Shown: positions 1 to 56,301 of the stretch, piece after piece | Numbering within the stretch: the stretch's first letter is position 1 | Layout of the letters: every line of letters starts with the position of its first letter | Assembly: GCA_027081015.1 (NCBI GenBank) | Contig: JALWMA010000106.1 | Span: 12,506-68,806, forward strand | Origin: Campylobacterales bacterium | GTDB taxonomy: Bacteria > Campylobacterota > Campylobacteria > Campylobacterales > Hydrogenimonadaceae | DNA length: 56,301 bases | Reading direction: 5' to 3' | The notes under the pieces: generated by a model | Databases searched by the model: none | Told to the model about the DNA's origin: nothing | What the model saw: the letters and a program-made list of their open reading frames with translations, nothing else | Position numbers and translations under genes: made by a program

Positions 1-81
1 GGCAGGGGGTGAGCGGCCCTACAACCCCCTGAAGCTTCGAAATCCGAGATTTCGAGATGATTTTACGTTTTTTGCAAAATC
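1..81 (+). repeat. Dispersed intergenic repeat, family 1, copy A (cut by window edge)
   Basis: The stretch contains the blocks GAGCGGCCCTACAACCCCC, TGAAGCTTCGAAATC and a terminal hairpin GATTTT...AAAATC (59-64 / 76-81). The same ordered blocks occur at 34949-35060 and, reversed, at 13481-13555, with weaker copies at 2751-2831, 18895-18971 and 31824-31900. All copies lie between genes. The terminal hairpin could end transcription of a gene left of the window. Confidence 0.7.
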
Positions 82-87
82 GGTAAC

Positions 88-104
88 AATGAGAATGATT
101 ATCA
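88..104 (+). promoter_or_regulatory. Fur box upstream of feoAB
   Basis: AATGAGAATGATTATCA closely matches the classical 19-bp Fur operator (GATAATGATAATCATTATC). It ends six bases before the -35 hexamer of the feoA promoter, a position where Fe-Fur would block RNA polymerase. Inference: feoAB is derepressed under iron limitation. Confidence 0.85.
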
Positions 105-110
105 ACACTA

Positions 111-139
111 TTGACTTTGTTCTTCGATTGATCTATAAT
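111..139 (+). promoter_or_regulatory. Sigma-70 promoter of feoAB
   Basis: TTGACT (111-116) and a consensus TATAAT (134-139) are separated by 17 bp. Transcription would start near 146, about 20 bases before the GTG start of feoA at 167. A good -35 box together with a consensus -10 makes this the strongest promoter I see in the window. Confidence 0.85.
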
Positions 140-166
140 CACCGAAAAAATGTGGAGGTTTTTATA

Positions 167-406
167 GTGAAACCTTTGACCGAATGTACGATCGGTTGCG
201 AGGGCCGCATAGTGAAGATAAAGGCCAAAGATCCGATAAAGGGGCGCCTCTTCTCTCTCGGGCTTGCAAAGGGCAGCGAGATAAAGATTCTCGACCATAC
301 ACTGGCCAAGCAGACATGGGAAGTGGAGAGTGACGGAACCAAGATAGCCCTGAGGGAAGAGGAGGCCGCTTCCGTCTTCATGGAGCCTGTAGGCGGCTGC
401 GAATGA
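167..406 (+). CDS. feoA: Ferrous iron transport protein A (FeoA)
   Basis: Small SH3-like cytoplasmic protein that supports the FeoB ferrous iron permease. The 79-residue product has the FeoA pattern (KPLTECTIGCEGRIVKI..., RLFSLGLAKGSEIKIL) and the usual family length. I chose the GTG start at 167: GGAGG at 154-158 sits eight bases upstream. The frame is open back to an ATG at 89, but that ATG lies inside the Fur box and upstream of the -10 box, so it cannot be on the mRNA. The stop overlaps the feoB start by ATGA, implying coupled translation. Confidence 0.9.
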   Translation: MKPLTECTIGCEGRIVKIKAKDPIKGRLFSLGLAKGSEIKILDHTLAKQTWEVESDGTKIALREEEAASVFMEPVGGCE

Positions 407-2568
407 GGTACGGTAGCTGTGAAACGGACGGCAGCGGCGGTAGAAACGGGAGCGGGGCGGATCAGAAGGTGAAAAAGATAAGAGTGGCCCTTGCCGGACA
501 GCCGAATGTCGGCAAATCTTCGATTATCAACTCGATGACAGGTGCAAGGCTGCATGTCGGGAACTTTTCCGGAGTCACTGTAGAGAAGAAAGAGGTATTT
601 ATCGAAAGGGACGGCTACGAGATAGAGATAGTGGACCTGCCCGGCATCTACTCCCTAAACGCATACACCCCCGAAGAGCAGGTGGCGAAAAAGTTTCTCT
701 ACAACGAGGATTACGATCTTATCATAAACGTTGCAGACGCGAACACCCTCTCGAGAAATCTCATCTTTACATTCCAGCTCATGGATATACAGAAGAAGAT
801 GATCCTCGTCGTAAATATGATTGACGAGGTTGAGAAGCAGGGAGGTATGGTCGATAGAGAGAAGCTCGAGGAGCTGCTCGGGATCCCCGTGGTTCTGACA
901 TCCGCGAAGGAGCACAGGGGTGTGGACGAGATTGTGGACCATATAATAGAGGTCTACAAAAGCCGGAAACCTAAAAACAAACTCTTCTACGACGAGCGCA
1001 TAGAGGAGCAGATAGGGAAACTCGTAAAAGTGCTCCACAAATCCCCCCATTTCAAAGATCCCGACGAAGCGAGGTTCATTGCGATAAGGCTGCTCGACAG
1101 GGATGAGGAGATATACAAGATCATACACGATCTGCCCATCTTCATAGAGCTTCACGAGATGCTGGGGCAGATCTACCGTGAGCTGGAGATGGAGTTCGAC
1201 GAGGAGTCGACGAGCGACATTCTGAGCGACGAGCGCTACGCGATGGCCAAGGCGCTGGTTCTGAAAGCCCTGAAAAAGCCTCCCAAAAAGCTGACCGTCA
1301 CCGACAGGCTCGACAGGCTGCTGATACACCCGATTCTCGGGCTGCCCATCTTTCTCTTTTTCATGTGGCTCCTTTTCCAGGTGACTTTCGAAGTGGGCTC
1401 CATTCCGATGGATTGGATCGATGCCGCGTTTACCGAGATCTCAAATACCGTAAAGGCTGTGCTTCCTGACGGACCGATTCAGTCCGTACTTGCCGACGGC
1501 ATAATCCCGGCGGTCGGTTCGGTGATAATGTTCCTTCCCAATATCCTGATCCTTTTTCTGGGAATAAACCTTCTCGAGCAGACCGGTTATATGGCAAGAG
1601 CCGCCTTCTTGCTCGACGGTTTCATGAAAAAGTTCGGACTGCAGGGAAAGGCGTTCATCCCGCTTGTCAGCGGATTCGGGTGTACGGTACCGGCCTATAT
1701 GGCCGCCAGAACGCTCAAAAACCCGAAAGACCGCATCATTACGATGCTGGTACTCGGCTTCATGAGCTGTTCTGCGAGGCTCCCGGTATATGTGCTGCTC
1801 ATAGGCGCCTTTTTCCCTACATCCCATGCCGGCAACATTCTCTTTATCATCTATATCAGCGGAGCGATCCTCGGCCTTATAGTGGCGAAGGTTCTGCGCA
1901 CGCTCCTCTTTAAAGGGGAGCCGGAGCCGTTCGTTATGGAGATGCCGCCATACAGATTCCCGTCTATGAAGGCTCTCGGCGTCGAACTCTGGATAAAAGC
2001 CAAACTCTTTTTGAAAAAAGCTGGAACGTTCATCGCGGGTGCATCGATGATAATCTGGTTTTTGAGCTCATACCCGCACGACTCCCGGCTCGCTCAGAGT
2101 TATGAGACCAGGATCGAAGCGACGGTCGACGAGGCGAAGAAGATGGAGCTTCAGGGCGAGCTTGCGGCAAAAGAGCTCGAAAACAGCTATCTCGGTACAA
2201 TCGGCAAGACGATAGAGCCCATATTTGAGCCGCTCGGCTTCGACTGGCGGGTCTCCGTGGCGACGATAGCGGGGCTGGCCGCTAAAGAGGTGGTGGTTTC
2301 GACGCTGGCTACTCTCTATGCCGTAGGGGATGCCGACGAGAAGAGCAATACCCTTATAGAGAGGCTCAGGGAGAATATCTCGTTCAAAGCGGCCGTGGCG
2401 CTTATAGTGATAATCATGATCTACTCGCCCTGCATAGCCGCCATGAGTACATTCTGGGCGGAGGTGCCGCAGTGGGCGTGGCGCGGTTTCTACCTGGTCT
2501 ACCCGAATGTTCTGGCGTGGCTTGCGGCTTTCGGGGTCTACACCCTTCTTGGAGCTTTGGGGTACTGA
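403..2568 (+). CDS. feoB: Ferrous iron transporter FeoB
   Basis: Inner-membrane Fe(II) permease with a cytoplasmic G domain. Numbered from the ATG at 403: G1 GQPNVGKS at 32-39, G3 DLPG at 78-81, G4 NMID at 138-141. The membrane part carries the two gate motifs with conserved cysteines (GFGCTVPA near 424, FMSCSARLP near 453) and the repeated LAAKEVVV segment near the C terminus. Length 721 is typical. ATG 403 overlaps the feoA stop (ATGA); a GTG at 469 would remove a glycine/serine-rich 22-residue extension and begin right before the G domain, so the exact start is open. No feoC follows. Confidence 0.95.
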   Translation: MRYGSCETDGSGGRNGSGADQKVKKIRVALAGQPNVGKSSIINSMTGARLHVGNFSGVTVEKKEVFIERDGYEIEIVDLPGIYSLNAYTPEEQVAKKFLYNEDYDLIINVADANTLSRNLIFTFQLMDIQKKMILVVNMIDEVEKQGGMVDREKLEELLGIPVVLTSAKEHRGVDEIVDHIIEVYKSRKPKNKLFYDERIEEQIGKLVKVLHKSPHFKDPDEARFIAIRLLDRDEEIYKIIHDLPIFIELHEMLGQIYRELEMEFDEESTSDILSDERYAMAKALVLKALKKPPKKLTVTDRLDRLLIHPILGLPIFLFFMWLLFQVTFEVGSIPMDWIDAAFTEISNTVKAVLPDGPIQSVLADGIIPAVGSVIMFLPNILILFLGINLLEQTGYMARAAFLLDGFMKKFGLQGKAFIPLVSGFGCTVPAYMAARTLKNPKDRIITMLVLGFMSCSARLPVYVLLIGAFFPTSHAGNILFIIYISGAILGLIVAKVLRTLLFKGEPEPFVMEMPPYRFPSMKALGVELWIKAKLFLKKAGTFIAGASMIIWFLSSYPHDSRLAQSYETRIEATVDEAKKMELQGELAAKELENSYLGTIGKTIEPIFEPLGFDWRVSVATIAGLAAKEVVVSTLATLYAVGDADEKSNTLIERLRENISFKAAVALIVIIMIYSPCIAAMSTFWAEVPQWAWRGFYLVYPNVLAWLAAFGVYTLLGALGY

Positions 2569-2884
2569 TTTTAAAGAGTAAGGGTGTACTACCTCTCTCT
2601 TTAGCCTCTTTTGGGGATCGGGTGAGCGGGGATTCCCAAATGGTCACGAACTCCGTCCCGGTTTCAGACAAAAAGCGGGTGCCGAACCGAAGCGGTGCTG
2701 TATGGAACGATACTCTAAGGGCTTGTTTGCTATACTCCCGTATACCGAAATTTACGCAAATTTCGGGCGGCTTCCGGAGTTTGAGAGAAACAATCGGCTC
2801 TTTCGGTATCCGAATCGAAAGATTTCGAGACTATGAGGCCCCCCTGTGCGTACCGTTCGGTCACAAAACTATCAAAGGCTTTTT
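2569..2884. other. Intergenic region feoB - CoA-binding gene, with degenerate repeat copy B
   Basis: This 316-bp gap has no convincing gene; open frames here are frame shadows with poor composition. TTTACGCAAATTTCGGGCGG at 2751-2770 resembles the left end of repeat family 1 (compare 34949), and GAATCGAAAGATTTCGAGAC at 2812-2831 resembles its right half, so a decayed copy probably lies at 2751-2831. No clear terminator for feoB is visible. Confidence 0.5.
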
Positions 2885-3313
2885 ATGGAGTGCGAATTTC
2901 CGACGATCAATGCCGATACCGAGGAGATCAGGCAGATCTTCAGAGAGGTCGAGACGATTGCCGTGGTGGGGCTCTCGCCCGATCCGTCGAAAGCGAGCCA
3001 CAGGGTGGCGAAATATCTCAAAGAGGCAGGCTACAGAATTGTTCCGATCTATCCGAAAGAGGATGAGATACTGGGAGAGAAGGTATACCGCTCTTTGAAA
3101 GAGATTCCTTTTAGAGTCGATATGGTCGATATATTCAGAAAGTCGGCCGCGGTAGGTCCCGTGGTCGAGGCGTGCATAGAGCGCGGAGACGTGAGGGTGG
3201 TCTGGATGCAGGCCGGCATAGTCAACAACGAAGCAGCCGCAGCCGCAAAAGAGAGAGGTATGAGGGTGGTTCAGAGCAGGTGTGCGATGGTAGATCACAT
3301 GGAGTATGCATGA
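2885..3313 (+). CDS. CoA-binding domain protein (YccU-like)
   Basis: The 142-residue product is a single Rossmann-type CoA_binding_2 domain. It shows the nucleotide-binding start (IAVVGLSPDPSKASHRVAKYL), then YPKEDEILGEKVYRSL and WMQAGIVNNEAAAAAKERG, which are typical of the YccU family; the C-terminal CAMVDH also fits. YccU proteins resemble the CoA-binding domain of succinyl-CoA synthetase alpha, but no reaction is established. ATG 2885 is preceded by AAAGG at 2874-2878. The stop overlaps the ilvA start (ATGA), so the two are co-translated. Confidence 0.85.
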   Translation: MECEFPTINADTEEIRQIFREVETIAVVGLSPDPSKASHRVAKYLKEAGYRIVPIYPKEDEILGEKVYRSLKEIPFRVDMVDIFRKSAAVGPVVEACIERGDVRVVWMQAGIVNNEAAAAAKERGMRVVQSRCAMVDHMEYA

Positions 3314-4521
3314 TAACGCTCGACGATATAAAGAGGGCCCATGAGGAAGTACGGAAGGTAGCGGTAAAGACACCATTCTCCTACGCTCCTAAACTGAGTG
3401 AAGCTACCGGCTTCGAGGTCTATCTGAAGAAGGAGAACCTGCAGAATACCGGTTCGTTCAAGATTCGGGGGGCCTTCAACAAGATCGCCTCGTTGAGCGA
3501 AGAGGAGCGCTCCAAAGGGGTTGTGGCCGCAAGTGCGGGCAACCATGCCCAAGGGGTCGCCCTGGCTGCGAAATATTTCGAGATACCTGCTACGATAGTG
3601 ATGCCCGAAACTACCCCTCTGACGAAAGTCGACGGGGTCAAGTCGTACGGTGCGGAGGTGATTCTTTCGGGTACGAACTATGATGAGGCGTACGCTTACG
3701 CGGTAGAGTATGCGAAAAAAAGCGGGCGTGTTTTTGTCCACCCTTTCGCGGACGACGAGGTGATCGCGGGGCAGGGTACGATAGCGCTGGAGATACTCGA
3801 ACACTGCGAAGCGCCCGATGCAGTTTTGGTTCCGGTGGGAGGCGGCGGACTCATAAGCGGTATTGCGGTGGCTATGAAATCCCTCTCTCCGAAAACCAGA
3901 GTCATAGGGGTGGCCGCTTCCGGCGCCCCGGCGATGAAACTCTCGTTCGACGCGAAGAGGCAGATCGATACCGTCAAGGTGCGCACTATAGCCGACGGAA
4001 TCGCTGTAAGAGATACATCCGAAAAGACTCTGAAGTACATTTTGAAGTATGTGGACGATATGATACTCGTCGACGACGAAGAGATAGCCAACGCGATTCT
4101 CTATCTTCTGGAGAAGCAGAAGCTGGTCGTGGAGGGGGCCGGTGCTGTCGGGGTCGCCGCTCTGATCCACGACAAGATAGATCTTCCGAAGGGTTCGAAG
4201 GTCGTATCTCTTCTAAGCGGCGGCAACATAGATGTCACAATGCTCTCCGTAATCATAGAGAAGGGTCTTCTGAAGTCGTACAGAAAGATGAAGCTGGTTG
4301 TCACGCTCGTCGACAAGCCGGGCAGCCTGATGCTTCTTACGCAGATTCTCAAAGATGCACAGGCCAACATCGTACAGATAGGCTACGACAGGACCTCCCT
4401 CGATCTTAAGTTCGGTGACGCCTATGTGTCGATAGCCCTGGAGACCAAGGGGAGAGAGCACCAGGAGCTTATAGAGAGCATGTTGCACGAGAACGGATTC
4501 CGCTTCGAAGTGAAACATTAG
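3310..4521 (+). CDS. ilvA: Threonine ammonia-lyase (threonine dehydratase)
   Basis: PLP enzyme converting threonine to 2-oxobutanoate and ammonia, the first step toward isoleucine. Of 403 residues, 1-~315 form the fold-type II catalytic domain: the Schiff-base lysine is K51 in SFKIRGA, the phosphate loop is GGGGLISG near 176, and SGGNID lies near 302. Residues ~325-403 form one ACT domain (LVVTLVDKPGSLMLL), the medium, single-ACT type rather than the 514-residue E. coli type. ATG 3310 overlaps the preceding stop. ilvB-ilvN lies 3 kb downstream, consistent with a biosynthetic role. Confidence 0.92.
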   Translation: MITLDDIKRAHEEVRKVAVKTPFSYAPKLSEATGFEVYLKKENLQNTGSFKIRGAFNKIASLSEEERSKGVVAASAGNHAQGVALAAKYFEIPATIVMPETTPLTKVDGVKSYGAEVILSGTNYDEAYAYAVEYAKKSGRVFVHPFADDEVIAGQGTIALEILEHCEAPDAVLVPVGGGGLISGIAVAMKSLSPKTRVIGVAASGAPAMKLSFDAKRQIDTVKVRTIADGIAVRDTSEKTLKYILKYVDDMILVDDEEIANAILYLLEKQKLVVEGAGAVGVAALIHDKIDLPKGSKVVSLLSGGNIDVTMLSVIIEKGLLKSYRKMKLVVTLVDKPGSLMLLTQILKDAQANIVQIGYDRTSLDLKFGDAYVSIALETKGREHQELIESMLHENGFRFEVKH

Positions 4522-4550
4522 GCCGGTTCATGGGTGTTGAGGTATAGTCT

Positions 4551-6650
4551 ATGATTATAGAAAAGCGTCTCGGTTTTCGCCACTCCATCACGGCCGTAAA
4601 GGAGCTTGCCGGTCGTCGTGTAGCGATACTCGACAGCTCCAATTCGGTACGCATCTTCTCTACCGAGCCGATAACTCTCGTCGACGGTTTCAAAACATCC
4701 CTCGCACAGAACGACAAACTCCTTCACGGTGCCGACATATCCGAAGACGGCAGGTATGTCGCCTTCTGCGTCCAAAAGGAGGGTGTGGCGGTTTTCGACG
4801 GAAAGAGCAAGAGGCTTCTGTACCGCTTCAAAAGGCATGAAGGGGATGTCGAGAGTCTCTGCATAAGCCGCAAGCATAGATATCTTGCAACCGGCGGGCA
4901 GGACGGAAAGACATTTTTGTGGAGCCTCTCTACCGGCCGCATGGTCGCCTCTTTGCCCCACCACTCCGACTTCGTAACCGCCATAGCCTTCAGCCCCAAC
5001 GGCCAGTGGATCGCGACCGGAAGTTTCGACCGCAAGATAATTGTAACCAACATCTCCTCCCTCTCCCACGGCTTCAGACTCAAGGGCCACTCGAAGGCTA
5101 TTACCGAGCTGCTCTTTATAGGATCCCATCGTCTTGTAGCCGCAGACAAAGATGGGGAGATATCGGTCTGGGATTACTTCGGGACCAGGGTGATAAAGAG
5201 GCTCAAAAAGATGTTCGACGAGGTGACTGCTCTGAGTGTGACGCCAGACGAGAGGTTTCTCTTTGCAGCGGACAAAACCGGTGCGGTTTCGCTCTACGAT
5301 CTGAACAGTTACGAGCTTGTCGCCCTGCGCTATCTTCAGTATACAAAGCCGGTAAAGAGGCTCTGCTACCTCCTTGAGGGGAACCATCTCGTAGTGGGTC
5401 TGGCTGACGGCGAGGTGACGTTCAATTCGCCCCTAAAGGAGAGCCGCAAAATGGAGGAGTTCATAGCCTCCGGCGACCTGGCTTCGGCTTACAGGCTGGC
5501 AGAGGAGAATCCGCTTCTGCGTTACAGCGACGAATATATGAGGCTCGAAGCTCTCTGGAACGGAGCGTTCCAAAAGGCGATGTCGCTGCTTGAACTCGGC
5601 AGAAAAGAGGAGGCTAAAAAGATACTCGAACCGTTTGGCGTGGAGGCTTCCAAACGGCTGCTCGCACAGCAGCTGGTCAACGACTTCGCCGATTTTCAGA
5701 AGTTCAAAGCCGCCGTAGAGGGGCAGAAGTACCAGCTCGCCTACTCGATGGCTGCCAGCCACCCCATGCTGAAGCAGAACCGCTACTACGAGATGATGGA
5801 GAGCGAGTGGGAGAAGCGCTTTTCACGCGCTAAGAAGATCGTGATGCAGAAAGGGGGAGAGGAGAGGGCCAAAGAGCTTTTGAAGCCTTTCAGGGGTATT
5901 TCGGACAAAAGCAGGGTGATCCAGGCGCTGTTGAGCGAGAAGGAGATATACAGACTTTTTATGAAGCTTGTCGCAAAACGGGACTTCAAGGGTGCGATAG
6001 AGCTGGCGAAGCGTTATCCGGCGATCATGGAGCTCGACGAGTACAAAAAGATAGAGAAGATAGCGGATATAATCGCAAAGAGGGCATCTGCCGAGCTCGA
6101 AGCGGGAAACTATGCGGAGGCTGCACGCCTCGCGTCGCAGCTCAAGGAGTTTCCCGATATGAGGGAGAGGGCGGAGGAGCTGATAGAGACGGCCAACCTC
6201 TACGCATCGGCCATGCGCTACTTCGCACAGAAAGATTACGGCGCCATCTACGCGATTCTGGAGCGTCACCCCGAGCTCGAAGATACTAAGATAGTACAGA
6301 ACCTCGAAGAGGCGTGGCGCAAAGTTGTGACGAGAGCCGAAAAAGCCGCCTCTTCGGGCGAAGTTGGAGATTTGAAAAAGATCTTCGCCCCTTTCCTTTC
6401 ACTGCAGCAAAAGAGAGCGAAAATGGTGAGTCTATTCAAGCAGGCCTATATCGTGCAGATCGAGAACGCGCTAAAAAGAGGGGCGGACGTTTCGGCCGCC
6501 GTCGGTCGATACCTTGAGCTCTTCGGCATGGATGACGAAATAGGCTCCTGGCTTGCAGAGCGCGGAATGAAGGAGAGGTTCCCGGAAGAGGAGCGGAAAG
6601 ATACCGCTCAAACGGATATAGACTCCCTGCCCGAAAGCGTGACGGAGTAG
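4551..6650 (+). CDS. WD40 beta-propeller protein with tandem C-terminal helical repeats
   Basis: The function is not recognised. Residues 1-~295 form a WD40 propeller; clear blades are near 96-130 (RHEGDVESLCIS...LATGGQDGKTFLWSL), 137-170 and 179-211 (GHSKAITELLF...DGEISVWD). From ~309 the protein is all-helical and built of tandem ~84-residue repeats beginning near 311, 396, 481, 564 and a partial one near 645. Each opens with A-hydrophobic-LA-x3-P (AYRLAEENP, AYSMAASHP, AIELAKRYP, IYAILERHP), and repeats 1, 2 and 4 have an AK-x-IL-x-PF-like segment midway. There is no signal peptide or membrane segment, so it is probably cytoplasmic. GAGGT precedes ATG 4551. It lies in one run with ilvA and the phosphatase gene. 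Confidence 0.75.
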   Translation: MIIEKRLGFRHSITAVKELAGRRVAILDSSNSVRIFSTEPITLVDGFKTSLAQNDKLLHGADISEDGRYVAFCVQKEGVAVFDGKSKRLLYRFKRHEGDVESLCISRKHRYLATGGQDGKTFLWSLSTGRMVASLPHHSDFVTAIAFSPNGQWIATGSFDRKIIVTNISSLSHGFRLKGHSKAITELLFIGSHRLVAADKDGEISVWDYFGTRVIKRLKKMFDEVTALSVTPDERFLFAADKTGAVSLYDLNSYELVALRYLQYTKPVKRLCYLLEGNHLVVGLADGEVTFNSPLKESRKMEEFIASGDLASAYRLAEENPLLRYSDEYMRLEALWNGAFQKAMSLLELGRKEEAKKILEPFGVEASKRLLAQQLVNDFADFQKFKAAVEGQKYQLAYSMAASHPMLKQNRYYEMMESEWEKRFSRAKKIVMQKGGEERAKELLKPFRGISDKSRVIQALLSEKEIYRLFMKLVAKRDFKGAIELAKRYPAIMELDEYKKIEKIADIIAKRASAELEAGNYAEAARLASQLKEFPDMRERAEELIETANLYASAMRYFAQKDYGAIYAILERHPELEDTKIVQNLEEAWRKVVTRAEKAASSGEVGDLKKIFAPFLSLQQKRAKMVSLFKQAYIVQIENALKRGADVSAAVGRYLELFGMDDEIGSWLAERGMKERFPEEERKDTAQTDIDSLPESVTE

Positions 6651-6653
6651 ATC

Positions 6654-7586
6654 GTGGTAGCCATAGATCTCGGTTCCAACACGTTGAGGGGTGTGGAGAT
6701 GGAGTGCAGGAGCCTCGAGCCTGCGGCGTGGTTCGAAAAGATCGTCAGAACCGCCGACGGCATACATAAAAGCGGCAGGATAAGCGAAGAGGCGGTGGTA
6801 CGCATCGTCGAGGCCCTGAACGAGGCGAAGGGTGTGCTCGACTTTTCGCAGCCCGTAGCGGCCGTTACGACGCAAGCGCTTCGAAAGGCTTCGAACGCCG
6901 AAGAGGTACTGAACAGAATCAGAAGCGAATGCGGTATCGACTTCAGGGTAATAGGCGGCGAAGAAGAGGCATACTATACGCTTTTGGCCGTAAAAAACCG
7001 TCTCGAAAAGATCGGGATGGAGAGCGATAACTTCGTCATGGCCGATCTCGGGGGCGGCTCTACGGAGATTCTCTTTTTCGATTCGGGCAGGGTAGAGAGC
7101 CGCAGCTTCGATATAGGCATAGTCACCGTCGCCCAGAAGTACGGCTCCGCAGAGAGGATAGGGCAGGCCATGCCGCACCTTACAAAAGATCTGCGGAGAT
7201 TTGCGGAGAGTATGAGGGCCGAAGGGTTCGACCCTAAGCTCTTCGTCTCTACGGCGGGAACGCCGACGACGGTCGCTGCGATGAAGCTCGGAATGAGTTA
7301 CGCGACCTATGATGCTAAAAAGATAAACGGCACCACCCTGCAGAGAGCGGATCTGAAGATCCAGATGGACAGGCTGCTCTCTTTGGACGAAGAGTCGAGG
7401 CGGGAGCTGGTAGGGGTCGGCAGGGAGGATCTGATCGCTGCGGGTATCACGATTTTGGATGGGCTCTACTCTCTTTTGGGGTTCGATGAGAGTGTAGTTA
7501 TAGACGACGGGCTGCGTGAAGGTGTCGCGATCGCAGCTTGCCTCGGCTTTTTGGAGCGGCCCGGCGACCTTGTGCGTGGCGGGTAG
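6654..7586 (+). CDS. Ppx/GppA-family phosphatase
   Basis: ASKHA-fold protein of the exopolyphosphatase/guanosine pentaphosphate phosphatase family, about 310 residues (single-domain type, shorter than the ~500-residue E. coli Ppx). It has the phosphate-1 motif VAIDLGSNTLRGVE at the N terminus, the conserved segment VIGGEEEAYYTLLAV, phosphate-2 DLGGGSTEI and a late STAGTPTTVAA. The GTG start at 6654 follows the previous stop by three bases, with GGAG six bases upstream. Substrate (polyP or pppGpp) cannot be decided from sequence. Confidence 0.85.
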   Translation: MVAIDLGSNTLRGVEMECRSLEPAAWFEKIVRTADGIHKSGRISEEAVVRIVEALNEAKGVLDFSQPVAAVTTQALRKASNAEEVLNRIRSECGIDFRVIGGEEEAYYTLLAVKNRLEKIGMESDNFVMADLGGGSTEILFFDSGRVESRSFDIGIVTVAQKYGSAERIGQAMPHLTKDLRRFAESMRAEGFDPKLFVSTAGTPTTVAAMKLGMSYATYDAKKINGTTLQRADLKIQMDRLLSLDEESRRELVGVGREDLIAAGITILDGLYSLLGFDESVVIDDGLREGVAIAACLGFLERPGDLVRGG

Positions 7587-7608
7587 TTTCATACGAAATA
7601 TTTTGTTA

Positions 7609-7650
7609 ACCTGTTTTTGGCTATAATCGGCAAATTTCTTAAGCTAGGAG
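7609..7650 (+). promoter_or_regulatory. Promoter and ribosome site of ilvB
   Basis: CTGTTTTTGGCTATAATCGG contains a perfect TATAAT at 7622-7627 preceded by a T-run rather than a -35 box, the style of epsilonproteobacterial vegetative promoters. AGGAG at 7646-7650 sets the ilvB start at 7659. Confidence 0.65.
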
Positions 7651-7658
7651 ATGCGGCC

Positions 7659-9350
7659 ATGGAGATGACCGGAGCACAGATGGTAATCGAGGCTATGAAG
7701 CTGGAGGGGGTGGATACCGTGTTCGGCTACCCCGGCGGGGCCATCATGAACGTCTACGATGAGATGTATAAACAGAAAGATTTCAAACATATCCTTACTC
7801 GCCACGAACAGGCGGCCGTGCACGCGGCGGAGGGATACGCCCGCGCCACCGGCAAGGTAGGAGTCGCTTTCGTGACCAGCGGCCCCGGCTTCACCAACGC
7901 CGTCACCGGCCTTGCCACGGCCTATATGGACTCCATTCCGCTCGTCGTCATAAGCGGCCAGGTGCCGATCACGCTGATAGGGACGGACGCTTTTCAGGAG
8001 ATCGACGCCACCGGGATCAGCCGCGCCTGCACCAAGCACAACTATCTCGTTAGAAGTGCGAGCGAGCTTCCCCTGATTCTGAAAGAGGCTTTCTATATAG
8101 CCAGCAGCGGCCGCCCCGGCCCCGTACATGTGGATATACCCAAGGATGTTACGGCGGAGCTGGCCAAATTCGACTATCCGACACGTGTGGATATCCCGAC
8201 ATACAGACCGACCACGAAGGGAAACGTACGCCAGATAAAGAAGGCGGCCGAAGCAATCTGCAGGGCGAAGCGCCCGGTCTTCTATCTGGGAGGCGGCATA
8301 ATACACTCGGGCAGTGCCGAACTGGTGCGAGAATTTGTCAAAGCGACGCAGATACCTGCGGTCGAGACGCTGATGGCGCGCGGAACTCTTCGTCACGACG
8401 ACCCGCTGCTCCTGGGAATGGTCGGTATGCACGGAACCTATCAGGCCAATATGGCGATGAGCGAAGCGGACCTGATGATAGCGCTCGGGCCCCGTTTCGA
8501 CGACAGGGTAACCGGGAAGCTCTCTGAGTTCGCCAAACATGCGAAGATCATACATGTCGATATCGACCCGAGCAGCATCGGCAAGCTCGTCGATGTCGAC
8601 TACCCGATAGTGGGTGATCTGAAAGAGGTTCTCGGGGTTATGATACCCAAAGTGAAGGAGCAGGTCGATCCAGACAGGTATCAGCCTTGGCGCGAGATTC
8701 TGAAACGATACAACGAGATCCATCCGCTCGGGTACGAAGAGAGTGACAAGGTGATAAAGCCGCAGTGGGTCATAGAGCGTGTCGGGGAGCTGCTCGGTGA
8801 TGATGCGGTGATAAGTACAGATGTCGGCCAGCACCAGATGTGGACCGCCCAATTCTACCCTTTCTCTTTTCCGAGGCAGTTCATAACGAGCGGCGGTCTC
8901 GGTACGATGGGCTTCGGTTTCCCGGCCGCCATGGGGGTAAAGAGGGCGAGACCGGATAAGATAAGCGTAAACTTTACAGGCGACGGTTCGATTCTGATGA
9001 ACGTTCAGGAGCTGGTAACCGCCGTAGAGAGCAGGCTGCCGGTTATAAACATTATCCTCAACAACCACTATCTTGGAATGGTGAGACAGTGGCAGACCTT
9101 CTTCTACGAGAAACGGTATGCAGAGACCGATCTAAGTTTCCAGCCCGACTTCGTACGTCTGGCCGAAGCGTGCGGCGGCATCGGTTACAGGGTAGAGACG
9201 AAAGATGAGTTCGACGAAGCGCTCAAAGATGCGGTGGAAAAGGGTGTCGTCGCGATGATCGACGTCGTGGTCGACCGCAACGAAAATGTACTGCCGATGG
9301 TGCCAAGCGGCGGGACGCTCTACAATATGATGCTGGAATTCAAGGATTGA
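7659..9350 (+). CDS. ilvB: Acetolactate synthase, large (catalytic) subunit
   Basis: ThDP/FAD enzyme making acetolactate or acetohydroxybutyrate, the shared step of valine/leucine and isoleucine synthesis. Of 563 residues, the N-terminal Pyr domain carries the catalytic glutamate E50 in RHEQAAVHAAEGYAR; the C-terminal PP domain has the ThDP/Mg motif from GDGS (near 441) to NN (near 469). Length is normal. ATG 7659 was preferred to the upstream in-frame ATG at 7617 because AGGAG lies eight bases before it and 7617 precedes the -10 box. The regulatory subunit follows after two bases. Confidence 0.95.
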   Translation: MEMTGAQMVIEAMKLEGVDTVFGYPGGAIMNVYDEMYKQKDFKHILTRHEQAAVHAAEGYARATGKVGVAFVTSGPGFTNAVTGLATAYMDSIPLVVISGQVPITLIGTDAFQEIDATGISRACTKHNYLVRSASELPLILKEAFYIASSGRPGPVHVDIPKDVTAELAKFDYPTRVDIPTYRPTTKGNVRQIKKAAEAICRAKRPVFYLGGGIIHSGSAELVREFVKATQIPAVETLMARGTLRHDDPLLLGMVGMHGTYQANMAMSEADLMIALGPRFDDRVTGKLSEFAKHAKIIHVDIDPSSIGKLVDVDYPIVGDLKEVLGVMIPKVKEQVDPDRYQPWREILKRYNEIHPLGYEESDKVIKPQWVIERVGELLGDDAVISTDVGQHQMWTAQFYPFSFPRQFITSGGLGTMGFGFPAAMGVKRARPDKISVNFTGDGSILMNVQELVTAVESRLPVINIILNNHYLGMVRQWQTFFYEKRYAETDLSFQPDFVRLAEACGGIGYRVETKDEFDEALKDAVEKGVVAMIDVVVDRNENVLPMVPSGGTLYNMMLEFKD

Positions 9351-9352
9351 TC

Positions 9353-9826
9353 ATGAAAGTAGAAAGAAGAATCATTTCGGTAATAGTCCAGAACGAGCAT
9401 AGCGTACTCGCGCGCATAACAGGGCTCTTCGCCGCCAGAGGCTACAACATAGAGGCGTTGACGGTGGCGCCCATACCCGACAGCGATATGTCGCGTCTTA
9501 CGATAGAGACGAGGGGAAACGTGCGGGTCATAGAGCAGATCATCAAGCAGCTCCACAAGTTGATACCGACATATAAGGTCATCGAGCACGAAGAGATGAT
9601 AGAGAAAGAGATGGTCATGATGAAGTTTCCGATAAACGAATCCCTCTCCAGCATACAGGCGCTCTGCCAGGCCTACAACGGCGGAATAGCCAATGTCAGC
9701 AGCCAGCATATCATAACGATGGTGGCCGACGAGCCCAAGAGGGTGAAGCACTTCATAGAGGCTGCCCAGCGCTTTCATCCGGTAGAGATAGTACGGGGCG
9801 GCGTGGTGGCCATGGAGCGCGAATGA
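9353..9826 (+). CDS. ilvN: Acetolactate synthase, small (regulatory) subunit
   Basis: The 157-residue partner of IlvB confers valine feedback inhibition and raises activity. The N-terminal ACT domain is clear (ISVIVQNEHSVLARITGLFAARGYNIEALTVAP), followed by the C-terminal ALS_ss_C domain (MVMMKFPIN...EIVRGGVVAMER). The length fits the short IlvH/IlvN class. ATG 9353 lies two bases after the ilvB stop; a TTG at 9347 is possible but overlaps that stop. The gene's own stop overlaps the lpxD start by ATGA. Confidence 0.95.
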   Translation: MKVERRIISVIVQNEHSVLARITGLFAARGYNIEALTVAPIPDSDMSRLTIETRGNVRVIEQIIKQLHKLIPTYKVIEHEEMIEKEMVMMKFPINESLSSIQALCQAYNGGIANVSSQHIITMVADEPKRVKHFIEAAQRFHPVEIVRGGVVAMERE

Positions 9827-10779
9827 GACTCAGCGAGCTTGCGGAGTCGATCGGGGTAGAGTACAGCGGCGAAGATAGGCATATAGGGGGTCTTGCAACA
9901 CTGAAAAAGGCCACTCGAGAGGAGCTCAGCTTTCTCGACAACCCAAAATATCTGAAAGATCTCGAAAATACCGAAGCCGCAGCGGTTCTCGTGAGCCCGA
10001 AGTTCGCAGATCTCGTGCCGGAGGGGACGATCCCCCTCGTAGACGAGGAGCCCTACCTCAAACTCGCGATGGCAAGCGCCTTTTTCGCTCCCCCTCCGAT
10101 GAAGAGCGAAGGGGCCGAACCGGTGATAGGGGAGGGGAGCGAAATAGCGCCCGGTGTCAACTTCGGCAAAGATGTGAAGGTCGGCAGAGGTGTAACGATA
10201 ATGCCCGGCTGCTATATCGGGGACGATACGGTCATCGGCGACGGTACGCTGATCTACCCAAATGTGACGCTCTATAGCCGTACCGTAATAGGAAAAGGGT
10301 GCATCATTCATGCCGGTACGGTCATAGGGAGCGACGGCTACGGGTTTGCCCACACCAAAGATGGAAGGCATGTAAAGCTATATCAGCTCGGAAACGTCGT
10401 CATAGAGGATGATGTGGAGATAGGCGCAAACTGTGCGATAGACAGAGGAACGCTCGATTCGACCCTCATAAAGGAGGGTGCGAAACTCGACAATCTCGTA
10501 CATGTGGCCCACAACTGTGAAGTTGGAGAGTATTCCCTGATTACGGGGCAGGTGGGGCTTTCCGGATCTACGAAGCTCGGCAGGAATGTGGTCATGGGCG
10601 GTCAGAGCGGCACCGCCGGGCACCTGGAGATCGGGCCCTTCGCCACGATCGCGGCGCGCGGCGGTGTCACTAAATCGATAGAGGGTTCGAAGACATATGC
10701 GGGGTTCCCGCTTATGGAGCACAAAAAGTGGCTGAGGCTCAATGCCATGCTGTCGAGGCTTTTGGAGAAGAAAAAGTGA
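9823..10779 (+). CDS. lpxD: UDP-3-O-(3-hydroxyacyl)glucosamine N-acyltransferase
   Basis: Third enzyme of lipid A synthesis, adding the N-linked hydroxyacyl chain. The 318-residue protein has an N-terminal uridine-binding domain (LSELAESIGVEYSGE...LSFLDNPKYLKDL) and then a left-handed beta helix of hexapeptide repeats. The catalytic-type histidine is H230 in HVAHNCEVG, matching the HNCxIG of the family; the C-terminal helices (MEHKKWLRLNAMLSRL) bind acyl carrier protein in homologues. Start overlaps ilvN (ATGA), so a lipid A gene is translationally coupled to an amino-acid operon. A strong terminator follows at 10792. Confidence 0.95.
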   Translation: MRLSELAESIGVEYSGEDRHIGGLATLKKATREELSFLDNPKYLKDLENTEAAAVLVSPKFADLVPEGTIPLVDEEPYLKLAMASAFFAPPPMKSEGAEPVIGEGSEIAPGVNFGKDVKVGRGVTIMPGCYIGDDTVIGDGTLIYPNVTLYSRTVIGKGCIIHAGTVIGSDGYGFAHTKDGRHVKLYQLGNVVIEDDVEIGANCAIDRGTLDSTLIKEGAKLDNLVHVAHNCEVGEYSLITGQVGLSGSTKLGRNVVMGGQSGTAGHLEIGPFATIAARGGVTKSIEGSKTYAGFPLMEHKKWLRLNAMLSRLLEKKK

Positions 10780-10791
10780 TATAATAGAGCC

Positions 10792-10823
10792 GATTTTACG
10801 CTTGCTGCGTAAAATCTCTTTTT
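10792..10823 (+). terminator. Intrinsic terminator after lpxD
   Basis: Perfect 10-bp stem GATTTTACGC / GCGTAAAATC (10792-10801 / 10807-10816), five-base loop, then TCTTTTTC. The stem sequence is close to the right-hand hairpin of repeat family 1 (59-81 and 35038-35060), suggesting a shared origin. Confidence 0.85.
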
Positions 10824-10888
10824 CAACTCTAAACAGCCCGCGGCCCGTTGACGGATGCCGATAGAAAAGTTCAAAGCAGGAGAAGATA

Positions 10889-11116
10889 ATGAAAGAAGCG
10901 CAACTCATAAAAGAGATACCGCTGGCGAGTACAGACGACGGCGCCATTACCGTGGCAACTGTCAAAGAGCCTTACGGAGAGAACTCTTCACCCATCGTAA
11001 GCCTGGGGATATGGCTCTCCAAGACGAGTGAAGAGCCGGACTGGAAAGTCCATATTCCCGTGGAGAACCTCGATCAGGTGATTGAGGCTCTTAAGGAAGC
11101 GAAGAGAGAACTTTAA
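10889..11116 (+). CDS. Small conserved protein of unknown function
   Basis: The 75-residue product begins MKEAQLIKEIPLASTDDGAITVATV and ends in a helix (ENLDQVIEALKEAKREL). It has a PDWKVHIPVENLD segment that recalls PC4-like or ssDNA-binding small beta-sheet folds, but I do not recognise the family and assign no function. AGGAG at about 10879-10883 supports ATG 10889. No signal peptide or membrane segment. It stands alone between the lpxD terminator and a hairpin at 11115, so it is probably monocistronic; base composition and codon use look like the neighbours. Confidence 0.75.
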   Translation: MKEAQLIKEIPLASTDDGAITVATVKEPYGENSSPIVSLGIWLSKTSEEPDWKVHIPVENLDQVIEALKEAKREL

Positions 11117-11146
11117 CCGAAATTGGATAGAATTTCGGTTTAAATT
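11115..11146 (+). terminator. Hairpin overlapping the stop of the small protein gene
   Basis: Stem AACCGAAAT / ATTTCGGTT (11115-11123 / 11132-11140), eight-base loop, followed by TAAATT. The stem includes part of the stop codon. A short T tail makes it a weak terminator, or a structure just upstream of the btuB ribosome site (AGGAAGG). Confidence 0.55.
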
Positions 11147-11163
11147 ATCCAGGAAGGTATGTA

Positions 11164-13041
11164 ATGAGATTTGCCAAAGGCTTCAGAGGCAGATATTTCA
11201 CTCTTGCAGCTATCGCCGCTACGGTCAGTTCTGTCCAGATTCACGCGCAGAACACCCGGGCGGTCCAGCTTCACAAGATCGTGGTATCGGCAGCCAACAC
11301 GGAACAGGAAGATGAGGATGTGACCGAAGATTTGACGGTCATCACTGCTGAAGAGATAGCCGAGAGGGGCTACAGAAACCTCAAAGATGCGCTCGCATCG
11401 GTTCCCGGAATCTCTTTCACTTCAAACGGCGGCTTCGGCCAACCCACTTCGGTATATCTACGCGGATTGCCGTCCGATCATACACTTGTACTCATCGACG
11501 GCGTACGGGCAAACGACGTTACGGGGCTAAACGGCGCCCAGTTCGAACACTTCAGGCTCGACAACGTCGAAAGAATAGAGGTTGTAAAGGGTGCGCAGAG
11601 CGGAGTATGGGGAGCTGATGCGAGTGCGGGTGTTATAAACATCATCACCAAAAAGCCGTCGGGCAAGAGCCTGTCATACGCTTTCAAATTCGGCAGTTAC
11701 GATACGAGGAGCTTCGACCTTTCGGTCGCCGACGACCTGGGAGCCTTCGACTACAGCCTGAGTGTCGCAAACTTCGAAACGGACGGTTTCTCCGCGGCCG
11801 AACCGGGGCAGGGTTCGCCTCTGTACGGTACGAGAGCTGACGATCTCGGGTATGAAGAGGACGGCTACATAAACAGGAGCTATTCGCTAAAAGCCGGTTA
11901 CGATATAACAGATCAGGATAGGCTCGAGGCCTCTTTGAACGCCATAGACGCTACGGTACACTACGACTCCGTAGATTTCACTACGGGCAATAGCGTCGAT
12001 GCACCGGACGGCCCCTTCACTATAAACAAGATAAGAGAGAGGTTTTACAAGGTCCGCTACATCAGAAGTGACGGAGCCAACACCGCAAGACTCTTCTACA
12101 ACTACTCGACCTTCAACCGCTCACAATACGGCGGCTACAGCGGACATATCAAAGAGTTCGGCCTGATCGACAGATACGACTATGTGCGAAACGGATTTCT
12201 GCAGGCGGGTGTAGGGTACCAGTCGTTTCATCAGGGGCTATCCGCCGGAGCCGACCTCGCAAAGAGCTACTCAAACAGATATATCTTCGCCGCAAACCAC
12301 AATGCCCTCTTCGGCGGTAAGACACTGTTTACACAGAGCGCAAGATACGACAACTACTCGGAGTTCGACAACAGGCTCACATACAAGCTGGGGCTGAAAC
12401 AACGGGTTGTAGACTCTTTCGCGCTGTTTGCAAACTACTCGACGGGTTACAACGTACCGACGCTATACAGGTTGTACGACAGCTGGGTAGGAAACTCCTC
12501 TTTAAATCCGGAGAAGAGCAGAGGGTATGATGCGGGGGTTGAGTATGCAGGTTTCAAGGTACTCTACTTCAGCCAGAGGATTGAGGATCTGATCGACTTC
12601 AGCTACACGACGTTCCGCTACTACAATGTTGCCGGAAGATCGAAGTTCGAAGGAGTGGAAGCCTCCTATTCCGGTACGGCTTTCGATCAGATAACCTATG
12701 ACCTGGGGTATACGCACCTGATAAAGGCGCGGGATGCTGCCGGTACAGATCTGCCCAGGAGAGCTTCCGATATGTTCAGTTACTCTTTGACATGGTATCC
12801 GAGCGAAGAGCATACGGTCAACCTCAACGGCTACTATGTCGGCAAGCGGTTCGACGATGCGGCTAAAACTCTCCAGACCGGCAAATACAGTGTCACAAAC
12901 CTCTCTTTGAGACACAACTTCGCAAAAGGGTATACAGGAGAGATAGAGGTAAGAAACCTATTCGACAGATTCTACCAGGAGGTCGACGGATATGCGACCG
13001 CCGGACGATCGGTATATATAGGAATAAGCGCGAAGTACTGA
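11164..13041 (+). CDS. btuB: TonB-dependent outer-membrane receptor, BtuB-like (probable cobalamin)
   Basis: The 625-residue beta-barrel receptor has a signal peptide (about 1-25, ending IHAQ), a TonB-box-like segment LHKIVVSA at about 36-43, a plug domain (VTVIT..., LRGLPSDHTLVLIDGVRAND, VERIEVVKGAQSGVWGADASAGVINIITK) and a 22-strand-type barrel ending in an aromatic strand. The plug motifs and the ending NLFDRFYQEVDGYATAGRSVYIGISAKY resemble E. coli BtuB more than siderophore receptors. The position next to cobalamin-independent metE and a riboswitch-like RNA supports vitamin B12 as substrate. AGGAAGG precedes ATG 11164. No btuCDF genes are in the window. Confidence 0.8.
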   Translation: MRFAKGFRGRYFTLAAIAATVSSVQIHAQNTRAVQLHKIVVSAANTEQEDEDVTEDLTVITAEEIAERGYRNLKDALASVPGISFTSNGGFGQPTSVYLRGLPSDHTLVLIDGVRANDVTGLNGAQFEHFRLDNVERIEVVKGAQSGVWGADASAGVINIITKKPSGKSLSYAFKFGSYDTRSFDLSVADDLGAFDYSLSVANFETDGFSAAEPGQGSPLYGTRADDLGYEEDGYINRSYSLKAGYDITDQDRLEASLNAIDATVHYDSVDFTTGNSVDAPDGPFTINKIRERFYKVRYIRSDGANTARLFYNYSTFNRSQYGGYSGHIKEFGLIDRYDYVRNGFLQAGVGYQSFHQGLSAGADLAKSYSNRYIFAANHNALFGGKTLFTQSARYDNYSEFDNRLTYKLGLKQRVVDSFALFANYSTGYNVPTLYRLYDSWVGNSSLNPEKSRGYDAGVEYAGFKVLYFSQRIEDLIDFSYTTFRYYNVAGRSKFEGVEASYSGTAFDQITYDLGYTHLIKARDAAGTDLPRRASDMFSYSLTWYPSEEHTVNLNGYYVGKRFDDAAKTLQTGKYSVTNLSLRHNFAKGYTGEIEVRNLFDRFYQEVDGYATAGRSVYIGISAKY

Positions 13042-13042
13042 G

Positions 13043-13378
13043 ATGAGATACCCGCGCGGCTTCAGAGGCAGCTATTTTACGCTGGCTGCCATACAGGCTC
13101 TAAGCAGTGAGACCTTGCTGCATGCACTCAAGAGTGCCTATCTATCCAGTGCGGTCGTCTACACTCTTTTTGGTCAAAACGGATCGGACGATCCGCCCGA
13201 CAGGGAGTTCGAGTGTCCATGTTCGAACAGGCTTCGCAGGGACAACTCAAAGCCCTGCCACTGTAACTGCCTCTTCAGACGCAGGGCGTGGCTGCTTTTT
13301 CACCTGAGCAAATTTTTCAGGCGAACGCTCTGCCGATGCCGCAAAACAAAAACAGGACTTGCACCTCCCATCTTCTGA
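13043..13378 (+). pseudogene. Remnant or small ORF sharing the BtuB signal peptide
   Basis: Starting two bases after the btuB stop, codons 1-17 encode MRYPRGFRGSYFTLAAI, nearly the same as BtuB MRFAKGFRGRYFTLAAI, with several synonymous base changes. This indicates an old paralogous coding start rather than a recent duplication. Beyond it the open frame (111 codons) gives a basic, cysteine-rich sequence (CPC, CHCNC) with no receptor features, and it runs through the riboswitch-like segment. I read it as the decayed start of a second receptor gene whose frame stays open by chance; a genuine small exported protein cannot be excluded. Confidence 0.4.
13165..13345 (+). ncRNA. Cobalamin-riboswitch-like leader upstream of metE
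   Basis: Elements in order resemble the cobalamin riboswitch core: AGGGA (13202), a hairpin GTTCGA...TCGAAC with loop GTGTCCATGT (cf. GTGnnAAt), an extra stem GCAGGG/CCCTGC, then GCCACTGTAAC (13257-13267), close to the CGCnACTGTAA hallmark, and a later hairpin CCTGA...TCAGG. A clear B12 box (AGCCAGGAGACCTGCC-like) was not found, so the call is tentative. Genomic logic fits: a B12 off-switch ahead of B12-independent methionine synthase, downstream of btuB. Confidence 0.38.
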
Positions 13379-13590
13379 CATAACGACTTTACCGGTACCA
13401 TAAAGATGTATCCGTAAATATGCATATTACGCTGTTTACGCAGACTGTTAGATAACTGATTTAAATCATCTCTGAATCTAAGGTTTCGAAGCTTCAGGGG
13501 GTTGTAGGGCCGGCCGGGCCCTGCCGGATTGCGGGCTTGCCCGGAATTTTCGTAATCAGTTAGATAAAAATTGTTTAAAAAAGGATAGCT
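13379..13590. other. metE leader with inverted repeats
   Basis: Non-coding. It holds family-1 repeat copy C (13481-13555, reversed), flanked by a 9-bp inverted repeat TAACTGATT / AATCAGTTA (13453-13461 / 13554-13562), so the whole block can fold as one hairpin. AAGGA at 13581-13585 serves metE. No clear -10 box stands out. Confidence 0.5.
13481..13555 (-). repeat. Dispersed intergenic repeat, family 1, copy C
   Basis: On the minus strand it reads TTACGAAAATTCCGGGCAAG, then GGCAGGGCCCGGCCGGCCC, ACAACCCCCTGAAGCTTCGAA, the same block order as copies A and F. It is the only copy in this orientation within the window and lies in the metE leader. Confidence 0.7.
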
Positions 13591-15885
13591 ATGTCAAAAA
13601 AATATAGAAGTTGGGTGACAGGTTTTGCGAGAATCGGAGAGCAGAGAGAGTTGAAAAGGGCGCTCGAAAGCTACTGGAAGGGTGAATCCTCTTTCGATGA
13701 AGTGGAGAGGGTTTCGGAGAGGCTCAAACGTAGACACTGGGGCTACCAGAGAGATGCCGGTATAGATGCGGTGAGTACAAACGACTTCTCACTCTACGAC
13801 CAGACCCTGGATATGGTAGAGACTCTGGGCCTTGTGCCGGAGAGGTTCAGGGATATAGATGATAAAACGGCAAGATATTTCGCAATGGCCCGCGGTGATA
13901 GGAGCCATACGGCGATGGAGATGACAAAGTGGTTCAATACAAACTACCACTACATCGTACCGGAACTACGTGCGGGCATGAGCTACAAGATAGATATCTC
14001 CAAGATAAGAGCTGAGTACGAAGCGGCCAAAAGCGAGGGGGTAGAGCCCAAGATAAACGTCATCGGGCCTCTCACTTTTCTCGCCAACGCCAGGAGAACA
14101 GACGGCTACAACCCGGATGCTTTGACGCTATTTGCGGAGATTCTGCCCGCTTATGTATCGCTTTTCGAAGAGATCGACGCTCTTGGCGACTCGGTTACGA
14201 TACAGGTCGAGGAGCCCGTATTGGTTACGCAGAGGGCCGCTGAATTGTCGCTTTTGGTCAAAGAGGCGTACGACAGGCTCTGCAGTGCGGCAAAAAAGAG
14301 CGATATTTACGTAGTGACATACTTCGACCATGCCAAGGAGGCTGTCGCCCGGCTGGTTCAGACCCCGATAGAGGGGATCGGCCTCGACTTTGTCCACGGC
14401 AGTGCCAATATGGAGGTTCTCGATATCGTAGCCGAAAGCGGCAAAACCCTCGTAGCCGGTGTGATAGACGGCAGAAACATCTGGATAAGCGACATCGAAA
14501 GCAGGCTCTCTCTTCTCGGTGAGATCGCGAAGAGGGTTCCGAAAGAGAGGATAGTGGTATCTACCTCCTGCTCGCTACTGCATGTACCCTATACCCTGAA
14601 GTACGAAAAGAGACTCGACGAAAAGATAAAGTCGTGGCTTGCGTTCGGTGTGGAGAAGCTCGACGAGCTCTCGCTTTTGAGCAGGCTCTTTTTCGACGGG
14701 GCCGACTCGCTCGATGCACAGGAGGCCCTGAAATATGCGCACAACCGTGATGCCGTTGCGGACAGGAAGAGCTCTTCACTCATTCACGATCCTGCGGTCA
14801 AAGAGAGGATGAGCAGGATAGATGAGCTAAAGAAGGGGAGGGAGCCGTACGAGAGCAGAATAGCCGTTCAGCACGAGCGGTTCAAATACCCTCCCCTGTG
14901 TACCACGACTATAGGGAGCTTTCCGCAGACGCCTGAGGTTCGTGCCGTAAGGAGGGATTTTAGAAACGGTTCGATAACAGAGGTCGAGTATGTCGAGAAG
15001 ATGAAGGGCTTCATCAGGGAGTGTGTAGAGTTCCAGGAGCGGATAGGGCTGGAGGTGCTCGTACACGGTGAGTTCGAACGCAACGACATGGTAGAGTATT
15101 TCGGGGAGCAGCTGCAGGGTATCGCGTTTAGTGAAAACGGCTGGGTCCAGAGCTACGGAAGCAGATGTGTAAAACCGCCGATAATCTATGGAGATGTGAG
15201 CCGTCCCGAACCGATGACGCTCTTTTGGAGCGAATATGCGCAGAGCCTGACCGAGAGGCCGATGAAGGGGATGCTCACCGGACCGGTGACGATCCTGAAC
15301 TGGTCGTTTGTGCGCGACGATCAGCCCAGAAGCGAAACATGTTACCAGATAGCCCTCGCGATAAGGGACGAGGTCGACGACCTCCAAAAGGCGGGTATCG
15401 GTATGATTCAGGTGGATGAGGCGGCATTCAAAGAGGGGTATCCGCTAAGAGACTCCGAGAGGCCCGCTTACGAGAAGTTCGCCCTCGAAAGCTTCTGGAT
15501 AACCACAAACGTCGCCAAGCCCGATACGCAGATACACACCCATATGTGTTACAGTGACTTCAACGACATCATAGATACCATAGAGGCGATGGATGCGGAT
15601 GTCATATCGATAGAGACGGCAAGGAGCGGAAATGCGCTGCTGAAGGTTTTCAAAGAGCACTCCTACAGGAAGGAGGTCGGACCGGGTGTATACGATATCC
15701 ATTCACCACGCATACCGAGTGTAGAGGAGATAGAGAGGCAGATCCGTCTTCTTCTCGAGGTGCTTCCGGCAAGGCAGTTGTGGATCAATCCCGACTGCGG
15801 TCTCAAAACCAGAAGATGGGAAGAGGTCGAACCGAGTCTGCAAAATATGGTAGAAGCGGTAAAAAGGGTGCGCGCATCGCTCTGA
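13591..15885 (+). CDS. metE: Cobalamin-independent methionine synthase
   Basis: Transfers the methyl group of 5-methyltetrahydropteroyl-triglutamate to homocysteine without B12. At 764 residues it is full length, with two barrel domains. The zinc ligands are present at H651 and C653 (THMCYSDF), E675 (ISIETARSG) and C736 (NPDCGLKTR), each exactly ten residues after the E. coli ligands H641/C643/E665/C726. The N terminus is slightly unusual (KKYRSWVTGFARIGEQRELKRALESYWKG) but includes the expected folate-site pattern. AAGGA precedes ATG 13591. Likely regulated by cobalamin through the leader RNA and the neighbouring receptor. Confidence 0.95.
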   Translation: MSKKYRSWVTGFARIGEQRELKRALESYWKGESSFDEVERVSERLKRRHWGYQRDAGIDAVSTNDFSLYDQTLDMVETLGLVPERFRDIDDKTARYFAMARGDRSHTAMEMTKWFNTNYHYIVPELRAGMSYKIDISKIRAEYEAAKSEGVEPKINVIGPLTFLANARRTDGYNPDALTLFAEILPAYVSLFEEIDALGDSVTIQVEEPVLVTQRAAELSLLVKEAYDRLCSAAKKSDIYVVTYFDHAKEAVARLVQTPIEGIGLDFVHGSANMEVLDIVAESGKTLVAGVIDGRNIWISDIESRLSLLGEIAKRVPKERIVVSTSCSLLHVPYTLKYEKRLDEKIKSWLAFGVEKLDELSLLSRLFFDGADSLDAQEALKYAHNRDAVADRKSSSLIHDPAVKERMSRIDELKKGREPYESRIAVQHERFKYPPLCTTTIGSFPQTPEVRAVRRDFRNGSITEVEYVEKMKGFIRECVEFQERIGLEVLVHGEFERNDMVEYFGEQLQGIAFSENGWVQSYGSRCVKPPIIYGDVSRPEPMTLFWSEYAQSLTERPMKGMLTGPVTILNWSFVRDDQPRSETCYQIALAIRDEVDDLQKAGIGMIQVDEAAFKEGYPLRDSERPAYEKFALESFWITTNVAKPDTQIHTHMCYSDFNDIIDTIEAMDADVISIETARSGNALLKVFKEHSYRKEVGPGVYDIHSPRIPSVEEIERQIRLLLEVLPARQLWINPDCGLKTRRWEEVEPSLQNMVEAVKRVRASL

Positions 15886-15889
15886 TGCG

Positions 15890-17137
15890 CTACCCCTGCA
15901 TCGATTTTAGCGCCTCGTCGAAGGCGTTGACCTTCTTCATCGCCTCGAGCGAGAGGAGGTTGATATCCTTCGTGCTGAGGCCGTACTTCTGCATGATGGC
16001 ATTCATCTTAGCTATGTCGTTGTTCTCTATGATCCTTACCATGTTCAGAAGGGTTCCGTAGATGTTGTTGCCTTCAAAGAGTGCGTCTTCTATCTCTTCG
16101 GATACGTGCATGTGGTGGAGTATCTCTCTTGGTGGGCGGTGGAAGATGAGGTGTATCAGGGAGAGCATTCCGACAAGGTATGCGGTCTCATGCTCCGACT
16201 TCGAAGCACCCGGTTTTATAAGGTTTAAAAGCCCCACCATCAGCTCCGTCCTGTTAATGACCATAAGTACCAGTGGGTGGTTTCCGTTTTGCTTCTGACT
16301 CTCTTTGGCGAATAGCATAACCAGAAGCCACTGTGAAAGCTGGTTTCGTCCCAATAGGGTGATAAGGTGCCTGATGGAGGTAACGGTCTGGCGCAGGGAG
16401 AAAAAGGGCGAGTTTATGAAGCGCAGAAGCTGCAGGGTGATCGCATGTTCGCGTTCGAACGCGGCGACCAGTTCATCTGTGGAGGCGTCGTTTCGAATAA
16501 GGTTCCAGAGCATCAGGATAGAGCCTGTTTCGGCCCTGATAGGCTGCTCCTCCAAAATCTCGGGTTCGCTGAAAAAGTAACCCTGGAAATAGTCGCACTC
16601 CATCCGCTCCATATCTTTGTGTGCGCTTCTCGTCTCTATTTTCGAGCAGATCGTTTTGATGCCGTGCTTTTTGGCTATATCTATGACCCTGCCTATCTGC
16701 CCCTCGTCCATCGCCTCGTGGTCTATCTTTATGTACGATACAATTTCCAGAATATCCTCATCGCCAAGCACCGAGAGATCGCGTAGGTCGTTGAGGGCGA
16801 ACGTGTAACCCTCATCTCTGTATCTTTTGAGAGTCTGCACGAGTTCGGGGTTCGTCAGATCCTCTTCGAAGAGTGCGAATATCAGACGCTCTTTGGGCAG
16901 GGCCTCTATCAGTTTTCTCGTAATGAAGAGGGGTGTGATCTTTATGATGCCCAGATGCGGACCGATCACATCTTCGACACCGATTACGTTCATCAGATTG
17001 TTTATGGCGGTTGCCGTCATGACAGTACCGCGGTCGAGATCCTCCGCGGGCTGTCTGCCCCTGAAGAGTATCTCGTACGCGAATACGCGATTTTTACGGT
17101 CTATGACCGGCTGTCTTGCAATATAGAAGGCATCCAT
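15890..17137 (-). CDS. EAL-like/HDOD signalling protein (YuxH/CdgJ type)
   Basis: The 415-residue cytoplasmic protein has an N-terminal EAL-type barrel (1-~200, MDAFYIARQPVIDRKNRVFAYEILFRG) and a C-terminal HDOD domain (~200-400, LLRFINSPFFSLRQTVTSIRHLITLLGRNQLSQWL). In the first domain the catalytic E-A-L triplet is replaced by E-I-L and metal-binding motifs are missing, as in the YuxH class, so c-di-GMP hydrolysis is unlikely. HDOD proteins lack the catalytic HD pair and act in signal output; in related proteobacteria this pair of domains affects motility. It converges with metE, four bases apart. Confidence 0.85.
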   Translation of the reverse strand: MDAFYIARQPVIDRKNRVFAYEILFRGRQPAEDLDRGTVMTATAINNLMNVIGVEDVIGPHLGIIKITPLFITRKLIEALPKERLIFALFEEDLTNPELVQTLKRYRDEGYTFALNDLRDLSVLGDEDILEIVSYIKIDHEAMDEGQIGRVIDIAKKHGIKTICSKIETRSAHKDMERMECDYFQGYFFSEPEILEEQPIRAETGSILMLWNLIRNDASTDELVAAFEREHAITLQLLRFINSPFFSLRQTVTSIRHLITLLGRNQLSQWLLVMLFAKESQKQNGNHPLVLMVINRTELMVGLLNLIKPGASKSEHETAYLVGMLSLIHLIFHRPPREILHHMHVSEEIEDALFEGNNIYGTLLNMVRIIENNDIAKMNAIMQKYGLSTKDINLLSLEAMKKVNAFDEALKSMQG

Positions 17138-17168
17138 ATTCTCTCTTTTGTTGGTTTAGACGCTGAAA

Positions 17169-18341
17169 CTACTCCCGATAAGATCGGACAAAATCGGCAA
17201 TTCGTTCAATTCCGGTTCTGATTGTATCGATATCGGTGGCGAAACTGAAACGGAAGTAGCCGTCAGATCCGAATCCGGCACCCGGCACCACGGCGACGCC
17301 GGCCTTTTCCAAAAGCGCCTTCGCAAACTTCATAGAGTCGGGTTCGACGGCTTTGTGATTGACGAAAAGGTAGAAGGCGCCGTCCGGTTTTATGACCGAA
17401 AGCCCATCTATTTCGTTGAAGAGCCGTGCAGCCTCTTCGCACCTCGACTCAAACGCTTTTCTCATCATCTCTATATCTTCGTCGGCGCTTCCGTCGAGCC
17501 CTTTTATGGATGCGATCTGCGTTATGGAGTTTATATTGGAGGTGCTCTGGCTCTGAAGCTTCTTCATCGCCTTTACCAGCTCCCTGTCGTCGGCCGCACA
17601 GTATCCGAAACGCCACCCTGTCATCGCTACCGATTTGCTCAGGCCGTTTATGGTAACGGTTCTTTCGAACATATCGTCGCTGATCGATGCGGCGGCGGTG
17701 AATACGGTCCCCTCATATACCAGCTTTTCGTACATCTCGTCGCTTGCTACGAGAATATCGGTCCCTTTGAGCACGTCGGCAATCGCTTCGAGCTCCTCTT
17801 TCGTATAGACGGCGCCCGTCGGATTGGAAGGGGAGGTGAGAATCAGCATCCTGCTCTTTTCGGTAATAGCCTTTTCAAGCTGTCCGGGCGTAATCTTGAA
17901 GCCGCTTTCATCGTCGGTATCGATGATTACCGGCTTCCCGCCCGAATATTTTACGAGCTCCGGGTACGTCACCCAGTATGGAGCCGGAATGATCACTTCG
18001 TCACCCGGGTTTACGGTGGCTTGAAAGAGGTTGAAGAGCGACTGTTTCGCGCCGTTGCTTGCGATAACCTGGTCGGTGGTGTAGTGAAGGCCGTTGTCGC
18101 GCTTCAGCTTATCGACGATCGCCTCTTTTAGTTCCGGAATTCCGTCGACCGGGGTGTATTTGGTAAAACCCTCCTCTATCGCGCGAATCGCGGCATCCTT
18201 GATCACTTTGGGGGTGTCGAAGTCGGGTTCACCTGCCGAAAAACCGAGAATATCTCTACCTTCTCTTTTGAGCTGCTGTGCCAGGGCCGTAATGGCCATA
18301 GTGAGAGATTCCGATAGTACCTGAATTCTGTCAGAAAGCAT
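17169..18341 (-). CDS. aspC: Aspartate aminotransferase, fold type I
   Basis: PLP enzyme interconverting aspartate/2-oxoglutarate and oxaloacetate/glutamate. The 390 residues include N173 in SPSNPTGAVY, D201/Y204 in ASDEMYEKL, the Schiff-base lysine K236 in NGLSKSVAMTGWRFGY, and the C-terminal carboxylate-binding arginine in YFRFSFA. It belongs to the Ib (AspB-like) subgroup found in Campylobacterota. The 32-bp gap to the EAL/HDOD gene downstream suggests co-transcription. In C. jejuni the aspB gene stands at the same place next to cysE-speA-hisS (from memory). Confidence 0.92.
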   Translation of the reverse strand: MLSDRIQVLSESLTMAITALAQQLKREGRDILGFSAGEPDFDTPKVIKDAAIRAIEEGFTKYTPVDGIPELKEAIVDKLKRDNGLHYTTDQVIASNGAKQSLFNLFQATVNPGDEVIIPAPYWVTYPELVKYSGGKPVIIDTDDESGFKITPGQLEKAITEKSRMLILTSPSNPTGAVYTKEELEAIADVLKGTDILVASDEMYEKLVYEGTVFTAAASISDDMFERTVTINGLSKSVAMTGWRFGYCAADDRELVKAMKKLQSQSTSNINSITQIASIKGLDGSADEDIEMMRKAFESRCEEAARLFNEIDGLSVIKPDGAFYLFVNHKAVEPDSMKFAKALLEKAGVAVVPGAGFGSDGYFRFSFATDIDTIRTGIERIADFVRSYRE

Positions 18342-18411
18342 TTGCGGGCCTTTTTTACTGTGATTTTATCAAATCATGCTTTAAGTGTAGCTCTATTTTT
18401 GGATTTCAGGC

Positions 18412-18417
18412 TATAAT
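18412..18417 (+). promoter_or_regulatory. -10 box immediately upstream of the guanine deaminase-like gene
   Basis: TTTTTGGATTTCAGGCTATAAT ends at 18417, only five bases before the ATG at 18423; the predicted transcription start falls on or next to the A of the ATG. There is no ribosome site. This predicts a leaderless mRNA, unless translation starts at ATG 18435. Confidence 0.6.
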
Positions 18418-18422
18418 ATCTT

Positions 18423-18884
18423 ATGGACAGATTCATGAAGATGGCGCTGCAGGAGGCGGAAAAAGGGGTAGAGGCCGGCGAGGGCGGACCGTTCGGGGCC
18501 GTCATAGTCAAAGATTCTGAAGTGGTCGCTACCGGCCACAATATGGTGGTCAAGACCAACGACCCGACCGCCCATGCCGAAATAGTGGCTATAAGAAGGG
18601 CATCGCAAAAGCTTGGGACGTTCCACCTAGAGGGTTGTGTTATGTACGTTACGGCGGAGCCCTGCCCAATGTGCTTTGCGGCGATACACTGGGCGCATCT
18701 GCAAAAGGTTGTCTACTGCAACACCAAGGAGGAGTCGGCGGCGATCGGTTTCGACGACTCGCTGATCGCGGATATCATGGCCGAAAAAAGGGAAGACCCC
18801 GTGAGGTTCGAGCACCGGCCTTCGGCAGCGTGCGGAAGGCTCTTCATGAAGTGGTACGAAGACCCGAACAAGGTTGTATATTAG
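18423..18884 (+). CDS. Guanine deaminase-like CMP/dCMP-type zinc deaminase
   Basis: The 153-residue single-domain cytidine-deaminase-fold enzyme has zinc motif HAE (H51, E53) and PCPMC (C81, C84). The GGPFGAVIVKD and SNDPTAHAE-like (TNDPTAHAE) segments and GFDDS are close to Bacillus GuaD, so guanine to xanthine is the best guess; TadA lacks these. The C terminus (WYEDPNKVVY) also follows the GuaD pattern. It is transcribed divergently from aspC and interrupts the minus-strand block conserved in relatives, so it may be a later insertion. The -10 box five bases before ATG suggests leaderless translation. Confidence 0.8.
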   Translation: MDRFMKMALQEAEKGVEAGEGGPFGAVIVKDSEVVATGHNMVVKTNDPTAHAEIVAIRRASQKLGTFHLEGCVMYVTAEPCPMCFAAIHWAHLQKVVYCNTKEESAAIGFDDSLIADIMAEKREDPVRFEHRPSAACGRLFMKWYEDPNKVVY

Positions 18885-18894
18885 AGAGTTTTGG

Positions 18895-18971
18895 TTTCGC
18901 AACTCCGGGACAGGCAGGCAATAGGGCAGGGCCCGAGCGGCCCTGCAGCCGCACGAGGCTCCGAAGCCTGC
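18895..18971 (+). repeat. Dispersed intergenic repeat, family 1, copy D
   Basis: TTTCGCAACTCCGGGACAGG (from 18896), GGGCAGGGCCCGAGCGGCCC and the GAGGCTCCGAAGCCTGCGG stretch follow the family block order with changes. It fills the 89-bp gap between the convergent deaminase and cysE genes and folds strongly, so it could end transcription from both sides. Confidence 0.6.
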
Positions 18972-18973
18972 GG

Positions 18974-19708
18974 TCAGCTCTTGATCGATTTGATAAAGGC
19001 GTCGTAGATCTCGTCGAGCTTCTGATCCTCTTCGAGAAGCTCTTTGTGCTCGGGTGCCAGAATGTGCTCTATAACGGCGACACGCTTCAGCAGGTACTCG
19101 AAGAGCTCCTTGTCTATATCGGGAAGCTTGTTGTGGCTGAGCGGGCTCTTGTCGCGCCCTTTGGTAATCACCTTCGCCGGGATTCCGATCGCCGTCGACT
19201 CGGGCGGAACGGAGCGCACCACGACAGAGTTGGCTCCGATTTTGGAGTTGGCCCCAATCGTTATATTGCCGAGGATTTTGGCTCCCGCCCCTATGACGAC
19301 GCCGTTTTCGACTGTAGGGTGGCGTTTGCCCGGATGCAGGGAGACGCCCCCGAGAGTGACCCCCTGGTATATGGTCACGTCGTCCCCCACTATGGCCGTT
19401 TCGCCGATGACGACGCCTATGCCGTGGTCTATGAATACGCGTCTGCCTATGGTAGCGGCGGGGTGGATGTCTATATTTGTAAAGAGCTGGGCTATTCCCA
19501 TCCACATTCTTGCAAGCAGGGCGAACCCTTTGGTATGGAGTTTGTGGGCCACTCTATAGTTCGCTATCGCCCAAACTCCGGGATAGTTGAAAAAGATCTC
19601 TATTCTCGACCTGATAGCAGGGTCCCTGCGGTATATACTGTTTATATCTTCTATAATCAGTCGCACAAGCGAGGGCACATCGGCCTCCTTCTCTTTGATC
19701 TTATGCAA
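18974..19708 (-). CDS. cysE: Serine O-acetyltransferase
   Basis: Makes O-acetylserine from serine and acetyl-CoA for cysteine synthesis. The 244 residues have an N-terminal helical domain ([22 protein letters not shown]) and a left-handed beta helix of hexapeptides with the signature [27 protein letters not shown], including the catalytic DHG histidine, then [17 protein letters not shown]. The C-terminal tail after the helix is long (RDKSPLSH...) and lacks an obvious terminal isoleucine for binding cysteine synthase. It follows speA by 51 bp on the same strand. Confidence 0.93.
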
Positions 19709-19759
19709 CGCTCTTCTTTTCTGACGTTGCCAAATATACCTTGCAGCAAGGCGTAAATC

Positions 19760-21631
19760 TTACGGTTCGTCGAAATTTATGGTTCTAAGATAACCATTTT
19801 CACTTAAGTATAGATAAAGCTCGCCGAGTATCTCTTTACGCTCATCATCCTTTATTGTAGCAGAGTTCTCTATCTGCTCCCTGATCTTTCGTTCTATCTC
19901 TCTGGTATCGTAGTCGAAATCGTCGAGTACATCCATTATGTTCTGCGCTTCGAGTATCTTTTCGATGGTGTACTCTCCGCTCTCGTCGAAAAGGATGGTC
20001 GCTTCGGTAGGGTGCGTAAAGAGGTTGTGGCGCATCCCCAGTACCTCCTGGTACGCCCCTACATTGAAAAACCCGAGGAAGTACTCCTCCCTCTCCACAT
20101 CTACATCGTGCAGGTAGAGGGGTGTATCGATGTCGAAAGCGATCTCTCCGTCGCTGTCGCATGTTATATCCCATAAGCTGGCCGATCTGGTAGGGCGCTT
20201 TTGGAGCCTGTCGAGCGGCATAACCGGGAATCTCTGTCCCAAACCCCAGTAGTCGGGCAGCGACTGAAAGATCGAAAAGTTGACGAGATAGTGCTCCTGG
20301 ACCCTGTCGAGGATGTCCCGAATCTCTTTCGAGGGCTTCTCCCTAAGCAGCGCAAGCGCCTTTTTGATTATGAGATGTACCAGGGTTTCGGTGTTGGCAC
20401 GGTCGGTCAGGTCTATGTAGCCAAGGTCGAAGAGTGTCAGAAGGGACTCCATATGGTCCAGTGCATCGTGGAGGTACTCCCTCGCGTTTTTTGAGGTGAT
20501 GGTGGTGTAGAGATCGTAGAGCTCCTGCACAAGCGGGGGGTTCTGCTCTTTCAGACGCAGTATCTTTTCGCTGTACTCCTGGCTGAAGAGCTCCAAAACA
20601 GGGGCCACAAGGACCGCATGGGCCGCGGCGACGAACCGTCCCGATTCGGTGAATATGGTTGGCTCCCTGACACCCTTCGATGCCGAAATCTCCTTTAGCA
20701 GGAAGACGACATCGTTGGTGAACTCCTCTATCGTATAGTTTCTGCTCGAGCGCCCCTCGTGCTGGCTGTACTCCACCGCGAGCCCGCCTCCTATGTTGAT
20801 GGCGCGAAGGTTGTCGGCGCCCATCTTTCTGAGCTCGGCATATATGTTGCCCGCTTCACGGATAGCCTTTTTGAGCGGGGAGATGTGGTTCATCTGCGAC
20901 CCGATATGGAAGTGGATCATCGAGAGTCTGTCGGTGAGTCCGTGCTTTTTCAGAAGGTCCATGGCTTCGAGCAGTTCAGTCGATGTGAGGCCGAACTTGG
21001 AGCTGTAGCCGCCGCTTTTGGCCCATATGCCTATCCCGCCGGTATGGAGCCTTATTCTAAGTCCTATCTTTGGAACCGGGGTGCCGAGCCTTGCGGCCTC
21101 TTTGATGATGAGCTCCAGCTCGTTGATACCCTCTATCGTGAGTGTGATGTTGTGCCCCATCTTTGCGGCAATAAAACCTATGCTTATCATCTCACGATCT
21201 TTGAAACCGTTTACCGTAATGGGCTTTCCGAGGTTGGTGTAGGCCATCGCGAGGATCAGCTCCCCCTTACTGCCCGCTTCGAGGCCGTAGTCGAGATCTT
21301 TCGTCGCCTCCGTCAGCGGGATGACGAATCCGGGGAGCTGGTTCACTTTGAGCGGAAAGACGGCTTTGAACTTGCCGCTGTAGCCGAACTCCTTCTTGGC
21401 CCTCTCGAAGTGCGAAAAGAGCTCTCTTACACTCTTTTCGGCCAGGTGGGGGAAGCGCAGAAGCAGCGGCCCTTTGAAGCCGTCCCTGCGCAGCTTCTTC
21501 GTTATTTCGACTAGGGAGGGTCTGCATCCGTGGTTTATCTTCACCACTCCCTCTTCGACGATGAAGTTGTTCTCTCCCCAGCTGTCGATGCCGTATATTT
21601 TGGCCGGATCACTCAAACCGATCGACTCCAA
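19760..21631 (-). CDS. speA: Biosynthetic arginine decarboxylase
   Basis: PLP enzyme of fold type III making agmatine from arginine, first step of polyamine synthesis. 623 residues, normal for SpeA. The Schiff-base lysine is K95 in VFPLKVNQ; MIHFHIGSQ and NIGGGLAVEY are the other barrel motifs, and the C-terminal part contains TCDSDGEIAFD with the active-site cysteine motif. Translation appears to start at a TTG (21631) eight bases after AGGAG, inside the last codons of hisS (23-bp overlap); a second TTG at 21616 is possible. Confidence 0.93.
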   Translation of the reverse strand: MESIGLSDPAKIYGIDSWGENNFIVEEGVVKINHGCRPSLVEITKKLRRDGFKGPLLLRFPHLAEKSVRELFSHFERAKKEFGYSGKFKAVFPLKVNQLPGFVIPLTEATKDLDYGLEAGSKGELILAMAYTNLGKPITVNGFKDREMISIGFIAAKMGHNITLTIEGINELELIIKEAARLGTPVPKIGLRIRLHTGGIGIWAKSGGYSSKFGLTSTELLEAMDLLKKHGLTDRLSMIHFHIGSQMNHISPLKKAIREAGNIYAELRKMGADNLRAINIGGGLAVEYSQHEGRSSRNYTIEEFTNDVVFLLKEISASKGVREPTIFTESGRFVAAAHAVLVAPVLELFSQEYSEKILRLKEQNPPLVQELYDLYTTITSKNAREYLHDALDHMESLLTLFDLGYIDLTDRANTETLVHLIIKKALALLREKPSKEIRDILDRVQEHYLVNFSIFQSLPDYWGLGQRFPVMPLDRLQKRPTRSASLWDITCDSDGEIAFDIDTPLYLHDVDVEREEYFLGFFNVGAYQEVLGMRHNLFTHPTEATILFDESGEYTIEKILEAQNIMDVLDDFDYDTREIERKIREQIENSATIKDDERKEILGELYLYLSENGYLRTINFDEP

Positions 21632-22823
21632 CTCTCCGCTCCTCTTTGGTCTCGAGATCTTTCACCCAGATCTCGGAGTTTTGAAGCTCCTCTTCTCCGA
21701 TTACGGCGCAGATCTTCGCCCCCATCCTGTCGGCGGCTTTGAGGTGCGCTTTCAAAGAGCGCTTCTTGTACTCCACATAGACCCTCTCTTCGGCCCGTTT
21801 TTTGTGTGCGATTTTCAGAATCGTCCCTATCGCTTCTGGCTCCATGACGCCGAGGTAGACTCCGCTTCGTCCCTTTTCGGGGAGCTTTACGAGCTCGATG
21901 ATCCGCTCGATTCCGAGTGCGAATCCCACGGCGGGCGTAGGCTTTCCGCCCAGAAACTCGACGAGCCGGTTGTAGCGCCCGCCGCCTGCGATCGCGCTTT
22001 GGGCACCTATCTCACCGCTTACGAACTCGAAAGCGGTGCGGGTGTAGTAGTCCAGCCCCCTTACGAGTTTCGGGTCGAGCTCATACTCTATGCCGTGAGA
22101 GTCGAGCATGGATGTAAGGGTTCCGAAATCGCTGTCGCACGCCTCGCACAGATTTTGGACTATAACGGGGGAGTCGGCTAGAAGGGTGCGGCACGTTTCG
22201 TTTTTACAGTCGAGCACCCTTATCGGGTTGGTCTCTATCCGCCTATTGCAGTCTTCGCACAGGCCGTCTTTGATGTCGTGAAGGTGCTCTATGAGCTGCT
22301 CCCTGTAGCCGGGCATGCACTCCGGGCATCCGAGGGAGTTGATCTTGATCGAATAGCCGATTCCGAGGGCGTCGAATATATCTTTTATCATCAATATTAT
22401 ATTGAAATCTTCATAGACGCTATCTTCGCCGAAGCTTTCGCACCCGAACTGGTGAAACTCCCTCAAACGCCCCTTTTGTGGCCTTTCGTACCTGAACATC
22501 GGGCCGTGGTAGTAGAAGCGGTGGACTCCACCTTTTTTGTCGAGCTTGCTCTGTATGAAAGCGCGCACTATGCCCGCCGTTCCCTCCGGCCTCAAAGAGA
22601 CGTCGTGGCCCCCCTTGTCGATAAACTGGTACATCTCTTTGCCGACGATATCGCTGCTCTCTCCTACGCTGCGCTTGAAAAGGGCCGTCTCTTCGAGCAG
22701 CGGTGTCTCGATATATTCATAGCCGTACCGTTTTGCGATTTCGGAGGCTGTATCGACAATATATACGAACCTTTCGTTCTCCGGACTCATAATATCTTTC
22801 ATTCCGCGAAGTGCTTGAATCAT
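21609..22823 (-). CDS. hisS: Histidine-tRNA ligase
   Basis: Class II aminoacyl-tRNA synthetase charging tRNA-His. 404 residues with motif 2 (RPEGTAGIVRAFIQ... FRYERPQKGRLREFHQFGCE), the HisA histidine-binding segment LVRGLDYYTRTAFEF and motif 3 (ALGIERI). The C-terminal anticodon-binding domain begins near 310. The inserted zinc-finger-like CPECMPGYR...CEDC...C...C cluster lies mid-protein. I chose ATG 22823, which overlaps the tmk stop (ATGA); an ATG at 22832 would lie inside tmk. Confidence 0.95.
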   Translation of the reverse strand: MIQALRGMKDIMSPENERFVYIVDTASEIAKRYGYEYIETPLLEETALFKRSVGESSDIVGKEMYQFIDKGGHDVSLRPEGTAGIVRAFIQSKLDKKGGVHRFYYHGPMFRYERPQKGRLREFHQFGCESFGEDSVYEDFNIILMIKDIFDALGIGYSIKINSLGCPECMPGYREQLIEHLHDIKDGLCEDCNRRIETNPIRVLDCKNETCRTLLADSPVIVQNLCEACDSDFGTLTSMLDSHGIEYELDPKLVRGLDYYTRTAFEFVSGEIGAQSAIAGGGRYNRLVEFLGGKPTPAVGFALGIERIIELVKLPEKGRSGVYLGVMEPEAIGTILKIAHKKRAEERVYVEYKKRSLKAHLKAADRMGAKICAVIGEEELQNSEIWVKDLETKEERRVGVDRFE

Positions 22824-23404
22824 GCCTGGCAATCCTTGATGTAGCTGTAAAGTTTTTCCGTGATCGACTCCGCAGGTTCGGACGCATCGATCTTTATGTG
22901 GTCAATATCGAGCAGATCTACGAGCTCCTCCATGCTCTTTTGTACCCGCATCATATACTCTATCCCTCTTATCTCTATCGCGTCGCCGCTCTTTCGGCCC
23001 ATCCTTTCGCGCAGACTCTTTTCGTCTATATGAAAGAGCACTATGTGCTGCGGAAAGAGGCCGGCCGTAGCGAAGCGGTTGAGCTGCAGGAGGGTATCTA
23101 TCTCGATATCGTCGTGAACGTGGGCGTAGGCGACCCCCGATATGAACGACCTGTCACTCAGAATCAACCTGCCCAGGTTGGGCCTGACGACTCTCTCGGT
23201 ATGCTCGGCGCGATCTGCGAGAAAGAGCAGAATCTCGCTGCGGGCAAGCAGCTCTCCCTCTTCGAGAAGGATGGTTCTGATCTTTTTGCCGAGCTCCGTT
23301 CCGCCCGGCTCTTTCGTGATGAGGGCATCGGGAAAGAGTCTGGCCAGTGACTCTATCTGGGTGCTTTTGCCTACCGTATCGACCCCTTCGAAAGCTATAT
23401 ACAT
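22820..23404 (-). CDS. tmk: Thymidylate kinase
   Basis: Phosphorylates dTMP to dTDP. The 194-residue P-loop kinase starts MYIAFEGVDTVGKSTQ, a Walker A with V-D-T-V in place of the usual D-G-x-G, then TKEPGGTELG (dTMP-binding arginine loop) and ILSDRSFISGVAYA. The lid region is short. ATG 23404 overlaps the 3' end of coaD by 10 bp; the frame is open further upstream but only as a shadow of coaD. Part of the flgA-ubiX-coaD-tmk-hisS-speA-cysE run. Confidence 0.93.
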   Translation of the reverse strand: MYIAFEGVDTVGKSTQIESLARLFPDALITKEPGGTELGKKIRTILLEEGELLARSEILLFLADRAEHTERVVRPNLGRLILSDRSFISGVAYAHVHDDIEIDTLLQLNRFATAGLFPQHIVLFHIDEKSLRERMGRKSGDAIEIRGIEYMMRVQKSMEELVDLLDIDHIKIDASEPAESITEKLYSYIKDCQA

Positions 23405-23889
23405 TTTATCGACTCTTCTATTATGCTGTTCACTTTCGGAGGGAGCAGGTGTGCGCAAGATGCGTCGTGTTTCAGAATCGCCCTTACGACGGATGAGCTG
23501 ATGAAGGCGTTTTCGAGACTCGGCATGAGGTATACGGTTTCGATCTCCGGCGCCAGGGAGGCGTTTGCGTACCCCATCTGAAGCTCGTATTCGAAGTCGC
23601 TCACGGCTCGAAGCCCCCTGATGATTATGGCGGCCTCTTTTTCGCGGCAGAACTCCACCAGCAGGTTCGAAAACCCCTCTATGGTGACGTTGTCGATCTC
23701 TTCGCATGCCGCCTCGGCCATTACGAGCCTCTGTTTGTGGGAAAACATGGGACCCTTCTCGCTCGACTTCGCGACGGCCACCACTATCTCGTCGAAGAGG
23801 TCGGCGGCGCGCTTTATGATGTCGAGATGCCCGTTTGTAATCGGGTCGAAAGTCCCCGGGTAGATCACCCTTTTCGATCTCTTTTTCAT
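23395..23889 (-). CDS. coaD: Phosphopantetheine adenylyltransferase
   Basis: Penultimate step of coenzyme A synthesis (4'-phosphopantetheine + ATP to dephospho-CoA). 164 residues with the nucleotidyltransferase motif YPGTFDPITNGHLDII (T/HxGH) at the N terminus, the pantetheine-binding RGLRAVSDFEYELQM and the ATP-binding ISSSVVR. Start ATG 23889 overlaps the ubiX stop (ATGA) and follows a GAGG ribosome site; an upstream ATG at 23949 lies within ubiX. Confidence 0.95.
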   Translation of the reverse strand: MKKRSKRVIYPGTFDPITNGHLDIIKRAADLFDEIVVAVAKSSEKGPMFSHKQRLVMAEAACEEIDNVTIEGFSNLLVEFCREKEAAIIIRGLRAVSDFEYELQMGYANASLAPEIETVYLMPSLENAFISSSVVRAILKHDASCAHLLPPKVNSIIEESIKCI

Positions 23890-24413
23890 GACTCCTCTAT
23901 CCTCCAGCGTCTGTAGAGAGTGTGTTCGATACCAAGCAGGTCGAACCACCTGCCTATTATGAAATCCTCCATCCGCTCAACGCTGGAATGTTCGCTGTAG
24001 TAGGCTATTATCGGCGGTGCAATGATGACGCCGAGCCTCGAGAGCTTGAGCATATTCTCGAGCGCTATGGCGCTGAGAGGCAGTTCACGCGGCGCAAGGA
24101 GCAGCGGCCGCCGCTCTTTTATCGTAACGGCCGCCGCCCTTGTCGTGAGATTGTCGGCGATGCCGCACGCGATCTTCGCAAGCGTATTCATGCTGCATGG
24201 AGCTATGATCATCGCATCCGTCGGAAAAGAGCCGGAGGCTACCGGTGCGGCGATATCTTCGTCGCAAAACTCCCTGTGCGGCTCATGCTCCAGTACGGTT
24301 TTCGCATTCTCCGAAACGATAAGGTATCCCGTTACGCCCTTCGGAAGTTTTTCGACCACCTTCCGACCGAGCTGCGCACCGCTCGCGCCGGTGGCTGCCA
24401 CTACAAGCCTCAT
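23886..24413 (-). CDS. ubiX: Flavin prenyltransferase
   Basis: Makes prenylated FMN, the cofactor of UbiD-type decarboxylases. 175 residues of the flavoprotein (HFCD) fold: RLVVAATGASGAQLGRKV (FMN phosphate loop), FPTDAMIIAPCSMNTLAKIACGIADNL and RRPLLLAPRELPLS are the hallmark UbiX segments. No ubiD is in the window. Start overlaps the flgA stop by ATGA. Confidence 0.93.
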   Translation of the reverse strand: MRLVVAATGASGAQLGRKVVEKLPKGVTGYLIVSENAKTVLEHEPHREFCDEDIAAPVASGSFPTDAMIIAPCSMNTLAKIACGIADNLTTRAAAVTIKERRPLLLAPRELPLSAIALENMLKLSRLGVIIAPPIIAYYSEHSSVERMEDFIIGRWFDLLGIEHTLYRRWRIEES

Positions 24414-25284
24414 TCGATCTCCACTCTCATCTTTTCTACAACCATGCCCCTCAATACCTTTCCGTCACTCTTTTTGACCGTTATCCTGTCGCCGATTCGG
24501 CCGTTTTGAAGGGCTGTAGCGTCGAACTCTATCAGAACGGAACCCGCTCTGTATATGCACCTGACGGAGCTGTTTTTCAAAACGGCGGGGAGCGGCTCCG
24601 TATTGGCCGTTGTCAATATCTTCGATGCGGGTATATTGAGCCTCGCGATATAGCGCCCGTTTTCAAAATCTGTAACCGGCGGCGCAAAGAGCTTTTCGAA
24701 CGGAACATATTCGGCATGTACGCTCTTTGAATCGATAATTTTATCTTTTTTTATTTGATGATTCGCTTTATAGACCATGATCGTACCATCGATGGTGTAT
24801 CTGAAGTAGTGCACCCTCTTTTTGCAGCGTACGGTGAAGGTGCCGCTCTTTTTACGAAAACCGTTTCTCGACATCCTCAGGGTGCAGTCGGGCCCGAAGC
24901 TGAAGTCGGCGGCTCCCGAGCCTGTCGGCTTTATCGATACCGCTCCTATCTTCAGGGTTGGGTAGTGCCGTTCATACTTTTCTGCAATCACTCTCTGAAG
25001 TTTCGGAAAGCTCCTTTTTTTTGCCCTTTCGAAGGTTATCAAGCTCGATGGAGGAGGCTCGGTATCGTAGCCCGCACCTTTCAGGGCCTCTCTGACTTTG
25101 AAGGCAGGGATCCTCCACAGGGTGCGGCCCTCTTGAAGCCGAAAAAGCGTTACATTCGACTCTCCCGGTACAAAAATGGGGAGCCTTACGGTATTCGACT
25201 CTACAAAGTAGTGCGATTTTAGCTGGACTATCTGCGCTTGAAGGGGTGAAACTATATAGAAGACGGTAAAAAGGAGTATGACGA

Positions 25285-25285
<1 letters not shown>
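24410..25285 (-). CDS. flgA: Flagellar P-ring assembly chaperone FlgA, start codon unresolved
   Basis: Periplasmic chaperone for FlgI. The product has a hydrophobic signal segment (IVILLFTVFYIVSPLQAQ), and a C-terminal SAF-like domain (RLNIPASKILTTANTEPLPAVLKNSSVRCIYRAG... GDRITVKKSDGKVLRGMVVEK). The odd point is the 5' end: the reading frame is open through the tRNA-Gly gene, and no ATG, GTG or TTG lies in frame between the tRNA and the signal peptide. Codon 1 given here is the ATC touching the tRNA CCA end. Other options are an ATA at 25279, a GTG inside the tRNA D-loop, or a base error. Order tRNA-Leu, tRNA-Gly, flgA suggests co-transcription. Confidence 0.8.
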
Positions 25286-25359
<74 letters not shown>

Positions 25360-25368
25360 ATTTACGGC

Positions 25369-25455
25369 TGGTACCGAGGGCCGGAATCGAACCGGCACGG
25401 GCTAACGCCCACCAGATTTTGAGTCTGGCGTGTCTACCAGTTTCACCACCCCGGC
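25369..25455 (-). tRNA. tRNA-Leu (CAA)
   Basis: Class II tRNA on the minus strand: acceptor GCCGGGG pairing with CCTCGGT, D arm GGTGAAACTGGTAGACACG, anticodon stem CCAGA/TCTGG with loop CTCAAAA (CAA), long variable arm GTGGGCGTTAGCCCGT, T arm CCGGTTCGATTCCGG, encoded CCA. 87 bases. It lies nine bases upstream of tRNA-Gly in the transcribed direction. Confidence 0.94.
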
Positions 25456-25506
25456 TTCCGGTCAGCTTATCGATCACAAGCGGAATTTTATAGATTGGGG
25501 GCTTAA

Positions 25507-25533
25507 ATACCGGTTAAAAGGGCTAACCGGTAT
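25507..25533 (-). terminator. Intrinsic terminator of the HU gene
   Basis: A 10-bp perfect stem ATACCGGTTA / TAACCGGTAT with a seven-base loop sits 14 bp beyond the hup stop. On the minus strand it is followed by only TTTAAG, so the U tract is short. Confidence 0.65.
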
Positions 25534-25546
25534 CCGTAAGGTGAAG

Positions 25547-25822
25547 TTATTTTGCAACCGCTTCTTTGAGCTGTTTGCCGACTTTGAATTTGACGGCACG
25601 GGTGGCAGGTACGTCTACTACGCGGTTTGTACCGGGTACCTTCGCTTTTCTGGCCGCACGCTCCGCGGTCGTGAACGTTCCGAATCCGATGAAGCTTACA
25701 CTCTTGCCGGCTGCAAGCGCTTCAGTGATAGTTTCGAGCGCTGCGTTGAGAACCGCTTCAGTATCTTTTTTTGACAATCCTGCCTTTTCGGCAACTGCCT
25801 GAACGAACTCAGCTTTTTTCAT
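25547..25822 (-). CDS. hup: HU family DNA-binding protein
   Basis: Histone-like nucleoid protein, 91 residues, homodimer in the family. It starts MKKAEFVQAVAEKAGLSKKDTEAVLNAAL and has the beta-arm signature GFGTFTTAERAARKAKVPGTN. The end ...VKFKVGKQLKEAVAK is canonical. GGAT(AG) upstream and an AT-rich divergent region shared with flgL. It has its own terminator. Confidence 0.95.
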   Translation of the reverse strand: MKKAEFVQAVAEKAGLSKKDTEAVLNAALETITEALAAGKSVSFIGFGTFTTAERAARKAKVPGTNRVVDVPATRAVKFKVGKQLKEAVAK

Positions 25823-25938
25823 ATGGCTATCCTTAGATGAGATTTACACGGTCATTGTACAATGTTTTATTCCAAATTGCAAGAAATTTTGTTAAAAAAA
25901 CTAAACAAAGTTCCGATTTTACCGATATTGTTGAGAGA

Positions 25939-25952
25939 GGAACCGTTTTTGC
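25939..25952 (+). promoter_or_regulatory. Sigma-54 (RpoN) promoter of flgL
   Basis: GAGGAACCGTTTTTGCTT has GG (25939-25940) and GC (25951-25952) separated by ten bases, with TTTTGC before the -12, matching TGGCACnnnnnTTGCW in the key positions. A start near 25964 gives a ~22-base leader. In Campylobacterota hook-class flagellar genes depend on RpoN with FlgR, so the site fits flgL. Confidence 0.75.
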
Positions 25953-25985
25953 TTTTATAAAAATAATAAGATCAGGGTGGATAAA

Positions 25986-27821
25986 ATGAGAGTAACACAG
26001 AGCAATCTTTACAACAGTTTTGTAGCCGACCAGCAGAATATCAAACAGGAACTGGACAGGGTAAACAATCAGATATCTTCAGGGTTTAAGATCAAATATG
26101 GGTATGAGGATCCTCAGATTTTTAGTGATACCCTTCGGCTTGACTATGAAGAGACCACTCTTAATCAGGCGGTAAAAGCCTCTACTGATGCGCAAAATTT
26201 CGCCAATAATACCGATTCGGTTATGTTTGAGTTTACCGACGCACTTACACGCTTCAAGACACTTTCCATACAGGCTGCGAATGGAGCCAATTCTGACAGT
26301 AACTATTATGCTATCAGTAACGAGATGAAGTCTATTAAGGAGCATATTGTAAATCTCTCCAACACCTCTATTAATGGAAGATACCTCTTCTCCGGTACCG
26401 CTATCGACAGAAAGCCCGTAAGTGATGACGGAACCTACAACGGAAACGGAGAGTACCTGAAGGCTGTAGTGGGTGCAGGTGTAGAGGTCCCATATAACAT
26501 TCCGGGGAGTGAGCTTTTCTTTGGTGAGGATCTCAACTTCGCCCGAAAAGTTACAACCAATGTCCCACTCACAGATACGGAAACAGGAAGCGCGGTAAGT
26601 CTGGAAAGTACCATAGCCGACTTTACCGGTAAAAGCGACGACTACAACTTTTTTATACGTGGTAGAAACGGTGATGGAAGCACTTTTGAAAATAGCTTCA
26701 CTTTGACTTCCGGCCAAAGTGTGGCGGAGTTGCTCAACGCGATAGAATCCAATTTTACACCCAACAGTGTGGATGTGACACTTGAAAATGGTTATATACA
26801 AATAACAGACCGGCAAAATGGAAGAAGTCTGCTCGATTTTCATCTATATGCGCAAAACAGCGCAGACAGCAGTGTAGTCTCCTTTTTGGAGAGTGGGTTT
26901 GACGGAGCGGACTCCACTGTATATGACGATATCGCCTTTTCAAAAGTCGATGCCGTAACGCTAAGAGGCAACTACTCACAGATAGTGAAAGCCGATAACT
27001 CCTATGCTTCAAGAGGCACCCTGCTCTCCGATGTAGCGGGCGCTGATCTTGCAGGGGATTCACTTGAACTTTCCGGTACCGATCGAAACGGCAATCTCTT
27101 TGCCTATACATTTGACCTAGACTCACCGACAGATATTTTCTCAAATCAGATAAACAACAGCGACGGTACACCGGCAGACAGCTCTACATTGACCTATGGG
27201 CAGCTTATAGATGCGGTGGCGGTCGCGGTTTCGGGCATTACTGATCAGGGCAGTTTCGAAGCGAATGTAGCCGAAGCAAAAAAGGTTGTAGATGTAAGCT
27301 TGGATAATAAAGGACGTATAGTAATAAAAGACAAAAGCGATACCAGCACTCTTATGAGCTTTAAAATGGTCGACTCAAATAGTGGTTATGCTACTGCCGA
27401 AGCTTCTGCTTTGGTTTTTAATGCAAACAGTGCCTTGGAGATAGACGATCCGAAGCATGATCTTTTTGAATCGTTAGATATGGCTATAGAAGCTGTGGAG
27501 AATGGTCTTTTGTATCCTGACGGCTTAAATTCCGTAAACCCAAGAAATCCAGGTATCGAGAACTCTTTGGAACGGATTGATCATGTCTTGGAACACATAG
27601 GTAAGGAGCATACAAAGATAGGAGCTATGTCAAACAGCCTCAACTATGCGGTAGAGAGAAGTGAAACCTTGAAAATCAATGTTCAAACACTACGTTCAGA
27701 TATTTTGGATACTGATATTGGAGAAGCGACGGTAAAGCTCAACCAGCTCAGTCTAAATTTCCAGGCGATGCTCGCTTCGATCGCGAAAGTGCAGAACCTC
27801 TCTTTGGTTAACTACCTTTAA
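25986..27821 (+). CDS. flgL: Flagellar hook-filament junction protein FlgL (HAP3)
   Basis: The 611-residue protein has the conserved N-terminal D0/D1 flagellin-like helices (MRVTQSNLYNSFVADQQNIKQELDRVNNQISSG...) and C-terminal helix (ATVKLNQLSLNFQAMLASIAKVQNLSLVNYL). The middle (about 190-470) is large and variable, twice the length of enteric FlgL (~317), as in other Campylobacterota. ATG 25986 was preferred over GTG 25977 because AGGG lies before it. Transcription from the sigma-54 site. Codon use in the middle is AT-richer than neighbouring genes, consistent with surface-exposed variable domains. Confidence 0.9.
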   Translation: MRVTQSNLYNSFVADQQNIKQELDRVNNQISSGFKIKYGYEDPQIFSDTLRLDYEETTLNQAVKASTDAQNFANNTDSVMFEFTDALTRFKTLSIQAANGANSDSNYYAISNEMKSIKEHIVNLSNTSINGRYLFSGTAIDRKPVSDDGTYNGNGEYLKAVVGAGVEVPYNIPGSELFFGEDLNFARKVTTNVPLTDTETGSAVSLESTIADFTGKSDDYNFFIRGRNGDGSTFENSFTLTSGQSVAELLNAIESNFTPNSVDVTLENGYIQITDRQNGRSLLDFHLYAQNSADSSVVSFLESGFDGADSTVYDDIAFSKVDAVTLRGNYSQIVKADNSYASRGTLLSDVAGADLAGDSLELSGTDRNGNLFAYTFDLDSPTDIFSNQINNSDGTPADSSTLTYGQLIDAVAVAVSGITDQGSFEANVAEAKKVVDVSLDNKGRIVIKDKSDTSTLMSFKMVDSNSGYATAEASALVFNANSALEIDDPKHDLFESLDMAIEAVENGLLYPDGLNSVNPRNPGIENSLERIDHVLEHIGKEHTKIGAMSNSLNYAVERSETLKINVQTLRSDILDTDIGEATVKLNQLSLNFQAMLASIAKVQNLSLVNYL

Positions 27822-27861
27822 CGGAACTCCTCTTTTTTGAGACTCTTTTTCGGGAGTTCCG
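27822..27861 (+). terminator. Terminator after flgL
   Basis: Stem CGGAACTCC / GGAGTTCCG (27822-27830 / 27853-27861) starting immediately at the stop codon. The 22-base loop contains two T runs, an unusual arrangement; the tail lacks a T run. Confidence 0.55.
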
Positions 27862-27919
27862 GCCGTGAATATATTGATACCGGGCAGTTTTTAGATACCG
27901 TGACATTAGGCGGGAGCGC

Positions 27920-27949
27920 TTGCGCAAGGTTGCATTGATGAGATATAAT
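27920..27949 (+). promoter_or_regulatory. Promoter of ftsK
   Basis: TTGCGC (27920-27925) and TATAAT (27944-27949) spaced 18 bp. Leader of about 40 bases to AAGGAA (27985-27990), the ribosome site that points to an ATT start at 27997. Confidence 0.6.
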
Positions 27950-27996
27950 CACTGTCTAACTTTCATCAAATGATTCAATGACATAAGGAAACGACT

Positions 27997-30198
27997 ATTT
28001 TTAAAACTGCCCTTTTGTTGACAACCGCGATCTTCTTCATCTACGGAGCCATAGCCACTTTTATGCCGGAGAGTTCAACAGTGGGCTCTTTCGGCTCATA
28101 TATCGGTGAACGCAACCTTGAACTCTTCGGATATCTAGGGTATATCGACTTTATCTTCCTGCTATATCCGCTCTATAGACTCTACAGGCTCGAAAAGTTC
28201 GAAGATTTCGAGATAGAGAGCTTTCTGGCGTGGCTGCTGTTTCTATTTTCCGTTCTTATTCTGCAGGCGCTCATCTTCAGCCCGCCGCACGACGGGTGGA
28301 TCGGCGGCAGCATAGTGGGATTTTTGCACCCGTTCATAGGCGATGCGGGTGTCTGGCTCTTCTGGCTGATGACGCTGACGCTCTCCGGTGTCATTTTGTG
28401 GGGGGAGTCCATCCACTGGAAGATATCGGACATAAAGGAGATCTTCGCAGGTGAAGGTACGAGTGAGTCGGTGACGGTCGTGAAACCGGTTTTCATGCCC
28501 GGCCGGCAAAATGGCACGGAGAGTAATGTCGATCTGCCCGGTACCGATACACCGAAAGAGGTGGCGGGACTTCCGGTAAAAGAGGAGGAGCTCGAAGAGG
28601 AGCCGCAGGGGGCTTCGCGGAACGGGGAGTCTGCGGCGGGACAAAAGCCAGAAGACGACGGTGTGGCGGTTTCTGCAGAAGAGCCGAAGAGCGAGAGTCC
28701 GGGAAAGACTGAGCATCCTAATATCGAGATAGTTCAAGAGATCGAAGAGAACAGGAGGCTGCTCGAGCAGATAGATATAGGAGAGCAGGAGAAGCCGAAA
28801 AACTTCAAGCTGCCCAAGCTCGACTTCCTTCAAAAGCCGCCCAGAAAGAGCAGGGAGATCAACGAAGCGGAGATCGACGAGAAGATCAGCGACCTGCTCG
28901 ATAAACTCTCCAAATTCAAAATCGAAGGGGATGTGGTGCGCACATACGCGGGGCCGGTCGTCACCACATTCGAGTTCAAACCGGCGGCCCATGTCAAAGT
29001 TTCGAAGATATTGAACCTTCAAGACGACCTTGCGATGGCGCTTCGTGCACAGACCATACGCATACAGGCACCGGTTCCGGGCAAGGATGTCGTCGGGATA
29101 GAGATCCCGAACAGGGAGGTGGAGACGATATACCTGCGGGAGATCCTCGAGGACGATATCTTCAAAAAGTCGAAATCACCCCTCGCTATCGCCCTCGGGA
29201 AGGATATAGTCGGCAAGCCGTTCGTTACCGACCTGAAAAAGCTCCCCCACCTTCTGATAGCCGGAACGACGGGCAGCGGCAAAAGCGTGGGTATAAACGC
29301 GATGATATTGAGCCTCCTCTACAGGAACTCACCCGACAGGCTCAAGCTGATGATGATCGACCCGAAGATGCTGGAGTTTTCCATATATAACGATATACCG
29401 CATCTTCTGACCCCGGTTATCACCCAGCCGAAGAAGGCTATCGCCGCCCTATCCAACATGGTCGCGGAGATGGAGAGGCGCTACAAGATGATGAGCCAGA
29501 CCAGAACCAAAAATATTGAGACCTATAACGAAAAGGCGCTCAAGGAGGGGCGTGAAGAGCTACCCTATATCGTCGTGGTCATAGACGAGCTTGCGGATCT
29601 GATGATGACCGGCGGAAAAGAGGTCGAGTTCTCCATAGCCAGGCTTGCCCAGATGGCGAGGGCGAGCGGCATACACCTCATCGTCGCGACTCAGCGGCCG
29701 AGCGTGGATGTGGTAACGGGCCTCATAAAAGCGAACCTGCCGTCGAGAATAAGCTACAAGGTGGGTCAGAAGATCGACTCCAAAGTGATTTTGGACACTC
29801 TCGGCGCCGAATCCCTGCTCGGTAGGGGGGATATGCTCTTCACGCCTCCCGGCGGCGGCGGGCTTATAAGGCTCCATGCTCCATGGAGCAGCGAGAGCGA
29901 GATAGAGAGGATTGTCGAGTTCCTCAAAGCGCAGCGGCCTGCCGAGTATGACGAGAGATTCCTTGCCGAGAGCGATGAGGGGGGCGGAGGCGATATGAGC
30001 GCCGCCGTGGATGATATAGATCCGCTTTTCGAAGAGGCGAAACAGATCGTTTTGAGTGACAAGAAGACGAGTATCAGCTATCTTCAGAGACGCCTCCAGA
30101 TCGGCTACAACCGTGCCGCACGCATCGTGGAGCAGCTGGAGAGCATGGGGGTGGTCTCGGCACCTAACGCAAAAGGGAACCGGGAGATTCTGGGCTAA
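27997..30198 (+). CDS. ftsK: DNA translocase FtsK/SpoIIIE
   Basis: Septal DNA pump for chromosome segregation. Residues ~1-160 form a membrane domain with about four helices; a charged linker follows (~165-270); the motor has Walker A GTTGSGKS at 423-430 and the MMIDPKMLEFSIY and IVVVIDELADLMM segments; a C-terminal winged-helix gamma domain (TSISYLQRRLQIGYNRAARIVEQLE) reads KOPS-like sites. Length ~733. The start is odd: no ATG is in frame. AAGGAA stands six bases before an ATT at 27997, giving (M)FKTALLLTTAIFF; the first usual codon is TTG at 28015 without a ribosome site. Confidence 0.9.
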   Translation: MFKTALLLTTAIFFIYGAIATFMPESSTVGSFGSYIGERNLELFGYLGYIDFIFLLYPLYRLYRLEKFEDFEIESFLAWLLFLFSVLILQALIFSPPHDGWIGGSIVGFLHPFIGDAGVWLFWLMTLTLSGVILWGESIHWKISDIKEIFAGEGTSESVTVVKPVFMPGRQNGTESNVDLPGTDTPKEVAGLPVKEEELEEEPQGASRNGESAAGQKPEDDGVAVSAEEPKSESPGKTEHPNIEIVQEIEENRRLLEQIDIGEQEKPKNFKLPKLDFLQKPPRKSREINEAEIDEKISDLLDKLSKFKIEGDVVRTYAGPVVTTFEFKPAAHVKVSKILNLQDDLAMALRAQTIRIQAPVPGKDVVGIEIPNREVETIYLREILEDDIFKKSKSPLAIALGKDIVGKPFVTDLKKLPHLLIAGTTGSGKSVGINAMILSLLYRNSPDRLKLMMIDPKMLEFSIYNDIPHLLTPVITQPKKAIAALSNMVAEMERRYKMMSQTRTKNIETYNEKALKEGREELPYIVVVIDELADLMMTGGKEVEFSIARLAQMARASGIHLIVATQRPSVDVVTGLIKANLPSRISYKVGQKIDSKVILDTLGAESLLGRGDMLFTPPGGGGLIRLHAPWSSESEIERIVEFLKAQRPAEYDERFLAESDEGGGGDMSAAVDDIDPLFEEAKQIVLSDKKTSISYLQRRLQIGYNRAARIVEQLESMGVVSAPNAKGNREILG

Positions 30199-30235
30199 GA
30201 GGCGGGAGGCTCCCTCCCCCATCTCCGGACTCCGG

Positions 30236-31792
30236 TCAGCTGAGCCTTGTAACTTTAAGTGTCACGCTTCCTCGGTTGTTTCCGTAGAAGTTCCACGCGT
30301 CGTTGGCGTATGCAAAGAGGTATCCCGGTTTCTTGGGTCTATGTTTACACTTTTTCCCTATCTTGAAGGTCTCATGGGGTGCCGGAGTACCGTCTTTTTT
30401 CGGGTTTCCCCCGTTGGCTATGGAGCCGACCAGCGCGAACCAGGGTATCTTCTCTTCTCGTCTGCTCCCTATGAAATCGGCGGCTTCGTTTTTGGTGATC
30501 TTTTTATATGCCTCCTCTATCTTGCCCCAGAGTGTCCCGGCCATATGGAAGATCTCTTCTATATAGAATTTTCCGTCGTCAGCCCCCTCCGGCCCGCACT
30601 TGATGTTTCTGTCCATCCACTGTCCGGTCGCTTCGAACCTGTACTCCTTACCCTCTTCGAGGTAGATGCCGGTTTCGTTCCAAGGATCCATGGCGTAAAT
30701 CTTCATTTCTGCAGATTCGCCCTTTTTCAAAATCTTCGTGTCGTGGTAGTGGGGCTCCTCTATCGGGGGAGTCTTCTGCCTCTCGATAGCCGATTCGTGC
30801 AGAACCTTACCGACATTTTTCTTCACTATGGCGGGCATACTTCTCGGAGATGCGCGAAGATGTTTGAATATGCCGCTCATCGAGTCGTAGATAATGCCGA
30901 GAGTATACGGCCTTATCTGCTTCACCATCTCTTCGCGAAAGTTGAGCCCGGTCCCGGCCGCTTCGTCGACCATCCACTTAAGGGCCGTATCCGACAGCCC
31001 AGTATCGACATAGCCGCCCCCTACATTGGAGTGGACTCCCGGAAACCAGAGCTGTTTTACCCTCTTGCCGTTCTTTACGCCGCTCCATAGCGTCGGTGAG
31101 AAGCTGGCCCTCATTTCGTCGATAGCTACGGCGTGGCGGGCGTGGATCACATTGCAGCCCAGCTTCGTGTCGTGGAAAGAGTACTTTTTGATATTGTCGA
31201 GCAGATTCAGAACGGCCAAATTGTTCGGAACGCCGAGTGCGCCTACCGTGTCCCATACCCCGAGAAAGAAGATCGGAATACAGCTCCTCTTTTCATCCTC
31301 TTTACACTTTATCGTCTCTTCCGGGTGGAACTTCCACCCTTTAGCCCACTCACTTTTCGGTCTCCTTTTCCTGTAGCCTTTGTCGTACGCCCTCTTGACG
31401 CGGCCCCAGAGCTCATCGTCATCGAGACCGCCAAGATCCAAAAGCCCGCACTTTCCTATCATCCCTGCCAGGCTTCTGACCGTGTATGCGCCGCGGCTGA
31501 AGCCGAAAAGGTATATCCTGTCGCCGGGTCTGTAGTGTTCGCAGAGCCATTTGTAGGCACTCCGTATGTTTTTACCCAGTCCTACCCCTACCGAACCGCC
31601 CGCAAGCTTCTCCCACCATGTGCCGTCCGTTCCGACGCCCGGATGGTAATATTTCAGCTGCTCTCTTCCCTCTTTGTCACTCTTTGCCACGCAGTTGAAT
31701 ATCTTGACCACGTTGGTCGGAACGGGAATGTCGTTCTCTTTCTGGTCGGGAGTGTTCCATGTTCCGTCCGCGCATACGATAAGATTCCTCAT
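30236..31792 (-). CDS. DUF2235 alpha/beta hydrolase (Tle1-type lipase family)
   Basis: The 518-residue protein begins with MRNLIVCADGTWNTP, the DUF2235 opening, and carries the nucleophile elbow GFSRGA (S99). D181 in GVWDTVGALG and H254 in FPGVHSNVGGGY complete a plausible Ser-Asp-His triad in the family positions. The C-terminal ~150 residues (from ~365, EMKIYAMDPWNETGIYLEEGKEYRFEATGQWMD) resemble a beta-sandwich and look separate. No signal peptide. Members include type VI secretion phospholipase effectors, but many are uncharacterised and no VgrG/PAAR/Hcp gene is nearby. Repeat copy E lies upstream, between it and the Sel1 gene. Confidence 0.82.
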   Translation of the reverse strand: MRNLIVCADGTWNTPDQKENDIPVPTNVVKIFNCVAKSDKEGREQLKYYHPGVGTDGTWWEKLAGGSVGVGLGKNIRSAYKWLCEHYRPGDRIYLFGFSRGAYTVRSLAGMIGKCGLLDLGGLDDDELWGRVKRAYDKGYRKRRPKSEWAKGWKFHPEETIKCKEDEKRSCIPIFFLGVWDTVGALGVPNNLAVLNLLDNIKKYSFHDTKLGCNVIHARHAVAIDEMRASFSPTLWSGVKNGKRVKQLWFPGVHSNVGGGYVDTGLSDTALKWMVDEAAGTGLNFREEMVKQIRPYTLGIIYDSMSGIFKHLRASPRSMPAIVKKNVGKVLHESAIERQKTPPIEEPHYHDTKILKKGESAEMKIYAMDPWNETGIYLEEGKEYRFEATGQWMDRNIKCGPEGADDGKFYIEEIFHMAGTLWGKIEEAYKKITKNEAADFIGSRREEKIPWFALVGSIANGGNPKKDGTPAPHETFKIGKKCKHRPKKPGYLFAYANDAWNFYGNNRGSVTLKVTRLS

Positions 31793-31823
31793 TTTCCACC
31801 CCTTTGTTTACTTGATATCCGAT

Positions 31824-31900
31824 GTTGCGATAATTCCGGCCCAGCCGGCATTCGGCAGGGCCTTTGCGGCCCTGCTACCCCTGAAACTTCGAAATCGCAT
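31824..31900 (+). repeat. Dispersed intergenic repeat, family 1, copy E
   Basis: GATGTTGCGATAATTCCGGC (31821-31840), TCGGCAGGGCCTTTGCGGCC and TACCCCTGAAACTTCGAAAT follow the family order (compare GATGTTACGCAAATTCCGGG at copy F). It separates the Sel1 gene from the hydrolase gene on the same strand. Confidence 0.65.
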
Positions 31901-31965
31901 GCAGCAGGCTCTACTCGCAAACGGCACTTCGAACTGCCGCATTTCATAGAGTAGCATACCCGAGC

Positions 31966-33096
31966 TTATAGAGCACCGGGGATCTTCAGACCCCCCTTTT
32001 TGGCCGTCTCCATCCAGTATTTCGCCCTTACCGGATCTTTTTGGACGCCCAGGCCGTTGTAGTAGAGGAGGCCGAGGTTGTACTGCGCCTTCGGGTCTCC
32101 AATCTCCGCCCCCCTCTGGTACCAGAATGCCGCTTCCGAAAAGTCCTGTTTTACGCCTTCTCCCTCTTCATAGAGGCGCCCCAGCAGAAACGGAGCGGCG
32201 GGATCTCCCAGCTCGGCCGCCCGTTTTAGCAGCTTTGCCGCCTTTTTGCCGCTCTTTTTCGTACACTTTCCGTCTCTGTAGAGTAGCGCAAGGCTTACAA
32301 GCGAGGGCGTGTAATTCTGCGCGGAAGCCTTTTCGTACCACTTTACAGCCTCTTTGCACGACTCTTTTACGCCGATTCCCTCTTCATACATGAATGCGGT
32401 ATTGTGCTGAGCCCACGGCAGTCCCCTCTTAGCCGCCTTGAGAAACCATGAAAAGGCCTCTTTGGGATCTTTCTCCACCCCGCGCCCCTTCAGGTAGAGG
32501 AAACCGATGGCGTTTTGCGCATCCGCGGAGCCTTTTGCCGCCGCTCTTTTCCACAACTCGAAGGCTTTGTGCGGATCGCTCTTTACTCCGATCCCCCTCT
32601 CGTAGATCGCCCCGAGATATACCATAGCCTGCGTCTCTTCCCTTTTGGCGGCCTTTTCGTACCAGTAGATCGCCTTTTTCAGATCTTTTTTGCCGCCTAC
32701 TCCGGTTTCATAGAGGTGTGCGAGCCCGACCATCGCTTTGGGGTATCCCTTTTTTGCCGCCTCTTTATAGAGCGAGAACGCCTTTTTTGTGTCGCGCTTT
32801 GTGCCGACCCCCTCCTCATACGCTGCAGCGAGCTCGGTGATACCCCTTGGGTAGCCGCTCTTTGCGGCCCGGTTGAACAGTTCGAAAGCCTTTTTGGGCT
32901 CTTTTTGTACGCCTATGCTGTATTTGTACATGAGTCCGAGGTTTACCATTGCGGCGGGGCTTCCCTCTTCGGCCGCCTTTTCGTAGTATGCCAGGGCCTC
33001 TTTGAAATCTCCTCTTTTGTAGGCTTCTACCCCTTTTTTGTAATCTGAAGCCGACAGTAAAAGAGCAGTCGTCAGCAAAAGAGCCGCTATCTTCAA
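31966..33096 (-). CDS. Periplasmic Sel1-repeat protein
   Basis: 376 residues: signal peptide (MKIAALLLTTALLLSAS), a TPR-like half repeat (YKKGVEAYKRGDFKEALAYYEKAAEEG), then nine consecutive 36-residue Sel1-like repeats from ~46 to the end, with the GxGVxKDxxKAxxWYxKAAxxG pattern. It has one cysteine pair in repeats 7 and 8, at HcpA-like spacing, that could form a disulfide. The family includes Helicobacter Hcp proteins and immunity proteins of some type VI lipase effectors. Function here is unknown; the neighbour on the same strand is a DUF2235 hydrolase. Confidence 0.88.
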   Translation of the reverse strand: MKIAALLLTTALLLSASDYKKGVEAYKRGDFKEALAYYEKAAEEGSPAAMVNLGLMYKYSIGVQKEPKKAFELFNRAAKSGYPRGITELAAAYEEGVGTKRDTKKAFSLYKEAAKKGYPKAMVGLAHLYETGVGGKKDLKKAIYWYEKAAKREETQAMVYLGAIYERGIGVKSDPHKAFELWKRAAAKGSADAQNAIGFLYLKGRGVEKDPKEAFSWFLKAAKRGLPWAQHNTAFMYEEGIGVKESCKEAVKWYEKASAQNYTPSLVSLALLYRDGKCTKKSGKKAAKLLKRAAELGDPAAPFLLGRLYEEGEGVKQDFSEAAFWYQRGAEIGDPKAQYNLGLLYYNGLGVQKDPVRAKYWMETAKKGGLKIPGAL

Positions 33097-33245
33097 AACT
33101 CTTCCTTTCTACGGTGATGACAAGATTGTACCAAAACCCTTTGCGGATGGGGTATGGTACCAAACCGGAACAGGAACGGGTGCGGTTTGGGTTTTGTATA
33201 AGCGGTATTATGGGAAAATTTTGAAAAAGCGCAAAAGGAGCAGGG

Positions 33246-33785
33246 GTGGGGAAAAAGTACGACGCAATCTCATCGAAGCATAGAGATTTCATAGAGAGGC
33301 AGAAGATCTTCTTCGTGGCCACGGCCGCACCGGAGGGGAGGGTGAACGTCTCACCCAAGGGAATGGATAGCTTAAGGGTCCTCGGCCCGAACCGTGTAGT
33401 TTGGCTCAACGTCACAGGCAGCGCCAACGAGACGGCGGCACACCTGCAGGAGTCTCCGCGCATGACCATCATGTTCGCCGCTTTCGAAGGCGACCCGAAG
33501 ATCCTGCGACTCTACGGTAAGGCGAGGGCCGTATACGAAGCGGATGAGGAGTGGAAAGATCTCATAGAGCTCTTCCCGCCGCTTCCGGGTGCACGCCAGA
33601 TCTTCGATATGAGCGTAGATCTGGTCCACACATCGTGCGGTATGTCGGTGCCGGTTTTCGAGTATGTCCGCGAGCGCGAAGATCTGAACCGCTGGGCCCT
33701 GAAAAAGGGAGAGGAGGGCATAAGGGAGTACTGGAGGGAGAGAAACAGCGTCAGCCTCGACGGAAAACCGATAAAGATGCCCTGA
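33246..33785 (+). CDS. Pyridoxamine 5'-phosphate oxidase-family flavin protein
   Basis: The 179-residue split-barrel protein has a FMN-binding pattern (FFVATAAPEGRVNVSPKGMDSLRVLGPNRVVWLN, SANETAAHLQESPRMTIMFAAFEGDPKILRLYGKA). It matches the general PNPOx-like 'pyridoxamine oxidase-related' family rather than true PdxH, since PLP-site residues are not evident. Likely a flavin- or F420-type oxidoreductase of unknown substrate. Start GTG 33246 follows AGGAGCAGGG. Converges with the peroxidase gene with an 11-bp gap. Confidence 0.8.
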   Translation: MGKKYDAISSKHRDFIERQKIFFVATAAPEGRVNVSPKGMDSLRVLGPNRVVWLNVTGSANETAAHLQESPRMTIMFAAFEGDPKILRLYGKARAVYEADEEWKDLIELFPPLPGARQIFDMSVDLVHTSCGMSVPVFEYVREREDLNRWALKKGEEGIREYWRERNSVSLDGKPIKMP

Positions 33786-33796
33786 AAGCCCCACCT

Positions 33797-34780
33797 TTAC
33801 TGCGGAAAGGTTTCCGGTTCGAAGATTTTCGGGCGCTCCTCTGTCAGGGTTTCGAGAAAACGGACCACTCTTCTGACCTCTTCGATACTCAGACCTCTGT
33901 CTCTGAAGAATGGAGAGCGCCCTTTCAGATCTTTGTATCGGCCTCCGTTTCCACAGATATAGACCGCCTCCTCGAGGGTGTGTACCGAACCGTCGTGAAA
34001 GTAGGGGGATGTTTCGGCTACGTTTCTGAGCGTAGGGGTCTTGAAACTTCCTCTCCATATCGGATTTCTGTTCAGAATGTAGGCACCGGGATCGTCGTCT
34101 CCGAGGGCGATGTTGTTCAGGCTCTCGTTTGTGAAGTTGAATCCGTTATGGCACGATTTGCAGTGCCCTTTGCCGGTGAATATCTCGAACCCCTCTTTTG
34201 CCTCTTCGCTTATCGCCCCTTCATCTCCGCCGACCCACCTATCAAACGGTGACTCCTTCGATACCACCGTTCTTTCAAACGATGCGATAGCCTCCGCTAT
34301 GGTCTCTTTCGTTATGCCGCGCCCGGGAAACGCCTTTTCGAACAGGGTGACGTACCCTTCTATCTTTTTCAGCTTCTTCACCAGCTTGTCGGCAGGGAGG
34401 TCCATCTCCGCTTTCGCCTCTACGGGGCCGAGCGCCTGCTCCTCGAGGGAGTCGGCTCTCGCATCCCAAAAGAGCGTCTTCAGGTAAGCGCTGTTTATGA
34501 TGGTAGGGGTGTTTCTCGTTCCTTTTCTGCCCTCTATGCCTACCGCTTTTGGGACCCTGTCGGTCCAGTAGTAGTACGGTATATGGCACGACGCGCACGA
34601 AACGGTATCGTCGCGCGAGAGCCTCGGGTCGAAAAAGAGGAGTCTGCCGAGCTCGACCTTCTCTTTGGTCAACGGGTTGTTTTTCGGTGCGGGAATTTCG
34701 TCGGGTTTCGCCCAGCGGCTCAAATCGGCCGCGAAGAGAGAGCAGGAGAGGATCGTTATGAAGATAGCGGCTTTTTTCAT
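33797..34780 (-). CDS. Di-heme cytochrome c peroxidase / MauG-family protein
   Basis: Periplasmic di-heme protein, 327 residues with signal peptide (MKKAAIFITILSCSLFAAD). Heme c sites are C62-x-x-C65-H66 (CASCH) and C207-x-x-C210-H211 (CKSCH); GTRNTPTIINSAYLKTLFWDARADSLEEQ and FKTPTLRNVAETSPYFHDGS are family signatures. The late segment that holds the methionine ligand of the high-potential heme in classical CcpA reads AVYICGNGG (Y274, C276), without Met, as in MauG-type proteins. The N-terminal ATG 34780 fits the signal peptide; the frame is open 16 codons upstream. Confidence 0.87.
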   Translation of the reverse strand: MKKAAIFITILSCSLFAADLSRWAKPDEIPAPKNNPLTKEKVELGRLLFFDPRLSRDDTVSCASCHIPYYYWTDRVPKAVGIEGRKGTRNTPTIINSAYLKTLFWDARADSLEEQALGPVEAKAEMDLPADKLVKKLKKIEGYVTLFEKAFPGRGITKETIAEAIASFERTVVSKESPFDRWVGGDEGAISEEAKEGFEIFTGKGHCKSCHNGFNFTNESLNNIALGDDDPGAYILNRNPIWRGSFKTPTLRNVAETSPYFHDGSVHTLEEAVYICGNGGRYKDLKGRSPFFRDRGLSIEEVRRVVRFLETLTEERPKIFEPETFPQ

Positions 34781-34948
34781 GTTCAACTCCGAATACATCG
34801 AAATAAATATGGGCGTCGGCAGATGCAAAAGAGCGGTCGGAACAGATCGAAATCCGAACGACTCGACGCCGCTTTTCTATCTTGAATATTATCCGATATC
34901 GGACGGCAATTGCAAGAGACGGTCCATGATCTATTCAAAGACCCGATG

Positions 34949-35060
34949 TTACGCAAATTCCGGGCCGAGCCAGTAATTTGGCAGGTGGTGAGCGGCCCTA
35001 CGACCCCCTAAAGCTTCGAAGTCACAGATTTCGAGACGATTTTACACATTCTGCGTAAAA
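34949..35060 (+). repeat. Dispersed intergenic repeat, family 1, copy F (most complete)
   Basis: Begins TTACGCAAATTCCGGGC (34949-34965) and ends GATTTTACACATTCTGCGTAAAA (35038-35060); TTACGCA at the left is inverted as TGCGTAA at the right. Internal blocks GGCAGGTGGTGAGCGGCCCT, ACGACCCCCTAAAGCTTCGA and ATTTCGAGACGATTTTAC agree with copy A base for base over most of the length. About 112 bp. Confidence 0.75.
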
Positions 35061-35072
35061 AGAGTAGGGGGT

Positions 35073-35093
35073 TTACACATATTTTACATATAT
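35073..35093 (+). promoter_or_regulatory. Tandem TTACAYA direct repeat
   Basis: TTTACACATA followed at once by TTTTACATATA, so that the TTACA cores are about one helical turn apart. The same arrangement is found upstream of acnB (42613-42630). Such 10-11-bp direct repeats are typical of OmpR/PhoB-type response regulators; the regulator is not in the window. Confidence 0.35.
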
Positions 35094-35175
35094 TTGCTAA
35101 TCTCCGAAAAAGGGGTTCTGCTCGAGTATCGGTGAGCTAAACTGATCGTAATGTCACTCAAAAAAGGGGGAAATC

Positions 35176-36174
35176 GTGAAAAATCTACTCAAAACCGCGC
35201 TGATTCCTCTTCTCTGTACCCTGGGTTTTTCCGCGGTACCGCAGAAGAGCGTATGGAGAGAGGCGACTACCGTTTTCGGCAGCAATGCCGACAGGTATCT
35301 ATATCTTGCGCTGCCGTTGCGGGTGAAGGGGGACGGAGCCGTTTTCCCGCTTGTGACGGATGACGGGCGGTACTATGTGAAAGAGGCGAAATATTCGGTA
35401 ACGGTAGACGACGGTACCGGTAAAAAGAGTTTCGATGTGGAGTTTGCCGTACGAAAGAGTGTGCTGAATGTAAGAGGGGTGGTCGACAATTTGGTAGTCG
35501 ACATCGCCAGAGAGGATGTTTACGATATCGTATATATCCTGAAAGATGACCGAAAAAGGGTCGAATACCACAACTACTTCAGAAAGCTTCCCGATGATAC
35601 GGCTGTCCGTCTATTCCCCGGCTTTTACGGCTCCAAACGCTTCGGAGTTTATGAAAACGGCAGGGGAAAGGGAGCGGGAGAGTATATCGGGTTCAAGATA
35701 GTCGACGGCAAAAGAGAGTACATAAAGATAGACCCCTCCCCCTTTACAGACCTGAAGGCGGAGCCGTTCGAAAGCGGAGAGCGATCGCTCGCAAGAAGAG
35801 CTTCCGCGCTCGATTACGCCGCAGGTGAGTGGGATCTGATCTCCGAGTTGAAGATCTGGAACATATTCCACTACGGTATCGACAGACCGAAGGAGAGGAG
35901 GCTGACCGGCTTTCTGAAGATCGAGTTCTATGTAAAGCCGCTGCCTGAGCCGATGCGGTTCGGCAATGTGGAGCTTCCGTTTTCAAACGTCTGGTACGGG
36001 GTAGACTACAGACTCTCCGCAGAAGAGGCCAAGGCCGCGATTATAGCTTCGGACCGCTCTTTGGTCCCAAAAAGGAGCCACTTCGTTTTCAAAAAGCGCA
36101 GCGAAAACGAGAGTGTGGATTTGGACTTGGAGATCGACATAACCGACATAGAGTTTGCAAGATATGAAGAGTGA
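35176..36174 (+). CDS. Exported protein of unknown function
   Basis: 332 residues, not recognised. The N terminus is a good signal peptide (MKNLLKTALIPLLCTLGFSA, cleavage near 20-23); the cysteine at about 14 does not sit in a lipobox. The rest is rich in beta-strand patterns, charged, with no cysteine and no internal membrane segment, so a soluble periplasmic or outer-membrane-associated protein is likely. Segments such as DRYLYLALPLRVKGDGAVFPLVTDDGRYYVKEAKYSV and GFLKIEFYVKPLPEP suggest immunoglobulin-like or lipocalin-like sheets, but this is only an impression. GGGG/GAAATCGTG precedes the ATG. Single gene; a fold-back element follows. Confidence 0.7.
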   Translation: MKNLLKTALIPLLCTLGFSAVPQKSVWREATTVFGSNADRYLYLALPLRVKGDGAVFPLVTDDGRYYVKEAKYSVTVDDGTGKKSFDVEFAVRKSVLNVRGVVDNLVVDIAREDVYDIVYILKDDRKRVEYHNYFRKLPDDTAVRLFPGFYGSKRFGVYENGRGKGAGEYIGFKIVDGKREYIKIDPSPFTDLKAEPFESGERSLARRASALDYAAGEWDLISELKIWNIFHYGIDRPKERRLTGFLKIEFYVKPLPEPMRFGNVELPFSNVWYGVDYRLSAEEAKAAIIASDRSLVPKRSHFVFKKRSENESVDLDLEIDITDIEFARYEE

Positions 36175-36274
36175 ACATATCTTTTTTCAAGAATATTAAA
36201 AGTTTTCGGTATGAAGTTGTAAGGCATTTATACGAGACCTATTTATACTTCAGATTAGATTTGTAATAACAAAC

Positions 36275-36554
36275 CCAAATGAAAACGAAACACCCGGCCG
36301 TCATCCTCGCTCGACGAGTGCTCCGAGCCCGTCAAGTTGTCGACGAAAGCCTGAAAATAGTGAACAAGCGGATGTCTGCTATGCCTTAGGCATATACGCA
36401 GCGTCGTGCGAATCTGCGAAAGTAAAGCATTTACTTTCGCTATACGCTTCTTTCCCTGCGGGTTTGAGCACGATTTTCGGGCGGCTTTCGTTCGACTCGC
36501 TCCCTCAGGTCTCGCTGCGGTGACGACCGAATGCTTCGTTCTCTTTTTATTTGG
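36275..36554. mobile_element. 280-bp fold-back element (MITE-like), long copy
   Basis: The ends are inverted: AAATGAAAACGAAACACCCGG... at the left and ...CGAATGCTTCGTTCTCTTTTTATTT at the right. Symmetry continues inward: CGACGAAAGCCTGAAAATAGTG (left) against the complement of CACGATTTTCGGGCGGCTTTCGTTCG (right), with centre hairpin GAAAGTAAAGCATTTACTTTC near 36418-36438. Almost the whole element is one imperfect palindrome. The same ends, closed over a short loop, form the 67-bp copy at 45706-45772. No transposase is seen. Confidence 0.6.
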
Positions 36555-36641
36555 TTTCGGTATAAGTATAAAGAGAATCTGCTTTTAAGGTTTTTTATAA
36601 CTTGAATCGTATTTCTCAAAATTATTCAGGTTTAATCTTAT

Positions 36642-36669
36642 TTTAGTATACTTACTAAACGGTCAGTAA
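36642..36669 (+). promoter_or_regulatory. Putative TetR-family operator of the efflux operon
   Basis: Overlapping palindromes TTTAGTA/TACTAAA (36642-36659) and TTACTaaacggtcAGTAA (36652-36669), around a TATACT that could be a -10 box. The TTACT...AGTAA layout resembles operators of AcrR/TtgR-like repressors that control RND pumps. No tetR gene is in the window, so the regulator would act in trans. Confidence 0.45.
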
Positions 36670-36842
36670 TTGATCTCGAACTTAATTAATTGGTTTTTTT
36701 TCAAAAAAATACAGAATGTCGGTTAAGTTTTTTACATTAGATAGTTTCGACTATTGGGTCGCACTGATTTGAGATTATGAGGCGTGTCGATGTTTGCGGG
36801 TGTGAACAGAAATTGTAGAAACTAAAAGGGGTACCAAATTTA

Positions 36843-38096
36843 ATGGATAGATGCAATAAACTATTTACCACGGCTCTTCTGTTTTCGCTGTTTCAGAGTG
36901 GGTGGGCAATTACGCTGGACGAAGCGATAGATACCGCCCTGAGAAAGTCTCCTTCTATTCTTGCGGAGCATGAAAAAGTCAAACAGGCTGCAGAAGAGAA
37001 GAGGATAAATAGGGCTAAAAATTTCGGTTCCATTGATGTGGTAGGCAGTTATACGAGATACAATATTCCAAGGACACTTACTCCGATAGTTCCTCCGATT
37101 ACACCGGATCTGGTAACAAGCAGAAATATCGGCAGTCTGGGGGTGAAGTATGATGTAATGCTGTTTAACGGATTCTCCGACATTCGGTCCATCGAGATAG
37201 CGGAGCTCTCCAGGAAGATTTCGAAAACAGAGTTTGCATTGACAAGAGAGCAGCTTGTCTACAACGTAAAATCGATCTACTTTAAAATCCTGACACTAAA
37301 AAAGGAGAGGGAGTCCTCCCTATCCTACGTGGAGGCTCTCGAGACCCTTCAATCCAGAGTTGAAAAAGAGTACAGGCTGGGCAAAAAGGCGAAGCTGGAT
37401 CTTCTGAAAGTCTCGTCAGAGCTGGAGGCGGCAAAATACAACTCGTCCAATATAGAGAACTCGATCAGGATTCTAAAAGCGAAGCTGGCATCTTTAATAG
37501 GTGTGGAAAAGATCGAGAGTGTCGAAGCTCTCTATGACGAAGAGAGTGTAACCCGCGATATCGACCCGAAGAGATCCCTGATTTACAAAAAGGCTCTTCT
37601 GGATACGCAAAAGAGTAGAAAGGGGATCTCCAAGGCAAAAGCCCTCTACTATCCTAAAGTGGCGTTCAACGCATACTACGGCGACAACTTTGCATCAGGG
37701 GAGCGAGAGGAGTTGTGGCAGGCGGGAGTAACGCTGAACATTCCGCTCTTCGATTTCGGTAACAGGGACGCTCGGTTTCAGAAGGCAAAGATAGCCTATA
37801 AAATCTCGGAACAGAGACTGAGGAGTAGCTACCTGAATCTCGAGAGCGACATCGTGGATGCGAAAGAGCGTATAGACTCGGCATCCGCAAAGATCGAAGC
37901 GTTGAAGAAGCAGCTGGAGTTTTTGAAAAAAATCGAGGAGAGCGAGAGGATCAAATATCGAAACGGTGCATCCGATATCTACGATCTTCTTCTGGCAATC
38001 TCGAAGAGAAGAGAGGCCGATAGCGATCTCATAGGTGCCGTTTACGAGCTGACTATGCAGAAAGCATACTTGAACCTACTGTTGGCGGGGGAGTGA
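36843..38096 (+). CDS. TolC-family outer-membrane efflux protein
   Basis: 417 residues: signal peptide (to ~22, SGWAITLDEAID), then two TolC repeats with long coiled coils (e.g., LEAAKYNSSNIENSIRILKAKLASLIG and VDAKERIDSASAKIEALKKQLEFLKKIEESERIKYRNGASDIYDLL). Forms the trimeric outer-membrane duct. First gene of a three-gene efflux operon with the adaptor and RND pump that follow. GC content is lower than in the housekeeping genes on either side. Confidence 0.9.
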   Translation: MDRCNKLFTTALLFSLFQSGWAITLDEAIDTALRKSPSILAEHEKVKQAAEEKRINRAKNFGSIDVVGSYTRYNIPRTLTPIVPPITPDLVTSRNIGSLGVKYDVMLFNGFSDIRSIEIAELSRKISKTEFALTREQLVYNVKSIYFKILTLKKERESSLSYVEALETLQSRVEKEYRLGKKAKLDLLKVSSELEAAKYNSSNIENSIRILKAKLASLIGVEKIESVEALYDEESVTRDIDPKRSLIYKKALLDTQKSRKGISKAKALYYPKVAFNAYYGDNFASGEREELWQAGVTLNIPLFDFGNRDARFQKAKIAYKISEQRLRSSYLNLESDIVDAKERIDSASAKIEALKKQLEFLKKIEESERIKYRNGASDIYDLLLAISKRREADSDLIGAVYELTMQKAYLNLLLAGE

Positions 38097-38226
38097 AAGG
38101 CAGGTAGAGAGTTGGTTTTATGGGCTGCACGGTTTCTTGCACCGTCAAGACCGGAAGTCTCTGCTTGATCTGTTATGGAGTTTACAACTGCAGTCGAAAG
38201 CGGTTAGATATACAAGAGGAGCAAAT

Positions 38227-39384
38227 ATGATGAAAAGAGTGATCGGTTTTATAACTGTCGTTTTACTGGTTGCTGGGGGCGTTACGGTCTTGAAAAAAAA
38301 GAAAGAGCAGGTGGAAAACCTTCCAAAACCTGCATCGAAGTCCGTTGCTATAGAGACGGTGAATCCCGAGATCAGAAGAGTTGAGGAGAAGAGAGAGTTC
38401 ATAGGGCGCTACTACTCTGTGGACCATCCCGTAATTGCCTCCAAAATCGGCGGGTTCATCCAGAAAATATATGTGGAAGAGGGAGATCGTGTAAAAAAGG
38501 ACGATCTGCTGGTCGCCATAGACGACAGTGAGCTGAAGGCTGCGGTCAAGGTGCAGAAGGCCTCTATCGAAGCGCTATCGCATACTATTGATTCATTGAA
38601 CTTCTCCCTTGATGCTCTCGAGAACGACTACATGTATGCGAAGTCGGTTTACGAAAGAAATTTGAAGCTCTACGAAGCGGATGCTCTGGCGAAGGAGAAG
38701 CTCGACCTTTCCAGGGTGGCTATGGAGCTGAAAGAGTCGAAATTTGTCACTACCAAAAAGAGTTTGGAAGCGAAACAGGAAGAGATGAAAGCTTTGAAGG
38801 CGCAACTGGACTCCAAGATCGATCAGCTGCGTTACGCCTCTATAAGGTCATCTATCGAAGCGACGGTAGGAAAGATCTTTTTAAGAGATGGCGATTTGGC
38901 GATGCCGGGCAAGCCTATATTGCAGCTTTTGGGAGACAAAAAGAGGGTCGAGTTTCAGTTTCCTCTTATGAAAGAAGGTATTAAAGAGGGTATGAAACTC
39001 TATGTAAACGGGTCTGAAGCATATATCAGCGAAGTTCTACCGGAGAGTGAAAAAGCACTAAGTGTTGCCAGAATCGATCTCAACTCCACTCTTGGGCTTC
39101 CGGAAAACAGTAATGTGGCACTCGAAGTTGTCATGAAAAGTGCAGAGGGTACCGCCGTTCCGGTTACCGCACTGTTGGAAAAAAATGGCGGTAAAGATGG
39201 GGAGTTTTATATATTCATATATAGAAACGGGGAGTTTGTCAGAAAAAAGGTTAAGGTTCTGGCCACAGACGGCAGTTTTGCCGTCATAGACGCTAAAGTC
39301 ACAAAGCCCGTAGCCGTCGGCAGCAACGACAAGCTTTCGAGACTCTCTGTTTTAAAAAGTGTCGAGGCAGTCGGCAATGAGTAA
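38227..39384 (+). CDS. RND periplasmic adaptor (HlyD/MFP family)
   Basis: 385 residues. An N-terminal membrane anchor or uncleaved signal (VIGFITVVLLVAGGVTVL), lipoyl half-motifs (GGFIQKIYVEEGDRVKKDDLLVAIDD and ASIRSSIEATVGKIFLRDGDLAMPGKPILQL) around a coiled-coil hairpin (about 110-190), then beta-barrel and membrane-proximal domains. Links the RND pump to the TolC duct. ATG 38227 follows AGAGGAG; 130-bp gap from tolC. The last codons overlap the pump start by eight bases. Confidence 0.9.
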   Translation: MMKRVIGFITVVLLVAGGVTVLKKKKEQVENLPKPASKSVAIETVNPEIRRVEEKREFIGRYYSVDHPVIASKIGGFIQKIYVEEGDRVKKDDLLVAIDDSELKAAVKVQKASIEALSHTIDSLNFSLDALENDYMYAKSVYERNLKLYEADALAKEKLDLSRVAMELKESKFVTTKKSLEAKQEEMKALKAQLDSKIDQLRYASIRSSIEATVGKIFLRDGDLAMPGKPILQLLGDKKRVEFQFPLMKEGIKEGMKLYVNGSEAYISEVLPESEKALSVARIDLNSTLGLPENSNVALEVVMKSAEGTAVPVTALLEKNGGKDGEFYIFIYRNGEFVRKKVKVLATDGSFAVIDAKVTKPVAVGSNDKLSRLSVLKSVEAVGNE

Positions 39385-42300
39385 CGGTTTGATCGATAAA
39401 TTTCTGAAAAGACCCTACTATATAGTATCTTTTTTGGGGCTTTTCCTCTTCTTTGGGCTTTACGGCTACAACTCCATAGACAGAAAGCTCTTTCCCGATT
39501 CGAACCGACCCGAGATAGCCACTGTCATAATCTGGCCCGGGGCGAGTGCGAAAGATATTGCGTCGAACGTCGCGGTACCTATAGAGAAAGAGCTCTACGC
39601 CCTCGATAAAATACGCAGGGTCTACTCCTCCACGATCGATGAGGTCAGTGTCATAAGAGCCGAGTTTCATTACGGAAAAGATATCGAGAGCGCAGCTACG
39701 GACGTGGCCAATGCCATCAGCAAGATTCGAGCGACTCTGCCGCCTGACATAAAAGAGCCCCAGATTCACAAAATTACCGCCGCGACGCCTCCGGTGATCA
39801 CTATAGGCGTATCTTCCAAAGCCGCCTCTTTGCTCGATGTTAGAGAGATTTGCGAAAACGAGATAAAAAACGATCTTTTAAAGATAGACGGGGTCTCCAA
39901 CGTAGATATCTTCGGAGGATTCAAAAAGGAGATATCGGTGGAGGTGGATAAAGAGGCCGTCGACAGGCTTGGTCTCGATATGTCGCAGATTTTGGGGATG
40001 ATATCCAAAAACGACAGAGATTATGCCATAGGGTTTATCGATATCGAACGTGGAAGATTCCTCCTGAAATCAAACGGCAAAAGAGAGCGTCTTGAACAGG
40101 TCAAGAAGCTGCCTGTTACCGAGAGTGTGCATCTTGAAGATGTCGCACGTGTCTTCTACGGGCACTACGACAACAGTGCTCTCTATTTCGGCAACGGAAA
40201 ACCGGCTATAGCGCTTGCTGTCCAGCGCTCTATAGATGCGGATGTGGTAAAAACCATCGAGAATGTTGAGACTAAGCTTAAGGAGATAGAGGCGGACTAT
40301 CCCGGTCTGGTTTTTGAGGTTACGGACTCCCAGAAGGATACGATAGAGCAGAGCATCACCAATATGTTCGAGTCTCTGAGGGATGCGATAATAATGTCGA
40401 CTATAGTCGCATTCTTCTTTTTGGCATCGTTCAGGCAGGTGCTGGTGGTGCTCTTTACCATTCCTCTTGTCTATGCTTCTACCGTTGCGATGATGTACCT
40501 TTTCGGTATCGAGTTCAGTGTCGTTACATTAACAGCCATAATTTTGGCCCTCGGACTGTTGCTCGATGATGCGGTAGTCGTAATGGAGAATATCGAGCGC
40601 CACTATAAAGAGCTTGAAAAACCGATAGGCAGGGCCGTTTTGGACGGCACAAAAGAGATTATGTTCGCCGACCTTTCCGGAACGATAACAACAATGGCCG
40701 CACTCTTTCCCATTATGTTTGTCGGTGATTATCCGCAGACAATATTCAGGCCTCTTGTCTCTACGCTTTTGATCGCCCTTGCGGCCTCCTATATCATATC
40801 TATCACGACCGTTCCCCTTCTGAGTATGAAGTTTCTTGCGATTAGAAGTCCATGGATATTAAAAGCGGAGGAGGTATTCGCGAAGGTTTCGAACTATTTC
40901 AACACCGGAGCAAGAAACTTCTTCGCACACCTGGCAAAATCTGCGATGGAGAGAAAGAGTGTCGCACTTTTATATTTTGCCGCGTTGATGATCCTGTTTG
41001 TCATAAGCGCCCGCGTCGTGATGCCGGTAGTAGGGCAGGAGCTTATGCCGCCGATGGATACGGGTATTGTCAAAATCGACATTACAACCGATCCGAATCT
41101 TCCGATCGAAAAGAGCGCAGAAGTTTTGCGAAAGGTCAACAGGGCAATCTATGAGAGCGGTACCGTAGAGAGGGTTTCTTCGGCCATCGGAAGTGAGGCC
41201 GGAGTTCTCAGTATAGGTGGAGGCGGAGGCATAGACACCATCTCGATAACCGCCACCTATATTAACAGATTCGAAAGGGAAGAGAGTATCTGGGATATCG
41301 AGCATAAAATACGGGCAAAAATCCAGCAGATTCCGAATATAAAATATTTCAGCGTATTCGATTACGGGGCTACGGCTTTGTCGAGTATCCGGGGAAATGT
41401 TGATGTGATGCTCAGTAGTGACAGTTTTGAAAAGCTTCAGAGAGCTTCCGATAGACTTTTTGAAGTATTGCAAAATACCGGCGGGCTGGTGAATGTGGCC
41501 AAGACATGGGATCTTTCGAAAGATGTATATCAGCTCGAGATAGACGAAAAGATGGCCGCACTTTATGGAGTTAGTGCAGACGATATCTCCAGACAGGTCG
41601 CACTCTACCTAAAAGGGTCTCCTGCCGCATCTTTGGCTGTCAACAATGCCGTAGATATGCTTATTCGGGTCAGAGGAGCAGATAGGGAAAAGGCGCTTAT
41701 GAGACTCGATACCATTCTTATCGATACACCGAAAGGGAAGGTGCCTCTTACGACTTTCAGCACGCTGGTCAAGATGAAAGAGCCCAGCCAGATCACAAGA
41801 GAGGGGCTTGAATATACGGTTGATGTATATGGGTTCAGGGAGAAAGCTTCCATATCTCATATAATGAAAAATTTCGATAAAGCGTACGAAGGAGTGGAGC
41901 TTCCCACGGGAGTCGAGTTGACTCAGACCGGTGATATAGCCCAGTTCCAGGATTCCGCAAAGCGTATGATAAAAGCGGTTGCGTTCGGAGTGGGGCTCAT
42001 ATTTTTCGTTCTAGTTCCTATGTTCAACTCCGTCAGAGCACCGCTTCTTATAATTTTTTCCATTCCCCTTACGCTCGTCGGAGCGAGCTGGATACTCCTT
42101 CTGATGGACTACCACACCTCTATGCCGGCCATGATGGGGTTCATACTTCTCAGCGGTATCATCGTGAACAATGCGATCCTGCTGATCGAGTTCGCACTCC
42201 TTGGAATGAAGAGAGGGCTCGATGCAAAGGAGGCGATGCTGGAGAGCATAAAGATAAGAACGAGGCCCGTTTTGATGACAGCGTTTGCCACTACTGCGGG

Positions 42301-42454
42301 AATGCTCCCGGTTGCCCTGGGCTGGGCGATAGGCTTGGAGCGTCTGGCGCCGCTTGGTGCGGTGGCGATAGGGGGGTTGATGGTGGGTACACTGCTTACG
42401 CTCGTCTTTATCCCGATCCTCTTCGTATGGATATACAGGAAGAAGAGTTTATAG
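39377..42454 (+). CDS. RND efflux transporter (HAE1-type inner-membrane pump)
   Basis: 1025 residues, twelve-helix inner-membrane proton antiporter. TM4 contains the paired aspartates D397-D398 in LALGLLLDDAVVVMENIERH, the proton relay of hydrophobe/amphiphile (HAE1) pumps; heavy-metal CusA-type residues are not seen. Large periplasmic loops lie after TM1 and TM7. The exporter probably removes hydrophobic or amphiphilic compounds; substrate cannot be read. ATG 39377 lies within the adaptor's 3' end, so translation is coupled. Confidence 0.92.
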   Translation: MSNGLIDKFLKRPYYIVSFLGLFLFFGLYGYNSIDRKLFPDSNRPEIATVIIWPGASAKDIASNVAVPIEKELYALDKIRRVYSSTIDEVSVIRAEFHYGKDIESAATDVANAISKIRATLPPDIKEPQIHKITAATPPVITIGVSSKAASLLDVREICENEIKNDLLKIDGVSNVDIFGGFKKEISVEVDKEAVDRLGLDMSQILGMISKNDRDYAIGFIDIERGRFLLKSNGKRERLEQVKKLPVTESVHLEDVARVFYGHYDNSALYFGNGKPAIALAVQRSIDADVVKTIENVETKLKEIEADYPGLVFEVTDSQKDTIEQSITNMFESLRDAIIMSTIVAFFFLASFRQVLVVLFTIPLVYASTVAMMYLFGIEFSVVTLTAIILALGLLLDDAVVVMENIERHYKELEKPIGRAVLDGTKEIMFADLSGTITTMAALFPIMFVGDYPQTIFRPLVSTLLIALAASYIISITTVPLLSMKFLAIRSPWILKAEEVFAKVSNYFNTGARNFFAHLAKSAMERKSVALLYFAALMILFVISARVVMPVVGQELMPPMDTGIVKIDITTDPNLPIEKSAEVLRKVNRAIYESGTVERVSSAIGSEAGVLSIGGGGGIDTISITATYINRFEREESIWDIEHKIRAKIQQIPNIKYFSVFDYGATALSSIRGNVDVMLSSDSFEKLQRASDRLFEVLQNTGGLVNVAKTWDLSKDVYQLEIDEKMAALYGVSADDISRQVALYLKGSPAASLAVNNAVDMLIRVRGADREKALMRLDTILIDTPKGKVPLTTFSTLVKMKEPSQITREGLEYTVDVYGFREKASISHIMKNFDKAYEGVELPTGVELTQTGDIAQFQDSAKRMIKAVAFGVGLIFFVLVPMFNSVRAPLLIIFSIPLTLVGASWILLLMDYHTSMPAMMGFILLSGIIVNNAILLIEFALLGMKRGLDAKEAMLESIKIRTRPVLMTAFATTAGMLPVALGWAIGLERLAPLGAVAIGGLMVGTLLTLVFIPILFVWIYRKKSL

Positions 42455-42695
42455 CCCCATAAACCTCAAATACGGGCTCTACACACTCTTTACAGAGAGT
42501 AAGAGGTCGTCGCTTTTTCCGGTCCGCCCTGCGGCGGAAGAGGCGGGGAACTTTTGAGCCTCTTTGAGATTTCGTAAAGTAGTTACAATTCAACACACTG
42601 GCGAAAAAATATGTTACATAAGGTTACATATCCCCATAAATATACTATCCGTTTGATACAATATGCCTAAATCAAATTTCGATGAAGGAGAAATA
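42455..42695. other. acnB upstream region
   Basis: After the pump gene, CCGCC...GGCGG near 42522-42536 can form a hairpin, without T run. GTTACATA occurs twice (42613-42620, 42623-42630), ten bases apart. A possible -10 is TACAAT at 42657-42662. AAGGAG at 42684-42689 serves the acnB ATG 42696. Confidence 0.5.
42613..42630 (+). promoter_or_regulatory. Tandem GTTACATA direct repeat upstream of acnB
   Basis: Two exact GTTACATA units with a ten-base period, about 30 bp upstream of the suggested -10. Similar to the pair at 35073-35093. Inference: binding site of an OmpR-class response regulator. Confidence 0.4.
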
Positions 42696-45269
42696 ATGGG
42701 TTTTATGGCCGATTATGAAAAACATGTCAAAGAGCGTGAAGCGCTCGGAGTGCCGCCGCTCCCTCTTACGGCTGAGCAGACGGCTCAGGTGATTGAGCTT
42801 TTGAAAGAGATCCCGATTGTCGAAGAGGAGAAGCTTCTCGATCTCCTCGAAAACCGTGTACCGCCGGGAGTGGATGATGCGGCCTACGTAAAAGCGGCCT
42901 TTTTGAACGACATAGTTCAGGGAAATGCCAAATCGGCTGCCATATCCCCCCTTCATGCCGTCAAGATGCTGGGCAAGATGCTGGGCGGTTTCAACGTAAA
43001 ACCGCTCATAGACGCACTCGAGCACAAAGATGAGCAGATTGCCAAAGAGGCTGCCGAGCAGCTCAAGCACACGCTTCTTGTATACGACAGCTTCAACGAC
43101 GTGAAAGAGCTTGCCGACAAAGGAAACAGTTTTGCGAAAGAGGTTCTGCAGAGCTGGGCCGATGCCGAGTGGTTCACGAGCCGGCCAGAACTTCCGGAAG
43201 AGATCACCGTCACTGTTTTCAAAGTTCCGGGTGAGACCAATACCGACGATCTCTCTCCGGCGAGCGAGGCCTTCACCAGAAGCGACATTCCGCTGCACGC
43301 CAACAGCATGCTCGGTGCCAAAATGGAAGATCCGATAGGAACTATTAAGAGGCTCAAAGAGAAGGGGCATCCGGTTGCATATGTGGGTGACGTCGTAGGT
43401 ACAGGTTCGAGCCGAAAGTCGGGTATCAACTCCGTGCAGTGGCACCTCGGCGAGGATATTCCGGGTGTTCCGAACAAGCGTACCGGCGGAATCGTAATTG
43501 GCGGAATCATCGCTCCGATCTTCTTCAATACCGCCGAAGACTCGGGAGCGCTGCCTATAGAGGCGCCTGTGGATAAGCTCGAAACGGGAGACGTGATCAC
43601 CATCAAGCCGTACGAAGGCAAAATCTACAAGAACGGAGAGGTGGTAAGTGAATTCAAGCTCAAACCGAACACTCTTCCCGACGAGTTCCGTGCAGGCGGA
43701 CGTATTCCGTTGATCATCGGCCGCAACCTCACCCGGAAGGCGCGTGAGGTACTCGGTCTTGGCGAAGAGAACATCTTCGCGCGCCCCGAGCAGCCGGAGG
43801 GCAAAGAGGGTGTAGGTTACACGCTTGCGCAGAAGATGGTAGGAAAGGCGTGCGGCATGGAGGGAGTGCGCCCCGGCATGTATGTGGAGCCTGAAGTCTC
43901 TACCGTCGGAAGCCAGGATACAACGGGCCCGATGACACGTGACGAGATCAAGGAGCTTGCGGCCCTCAGCTTCGGTGCGGACCTCGTTTTGCAATCTTTC
44001 TGCCACACCGCGGCATATCCGAAGCCGTCCGACGTAAAACTGCAGCACACTCTGCCTCCGTTTTGGACGAGCCGCGGCGGCGTGATCCTGAGACCGGGAG
44101 ACGGAATCATTCACAGCTGGCTCAACCGAATGGTACTTCCCGACACCGTCGGAACCGGCGGAGACAGCCATACACGATTCCCGATAGGCATCAGCTTCCC
44201 GGCAGGGTCCGGCCTCGTGGCTTTCGCGGCGGTTACCGGGACGATGCCGCTTAACATGCCCGAATCGGTACTCGTAAGGTTCAAAGGGGAGCTCCAGCCG
44301 GGCATCACGCTGCGCGACCTCGTGAACGCCATTCCCTATGCCGCTATCAAGCAGGGGCTCCTGACTGTCGAGAAGAAGGGCAAAAAGAACATATTCGCGG
44401 GACGCGTACTCGAGATAGAGGGTCTGCCGTTTCTAAAGTGCGAGCAGGCGTTCGAGCTCTCTGACGCATCTGCCGAGCGCAGCGCCGCCGCATGTACCGT
44501 CAAACTCGACAAAGAGCCGGTTATCGAATATATCAACTCCAACATCAAGCTGCTCGAAGCGATGATCGAAAACGGCTACGAAGACAAGAGAACGATCCAG
44601 CGCCGTATAGACAACATGAAGAAATGGCTCGAGGATCCACAGCTCATGGAGGCCGATGAAAATGCCGAGTATGCGGCTGTGATCGAGATCGACCTGAACG
44701 AGATAACGGAGCCGATAGTAGCCTGCCCGAACGATCCGGACGATGTGGCCACGCTGAGCGAAGTTCTTGCAGACGAGAAGAGACCAAAGAAGATCGACGA
44801 GGTATTCGTGGGGTCGTGCATGACGAATATCGGCGTCTTCCGCGCCCTCGGCGAAGTGCTTCGCGGAAAAGGTCAGGTTCCGACACGTCTTTGGGTCGTT
44901 CCTCCTACCAAGATGGACGAGAAGGAGCTTATCGAAGAGGGGTACTATGCCGTATACGGCGCCGCGGGAGCGAGAACAGAAATACCCGGCTGTTCTCTCT
45001 GTATGGGTAACCAGGCTCGTGTGCACGACAATGCCGTTGTCTTCTCTACATCTACGAGAAACTTCGACAACCGCCTTGGAAAAGGTGCACAGGTCTACCT
45101 CGGCAGCGCCGAGCTCGCCGCAGTCTGCGCGATACTCGGAAAGATACCTTCGAAAGAGGAGTATCTCGACATCGTACCGAAGGCCATCGCGGGCAAAGAG
45201 GAGGATGTATACAAATACCTCAACTTCCATGAAGTCGACAAAGAGACTCTCGACTATATGGTGGGCTAA
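42696..45269 (+). CDS. acnB: Aconitate hydratase B (2-methylisocitrate dehydratase)
   Basis: Citrate/isocitrate isomerase of the TCA or reverse TCA cycle. 857 residues with the AcnB order: N-terminal HEAT-like domain (1-~160), swivelling domain, then catalytic domains. The 4Fe-4S ligands are C708 (GSCMTN), C766 and C769 (GCSLCMGN), matching E. coli C710/C769/C772. [17 protein letters not shown] is the usual active-site segment. AAGGAG six bases before ATG 42696 decides the start; an upstream ATG at 42663 has no ribosome site. Tandem TTACATA sites upstream. Confidence 0.96.
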
Positions 45270-45283
45270 GCGCCCGCCTCTTC

Positions 45284-45299
45284 GCCGGGCTTGCCCGGC
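45284..45299 (+). terminator. Weak hairpin after acnB
   Basis: Perfect stem GCCGGGC / GCCCGGC with a two-base TT loop, 14 bp after the acnB stop. No T run follows, so it may be a Rho-dependent or mRNA-stabilising structure. GGGCTTGCCCGG also occurs within repeat copy C. Confidence 0.4.
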
Positions 45300-45325
45300 T
45301 CCGCACTTTACGTTAAAATGAGCCT

Positions 45326-45697
45326 ATGAAAAATAGCTTCCTGATACTGCTTCTGCTTGTTTCCTCTATCTTTGCCGATCGGCTCAGTTTCGACGATATC
45401 GAGACCTCCATACTCTCCAAAAAGAGCGGAGAACCCGTAGCTATCGAGCTATCACTCGTTCTTGAAGGGCGCGATATCTCCCAAAGCAGGGTGCAGCTCA
45501 TGGATACGATCCAGAGTGTCGTCGGAGGCTTCTGGGCCGAGACTCTTGTAACGTCGCAGGGAAAAGAGAGCTTTAAAAAGAGCGTCGTCGCTGTTGCCGA
45601 CAAAAAGTACGGTATAGAGGTCGACTATGTCTATATCCTGAATCTCAAGGTTCAAACCTGCACTCTCGAAAAGCTGAAACAGCTGCTTGAAAAGTGA
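45326..45697 (+). CDS. Small exported protein, FliL-like
   Basis: The 123-residue protein has a signal peptide (MKNSFLILLLLVSSIFAD). The rest has the FliL pattern: beta strand EPVAIELSLVLEGRD, helix SRVQLMDTIQSVVGGFWAETLVTSQGKESFKKSVVAVADK, then strand VDYVYILNLKVQ. Real FliL has an N-terminal membrane anchor and binds the stator; here a cleavable signal is more likely. A paralogue of FliL of unknown role is the best reading; no flagellar gene is adjacent. It converges with lolA. Confidence 0.6.
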   Translation: MKNSFLILLLLVSSIFADRLSFDDIETSILSKKSGEPVAIELSLVLEGRDISQSRVQLMDTIQSVVGGFWAETLVTSQGKESFKKSVVAVADKKYGIEVDYVYILNLKVQTCTLEKLKQLLEK

Positions 45698-45705
45698 TGC
45701 CAATG

Positions 45706-45772
45706 CCAAATGAAAACGAAACACCCGCTCCTCATTCTCGCTCGACGGGTGCTTCGTTCTCTTTTTATTTGG
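45706..45772. terminator. Fold-back element, short copy, acting as bidirectional terminator
   Basis: CCAAATGAAAACGAAACACCCG ... CGGGTGCTTCGTTCTCTTTTTATTTGG folds to a long stem with A-rich 5' and T-rich 3' arms; CCAATG / AATTGG extends it outward. It is placed between convergent genes and would terminate in both directions. The ends match the 280-bp element at 36275-36554, so it is probably an internally deleted derivative. Confidence 0.7.
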
Positions 45773-45824
45773 AATTGGTATAAGAGCTTTTTTTCAATGT
45801 GGCGGCCGGAAAGAGAAAGAGGAG

Positions 45825-46349
45825 TCAGTAGCGTCCGTCGATGATATCGAAATCTTCCGGTATTTCACAGTTTAGTTTGGAGCGGTCGAAAGGTTCCGTA
45901 TCGAGATTTTGGAAACGGAGCGTGACCCTGTTTCCCATCTCATCGAGATAGCTTACCGACTTGATCATCTTTTCGGAGTCTACCTCTATTTTGTAGTCGA
46001 CGCCCCCGTATTCGGCCATGTAGGTTCCGTCGTCTACCTTTTGGGCGCTCTCCAAGATAGCCATGAGCGGTATACTCTTTTTTAGTCTGAAGAGTGTGGC
46101 CTGTTCCAGCTCCGGCTCTACTACCCACGCTTTGTGATCTTGAAGGCAGATCGTCTTTTTGAGGGGAATGAAGTACTCCCACTTCGCCTCTTCGGGCATC
46201 TTCATATAGAGCTTACCGCTGTAGTAGAGCTGCTTTTTGGTATCTTTGTTCTGAACGACCTGTGTGAAATCGGCGCTTATATACCGCGGTACCGGCAGAG
46301 ATGCCTGAAGGAGTCCGGCCGTTAGGGCCGCTATTGCTAATATTCTCAT
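45825..46349 (-). CDS. lolA: Outer-membrane lipoprotein chaperone LolA
   Basis: Periplasmic carrier taking lipoproteins from the Lol ABC complex to the outer membrane. 174 residues: signal peptide (MRILAIAALTAGLLQASLP), then the LolA opening ISADFTQVVQNKDTKKQLYYSGKLYMKMPEEAKWEY and the later LRFQNLDTEPFDRSKL...EIPEDFDII. Divergent from secA, as in other Campylobacterota. No LolB is expected in this group. A lolE-type permease gene lies just after secA. Confidence 0.9.
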   Translation of the reverse strand: MRILAIAALTAGLLQASLPVPRYISADFTQVVQNKDTKKQLYYSGKLYMKMPEEAKWEYFIPLKKTICLQDHKAWVVEPELEQATLFRLKKSIPLMAILESAQKVDDGTYMAEYGGVDYKIEVDSEKMIKSVSYLDEMGNRVTLRFQNLDTEPFDRSKLNCEIPEDFDIIDGRY

Positions 46350-46539
46350 GCGGGGATTTTATAGGAACCTACGTAAAAGTGTGATAAAATCTATCTCTTA
46401 AAAGCCGGGATGGTCGCCGAATCGGCGCAAAGAGGCATATCCGGCGGGGATGTTTCGCCAAACTCTCCGCAAGTTGCGCGGTTTTCGATATATGCACCTA
46501 CCGGTTATATGCGACCATGACACAAAAGGTATACCCGAA

Positions 46540-49125
46540 ATGATCAAAACAATCTTTCGCTCGATAGTCGGAACGGCCAACGACAGGGAGCTGAAAAAGT
46601 ACAGCAAGCGCGTCGCGAAGATAAACGCGCTGGAGCCGAAATATGAGAAGATGAGCGATGACGAGCTTAAAAGCGCTTTTTTGGAGCTGAAAGAGAAGGT
46701 TAAAAACGAAGAGGCGACGCTCGATGACGTTCTGATAGACTCTTTCGCGATAACCAGGGAGGTCTCCAAAAGAACACTGGGGATGAGACATTTCGATGTC
46801 CAGCTGATCGGCGGTATGGTGCTGCACGACAACAGAATCGCAGAGATGAAGACGGGTGAGGGAAAGACGCTTGTCGCCACGCTCCCCGTCGTTTTGAACG
46901 CGATGGTCGGACGCGGTGTGCATGTGGTCACCGTGAACGACTACCTCGCCAAGCGTGACGCCTCCGAGATGGGAAAAATATATGAATTTCTCGGTTACAG
47001 CGTAGGGATCATAACGGCCGATGTCACCGACGACGCCGCCAGAAAAGCGCAGTATGATGCGGATGTGACGTACGGTACCAACAACGAGTTCGGGTTCGAC
47101 TATCTCCGCGACAACATGAAATATTCGCTTGACGATATGGTCCAGCGCGACCACTACTACGCTATAGTGGACGAGGTCGACTCGATACTGATCGACGAAG
47201 CCAGAACGCCCCTGATAATATCGGGACCGACAAGCAGCAAACTCGAAAACTACACCAGGGCCGACAAGGTCGCGAGGCAGATGGTGAGAGACGAGGACTT
47301 CACGGTCGACGAGAAAAACAGGGTTATCCTCGTGACGGAAAAGGGTATAGAGAAGGCCGAGAAGCTCTTTGGGGTAGACAACCTCTACTCGATGGAGAAT
47401 GCGATACTGTCCCACCACCTCGACCAGGCCCTCAAAGCCCACAACCTCTTTGAAAAGGATGTCGACTATGTCGTCAAAGATGGAGAGATCGTAATCGTCG
47501 ACGAATTTACGGGCAGGCTTTCGGAGGGGAGACGCTTCAGCGAAGGGCTCCACCAGGCGCTCGAGGCCAAAGAGGGAGTGGAGATAAAGGAGGAGTCTCA
47601 GACACTTGCCGACATTACGTTCCAAAACTACTTCAGGATGTACGACAAGCTTGCCGGTATGACCGGAACGGCACAGACCGAAGCTACGGAGTTCGCCGAG
47701 ATCTACAACCTCGATGTAATCTCCATACCTACGAACGTACCGGTTATTCGTAAGGATCAGCCCGACCTGATCTACAAAACCGAAAGGGAGAAGTTCGATG
47801 CGGTCATACGCGACATAAAAGAGCGCAACAAAAAGGGGCAGCCGGTACTTGTGGGTACGGCATCAATCGAGAAGTCCGAAGCTCTTCACGCCCTTTTGAA
47901 GAAGGAGAAGATTCCCCACAACGTTCTAAACGCGAAAAACCATGAGCATGAGGCCGAGATAATCAAAGATGCCGGCAAAAAGGGTGCCGTCACGATCGCA
48001 ACGAATATGGCTGGACGCGGAGTCGACATTAAGATTGACGACGAGATACGCGCTCTCGGAGGCCTCTACATTATCGGTACGGAACGCCATGAGAGCCGCC
48101 GTATAGACAATCAGCTAAGAGGTCGCTCGGGACGGCAGGGCGACCCGGGAGAGAGCCGCTTCTATCTAAGCCTCGAAGACCATCTTCTCAGGATTTTCGG
48201 CAGCGACAGAATCAAGACTATAATGGAGCGAATGGGTGTCGAAGAGGGCGAGTATATAGAGTCGAAGATGGTGACACGCGCTGTCGAAAAGGCGCAGAAG
48301 AAGGTTGAGAATCTCCATTTTGAATCGAGAAAGCATCTTCTCGAGTACGACGATGTAGCAAACGAGCAGCGCAAAATAATCTACCGTTTCCGCCACGAGC
48401 TTCTGAATCCGGAGTTCGAGATAGGCCAGAAGATCGACAGCATAAGAGAGGAGTATCTTCAGGGGCTTCTGACGGAGTGCTCCATATATGAAGGCGCCCC
48501 GCAGGAGGATTTCGAGCTCGAGAAACTGAGACTGAAACTGATGGAGGATACCGGCGAAGAGTTTGACGAAGAGGAGCTTGCCGGACGCGACTACCGCACC
48601 CTCTACGAACTGCTCCTGAATCAGCTCAAAGAGCGCTACGAGACGAAGATGGGGGCGATAGATCCGAACCAGCGCAACGAGATAGAGCGCATCATCTATC
48701 TCCAGGTGCTCGACAACGCCTGGAGAGAGCACCTCTACCAGATGGATATCCTGAAGACGGGAATCGGGCTGCGCGGATACAACCAGAAAGATCCGCTTGT
48801 AGAGTACAAAAAAGAGAGCTACAACCTCTTTACGGAGCTTGTGGAGTCGATAAAGTTCGAAACTCTCAAGACTCTCTACATGATTCGATTCAAATCCGAA
48901 GAGGAGTTGGCGCAGGAAGAGGCGGCACTCGAGAGGATGAAGGCGCAGATGGAGGCGGCTACGGCAGAGATCGAGACCAACAAGGACGAGGAGCTGAAGC
49001 CGATTGTAAAGAGCAAGAAGCCGGCACGCAACGACCCCTGTCCATGCGGAAGCGGGAAGAAGTACAAGCACTGCTGCGGCAAGAGCGGGCCGAAACGCGG
49101 AGTACTGGCTGCAGAACAGGCATGA
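46540..49125 (+). CDS. secA: Protein translocase ATPase SecA
   Basis: Motor of Sec export. 861 residues: N-terminal NBD1 with [15 protein letters not shown] Walker A and [18 protein letters not shown] (DEAD-type box), the preprotein cross-linking domain, NBD2 ([23 protein letters not shown]), helical scaffold, and a C-terminal zinc motif [18 protein letters not shown] that binds SecB and phospholipids. Start ATG 46540 is where family alignment begins ([12 protein letters not shown]); an AAAAGG lies 11 bases before it. Downstream permease starts at the stop codon. Confidence 0.96.
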
Positions 49126-50321
49126 ACAGCCGCTTTGTAAACACGATGGTGAGGCGCTATCTGCGCTTCGACCCCGAGCACCCCTTTATATTTCTTTCGG
49201 CTATTCTCGCATTTTTCGGCATAGCGATAGGTGTTACGGTCCTGATAATTGCCATGGCCATAATGAACGGAATGGAGAAGGAGTTCGAAAAGCGTCTCTT
49301 TGTCATGAACTACCCCCTCACGATCTACCCGAAAGTGAGAGGCTCCGTGGATAAAGATCTTCTCGAAACCCTCGAAGCGAAGTTTTTCGATCTGAAATTC
49401 AGCCCATATATGCAGACACAGGTTCTCATACGTAAGGGGAGTACCCTCAAAGGCGGGCTGCTCTTCGGGGTCGATCCCGAGAGGGAGAGGGAGGTCAACC
49501 CCGTCTTTGCAAAAGCCTATACCGGATCGCTCGGAAAGTATAGTGTAATCGTCGGCAAACCCCTCGCAAGGGAGTTGGGAATCGAAAAAGGAGAGAAGAT
49601 CATGTTTCTCTTCTCGCGCATGGAGCCTGCGGGTCTCAGTTTCATGCCCCTCTCGAAGCGTTTCAGGGTCGAAGGGCTTTTCAGGTCCGGTCTTAACGCC
49701 TACGACGAGAGCTACTACTATACGACCTTCAGGACATTCGAAAAGATACTAAAGAGAGAGAAAGATATCTACGACGGGATACATATAGACTCCAAAAATC
49801 CCATGCACGACATAGAGCTGATACGCTCGGAGCTCCCATCCACGGTAGGGATAATGGGATGGTGGCAGCAGAACGGAAACTTCTTTGCCGCTATGCAGAT
49901 GGAGAAGAGGGCGCTCTTTATTGTCCTGATGCTCATCATACTAATCGCCTCTTTGAATATCGTAAGCTCACTGCTCATGACGGTAATGAACAGGCGGAGC
50001 GAAGTGGCCCTGCTTCTTTCGCTGGGTGCGACAAAAAGAGAGATTATGCAGCTCTTTTTCAGGCTCGGGCTGATAATAGGGCTCGGCGGTATCGCAGTGG
50101 GTACGCTTCTAGGACTCGGCGGTATGGAGATTTTGGGCAGATTCGATATAGTCACACTCCCGGAAGATGTATACGGAACAAGCCGGCTGCCGCTCGATCT
50201 CGACTGGAAGGATTTTACGGGAATTATAGTCGGAGCTCTTCTCATAACCCTCTTCTCTTCGCTCTATCCAGCAAAGAAGGCGTCACAGATAGATCCGCTG
50301 AGCGTGCTTAGAAACGAGTAG
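49122..50321 (+). CDS. LolC/LolE-type ABC transporter permease
   Basis: 399-residue FtsX-fold membrane protein with the MacB/LolE topology: TM1 ([34 protein letters not shown]), a periplasmic domain (about 55-260), and three more helices, with [26 protein letters not shown] as the coupling segment. Best reading is the permease that releases lipoproteins to LolA. No LolD ATPase is seen here. The start overlaps the secA stop (ATGA). Confidence 0.87.
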
Positions 50322-50332
50322 TCGCGTCACGC

Positions 50333-52894
50333 TCATTCGAATATTTTGAAAGGGAGGGTGAGTGTACGCTCCAGTATATTGAGGGGTGCTTTTATCAGGT
50401 CTTTTGTCGCCTCGGTGGAGATTTTCGGGTCGCCAAGCTCCCCTTTGACGTTCAGTGTGACGGCCAGTGTTCCATCCTTGCCGAATATGAGGTAGCCTGC
50501 AACCGGGATCTTGTTCAGGACGTTCGTCAAACTCTCCAAAAAGTGGATCTGAAGTTTCAGTGCGATCATTCCGCTATTGAGATCTATCGACCCTTTTCCA
50601 GTAATATGAGCGCTATACCCCTCTATCACGATCTTTTTGAAAAAGATTCTTCCATCTTTGAAACGGTAGTCGAGCGCTCCCCGTTTTATCTTGAACCCCT
50701 CTTTGCTGAAACCCGGGTTTTTGAGCGTCAGTATAGCCGGTATCGTATTTAGCGTAGCCAATAGGTTGTTGTAGAAGGCGGTTTTCGCCCATAGGGAGTT
50801 GCGCATCAGTATCGTTCCGTTGAAGTCGTCCATGACCCCTTTGGCATCGAAATCGAAACTTCCCCCCTCGAGTTGATCGAGTGTCGTCAGGCCTCGGATT
50901 ATTGTGTCGGAAAGATCTTTGCCGGCTATATTGAGCCTGCCATCCTCTACGATACCCCTTATCTCACCACCGTCATGTTTGGTTTCGAACTTTATGCTGA
51001 GTGGATCGGTGTAGAGCTTTACATTGTAGAAGTCGCACGGAAGTTCGATCTTTTTGTATGAGAGCCTGCTTCTGTGCCCCTCTATGTATAGCAGGTGGGG
51101 TGTAAAAGACTCCTTTCCGGCCGCTTTTTTCACACCGTCACGATAAGAGAGCACCTTTCGAGCAAGCTTGTCGACATCTATGTCGACATCTTTTATATTG
51201 AAAAATGTACGCTCCTGCTGAACTATTATAAAAAGAGTGTCGTTGATTCGGATATGGGTCTGGTTTTGTGAGCTGTCTAGCTCGATGTCGAAGGTCTCTA
51301 TCGGATTGTCTGAGACCGTGAATATGTCGTTGGGGTACTGCAGTTGTGCATCCGCATGAAGCTTCGAATCGTTGTAGTTTACATGAAGCCTGCCGCCTTC
51401 GACATCTTTTAGCGGACCCGCGAAATACGGCTTCATCAGCTGAAGATTTTCTGCGTTCGCCTCTACTCCCCCTCCCTTGCGGTATTTTATATCTATCCTC
51501 AGGTCTGGTAGAGAGAACTTTATATGTCTGCTGAAATCGAGAAGAACTTCGGTCTCTTTCAAACTCCCCATATCGATCAGCTTCACTCCGTGATAACCGT
51601 AGGCGGCTCTCTTCAGCACAGGGGTAAATACTCCCTTTTTGGCAGCCAGGTCGATCGAACCGCTCAGGTTTGCGTCGAGATATGGTTCAAACGTTACCCT
51701 ACAGGGAAGAATCTCTATTTTGGAACCTCTCGAAACGACATTCAGCTCTTTCACCGGCAGGGGAACTACATTGTCAAACAGAAGCTTTGCGTACTTCGAT
51801 CTGTAGTGGCCGCTGTATTTCACAACTTTTCCGGTTGCGAGCCCAACGGTGAAGTCTACGACGGCATCGGTGACACCGTCTGTCTGCACAAACGGAAGGG
51901 CGATGCCGTACGCGTTGAGCAGGGCTCTTATGGATTCGTCAATTTTGCCTTTTACGACTATATGCGCGTCGAGTTCGGCCCTTCTGTTCGTGAGATTGCG
52001 TATTTTAACGTAGCTGCCGTCGAGTCTCTTTCCCTCATATTCGGGCTTGTAGAGTTTGAACGAGAGGGTGTCGTTTTGCAGTTTTACGTCGATTTGCTGA
52101 GTGGAGACCGGGGGAACGTTCGGATGGAAGTGTATCTTCGCGTCGTAGGCGGTAGCGAAGCCCTGTAGTTTAGCCGGGTCGAAATCTATCGTTCCGTCCT
52201 TTTTGAGGGAAAACCCGCCCTTCAGATAGTGTAGAACGTACCTTTTTGCGGGGGTTTTCGGATAGATCCACACTTTTATATCCTGCGGAGGGTCGATATA
52301 GTCGATAAGCGGTTTTATCGACGGACACGGCTTCGAATCGAGTTCGAAAGAGAAATACTCATCCTTGTGGCCTATTCGGAAACTCCCTTCGATGCCGAAT
52401 GCATCGTATAGTCCGCTGCCGCTCCACTCCTCCTTGTTAAGGTCGTATCTAACCGTCCCGGAGAGTTCGGCAACGGGATCTTTTATCAGCAGTTTGTCGA
52501 CCTTCGCTTCGAGACTCCCGGCTTTGGGGTCGAACCGGATCTCGGAGGTGAGCCGGAACCTATCGGAGTCGAAGTAAAAAACGTCGCCTCTGTAGAGAAG
52601 ATGAAAGCTCCTCTCGCCGAGAGTCAGCCTTTTTATAGCCACTTCGCTAAAGTATTTGGGCAGATACTCCACAACCTTGGCTATCGTATCGAGCTCTTTT
52701 ACCGTTTTTGCGGGACGGTTTCGCTTCTGTATGACTATGGAGTCGACAGATATGATCAGCTTTTTATCGAGTTTTATGTAGAATTGGTTCATTTCAAGGC
52801 CGGGCAGTGAAACTTTGGGTATCGTAAATCCCGACAGAAGCAGAGAGAAGAGAGTTATGAAGATAAGCGTCAGAGCCGCTAAAATTTTAAGCAT
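50333..52894 (-). CDS. AsmA-like / YhdP-type envelope protein
   Basis: About 853 residues with an N-terminal membrane anchor (MLKILAALTLIFITLFSLLLSGF) and a very long periplasmic part of repeating beta strands. The end (FKDGRIFFKKIVIEGYSAHITGKGSIDLNSGMIALKLQIHFLESLTNVLNKIPVAGYLIFGKDGTLAVTLNVKGELGDPKIS) is typical of the AsmA_2/DUF3971 C-terminal domain; members are bridge-like phospholipid carriers between the membranes. Start may be 52930 (12 residues longer) or 52894; the second overlaps an ATG of mltG on the other strand (CATG). Confidence 0.8.
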   Translation of the reverse strand: MLKILAALTLIFITLFSLLLSGFTIPKVSLPGLEMNQFYIKLDKKLIISVDSIVIQKRNRPAKTVKELDTIAKVVEYLPKYFSEVAIKRLTLGERSFHLLYRGDVFYFDSDRFRLTSEIRFDPKAGSLEAKVDKLLIKDPVAELSGTVRYDLNKEEWSGSGLYDAFGIEGSFRIGHKDEYFSFELDSKPCPSIKPLIDYIDPPQDIKVWIYPKTPAKRYVLHYLKGGFSLKKDGTIDFDPAKLQGFATAYDAKIHFHPNVPPVSTQQIDVKLQNDTLSFKLYKPEYEGKRLDGSYVKIRNLTNRRAELDAHIVVKGKIDESIRALLNAYGIALPFVQTDGVTDAVVDFTVGLATGKVVKYSGHYRSKYAKLLFDNVVPLPVKELNVVSRGSKIEILPCRVTFEPYLDANLSGSIDLAAKKGVFTPVLKRAAYGYHGVKLIDMGSLKETEVLLDFSRHIKFSLPDLRIDIKYRKGGGVEANAENLQLMKPYFAGPLKDVEGGRLHVNYNDSKLHADAQLQYPNDIFTVSDNPIETFDIELDSSQNQTHIRINDTLFIIVQQERTFFNIKDVDIDVDKLARKVLSYRDGVKKAAGKESFTPHLLYIEGHRSRLSYKKIELPCDFYNVKLYTDPLSIKFETKHDGGEIRGIVEDGRLNIAGKDLSDTIIRGLTTLDQLEGGSFDFDAKGVMDDFNGTILMRNSLWAKTAFYNNLLATLNTIPAILTLKNPGFSKEGFKIKRGALDYRFKDGRIFFKKIVIEGYSAHITGKGSIDLNSGMIALKLQIHFLESLTNVLNKIPVAGYLIFGKDGTLAVTLNVKGELGDPKISTEATKDLIKAPLNILERTLTLPFKIFE

Positions 52895-53816
52895 GGTCGA
52901 ATGGAGCAGTTTGGCCGTAGTAATAATCATTCTATCGCTCTGTTATTATCTCATTCAGCCGGTAAAGACCAGTCGCGTAGTCTATCTTCCGGCCGGTTCG
53001 GTGGCGACGATTATATCATACCTCGACAAAATCGGAATGGATATGAACACTCTCGATCGCTACCTTGTCAGGTTTTTCGGCTATCCCCAGAAGGGGTGGA
53101 TAGACCTTGGTGCCGACAGACTGACCAAAGCGGACCTGCTATACCGTCTCACCCACGCCAAAGCGGCGATGACGGAGGTGACACTCATTCCCGGAGAGAC
53201 GAGAGAGATTTTTTTTCGGGAGCTCTCGCGGCGGCTACATCTGGATAGGGAAAAACTGGATAGAGCGTACGACAAGTATGCACCGTATCCCGACGGTGTG
53301 GTCTTCCCCGATACCTATTATATACCATTGGGTATTAGCGAGGATCACCTCGTCTACTACCTGGTGAAAAAGTCGCTCGCCAGGCACGAGGAGCTCTCAA
53401 AAAAGTTTTTCGGCACATACAACCCGAAAAAATGGTTTCGATATGTAACGATAGCTTCGATAATCCAGAAGGAGGCGGCCGATGTCGATGAGATGCCGCT
53501 GGTCTCGTCGGTTATCTACAACAGGCTGAAAAAGAGGATGCTTCTTCAGATGGACGGTGCGCTTAACTACGGCAGCTACTCCCATCAGAAAGTCACCAAA
53601 AGACGGATTCTGTCGGACGATACGCGCTTCAACACATACAGATACGGCGGCCTTCCGCCATATCCTGCCGGCAGTGTCTCCCTCGATGCGCTTAAAGCGG
53701 CCATAAAGCCGGCCAAGACGGAGTATCTATACTTTGTAAAGGGAAAAAACGGAAAGCATATCTTTACGAAGAGTTACAGATCCCATTTGAGAGCCATAAA
53801 AAGTGTGAATAAATGA
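52857..53816 (+). CDS. mltG: Endolytic murein transglycosylase MltG
   Basis: Cuts nascent glycan strands and limits peptidoglycan chain length. About 319 residues: an N-terminal TM (SSLAVVIIILSLCYYLIQPV), a LysM-like part (YLPAGSVATIISYLDKIG), then the YceG domain with the conserved glutamate in ASIIQKEAADVDEMPLVSSVIYNRL and LQMDGALNYG, TRFNTYRYGGLPPYPAGSVSLDALKAAIKPAKTEYLYFV. ATG 52857 has GAGAAGAG before it; ATG 52893 is possible and has no ribosome site. Head-to-head with the AsmA gene; the coding regions overlap at their 5' ends. Confidence 0.88.
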   Translation: MKISVRAAKILSMVEWSSLAVVIIILSLCYYLIQPVKTSRVVYLPAGSVATIISYLDKIGMDMNTLDRYLVRFFGYPQKGWIDLGADRLTKADLLYRLTHAKAAMTEVTLIPGETREIFFRELSRRLHLDREKLDRAYDKYAPYPDGVVFPDTYYIPLGISEDHLVYYLVKKSLARHEELSKKFFGTYNPKKWFRYVTIASIIQKEAADVDEMPLVSSVIYNRLKKRMLLQMDGALNYGSYSHQKVTKRRILSDDTRFNTYRYGGLPPYPAGSVSLDALKAAIKPAKTEYLYFVKGKNGKHIFTKSYRSHLRAIKSVNK

Positions 53817-53916
53817 AACAGTAACCGCTTTATGACACTGCATACTCCCGCCATTTATTATGAACTAAAAGATTGATTGCTACTATAGACTCTACAAATC
53901 ATTTAAGGAGAGAGTT

Positions 53917-56106
53917 ATGGCATCAGCTCCAACTATAGTTTGGACGAAAATAGACGAGGCACCCGCACTGGCGACCTATTCACTGCTTCCGATAGTCAAA
54001 AAGTTTGTCGGCAAGGCGGGGGTAGACGTTCGCCTTAGCGACATTTCACTGGCCGGAAGGGTCCTGGCCGCCATGGGCAAGCAGGAGGATGAACTTGCCA
54101 AGCTTGGTGAACTGGTTCTGAAGCCGGAGGCGAATATCATCAAGCTCCCCAACATTTCAGCTTCCGTTACACAGCTCAAAGATTGTATCGCAGAGCTCCA
54201 GAGCCAGGGGTATGACATTCCCGACTACCCGGAAAATCCGCAAACGGATGAAGAGAAGGAGATTGCCGCGAAATATTCGACCTGCCTCGGCTCCGCGGTC
54301 AACCCGGTCCTTCGTGAAGGTAACTCCGACAGGCGCTCCGCACACGCGGTCAAAAAGTATGCGAAAGAGCACCCTCACAGGCTCAAGCCTTTCGCGGAAG
54401 ATTCCAAGGCGCGCGTAGCTCACATGGAGGGCAGGGGCGACTTCTACGCGAACGAGAAGTCCGTAATTATCCCGAAGGCCCAGACGCTCAAGATCCAGCT
54501 AAACGACAAGGTACTCAAAGAGGTCGAGGTCGAAACAGACGAGGTGGTGGACGCAACCTTTATGTCGGTCAAGGCGCTTCGCGACTTCTACCTTAAAACG
54601 ATAGAAGAGGCGAAAGAGAAAGGACTGATCTGGTCTCTGCACCTTAAGGCCACGATGATGAAGATCTCCGACCCGATCATGTTCGGCCACGCCGTCGAAA
54701 TATTCTTCAAGGATGTCTTCGCAAAGTATGCGGACGAGCTCGAAAAGATCGGTTTCAATCCGAACCTCGGTCTCGGTGATCTCTATGACAAACTCAAGAA
54801 GTCGGAGAAGGGCGAAGAGATAGAGGCGGCCATAAAAGATGCCATCGTAAACTCCGATCCGGCCCTCGCCATGAGCGACAGCGACAAGCTCATCACGAAC
54901 CTCGACGCATCAAACCTCATAATCATCGACGCTTCGATGCCGGTCGTAATACGCGAAGGCGGCAAGCAGTGGGATAAAGACGGCAATGCCGGTGAGACTC
55001 TCGCCGTTATACCGGACAGCACATATGCCATGTTCCACGAAGCGATGATGGAGGATTGCAAGAAGAACGGACAGTTCGACGTAGCTACGATGGGTCGTGT
55101 CTCGAACGTGGGTCTGATGGCCAAGAAAGCGGAAGAGTACGGATCTCATCCTACAACTTTCGAAGTGGCCGAAGACGGTGTTATGAAGGTGATCGACGAG
55201 AGCGGCGCCGTTCTTATGGAACACAAGGTCGAAAAGGGCGACATCTGGCGACTCGTTCGAACAAAAGACATCGCTATCCGCGACTGGGTACGCTTGGCGG
55301 TAGAGCGTGCGAGAATCGAGGGAGTTCCCGCCGTATTCTGGCTGGATGAGAAGCGCGCACACGACGCCAACCTTATAAAACTGGTAGAGAAGTATCTCAA
55401 AGACCACGACACCACAGGCCTCGATCTTCCGATCATGCCCGTAACCGAAGCGACCTACTATACCAATGAGCGCGTAAGGGCCGGCAAAGATACGATTGCG
55501 GTAACAGGCAACGTGCTTCGTGACCACCTTACCGATATGTATCCGATTCTCGAGCTTGGAACTTCGGCCAAGATGCTCTCTATAGTCCCCCTTCTTGCAG
55601 GCGGCGGACTCTTCGAGACCGGTGCCGGCGGTTCCGCCCCCAAACACGTCGAGCAGTTCGTCAAAGAGGGACACCTGCGATGGGACAGCCTCGGTGAGTT
55701 CCTGGCACTGGCCGAATCGCTGCGCATGGAGTATATGAAATCTAACAACGAAAAGATCGGTGTCATGGCCGAAACGCTCGACAAGGCGAACGAGGGCTAC
55801 CTCGACAATGACAAAGCGCCGGGAAGAAAGTGCGGAGAGCCCGACAACAAAGCGTCCCACTACTGGCTCGCCCGCTACTGGGCAGAGGCTCTGAGTACGC
55901 AGACAGCAGACGAGGAGCTCAGCAAAACGTTTACGCCGATCGCCGAGGAGCTCATATCGAATGAAGAGAAGATCATCTCTGAAATGCTCGCGTCCGAGGG
56001 CAGCCCCAAAGATATCGGAGGATACTTCAAGCCTGACGATATAAAAGCCGAAAAGGCTATGCGACCCAGCGAGACTCTAAACAAGATAATCGACTCTATC
56101 GCATAG
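53917..56106 (+). CDS. icd: Isocitrate dehydrogenase (NADP), monomeric type
   Basis: Oxidative decarboxylation of isocitrate, or the reverse in reductive TCA. 729 residues place it in the monomeric IDH-II class (~80 kDa), unrelated in length to the ~416-residue dimeric enzyme. The N terminus [27 protein letters not shown] and the segment [23 protein letters not shown] (N136, S137, R140: isocitrate-binding region in homologues) are diagnostic, as is [29 protein letters not shown] precedes ATG 53917. A short CCGCC/GGCGG hairpin follows; mdh begins 155 bp downstream. Confidence 0.96.
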
Positions 56107-56260
56107 ATTCTATTTTCTCCGCCTCCGGGCGGGGGAAAGATAGGTGGATAAAGCTTTTCATGAAGTTTTATTCGTTTATCTTCACGTCCCTTCTTTTACA
56201 AGAACAAGCAGTAAAGTCTCCCGAAACGGCAGGCTGAAAAACAAACATAAAGGATTGCCA

Positions 56261-56301
56261 ATGGGAAAAGGAAAACGTGTAGGAATAGTGGGAGCCGGAA
56301 A
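56261..56301 (+). CDS. mdh: Malate dehydrogenase, 5' end (truncated by window)
   Basis: ATGGGAAAAGGAAAACGTGT and onward encodes MGKGKRVGIVGAG, the start of the NAD-binding GxGxxG of the lactate/malate dehydrogenase family. AAAGGA at 56249-56254 is its ribosome site. Placing after icd agrees with the icd-mdh order of Campylobacterota. Only 13 codons are visible, so identity rests on context. Confidence 0.65.
   Translation, partial: MGKGKRVGIVGAG

Follow-up and report, generated by a model that had tools for sequence, protein, structure and literature searches.

The window analyzed here, a 56,301-nucleotide stretch of DNA from a member of the Campylobacterales, encodes a protein in which a seven-bladed WD40 beta-propeller is followed by a solenoid of exactly four all-helical repeats of 84/85 residues. 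This propeller-solenoid protein is the founding member of a family that, in this analysis, occurred in Campylobacterales alone. The reading that we favor, with a probability of about 0.6, is that it is a soluble cytoplasmic protein-binding scaffold and that, in the lineages where a paralogue is linked to a partner gene, it serves a redox sensor as its output partner. The gene lies at positions 4551..6650 (stop included) on the plus strand and its open reading frame encodes 699 aa. Orthologues within the genus, which is Hydrogenimonas by its named relatives, have the same length and are 52-84% identical to it.

A preliminary description of this DNA, made from the sequence alone, had assigned residues 1 to about 295 to WD40 blades, and both domain models and structure prediction bore this out. 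Pfam WD40 models cover residues 1-295 (4551..5435, plus strand), with a match of 92.5 bits against a cut-off of 27. The AlphaFold2 (AF2) model of the full protein, run with 26 sequences (mean pLDDT, 87.8; pTM, 0.78), contains 28 strands forming 7 blades at residues 2-293, mostly at pLDDT 88-96, and thereafter helices only. WD40 proteins of the PDB matched the propeller, and the top Foldseek match was the bacterial PkwA WD40 domain (5yzv; E 3e-17, TM 0.88 by target), which likewise is seven-bladed. PkwA is named as a kinase in the PDB; the propeller-solenoid protein instead joins its WD40 domain to a helical repeat that has not been described. The protein showed neither an enzyme domain nor a signal peptide or membrane segment. 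Its maximum 19-residue Kyte-Doolittle mean is 0.85, which argues against a transmembrane segment or signal peptide, and the net charge of its domains is small. Three other identities were considered and rejected. NCBIfam matches to tryptophan 2,3-dioxygenase scored 19-21 bits, where the cut-off is 391, and were attributed to chance helix similarity. A defence-system assignment rested on the PADLOC model HEAT-ARM_XIII, whose best stretch of match lay within the WD40 part (residues 11-163) and which had no match to the C-terminal part by itself. As for a viral origin, IMG/VR held no relative for the single peptide pattern used.

The periodicity of the C-terminal part was assessed by self-comparison, over residues 300-690, of a profile built from 30 homologues. 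Peaks were observed at offsets of 169 (score, 84.3), 85 (68.2), 84 (68.0), and 253 (65.8), far above the best of 200 column shuffles (18.5) and the best of 200 shuffles in seven-column blocks (24.6). A repeat HMM built solely from the orthogroup of the window's protein matched residues 306-389, 392-473, 475-557, and 559-641 at 78 to 93 bits. The four repeats, all on the plus strand, thus comprise residues 306-390 (5466..5720; 91 bits), 391-474 (5721..5972; 93 bits), 475-558 (5973..6224; 78 bits), and 559-642 (6225..6476; 85 bits). Of 43 paralogue sequences searched with the same HMM, 33 contained four repeats and another 9 contained three; it matched none of 861 neighbouring control proteins. 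In the AF2 model, each repeat consists of five helices of about 10-5-22-11-25 residues, a pattern common to all four. A model of the C-terminal part alone (pLDDT, 89.1; pTM, 0.55) gave helices nearly identical to those of the full model. Repeat 2, with a PFRGIS motif at residues 446-451, has the highest mean conservation of the four, and in it, around residues 420-480, AF2 confidence drops to its minimum for the model (about 72-79). Behind the repeats, capping helices (648-670) and a tail (6477..6647, plus strand) are seen in the AF2 model and the alignment, with a conserved LPxxI/V motif close to the end of the tail.

These results agree with most of what had been proposed for this region: a propeller followed by a regular helical solenoid built from an unnamed repeat of about 84 residues. 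The proposed repeat starts (311, 396, 481, and 564) are in the register of the HMM, shifted by about 5 residues, and the sequence contains both the AxxLAxxxP-like openings and, midway through repeats 1, 2, and 4, the (A/L)KxI/LxPF turns. A fifth, partial repeat had been placed at 645; the repeat HMM did not recover it, though the two helices at 648-670 follow there. The self-comparison and the confident prediction of regular helical repeats were checks that the preliminary description had itself suggested. Beyond residue 295, no Pfam match rose above its cut-off and NCBIfam gave chance matches only; no entry of Pfam, NCBIfam, or the PDB covered the repeat region. Of the two outcomes that would have spoken against the preliminary description, a lack of regular helical repeats and a Pfam domain already spanning residues 300-699, neither was observed.

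Whether the solenoid is nevertheless an ordinary TPR-type one was considered, with units that have drifted beyond the Pfam models in what would be a generic chaperone or adaptor. TPR proteins are its best PDB matches (BamD by profile, P58IPK by fold), and they too are all-helical repeats with weak profile similarity to it. TPR models match weakly, at best with E 2.7e-4 in other family members and 0.035 in the window protein, and the self-comparison contains a weak half-period signal at offset 42. We nonetheless regard this explanation as quite unlikely. All TPR matches of the window protein fall under the curated cut-offs, and its unit spans 84-85 residues of alternating long and short helices (about 10-5-22-11-25), as opposed to the 34-residue TPR hairpin. 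The C-terminal profile matched nothing in the PDB below E 0.1, the best match being a BamD at 0.12. Similarly, Foldseek of the C-terminal model against the PDB returned nothing at E<=1e-3; its best matches were TPR proteins (P58IPK, E 0.07) and then IFT-A chains (E 0.11-0.5), and those listed had TM-scores (by query) below 0.2.

The order of domains invites comparison with membrane coats, whose architecture is defined by a propeller at the N terminus and stacked alpha-helix pairs (SPAH) at the C terminus (PMC2799638). Santarella-Mellwig et al. (2010), working with proteomes downloaded in 2005, reported this layout among bacteria only for PVC (PMC2799638). The window protein has it as well, as judged from the two AF2 models (pLDDT 87.8 and 89.1). 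Some coat-like proteins of other bacterial phyla are said to have been added in a 2023 update. The PVC proteins share with ours an N-terminal beta-propeller and C-terminal stacked helices, but the three tabulated are larger (1,039-1,287 aa), and many PVC bacteria are compartmentalised (PMC2799638). The propeller-solenoid protein, at 700 aa in round figures, is set apart from them by its size, its four 84-residue repeats, and its occurrence in Campylobacterota. Eukaryotic coats, nucleoporins, and IFT-A subunits also combine a propeller with an alpha-solenoid, whereas our protein has a single propeller and a short solenoid of fixed length.

The preliminary description had likened the protein to eukaryotic membrane coats. 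As a statement about architecture this was correct. No homology was detected: neither the PDB profile search nor Foldseek gave a significant match to clathrin, COP, Nup, or IFT solenoids, and the Clathrin_H_link model reached 16.7 bits over 19 residues against a cut-off of 27.8. It could still be argued that the protein is a bacterial membrane coat, its solenoids polymerising into a lattice at the cytoplasmic membrane that shapes or organises the membrane in the manner of clathrin and COP subunits and, supposedly, the PVC proteins. The domain order and content are exactly those expected, with nothing besides the N-terminal propeller and C-terminal helical solenoid, and the IFT-A chains among the weak Foldseek matches belong to the same architectural class as membrane coats. 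We consider this very unlikely, given that the protein has no sequence or fold homology to solved coat proteins, lacks a membrane segment, has domains of small net charge, and has a four-repeat solenoid of fixed length that is short for a cage strut. Its neighbour genes are metabolic or sensory and not of the membrane-remodelling kind, and we know of no report of internal membranes in the carrier organisms. Convergence is the likeliest explanation of the layout shared with coats. The existence of a large multi-copy family whose repeat shows no evident kinship with coats is an argument that such a layout can arise convergently, and the layout alone is not a sign of coat function. Because the same design recurs across Campylobacterota, the layout is wider in bacteria than Planctomycetes and their relatives. 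New here are thus a propeller-solenoid family in another phylum, its undescribed 84-residue repeat, and, for some of its members, a sensory partner.

The preliminary description had suggested a search for the repeat in other genomes, and this revealed a spread that it had not foreseen. The C-terminal profile matched in 135 of 394 good Campylobacterales genomes, often with two to five copies, and in 15 of 18 genomes of the genus. The family is large and of fixed length, with nearly all open frames at about 700-740 aa (most at 700-730 aa) and 1-5 copies per genome, and paralogues only about 20-30% identical keep the fixed design. Named relatives include Hydrogenimonas, Nautiliaceae, Sulfurimonas, Sulfuricurvum, and further Campylobacterales. 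Draws of genomes across the class and phylum gave matches within the same order only, and a GTDB-wide scan with one propeller peptide pattern, which reaches close relatives only, gave matches in Campylobacterota alone. In one taxonomic family (f13), read as Helicobacteraceae because the marker HP_OMP occurs only there, the protein was absent from the genera with HP_OMP, including one like H. pylori (g46); other Helicobacter-type genera of f13 have 1-3 copies. No member was found in f10, which was read as Campylobacteraceae from its consistently strong Campylo_MOMP matches. We found no paper on the propeller-solenoid family, and a 2017 survey of prokaryotic WD40 proteins nowhere mentions TPR, solenoid, Helicobacter, or epsilon.

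Inspection of the paralogues' neighbourhoods revealed a partner that likewise had not been foreseen. In five taxonomic families (f4, f6, f8, f20, and f21), a gene for a PAS protein lies directly 5' of a propeller-solenoid paralogue, often overlapping it. The partner occurs as PAS alone (about 265-370 aa), as receiver plus PAS (378-438 aa), or as a membrane-sensor-like N terminus plus PAS (521 aa). A PAS/receiver gene on the same strand at -60 to +40 nt was found for 11 of 43 family genes and for 3 of 209 other genes of >=300 aa (p = 2.7e-7), a statistic inflated by related genomes and including one receiver-only protein located downstream (L115). At its C terminus, every PAS partner has a domain of about 120 residues resembling a degenerate PAS. 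It is uncurated and is carried by the FAD-type PAS or receiver-PAS proteins at L096:2055-2900, L125:4589-5875, L120:2524-4111, L113:9032-10132, and L121:1326-2543; in the member shown it had no Pfam match above cut-off and no significant PDB match. An HMM of this domain was run on 150 genomes with position information not used. All 16 of its matches below 1e-10, in 14 genomes, adjoin a propeller-solenoid gene, with two partners in tandem in two of the genomes (G020 and G039). Strong matches outside the model-building set were in G036 (22-nt overlap), G039 (gaps of 4-6 nt), G110 (overlap), and G064 (divergent). Those in G110 and G064 extend the link to f14 and f17, so that a paralogue directly beside a gene for a probable redox sensor of the FAD-type PAS kind, a further new observation, is now seen in seven families. 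Weaker matches (1e-4 to 1e-6) were mixed, that in G141 being adjacent and G064:C77 and others not. In f6, f8, and f20, partner and propeller-solenoid gene are both present or both absent in every genome among those listed.

Against the PDB, the partner's PAS domain matched MmoS (3ewk, 1e-32), Aer (8dik, 3e-29), and NifL (2gj3, 1.5e-19), whose PAS domains are FAD redox domains. Unlike these sensors, which its PAS matches at 1e-19 to 1e-32, the partner showed no detectable chemoreceptor signalling domain, kinase, or DNA-binding output, nor was a cyclase or phosphodiesterase domain found, and it ends in the uncurated degenerate PAS-like domain. This suggests that the signal leaves through contact with another protein, the simplest candidate being the propeller-solenoid protein. 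In such a scheme, the partner would sense redox or energy state via its FAD-type PAS, in the manner of Aer, NifL, or MmoS, with or without a phospho-receiver domain, and its C-terminal domain would stand where a kinase, cyclase, or DNA-binding output is otherwise found. Operon linkage is no proof of binding, but the gene linkage predicts that this domain probably binds the neighbouring propeller-solenoid protein, which would thus be the output arm. The WD40 propeller and the four-repeat solenoid of fixed length may each offer one protein-binding surface, and we infer a scaffolding role from the classes of the two folds, together with the lack of catalytic or membrane features. The dedicated PAS/receiver partner is a first handle on the function of the family and suggests a kind of sensory output in which a protein scaffold takes the place of a kinase, cyclase, or DNA-binding domain. 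A bolder version, in which Campylobacterota evolved, independently of eukaryotes and PVC, a coat-like scaffold whose assembly at the cytoplasmic membrane is controlled by FAD-PAS redox sensors, a redox-switched membrane scaffold, is a long shot.

Family members with no adjoining partner gene are the majority and include the whole orthogroup of the window's gene. In a tree of the family, the partner-linked members did not form one clade (5 changes, of which at least 2 are forced, in a test limited by fast-evolving long branches), which implies repeated gain or loss of the link. The partner-domain HMM found no homologue in Hydrogenimonas genomes. For both reasons the sensor reading is not directly transferable to the window gene.

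The window gene lies, as had been stated, between ilvA (threonine ammonia-lyase; 3307..4521, plus strand; TIGR01127, 531 bits) and a Ppx/GppA-family gene (6654..7586, plus strand; PF02541, 6e-39). The product of the latter is short (310 aa), and its scores against the exopolyphosphatase and GppA models fall far short of their curated cut-offs. This neighbourhood raises the possibility that the protein works within a branched-chain amino-acid or stringent-response locus, where it would scaffold or regulate either IlvA/IlvBH or the Ppx/GppA phosphatase encoded next to it. The order CoA-binding protein-ilvA-propeller-solenoid gene-ppx-ilvB-ilvH-lpxD is conserved in Hydrogenimonas, most genomes of which show overlap or short spacing to ppx. 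Its first three genes keep their order in both Hydrogenimonas and Sulfurimonas/Sulfuricurvum-type genomes, and several families retain the ilvA adjacency even where identity is as low as about 30%. However, ppx lies 3' of the propeller-solenoid gene only in Hydrogenimonas and Sulfuricurvum-type genomes, other genes taking its place in Sulfurimonas and others. The Nautiliaceae orthologues lie instead between polA and mobA/moaC (names assigned by eye from the sequence), and other paralogues lie near recJ/fliI, ispG, or dprA. Dense strings of housekeeping genes are often functionally meaningless, and we judge a role in this locus unlikely. The adjacency to ilvA, the conserved upstream neighbour of the orthogroup, is an older link than that to Ppx/GppA. 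The latter had been proposed as a co-occurrence to check and does not hold as a general partnership; its absence from Nautiliaceae and Sulfurimonas means that it gives no general functional clue. Under the scaffold reading, the window's orthologue, kept beside ilvA in a genome with no partner, presumably is the scaffold of another complex.

The neighbours polA, mobA, and moaC in Nautiliaceae and pyrG, recJ, and fliI beside Sulfurimonadaceae paralogues, all named by eye, were judged to be housekeeping genes and rejected as clues to function. In Sulfurimonas-type genomes, the place of ppx is taken by a conserved open reading frame of about 183 aa with several cysteines (L062:4462-5010 and L072:3580-4131), the L062 copy of which had no Pfam match. 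Close to their first propeller-solenoid gene, Nautiliaceae often have a second, shorter copy encoding about 610 aa (L073:3287-5107 and L077:6432-8276), with polA between the two on the opposite strand; in this short copy the match to the C-terminal profile ends at about position 318-334 of 404. Finally, one genome with four to five family genes (G037) has two propeller-solenoid genes in tandem, separated by a 34-nt gap, behind a gltX-like gene (L087:5818-10114).

Follow-up and report, generated by a model that had tools for sequence, protein, structure and literature searches.

What kind of element places two fold-back sequences, one long and one short but with the same ends, within a single stretch of a Campylobacterales genome? 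The stretch analysed here, referred to as the window, comprises 56,301 nucleotides (G000:C106:12506-68806) of the host genome G000, an assembly of 2.14 Mb in 147 contigs. A preliminary description had taken the two copies as members of a family of miniature inverted-repeat transposable elements (MITEs) whose derivatives serve as bidirectional terminators. Both parts of this proposal are considered below, together with a conserved structured unit that lies at the tip of the long copy.

Borders and Folding of the Two Copies

The shared ends, the sizes, and the positions first given for the two copies were borne out on the sequence, with a correction of the borders. The terminal inverted repeats are imperfect; the 5' and reverse-complemented 3' ends of 17 aligned copies agree in the consensus TACCAATCCCAAATRAAAA, and complementary arms of about 100 bp come after them. 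As the family ends read TACCAATCCCAAAT... in the 17-copy alignment, the true borders are 36267-36562 and 45698-45780, and those drawn in the preliminary description (36275-36554 and 45706-45772) left out 8 bp at either end. TATTTGG, which had been read as the end of the copies, is followed by four variable bases and then by GGTA, where the terminal inverted repeat (TACCAATCCCAAAT...) has its outer end. The letters GGTATAAG, which had been seen to follow both copies, are indeed present, but they represent the terminal repeat, the (putative) target duplication TAA, and one chance G.

The long copy had been recognised as an imperfect palindrome across nearly its whole length, and it folds over that whole length at -107.8 kcal/mol (z -5.0; shuffle mean -81.6, sd 5.2; 0 of 200 shuffles as low), with the central hairpin near 36418-36438 found at that place. 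The short copy also folds (-22.5 kcal/mol, z -5.25; shuffle mean -9.5, sd 2.5; 0 of 200 shuffles as low) and is flanked, as had been noted, by convergent genes (45326-45697 on the plus strand and 46349..45825 on the minus strand). Its target duplication is imperfect, with TGA on the left against TAA on the right. No ORF of at least 80 aa was found over 36267-36562 or 45698-45780. The coordinates of the features discussed here are collected in Table 1.

Table 1. Features of the window (positions counted from its first letter) and host loci of the MITE-like family (contigs of G000).
Feature	Position	Strand	Description or basis
Long MITE-like copy	36267..36562	.	296 bp with TAAC...GGTA as outermost bases; aligned to 16 other copies, flanking-base table
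Left target duplication of long copy	36264..36266	.	TAA; flanking-base table
Right target duplication of long copy	36563..36565	.	TAA; flanking-base table
Left terminal inverted repeat and left-arm start of long copy	36267..36300	+	TAACAAACCCAAATGAAAACGAAACACCCG
Right terminal inverted repeat of long copy	36530..36562	-	reverse complement TACCGAAACCAAATAAAAAGAGAACGAAGC
GGAG module, central two-hairpin unit at fold-back tip of long copy	36369..36454	-	R1 match, 94.8 bits, E 1.2e-19
Short copy	45698..45780	.	83 bp, interior deleted, both ends retained
TGA left of short copy	45695..45697	.	stop codon of gene 45326-45697
TAA right of short copy	45781..45783	.	
Terminator-like stem and T-rich tail in short copy	45739..45751	+	consensus match only; simple terminator scan
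Upstream ORF, convergent neighbour of short copy	45326..45697	+	123 aa
Downstream ORF, convergent neighbour of short copy	45825..46349	-	174 aa
tRNA-Gly(gcc), module-free site in host genome	25285..25359	-	
Five long host loci	C106, C40, C124, C45, C57		
Two 218-bp host loci	C147, C34		
One 151-bp host locus	C121		
Two short host loci	C106 (window 45698), C40b		

Copies, Size Classes, and Insertion Sites

A 306-base query was searched against 40 genomes, the host included, and gave matches in six of them. The 14 BLAST matches in the host genome resolve into 10 loci of 78-296 bp (Table 1), and an eleventh, decayed copy lies at G000:C138. Further copies occur in two congeners, G005 and G010, and the family is present in these and in G000 among the 18 genomes of the genus; the remaining 15 of the 17 congeners gave no match to the family with this query. 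Three genomes (G017, G022, and G034) match the query in its centre only. The preliminary description had staked its proposal on other copies in the genome and on matching ends in relatives, and both exist, at the 10 host loci and in 2 of the 17 congeners.

Seventeen copies of 78-307 bp were aligned, some weaker matches in G005 and G010 being left out. They fall into a long class (271-307 bp) and a mid-sized class (200-218 bp), followed by copies of 151, 106, and 78-83 bp, and the copies of 218, 204, 203, 200, 151, 106, 83, and 78 bp show stepwise larger interior losses with both ends retained. The short copy had been described as the ends joined, which agrees with the nested internal deletions seen in the alignment, and the series supports the view that short copies probably derive from long ones by internal deletion. 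The long complementary arms would form a hairpin whose middle is easily lost, producing the size series, and the individual deletions may have arisen by slippage over this hairpin. A short insertion with identical flanks is common to G000 and G010, and a matching short copy is found in G005; some short copies are therefore old.

Identical 3-bp sequences stand on both sides of 10 of the 17 copies (TAA, TTA, or CTA; mostly TAA or TTA, with one CTA), the 17 including two pairs of copies at a shared site; in the other seven, the 3-bp flanks differ, in six of these by one base. The joined flanks of 11 copies, without the element, were searched for empty sites in G000, G005, and G010. The copy L023 of G005 has an empty counterpart at G000:C19 (96% over 338/341 bases) in which exactly one TAA is missing, L003 has an empty site in G005:C74, and for L007 an empty duplicate of its own flanks lies within the host genome (G000:C66). 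In G000, the counterparts of L033 and L020 are uninterrupted but diverged (84% and 77%), and at G000:C138 the site of L015 is occupied by the decayed copy. The short window copy is missing from G005:C37, where no element interrupts the sequence after the stop codon TGA. At the position of the long window copy, the intergenic DNA of G005 cannot be aligned, the flanks being too diverged for a clean empty site. Target-site duplications and empty sites in relatives were what the preliminary description had suggested looking for, and both were found (10/17 copies; G000:C19, G005:C74, and G005:C37). These 3-bp duplications and the empty sites, found in a sister species and in one case inside the host genome, show an insertion that is transposition-like and, as read from the flanks, precise, with a 3-bp duplication.

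Nature of the Family and Search for a Parent Transposase

Bacterial MITEs are short and gene-less, with terminal inverted repeats, a target duplication, intergenic positions, and several sizes, and all of these traits (PMC10969869) are common to the family described here. The MITE-type classification with which the analysis began is upheld: the family has inverted repeats at its termini, duplicates 3 bp of its target, is present in several copies, has empty sites, and lacks coding capacity. Both window copies are, in all likelihood, copies of a non-autonomous MITE-like transposon that inserts at TNA-like sites with a 3-bp duplication, carries a structured module at the tips of its long copies, and has given rise to shorter forms by internal deletion. 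As a kind of element, the MITE family is ordinary, and an earlier description of it was not found in the openly licensed literature.

Mobilisation in trans would depend on a transposase, lost or absent, that would cut at the TACC ends and insert the element at TNA. A parent transposase had also been proposed as something to look for, and none was found in the 18 genus genomes: a pattern search for the terminal inverted repeats in these genomes, several of which are incomplete drafts, gave no inverted pair at IS-like spacing, as judged by eye. A 3-bp TNA duplication is a mark of IS5-type elements, which this family resembles in the size and sequence of its target duplications; it differs from them in that its host genome has no match to PF01609. 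Among the 18 genus genomes, PF01609 is present in G005 and G009 only, and the PF01609 gene of G005 was rejected as the parent, as it has no matching ends and the host genome is without PF01609. Because a lost parent is common for MITEs and several of the drafts are incomplete, the missing parent lowers the claim about the origin of the family and not the claim about its mobility. Two features set the family apart from bacterial MITEs as described above: the parent transposase was not found, and a structured module of order-wide distribution is nested at the tip.

A Conserved Two-Hairpin Module at the Tip of the Long Copies

The weak matches of query positions 126-199 in G017, G022, and G034 led to this module, and an alignment of nine sequences shows two hairpins and compensatory changes in them. 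The unit, named the GGAG module here, is 87 nt long at the tip of the long form (about 87-97 nt overall) and consists of two hairpins with the conserved loop AACTGCTT. A covariance model built from the module alignment, R1, has its sole match in the window at E<=0.001 at the tip of the long copy (Table 1). At E<=0.01, R1 finds the module in 92 of 248 genomes of the order, in 18 of 18 genomes of the genus, and in 37 of 73 genera; in a phylum sample, it does so at E<=1e-5 in 35 of 249 genomes. A search of 84,980 species with an exact DNA pattern of the module core gave 45 stretches, 44 of which are labelled Campylobacterales, Campylobacteraceae, Epsilonproteobacteria, Helicobacter, or Sulfurovum (many from Helicobacter sp. 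11S02596-1). The remaining stretch, L156, is labelled as a Caldisericaceae MAG and may be a mis-binned contig. At L156:4379-4475 and L170:278-363, the module lies within genes that resemble, by eye, those of RHS/YD-repeat proteins.

The two-hairpin structure is accompanied by covariation. In 62 aligned module matches (55 distinct), 95.6% of cells are paired and 24 of the 30 pairs show two-sided change, and the covariation score is 0.546, against 0.164 for shuffled and at most 0.081 for slid alignments; the alignment had been fitted to the structure beforehand, which favours its score. Among 4133 cells of 142 sequences, 187 are G-U wobble cells against 33 A-C, with 85 of the 187 coming from one pair, and from this excess of G-U over A-C the plus strand of the model appears to be the strand that folds.

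Scans of the window and 20 module loci with Rfam 15 (4227 families) brought only tRNA and rRNA to the gathering threshold, and permissive Rfam scans of four module stretches gave only matches at E>=2.8, which is chance level. No blastn match to one module copy was found in plasmids and phages, and IMG/VR gave 0 matches to the module pattern. An earlier description of the GGAG module was not found in the openly licensed literature.

The Module within and outside the MITE Arms

In the host genome, five of the eight module matches at E<=1e-5 are MITE tips, and the other three lie elsewhere, without MITE arms. Across module sites, 20 of 137 have inverted-repeat flanks above the 99% control of mispaired flanks, a conservative threshold since the mispaired arm controls can pair members of one family (maximum 34). 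The fold-back arms round the module form six groups by sequence, and the arm groups of L098 and L119, which share an end, may be related. At the MITE tip, the module is without a long direct repeat and has only CTG beside it in some copies, which counts against capture.

The GGAG module seems to be a mobile element in its own right that was captured by the MITE, whose tip it would have reached as a separate unit and not by common origin. A different origin is suggested by the position of the module, which is identical in 7 of the 7 aligned long copies, and by one shared site that has module-bearing and module-less versions (a module in G000:C45 and none in G005:C73); the CTG microhomology at the module base in some copies would, in addition, favour deletion by slippage. 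The module could then be an integral, ancestral part of the MITE whose tip hairpin was lost from the module-less copies, a reading that is conceivable but rather doubtful, as the module occurs without MITE arms in the host genome (the three matches mentioned above) and is found in other repeats with unrelated arms.

Placement of the Copies and the Terminator Question

Of 15 MITE copies examined, 12 have ORFs on both sides, six of them convergent, six tandem, and none divergent. A simple terminator scan found one terminator-like site, on the plus strand of the short copy (Table 1), and none on its minus strand or in the long copy; the bidirectional role first proposed is weakly supported. Three shorter host copies (the short window copy, C40b, and C121) do lie between convergent ORFs, the short form folds strongly, and there is the single plus-strand site; it is nevertheless unlikely that the copies are kept as bidirectional transcription terminators with their mobility being incidental, because the minus strand of the short copy and the whole of the long copy are without such a site, 6 of the 12 copies with ORFs on both sides sit between tandem ORFs, and insertion at TNA, stop codons included, yields an identical placement without selection. 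Insertion close to stop codons would account for the placement of the MITE copies no less than a terminator role would.

Target Sites of the Module

In 30 of 142 sites, a direct repeat (score >=10) ends at the module 5' end, hits of <75 nt and short-flank sites having been dropped beforehand; the controls gave 11 of 701 for mispaired flanks and 8 of 142 for sites shifted by 40 nt, and no such direct repeat is seen in the other 112 of the 142 sites. Many of the 30 repeat sites are shared or tandem, and 18 are distinct (last 14 nt, score >=12). The second copy of the repeat lies mostly 34-67 nt past the module 3' end.

The targets are of several kinds. In all 17 tRNA cases that were read, the module is antisense to the tRNA and the junction falls in the T-loop, reading ..TCGAAC in 16 of them and a degenerate form in the host copy L230; tRNA-Asp, Lys, Thr, Pro, Arg, and Gly are affected, each with an intact copy of the tRNA retained. 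CRISPR repeats, named as such from the repeat sequence, are the targets at L158, L169, L189, and L205. At L130 (3900-4250) and L222, the start of a gene, presumably bcp-like, is the target, with duplications of 50 and 61 bp of the gene start. In the rRNA spacer of G034 and G065, the module lies beside tRNA-Ala, and a 16-18 bp repeat of the tRNA-Ala end comes after the module without touching it; each of these genomes has three module copies of equal score, and the rRNA-spacer position is that read at L102 and L103. The tRNA-Gly(gcc) gene of the window is free of the module (Table 1), and a like tRNA-Gly(gcc)/tRNA-Leu(caa) pair in the congener G003 carries it with a 24-bp duplication (L125). 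Targeting of hairpin loops as a general rule was rejected, since the tRNA insertions are mostly at the edge of the T-loop and the other sites are mixed.

Head-to-tail module arrays with a unit of about 126-185 bp occur at L129, L131, L142, L158, and L199.

Proposed Mobility of the Module and Search for a Mobiliser

It is proposed, tentatively and with some reserve, that the GGAG module may be an undescribed, order-wide mobile nucleic acid of Campylobacterales, in which the module and a tail copy into conserved sites with a 15-61 bp target duplication and are mobilised in trans. The mobile unit would consist of the module and a tail of mostly 34-67 nt (about 120-160 bp together), inserted with a duplicated target as the repeats suggest, and its entry points would include the T-loops of tRNAs, the repeats of CRISPR arrays, the starts of genes, and the tips of other fold-back elements. 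With the inner edge of the 15-61 bp duplication exactly at the module 5' end, the host gene would stay intact. Staggered insertion is one candidate route; others are target-primed copying and a site-specific recombination in which a tRNA end is carried along. Survivor bias could explain why the repeats in genes reach the gene end.

An RNA, or one single strand, would be expected to show strong covariation and a wobble strand bias, and both would also suit a stationary structured RNA gene or regulator; that the module is of this kind and not a mobile element is quite improbable, however, since module sites are scattered in unrelated surroundings, direct repeats flank the module, tandem copies exist, and the tRNA-Gly site in the window is unoccupied.

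For the module as a mobile unit, a mobiliser was sought among its neighbours. ORF clustering at 38 and then at 65 loci revealed no recurrent neighbour gene near modules; all clusters reflected shared neighbourhoods, common families, or ORFs lying across the module. Six genomes have RVT_1, and in three of them a module is located about 0.6-1 kb from a reverse transcriptase (RT) gene. Those RT genes are RT-Cas1 fusions beside Cas2, and the modules are at broken, array-end CRISPR repeats by RT-Cas1/Cas2 (L298:7599-8007, L299:7411-8095, and L300:1824-2095); the link between RT and module is therefore best read as a shared target and not as a parent. A reverse transcriptase as autonomous parent was rejected, the RT genes being RT-Cas1 fusions and 12 of the 18 module-bearing genomes having no RVT_1, and RT-Cas1 might conceivably still act as a mobiliser of the module.

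The module at the MITE tip would matter more than the MITE, as it is conserved, covarying, apparently mobile, and spread through one bacterial order that includes Helicobacter. It occurs in or next to tRNA genes, rRNA spacers, and CRISPR arrays, and Rfam does not contain it. Because its direct repeats are long and exactly placed, the mechanism of insertion can be tested directly.

Comparison with Known Elements

Genomic islands that integrate at tRNA genes by tyrosine integrases have a direct repeat from the T-loop to the tRNA 3' end and retain an intact tRNA. The module shares both features with them; in contrast to these islands, its unit is only about 120-160 bp, is gene-less, and has several unrelated targets.

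The BOX, RUP, and SPRITE elements of Streptococcus pneumoniae (PMC10969869) are short repeats that insert into each other and have terminator-like relatives, as is the case here. The likeness is one of description. S. pneumoniae is an unrelated bacterium, and in the present case a single conserved two-hairpin module is met again in several host repeats that are unrelated to one another.

The GTAG and CGTC super-families of REPs, reported in a Sulfurovum strain, are tagged palindromes, as here, and the CGTC REPs are likewise without a dedicated transposase (PMC3733652). They are single hairpins of 20-40 bp, whereas the module has about 87-97 nt, two hairpins, and the loop AACTGCTT, and in some sites a direct repeat of 15-61 bp. 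That the elements are REP/BIME-type repeats moved by a RAYT (a Y1 transposase), as their palindromic and intergenic copies, the GGAG-like tag at one foot of the module hairpin, and the report of such REPs in Sulfurovum might suggest, is highly improbable and was rejected, since the host genome has no PF01797 (Y1_Tnp) match, 11 of the 18 module-bearing genomes searched have no Y1_Tnp (present in 7 of 18), the copy number is low, and the 20-40 bp given for REPs (PMC3733652) stands against 78-307 bp, inverted ends, and a 3-bp duplication here.

Another repeat family (GGCAGG.GGTGAGCGGCCCTAC..ACCCCCT.AAGCTTCGAA) occurs in the window at 1-75, 13463-13558, 18892-18969, and 34980-35054, and side matches place dozens of its copies in G000 and G005. 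Between 32146 and 33004, the window also contains repeats spaced 216/324 bp within a minus-strand ORF, presumably as in tandem-repeat proteins (Sel1/TPR-like).
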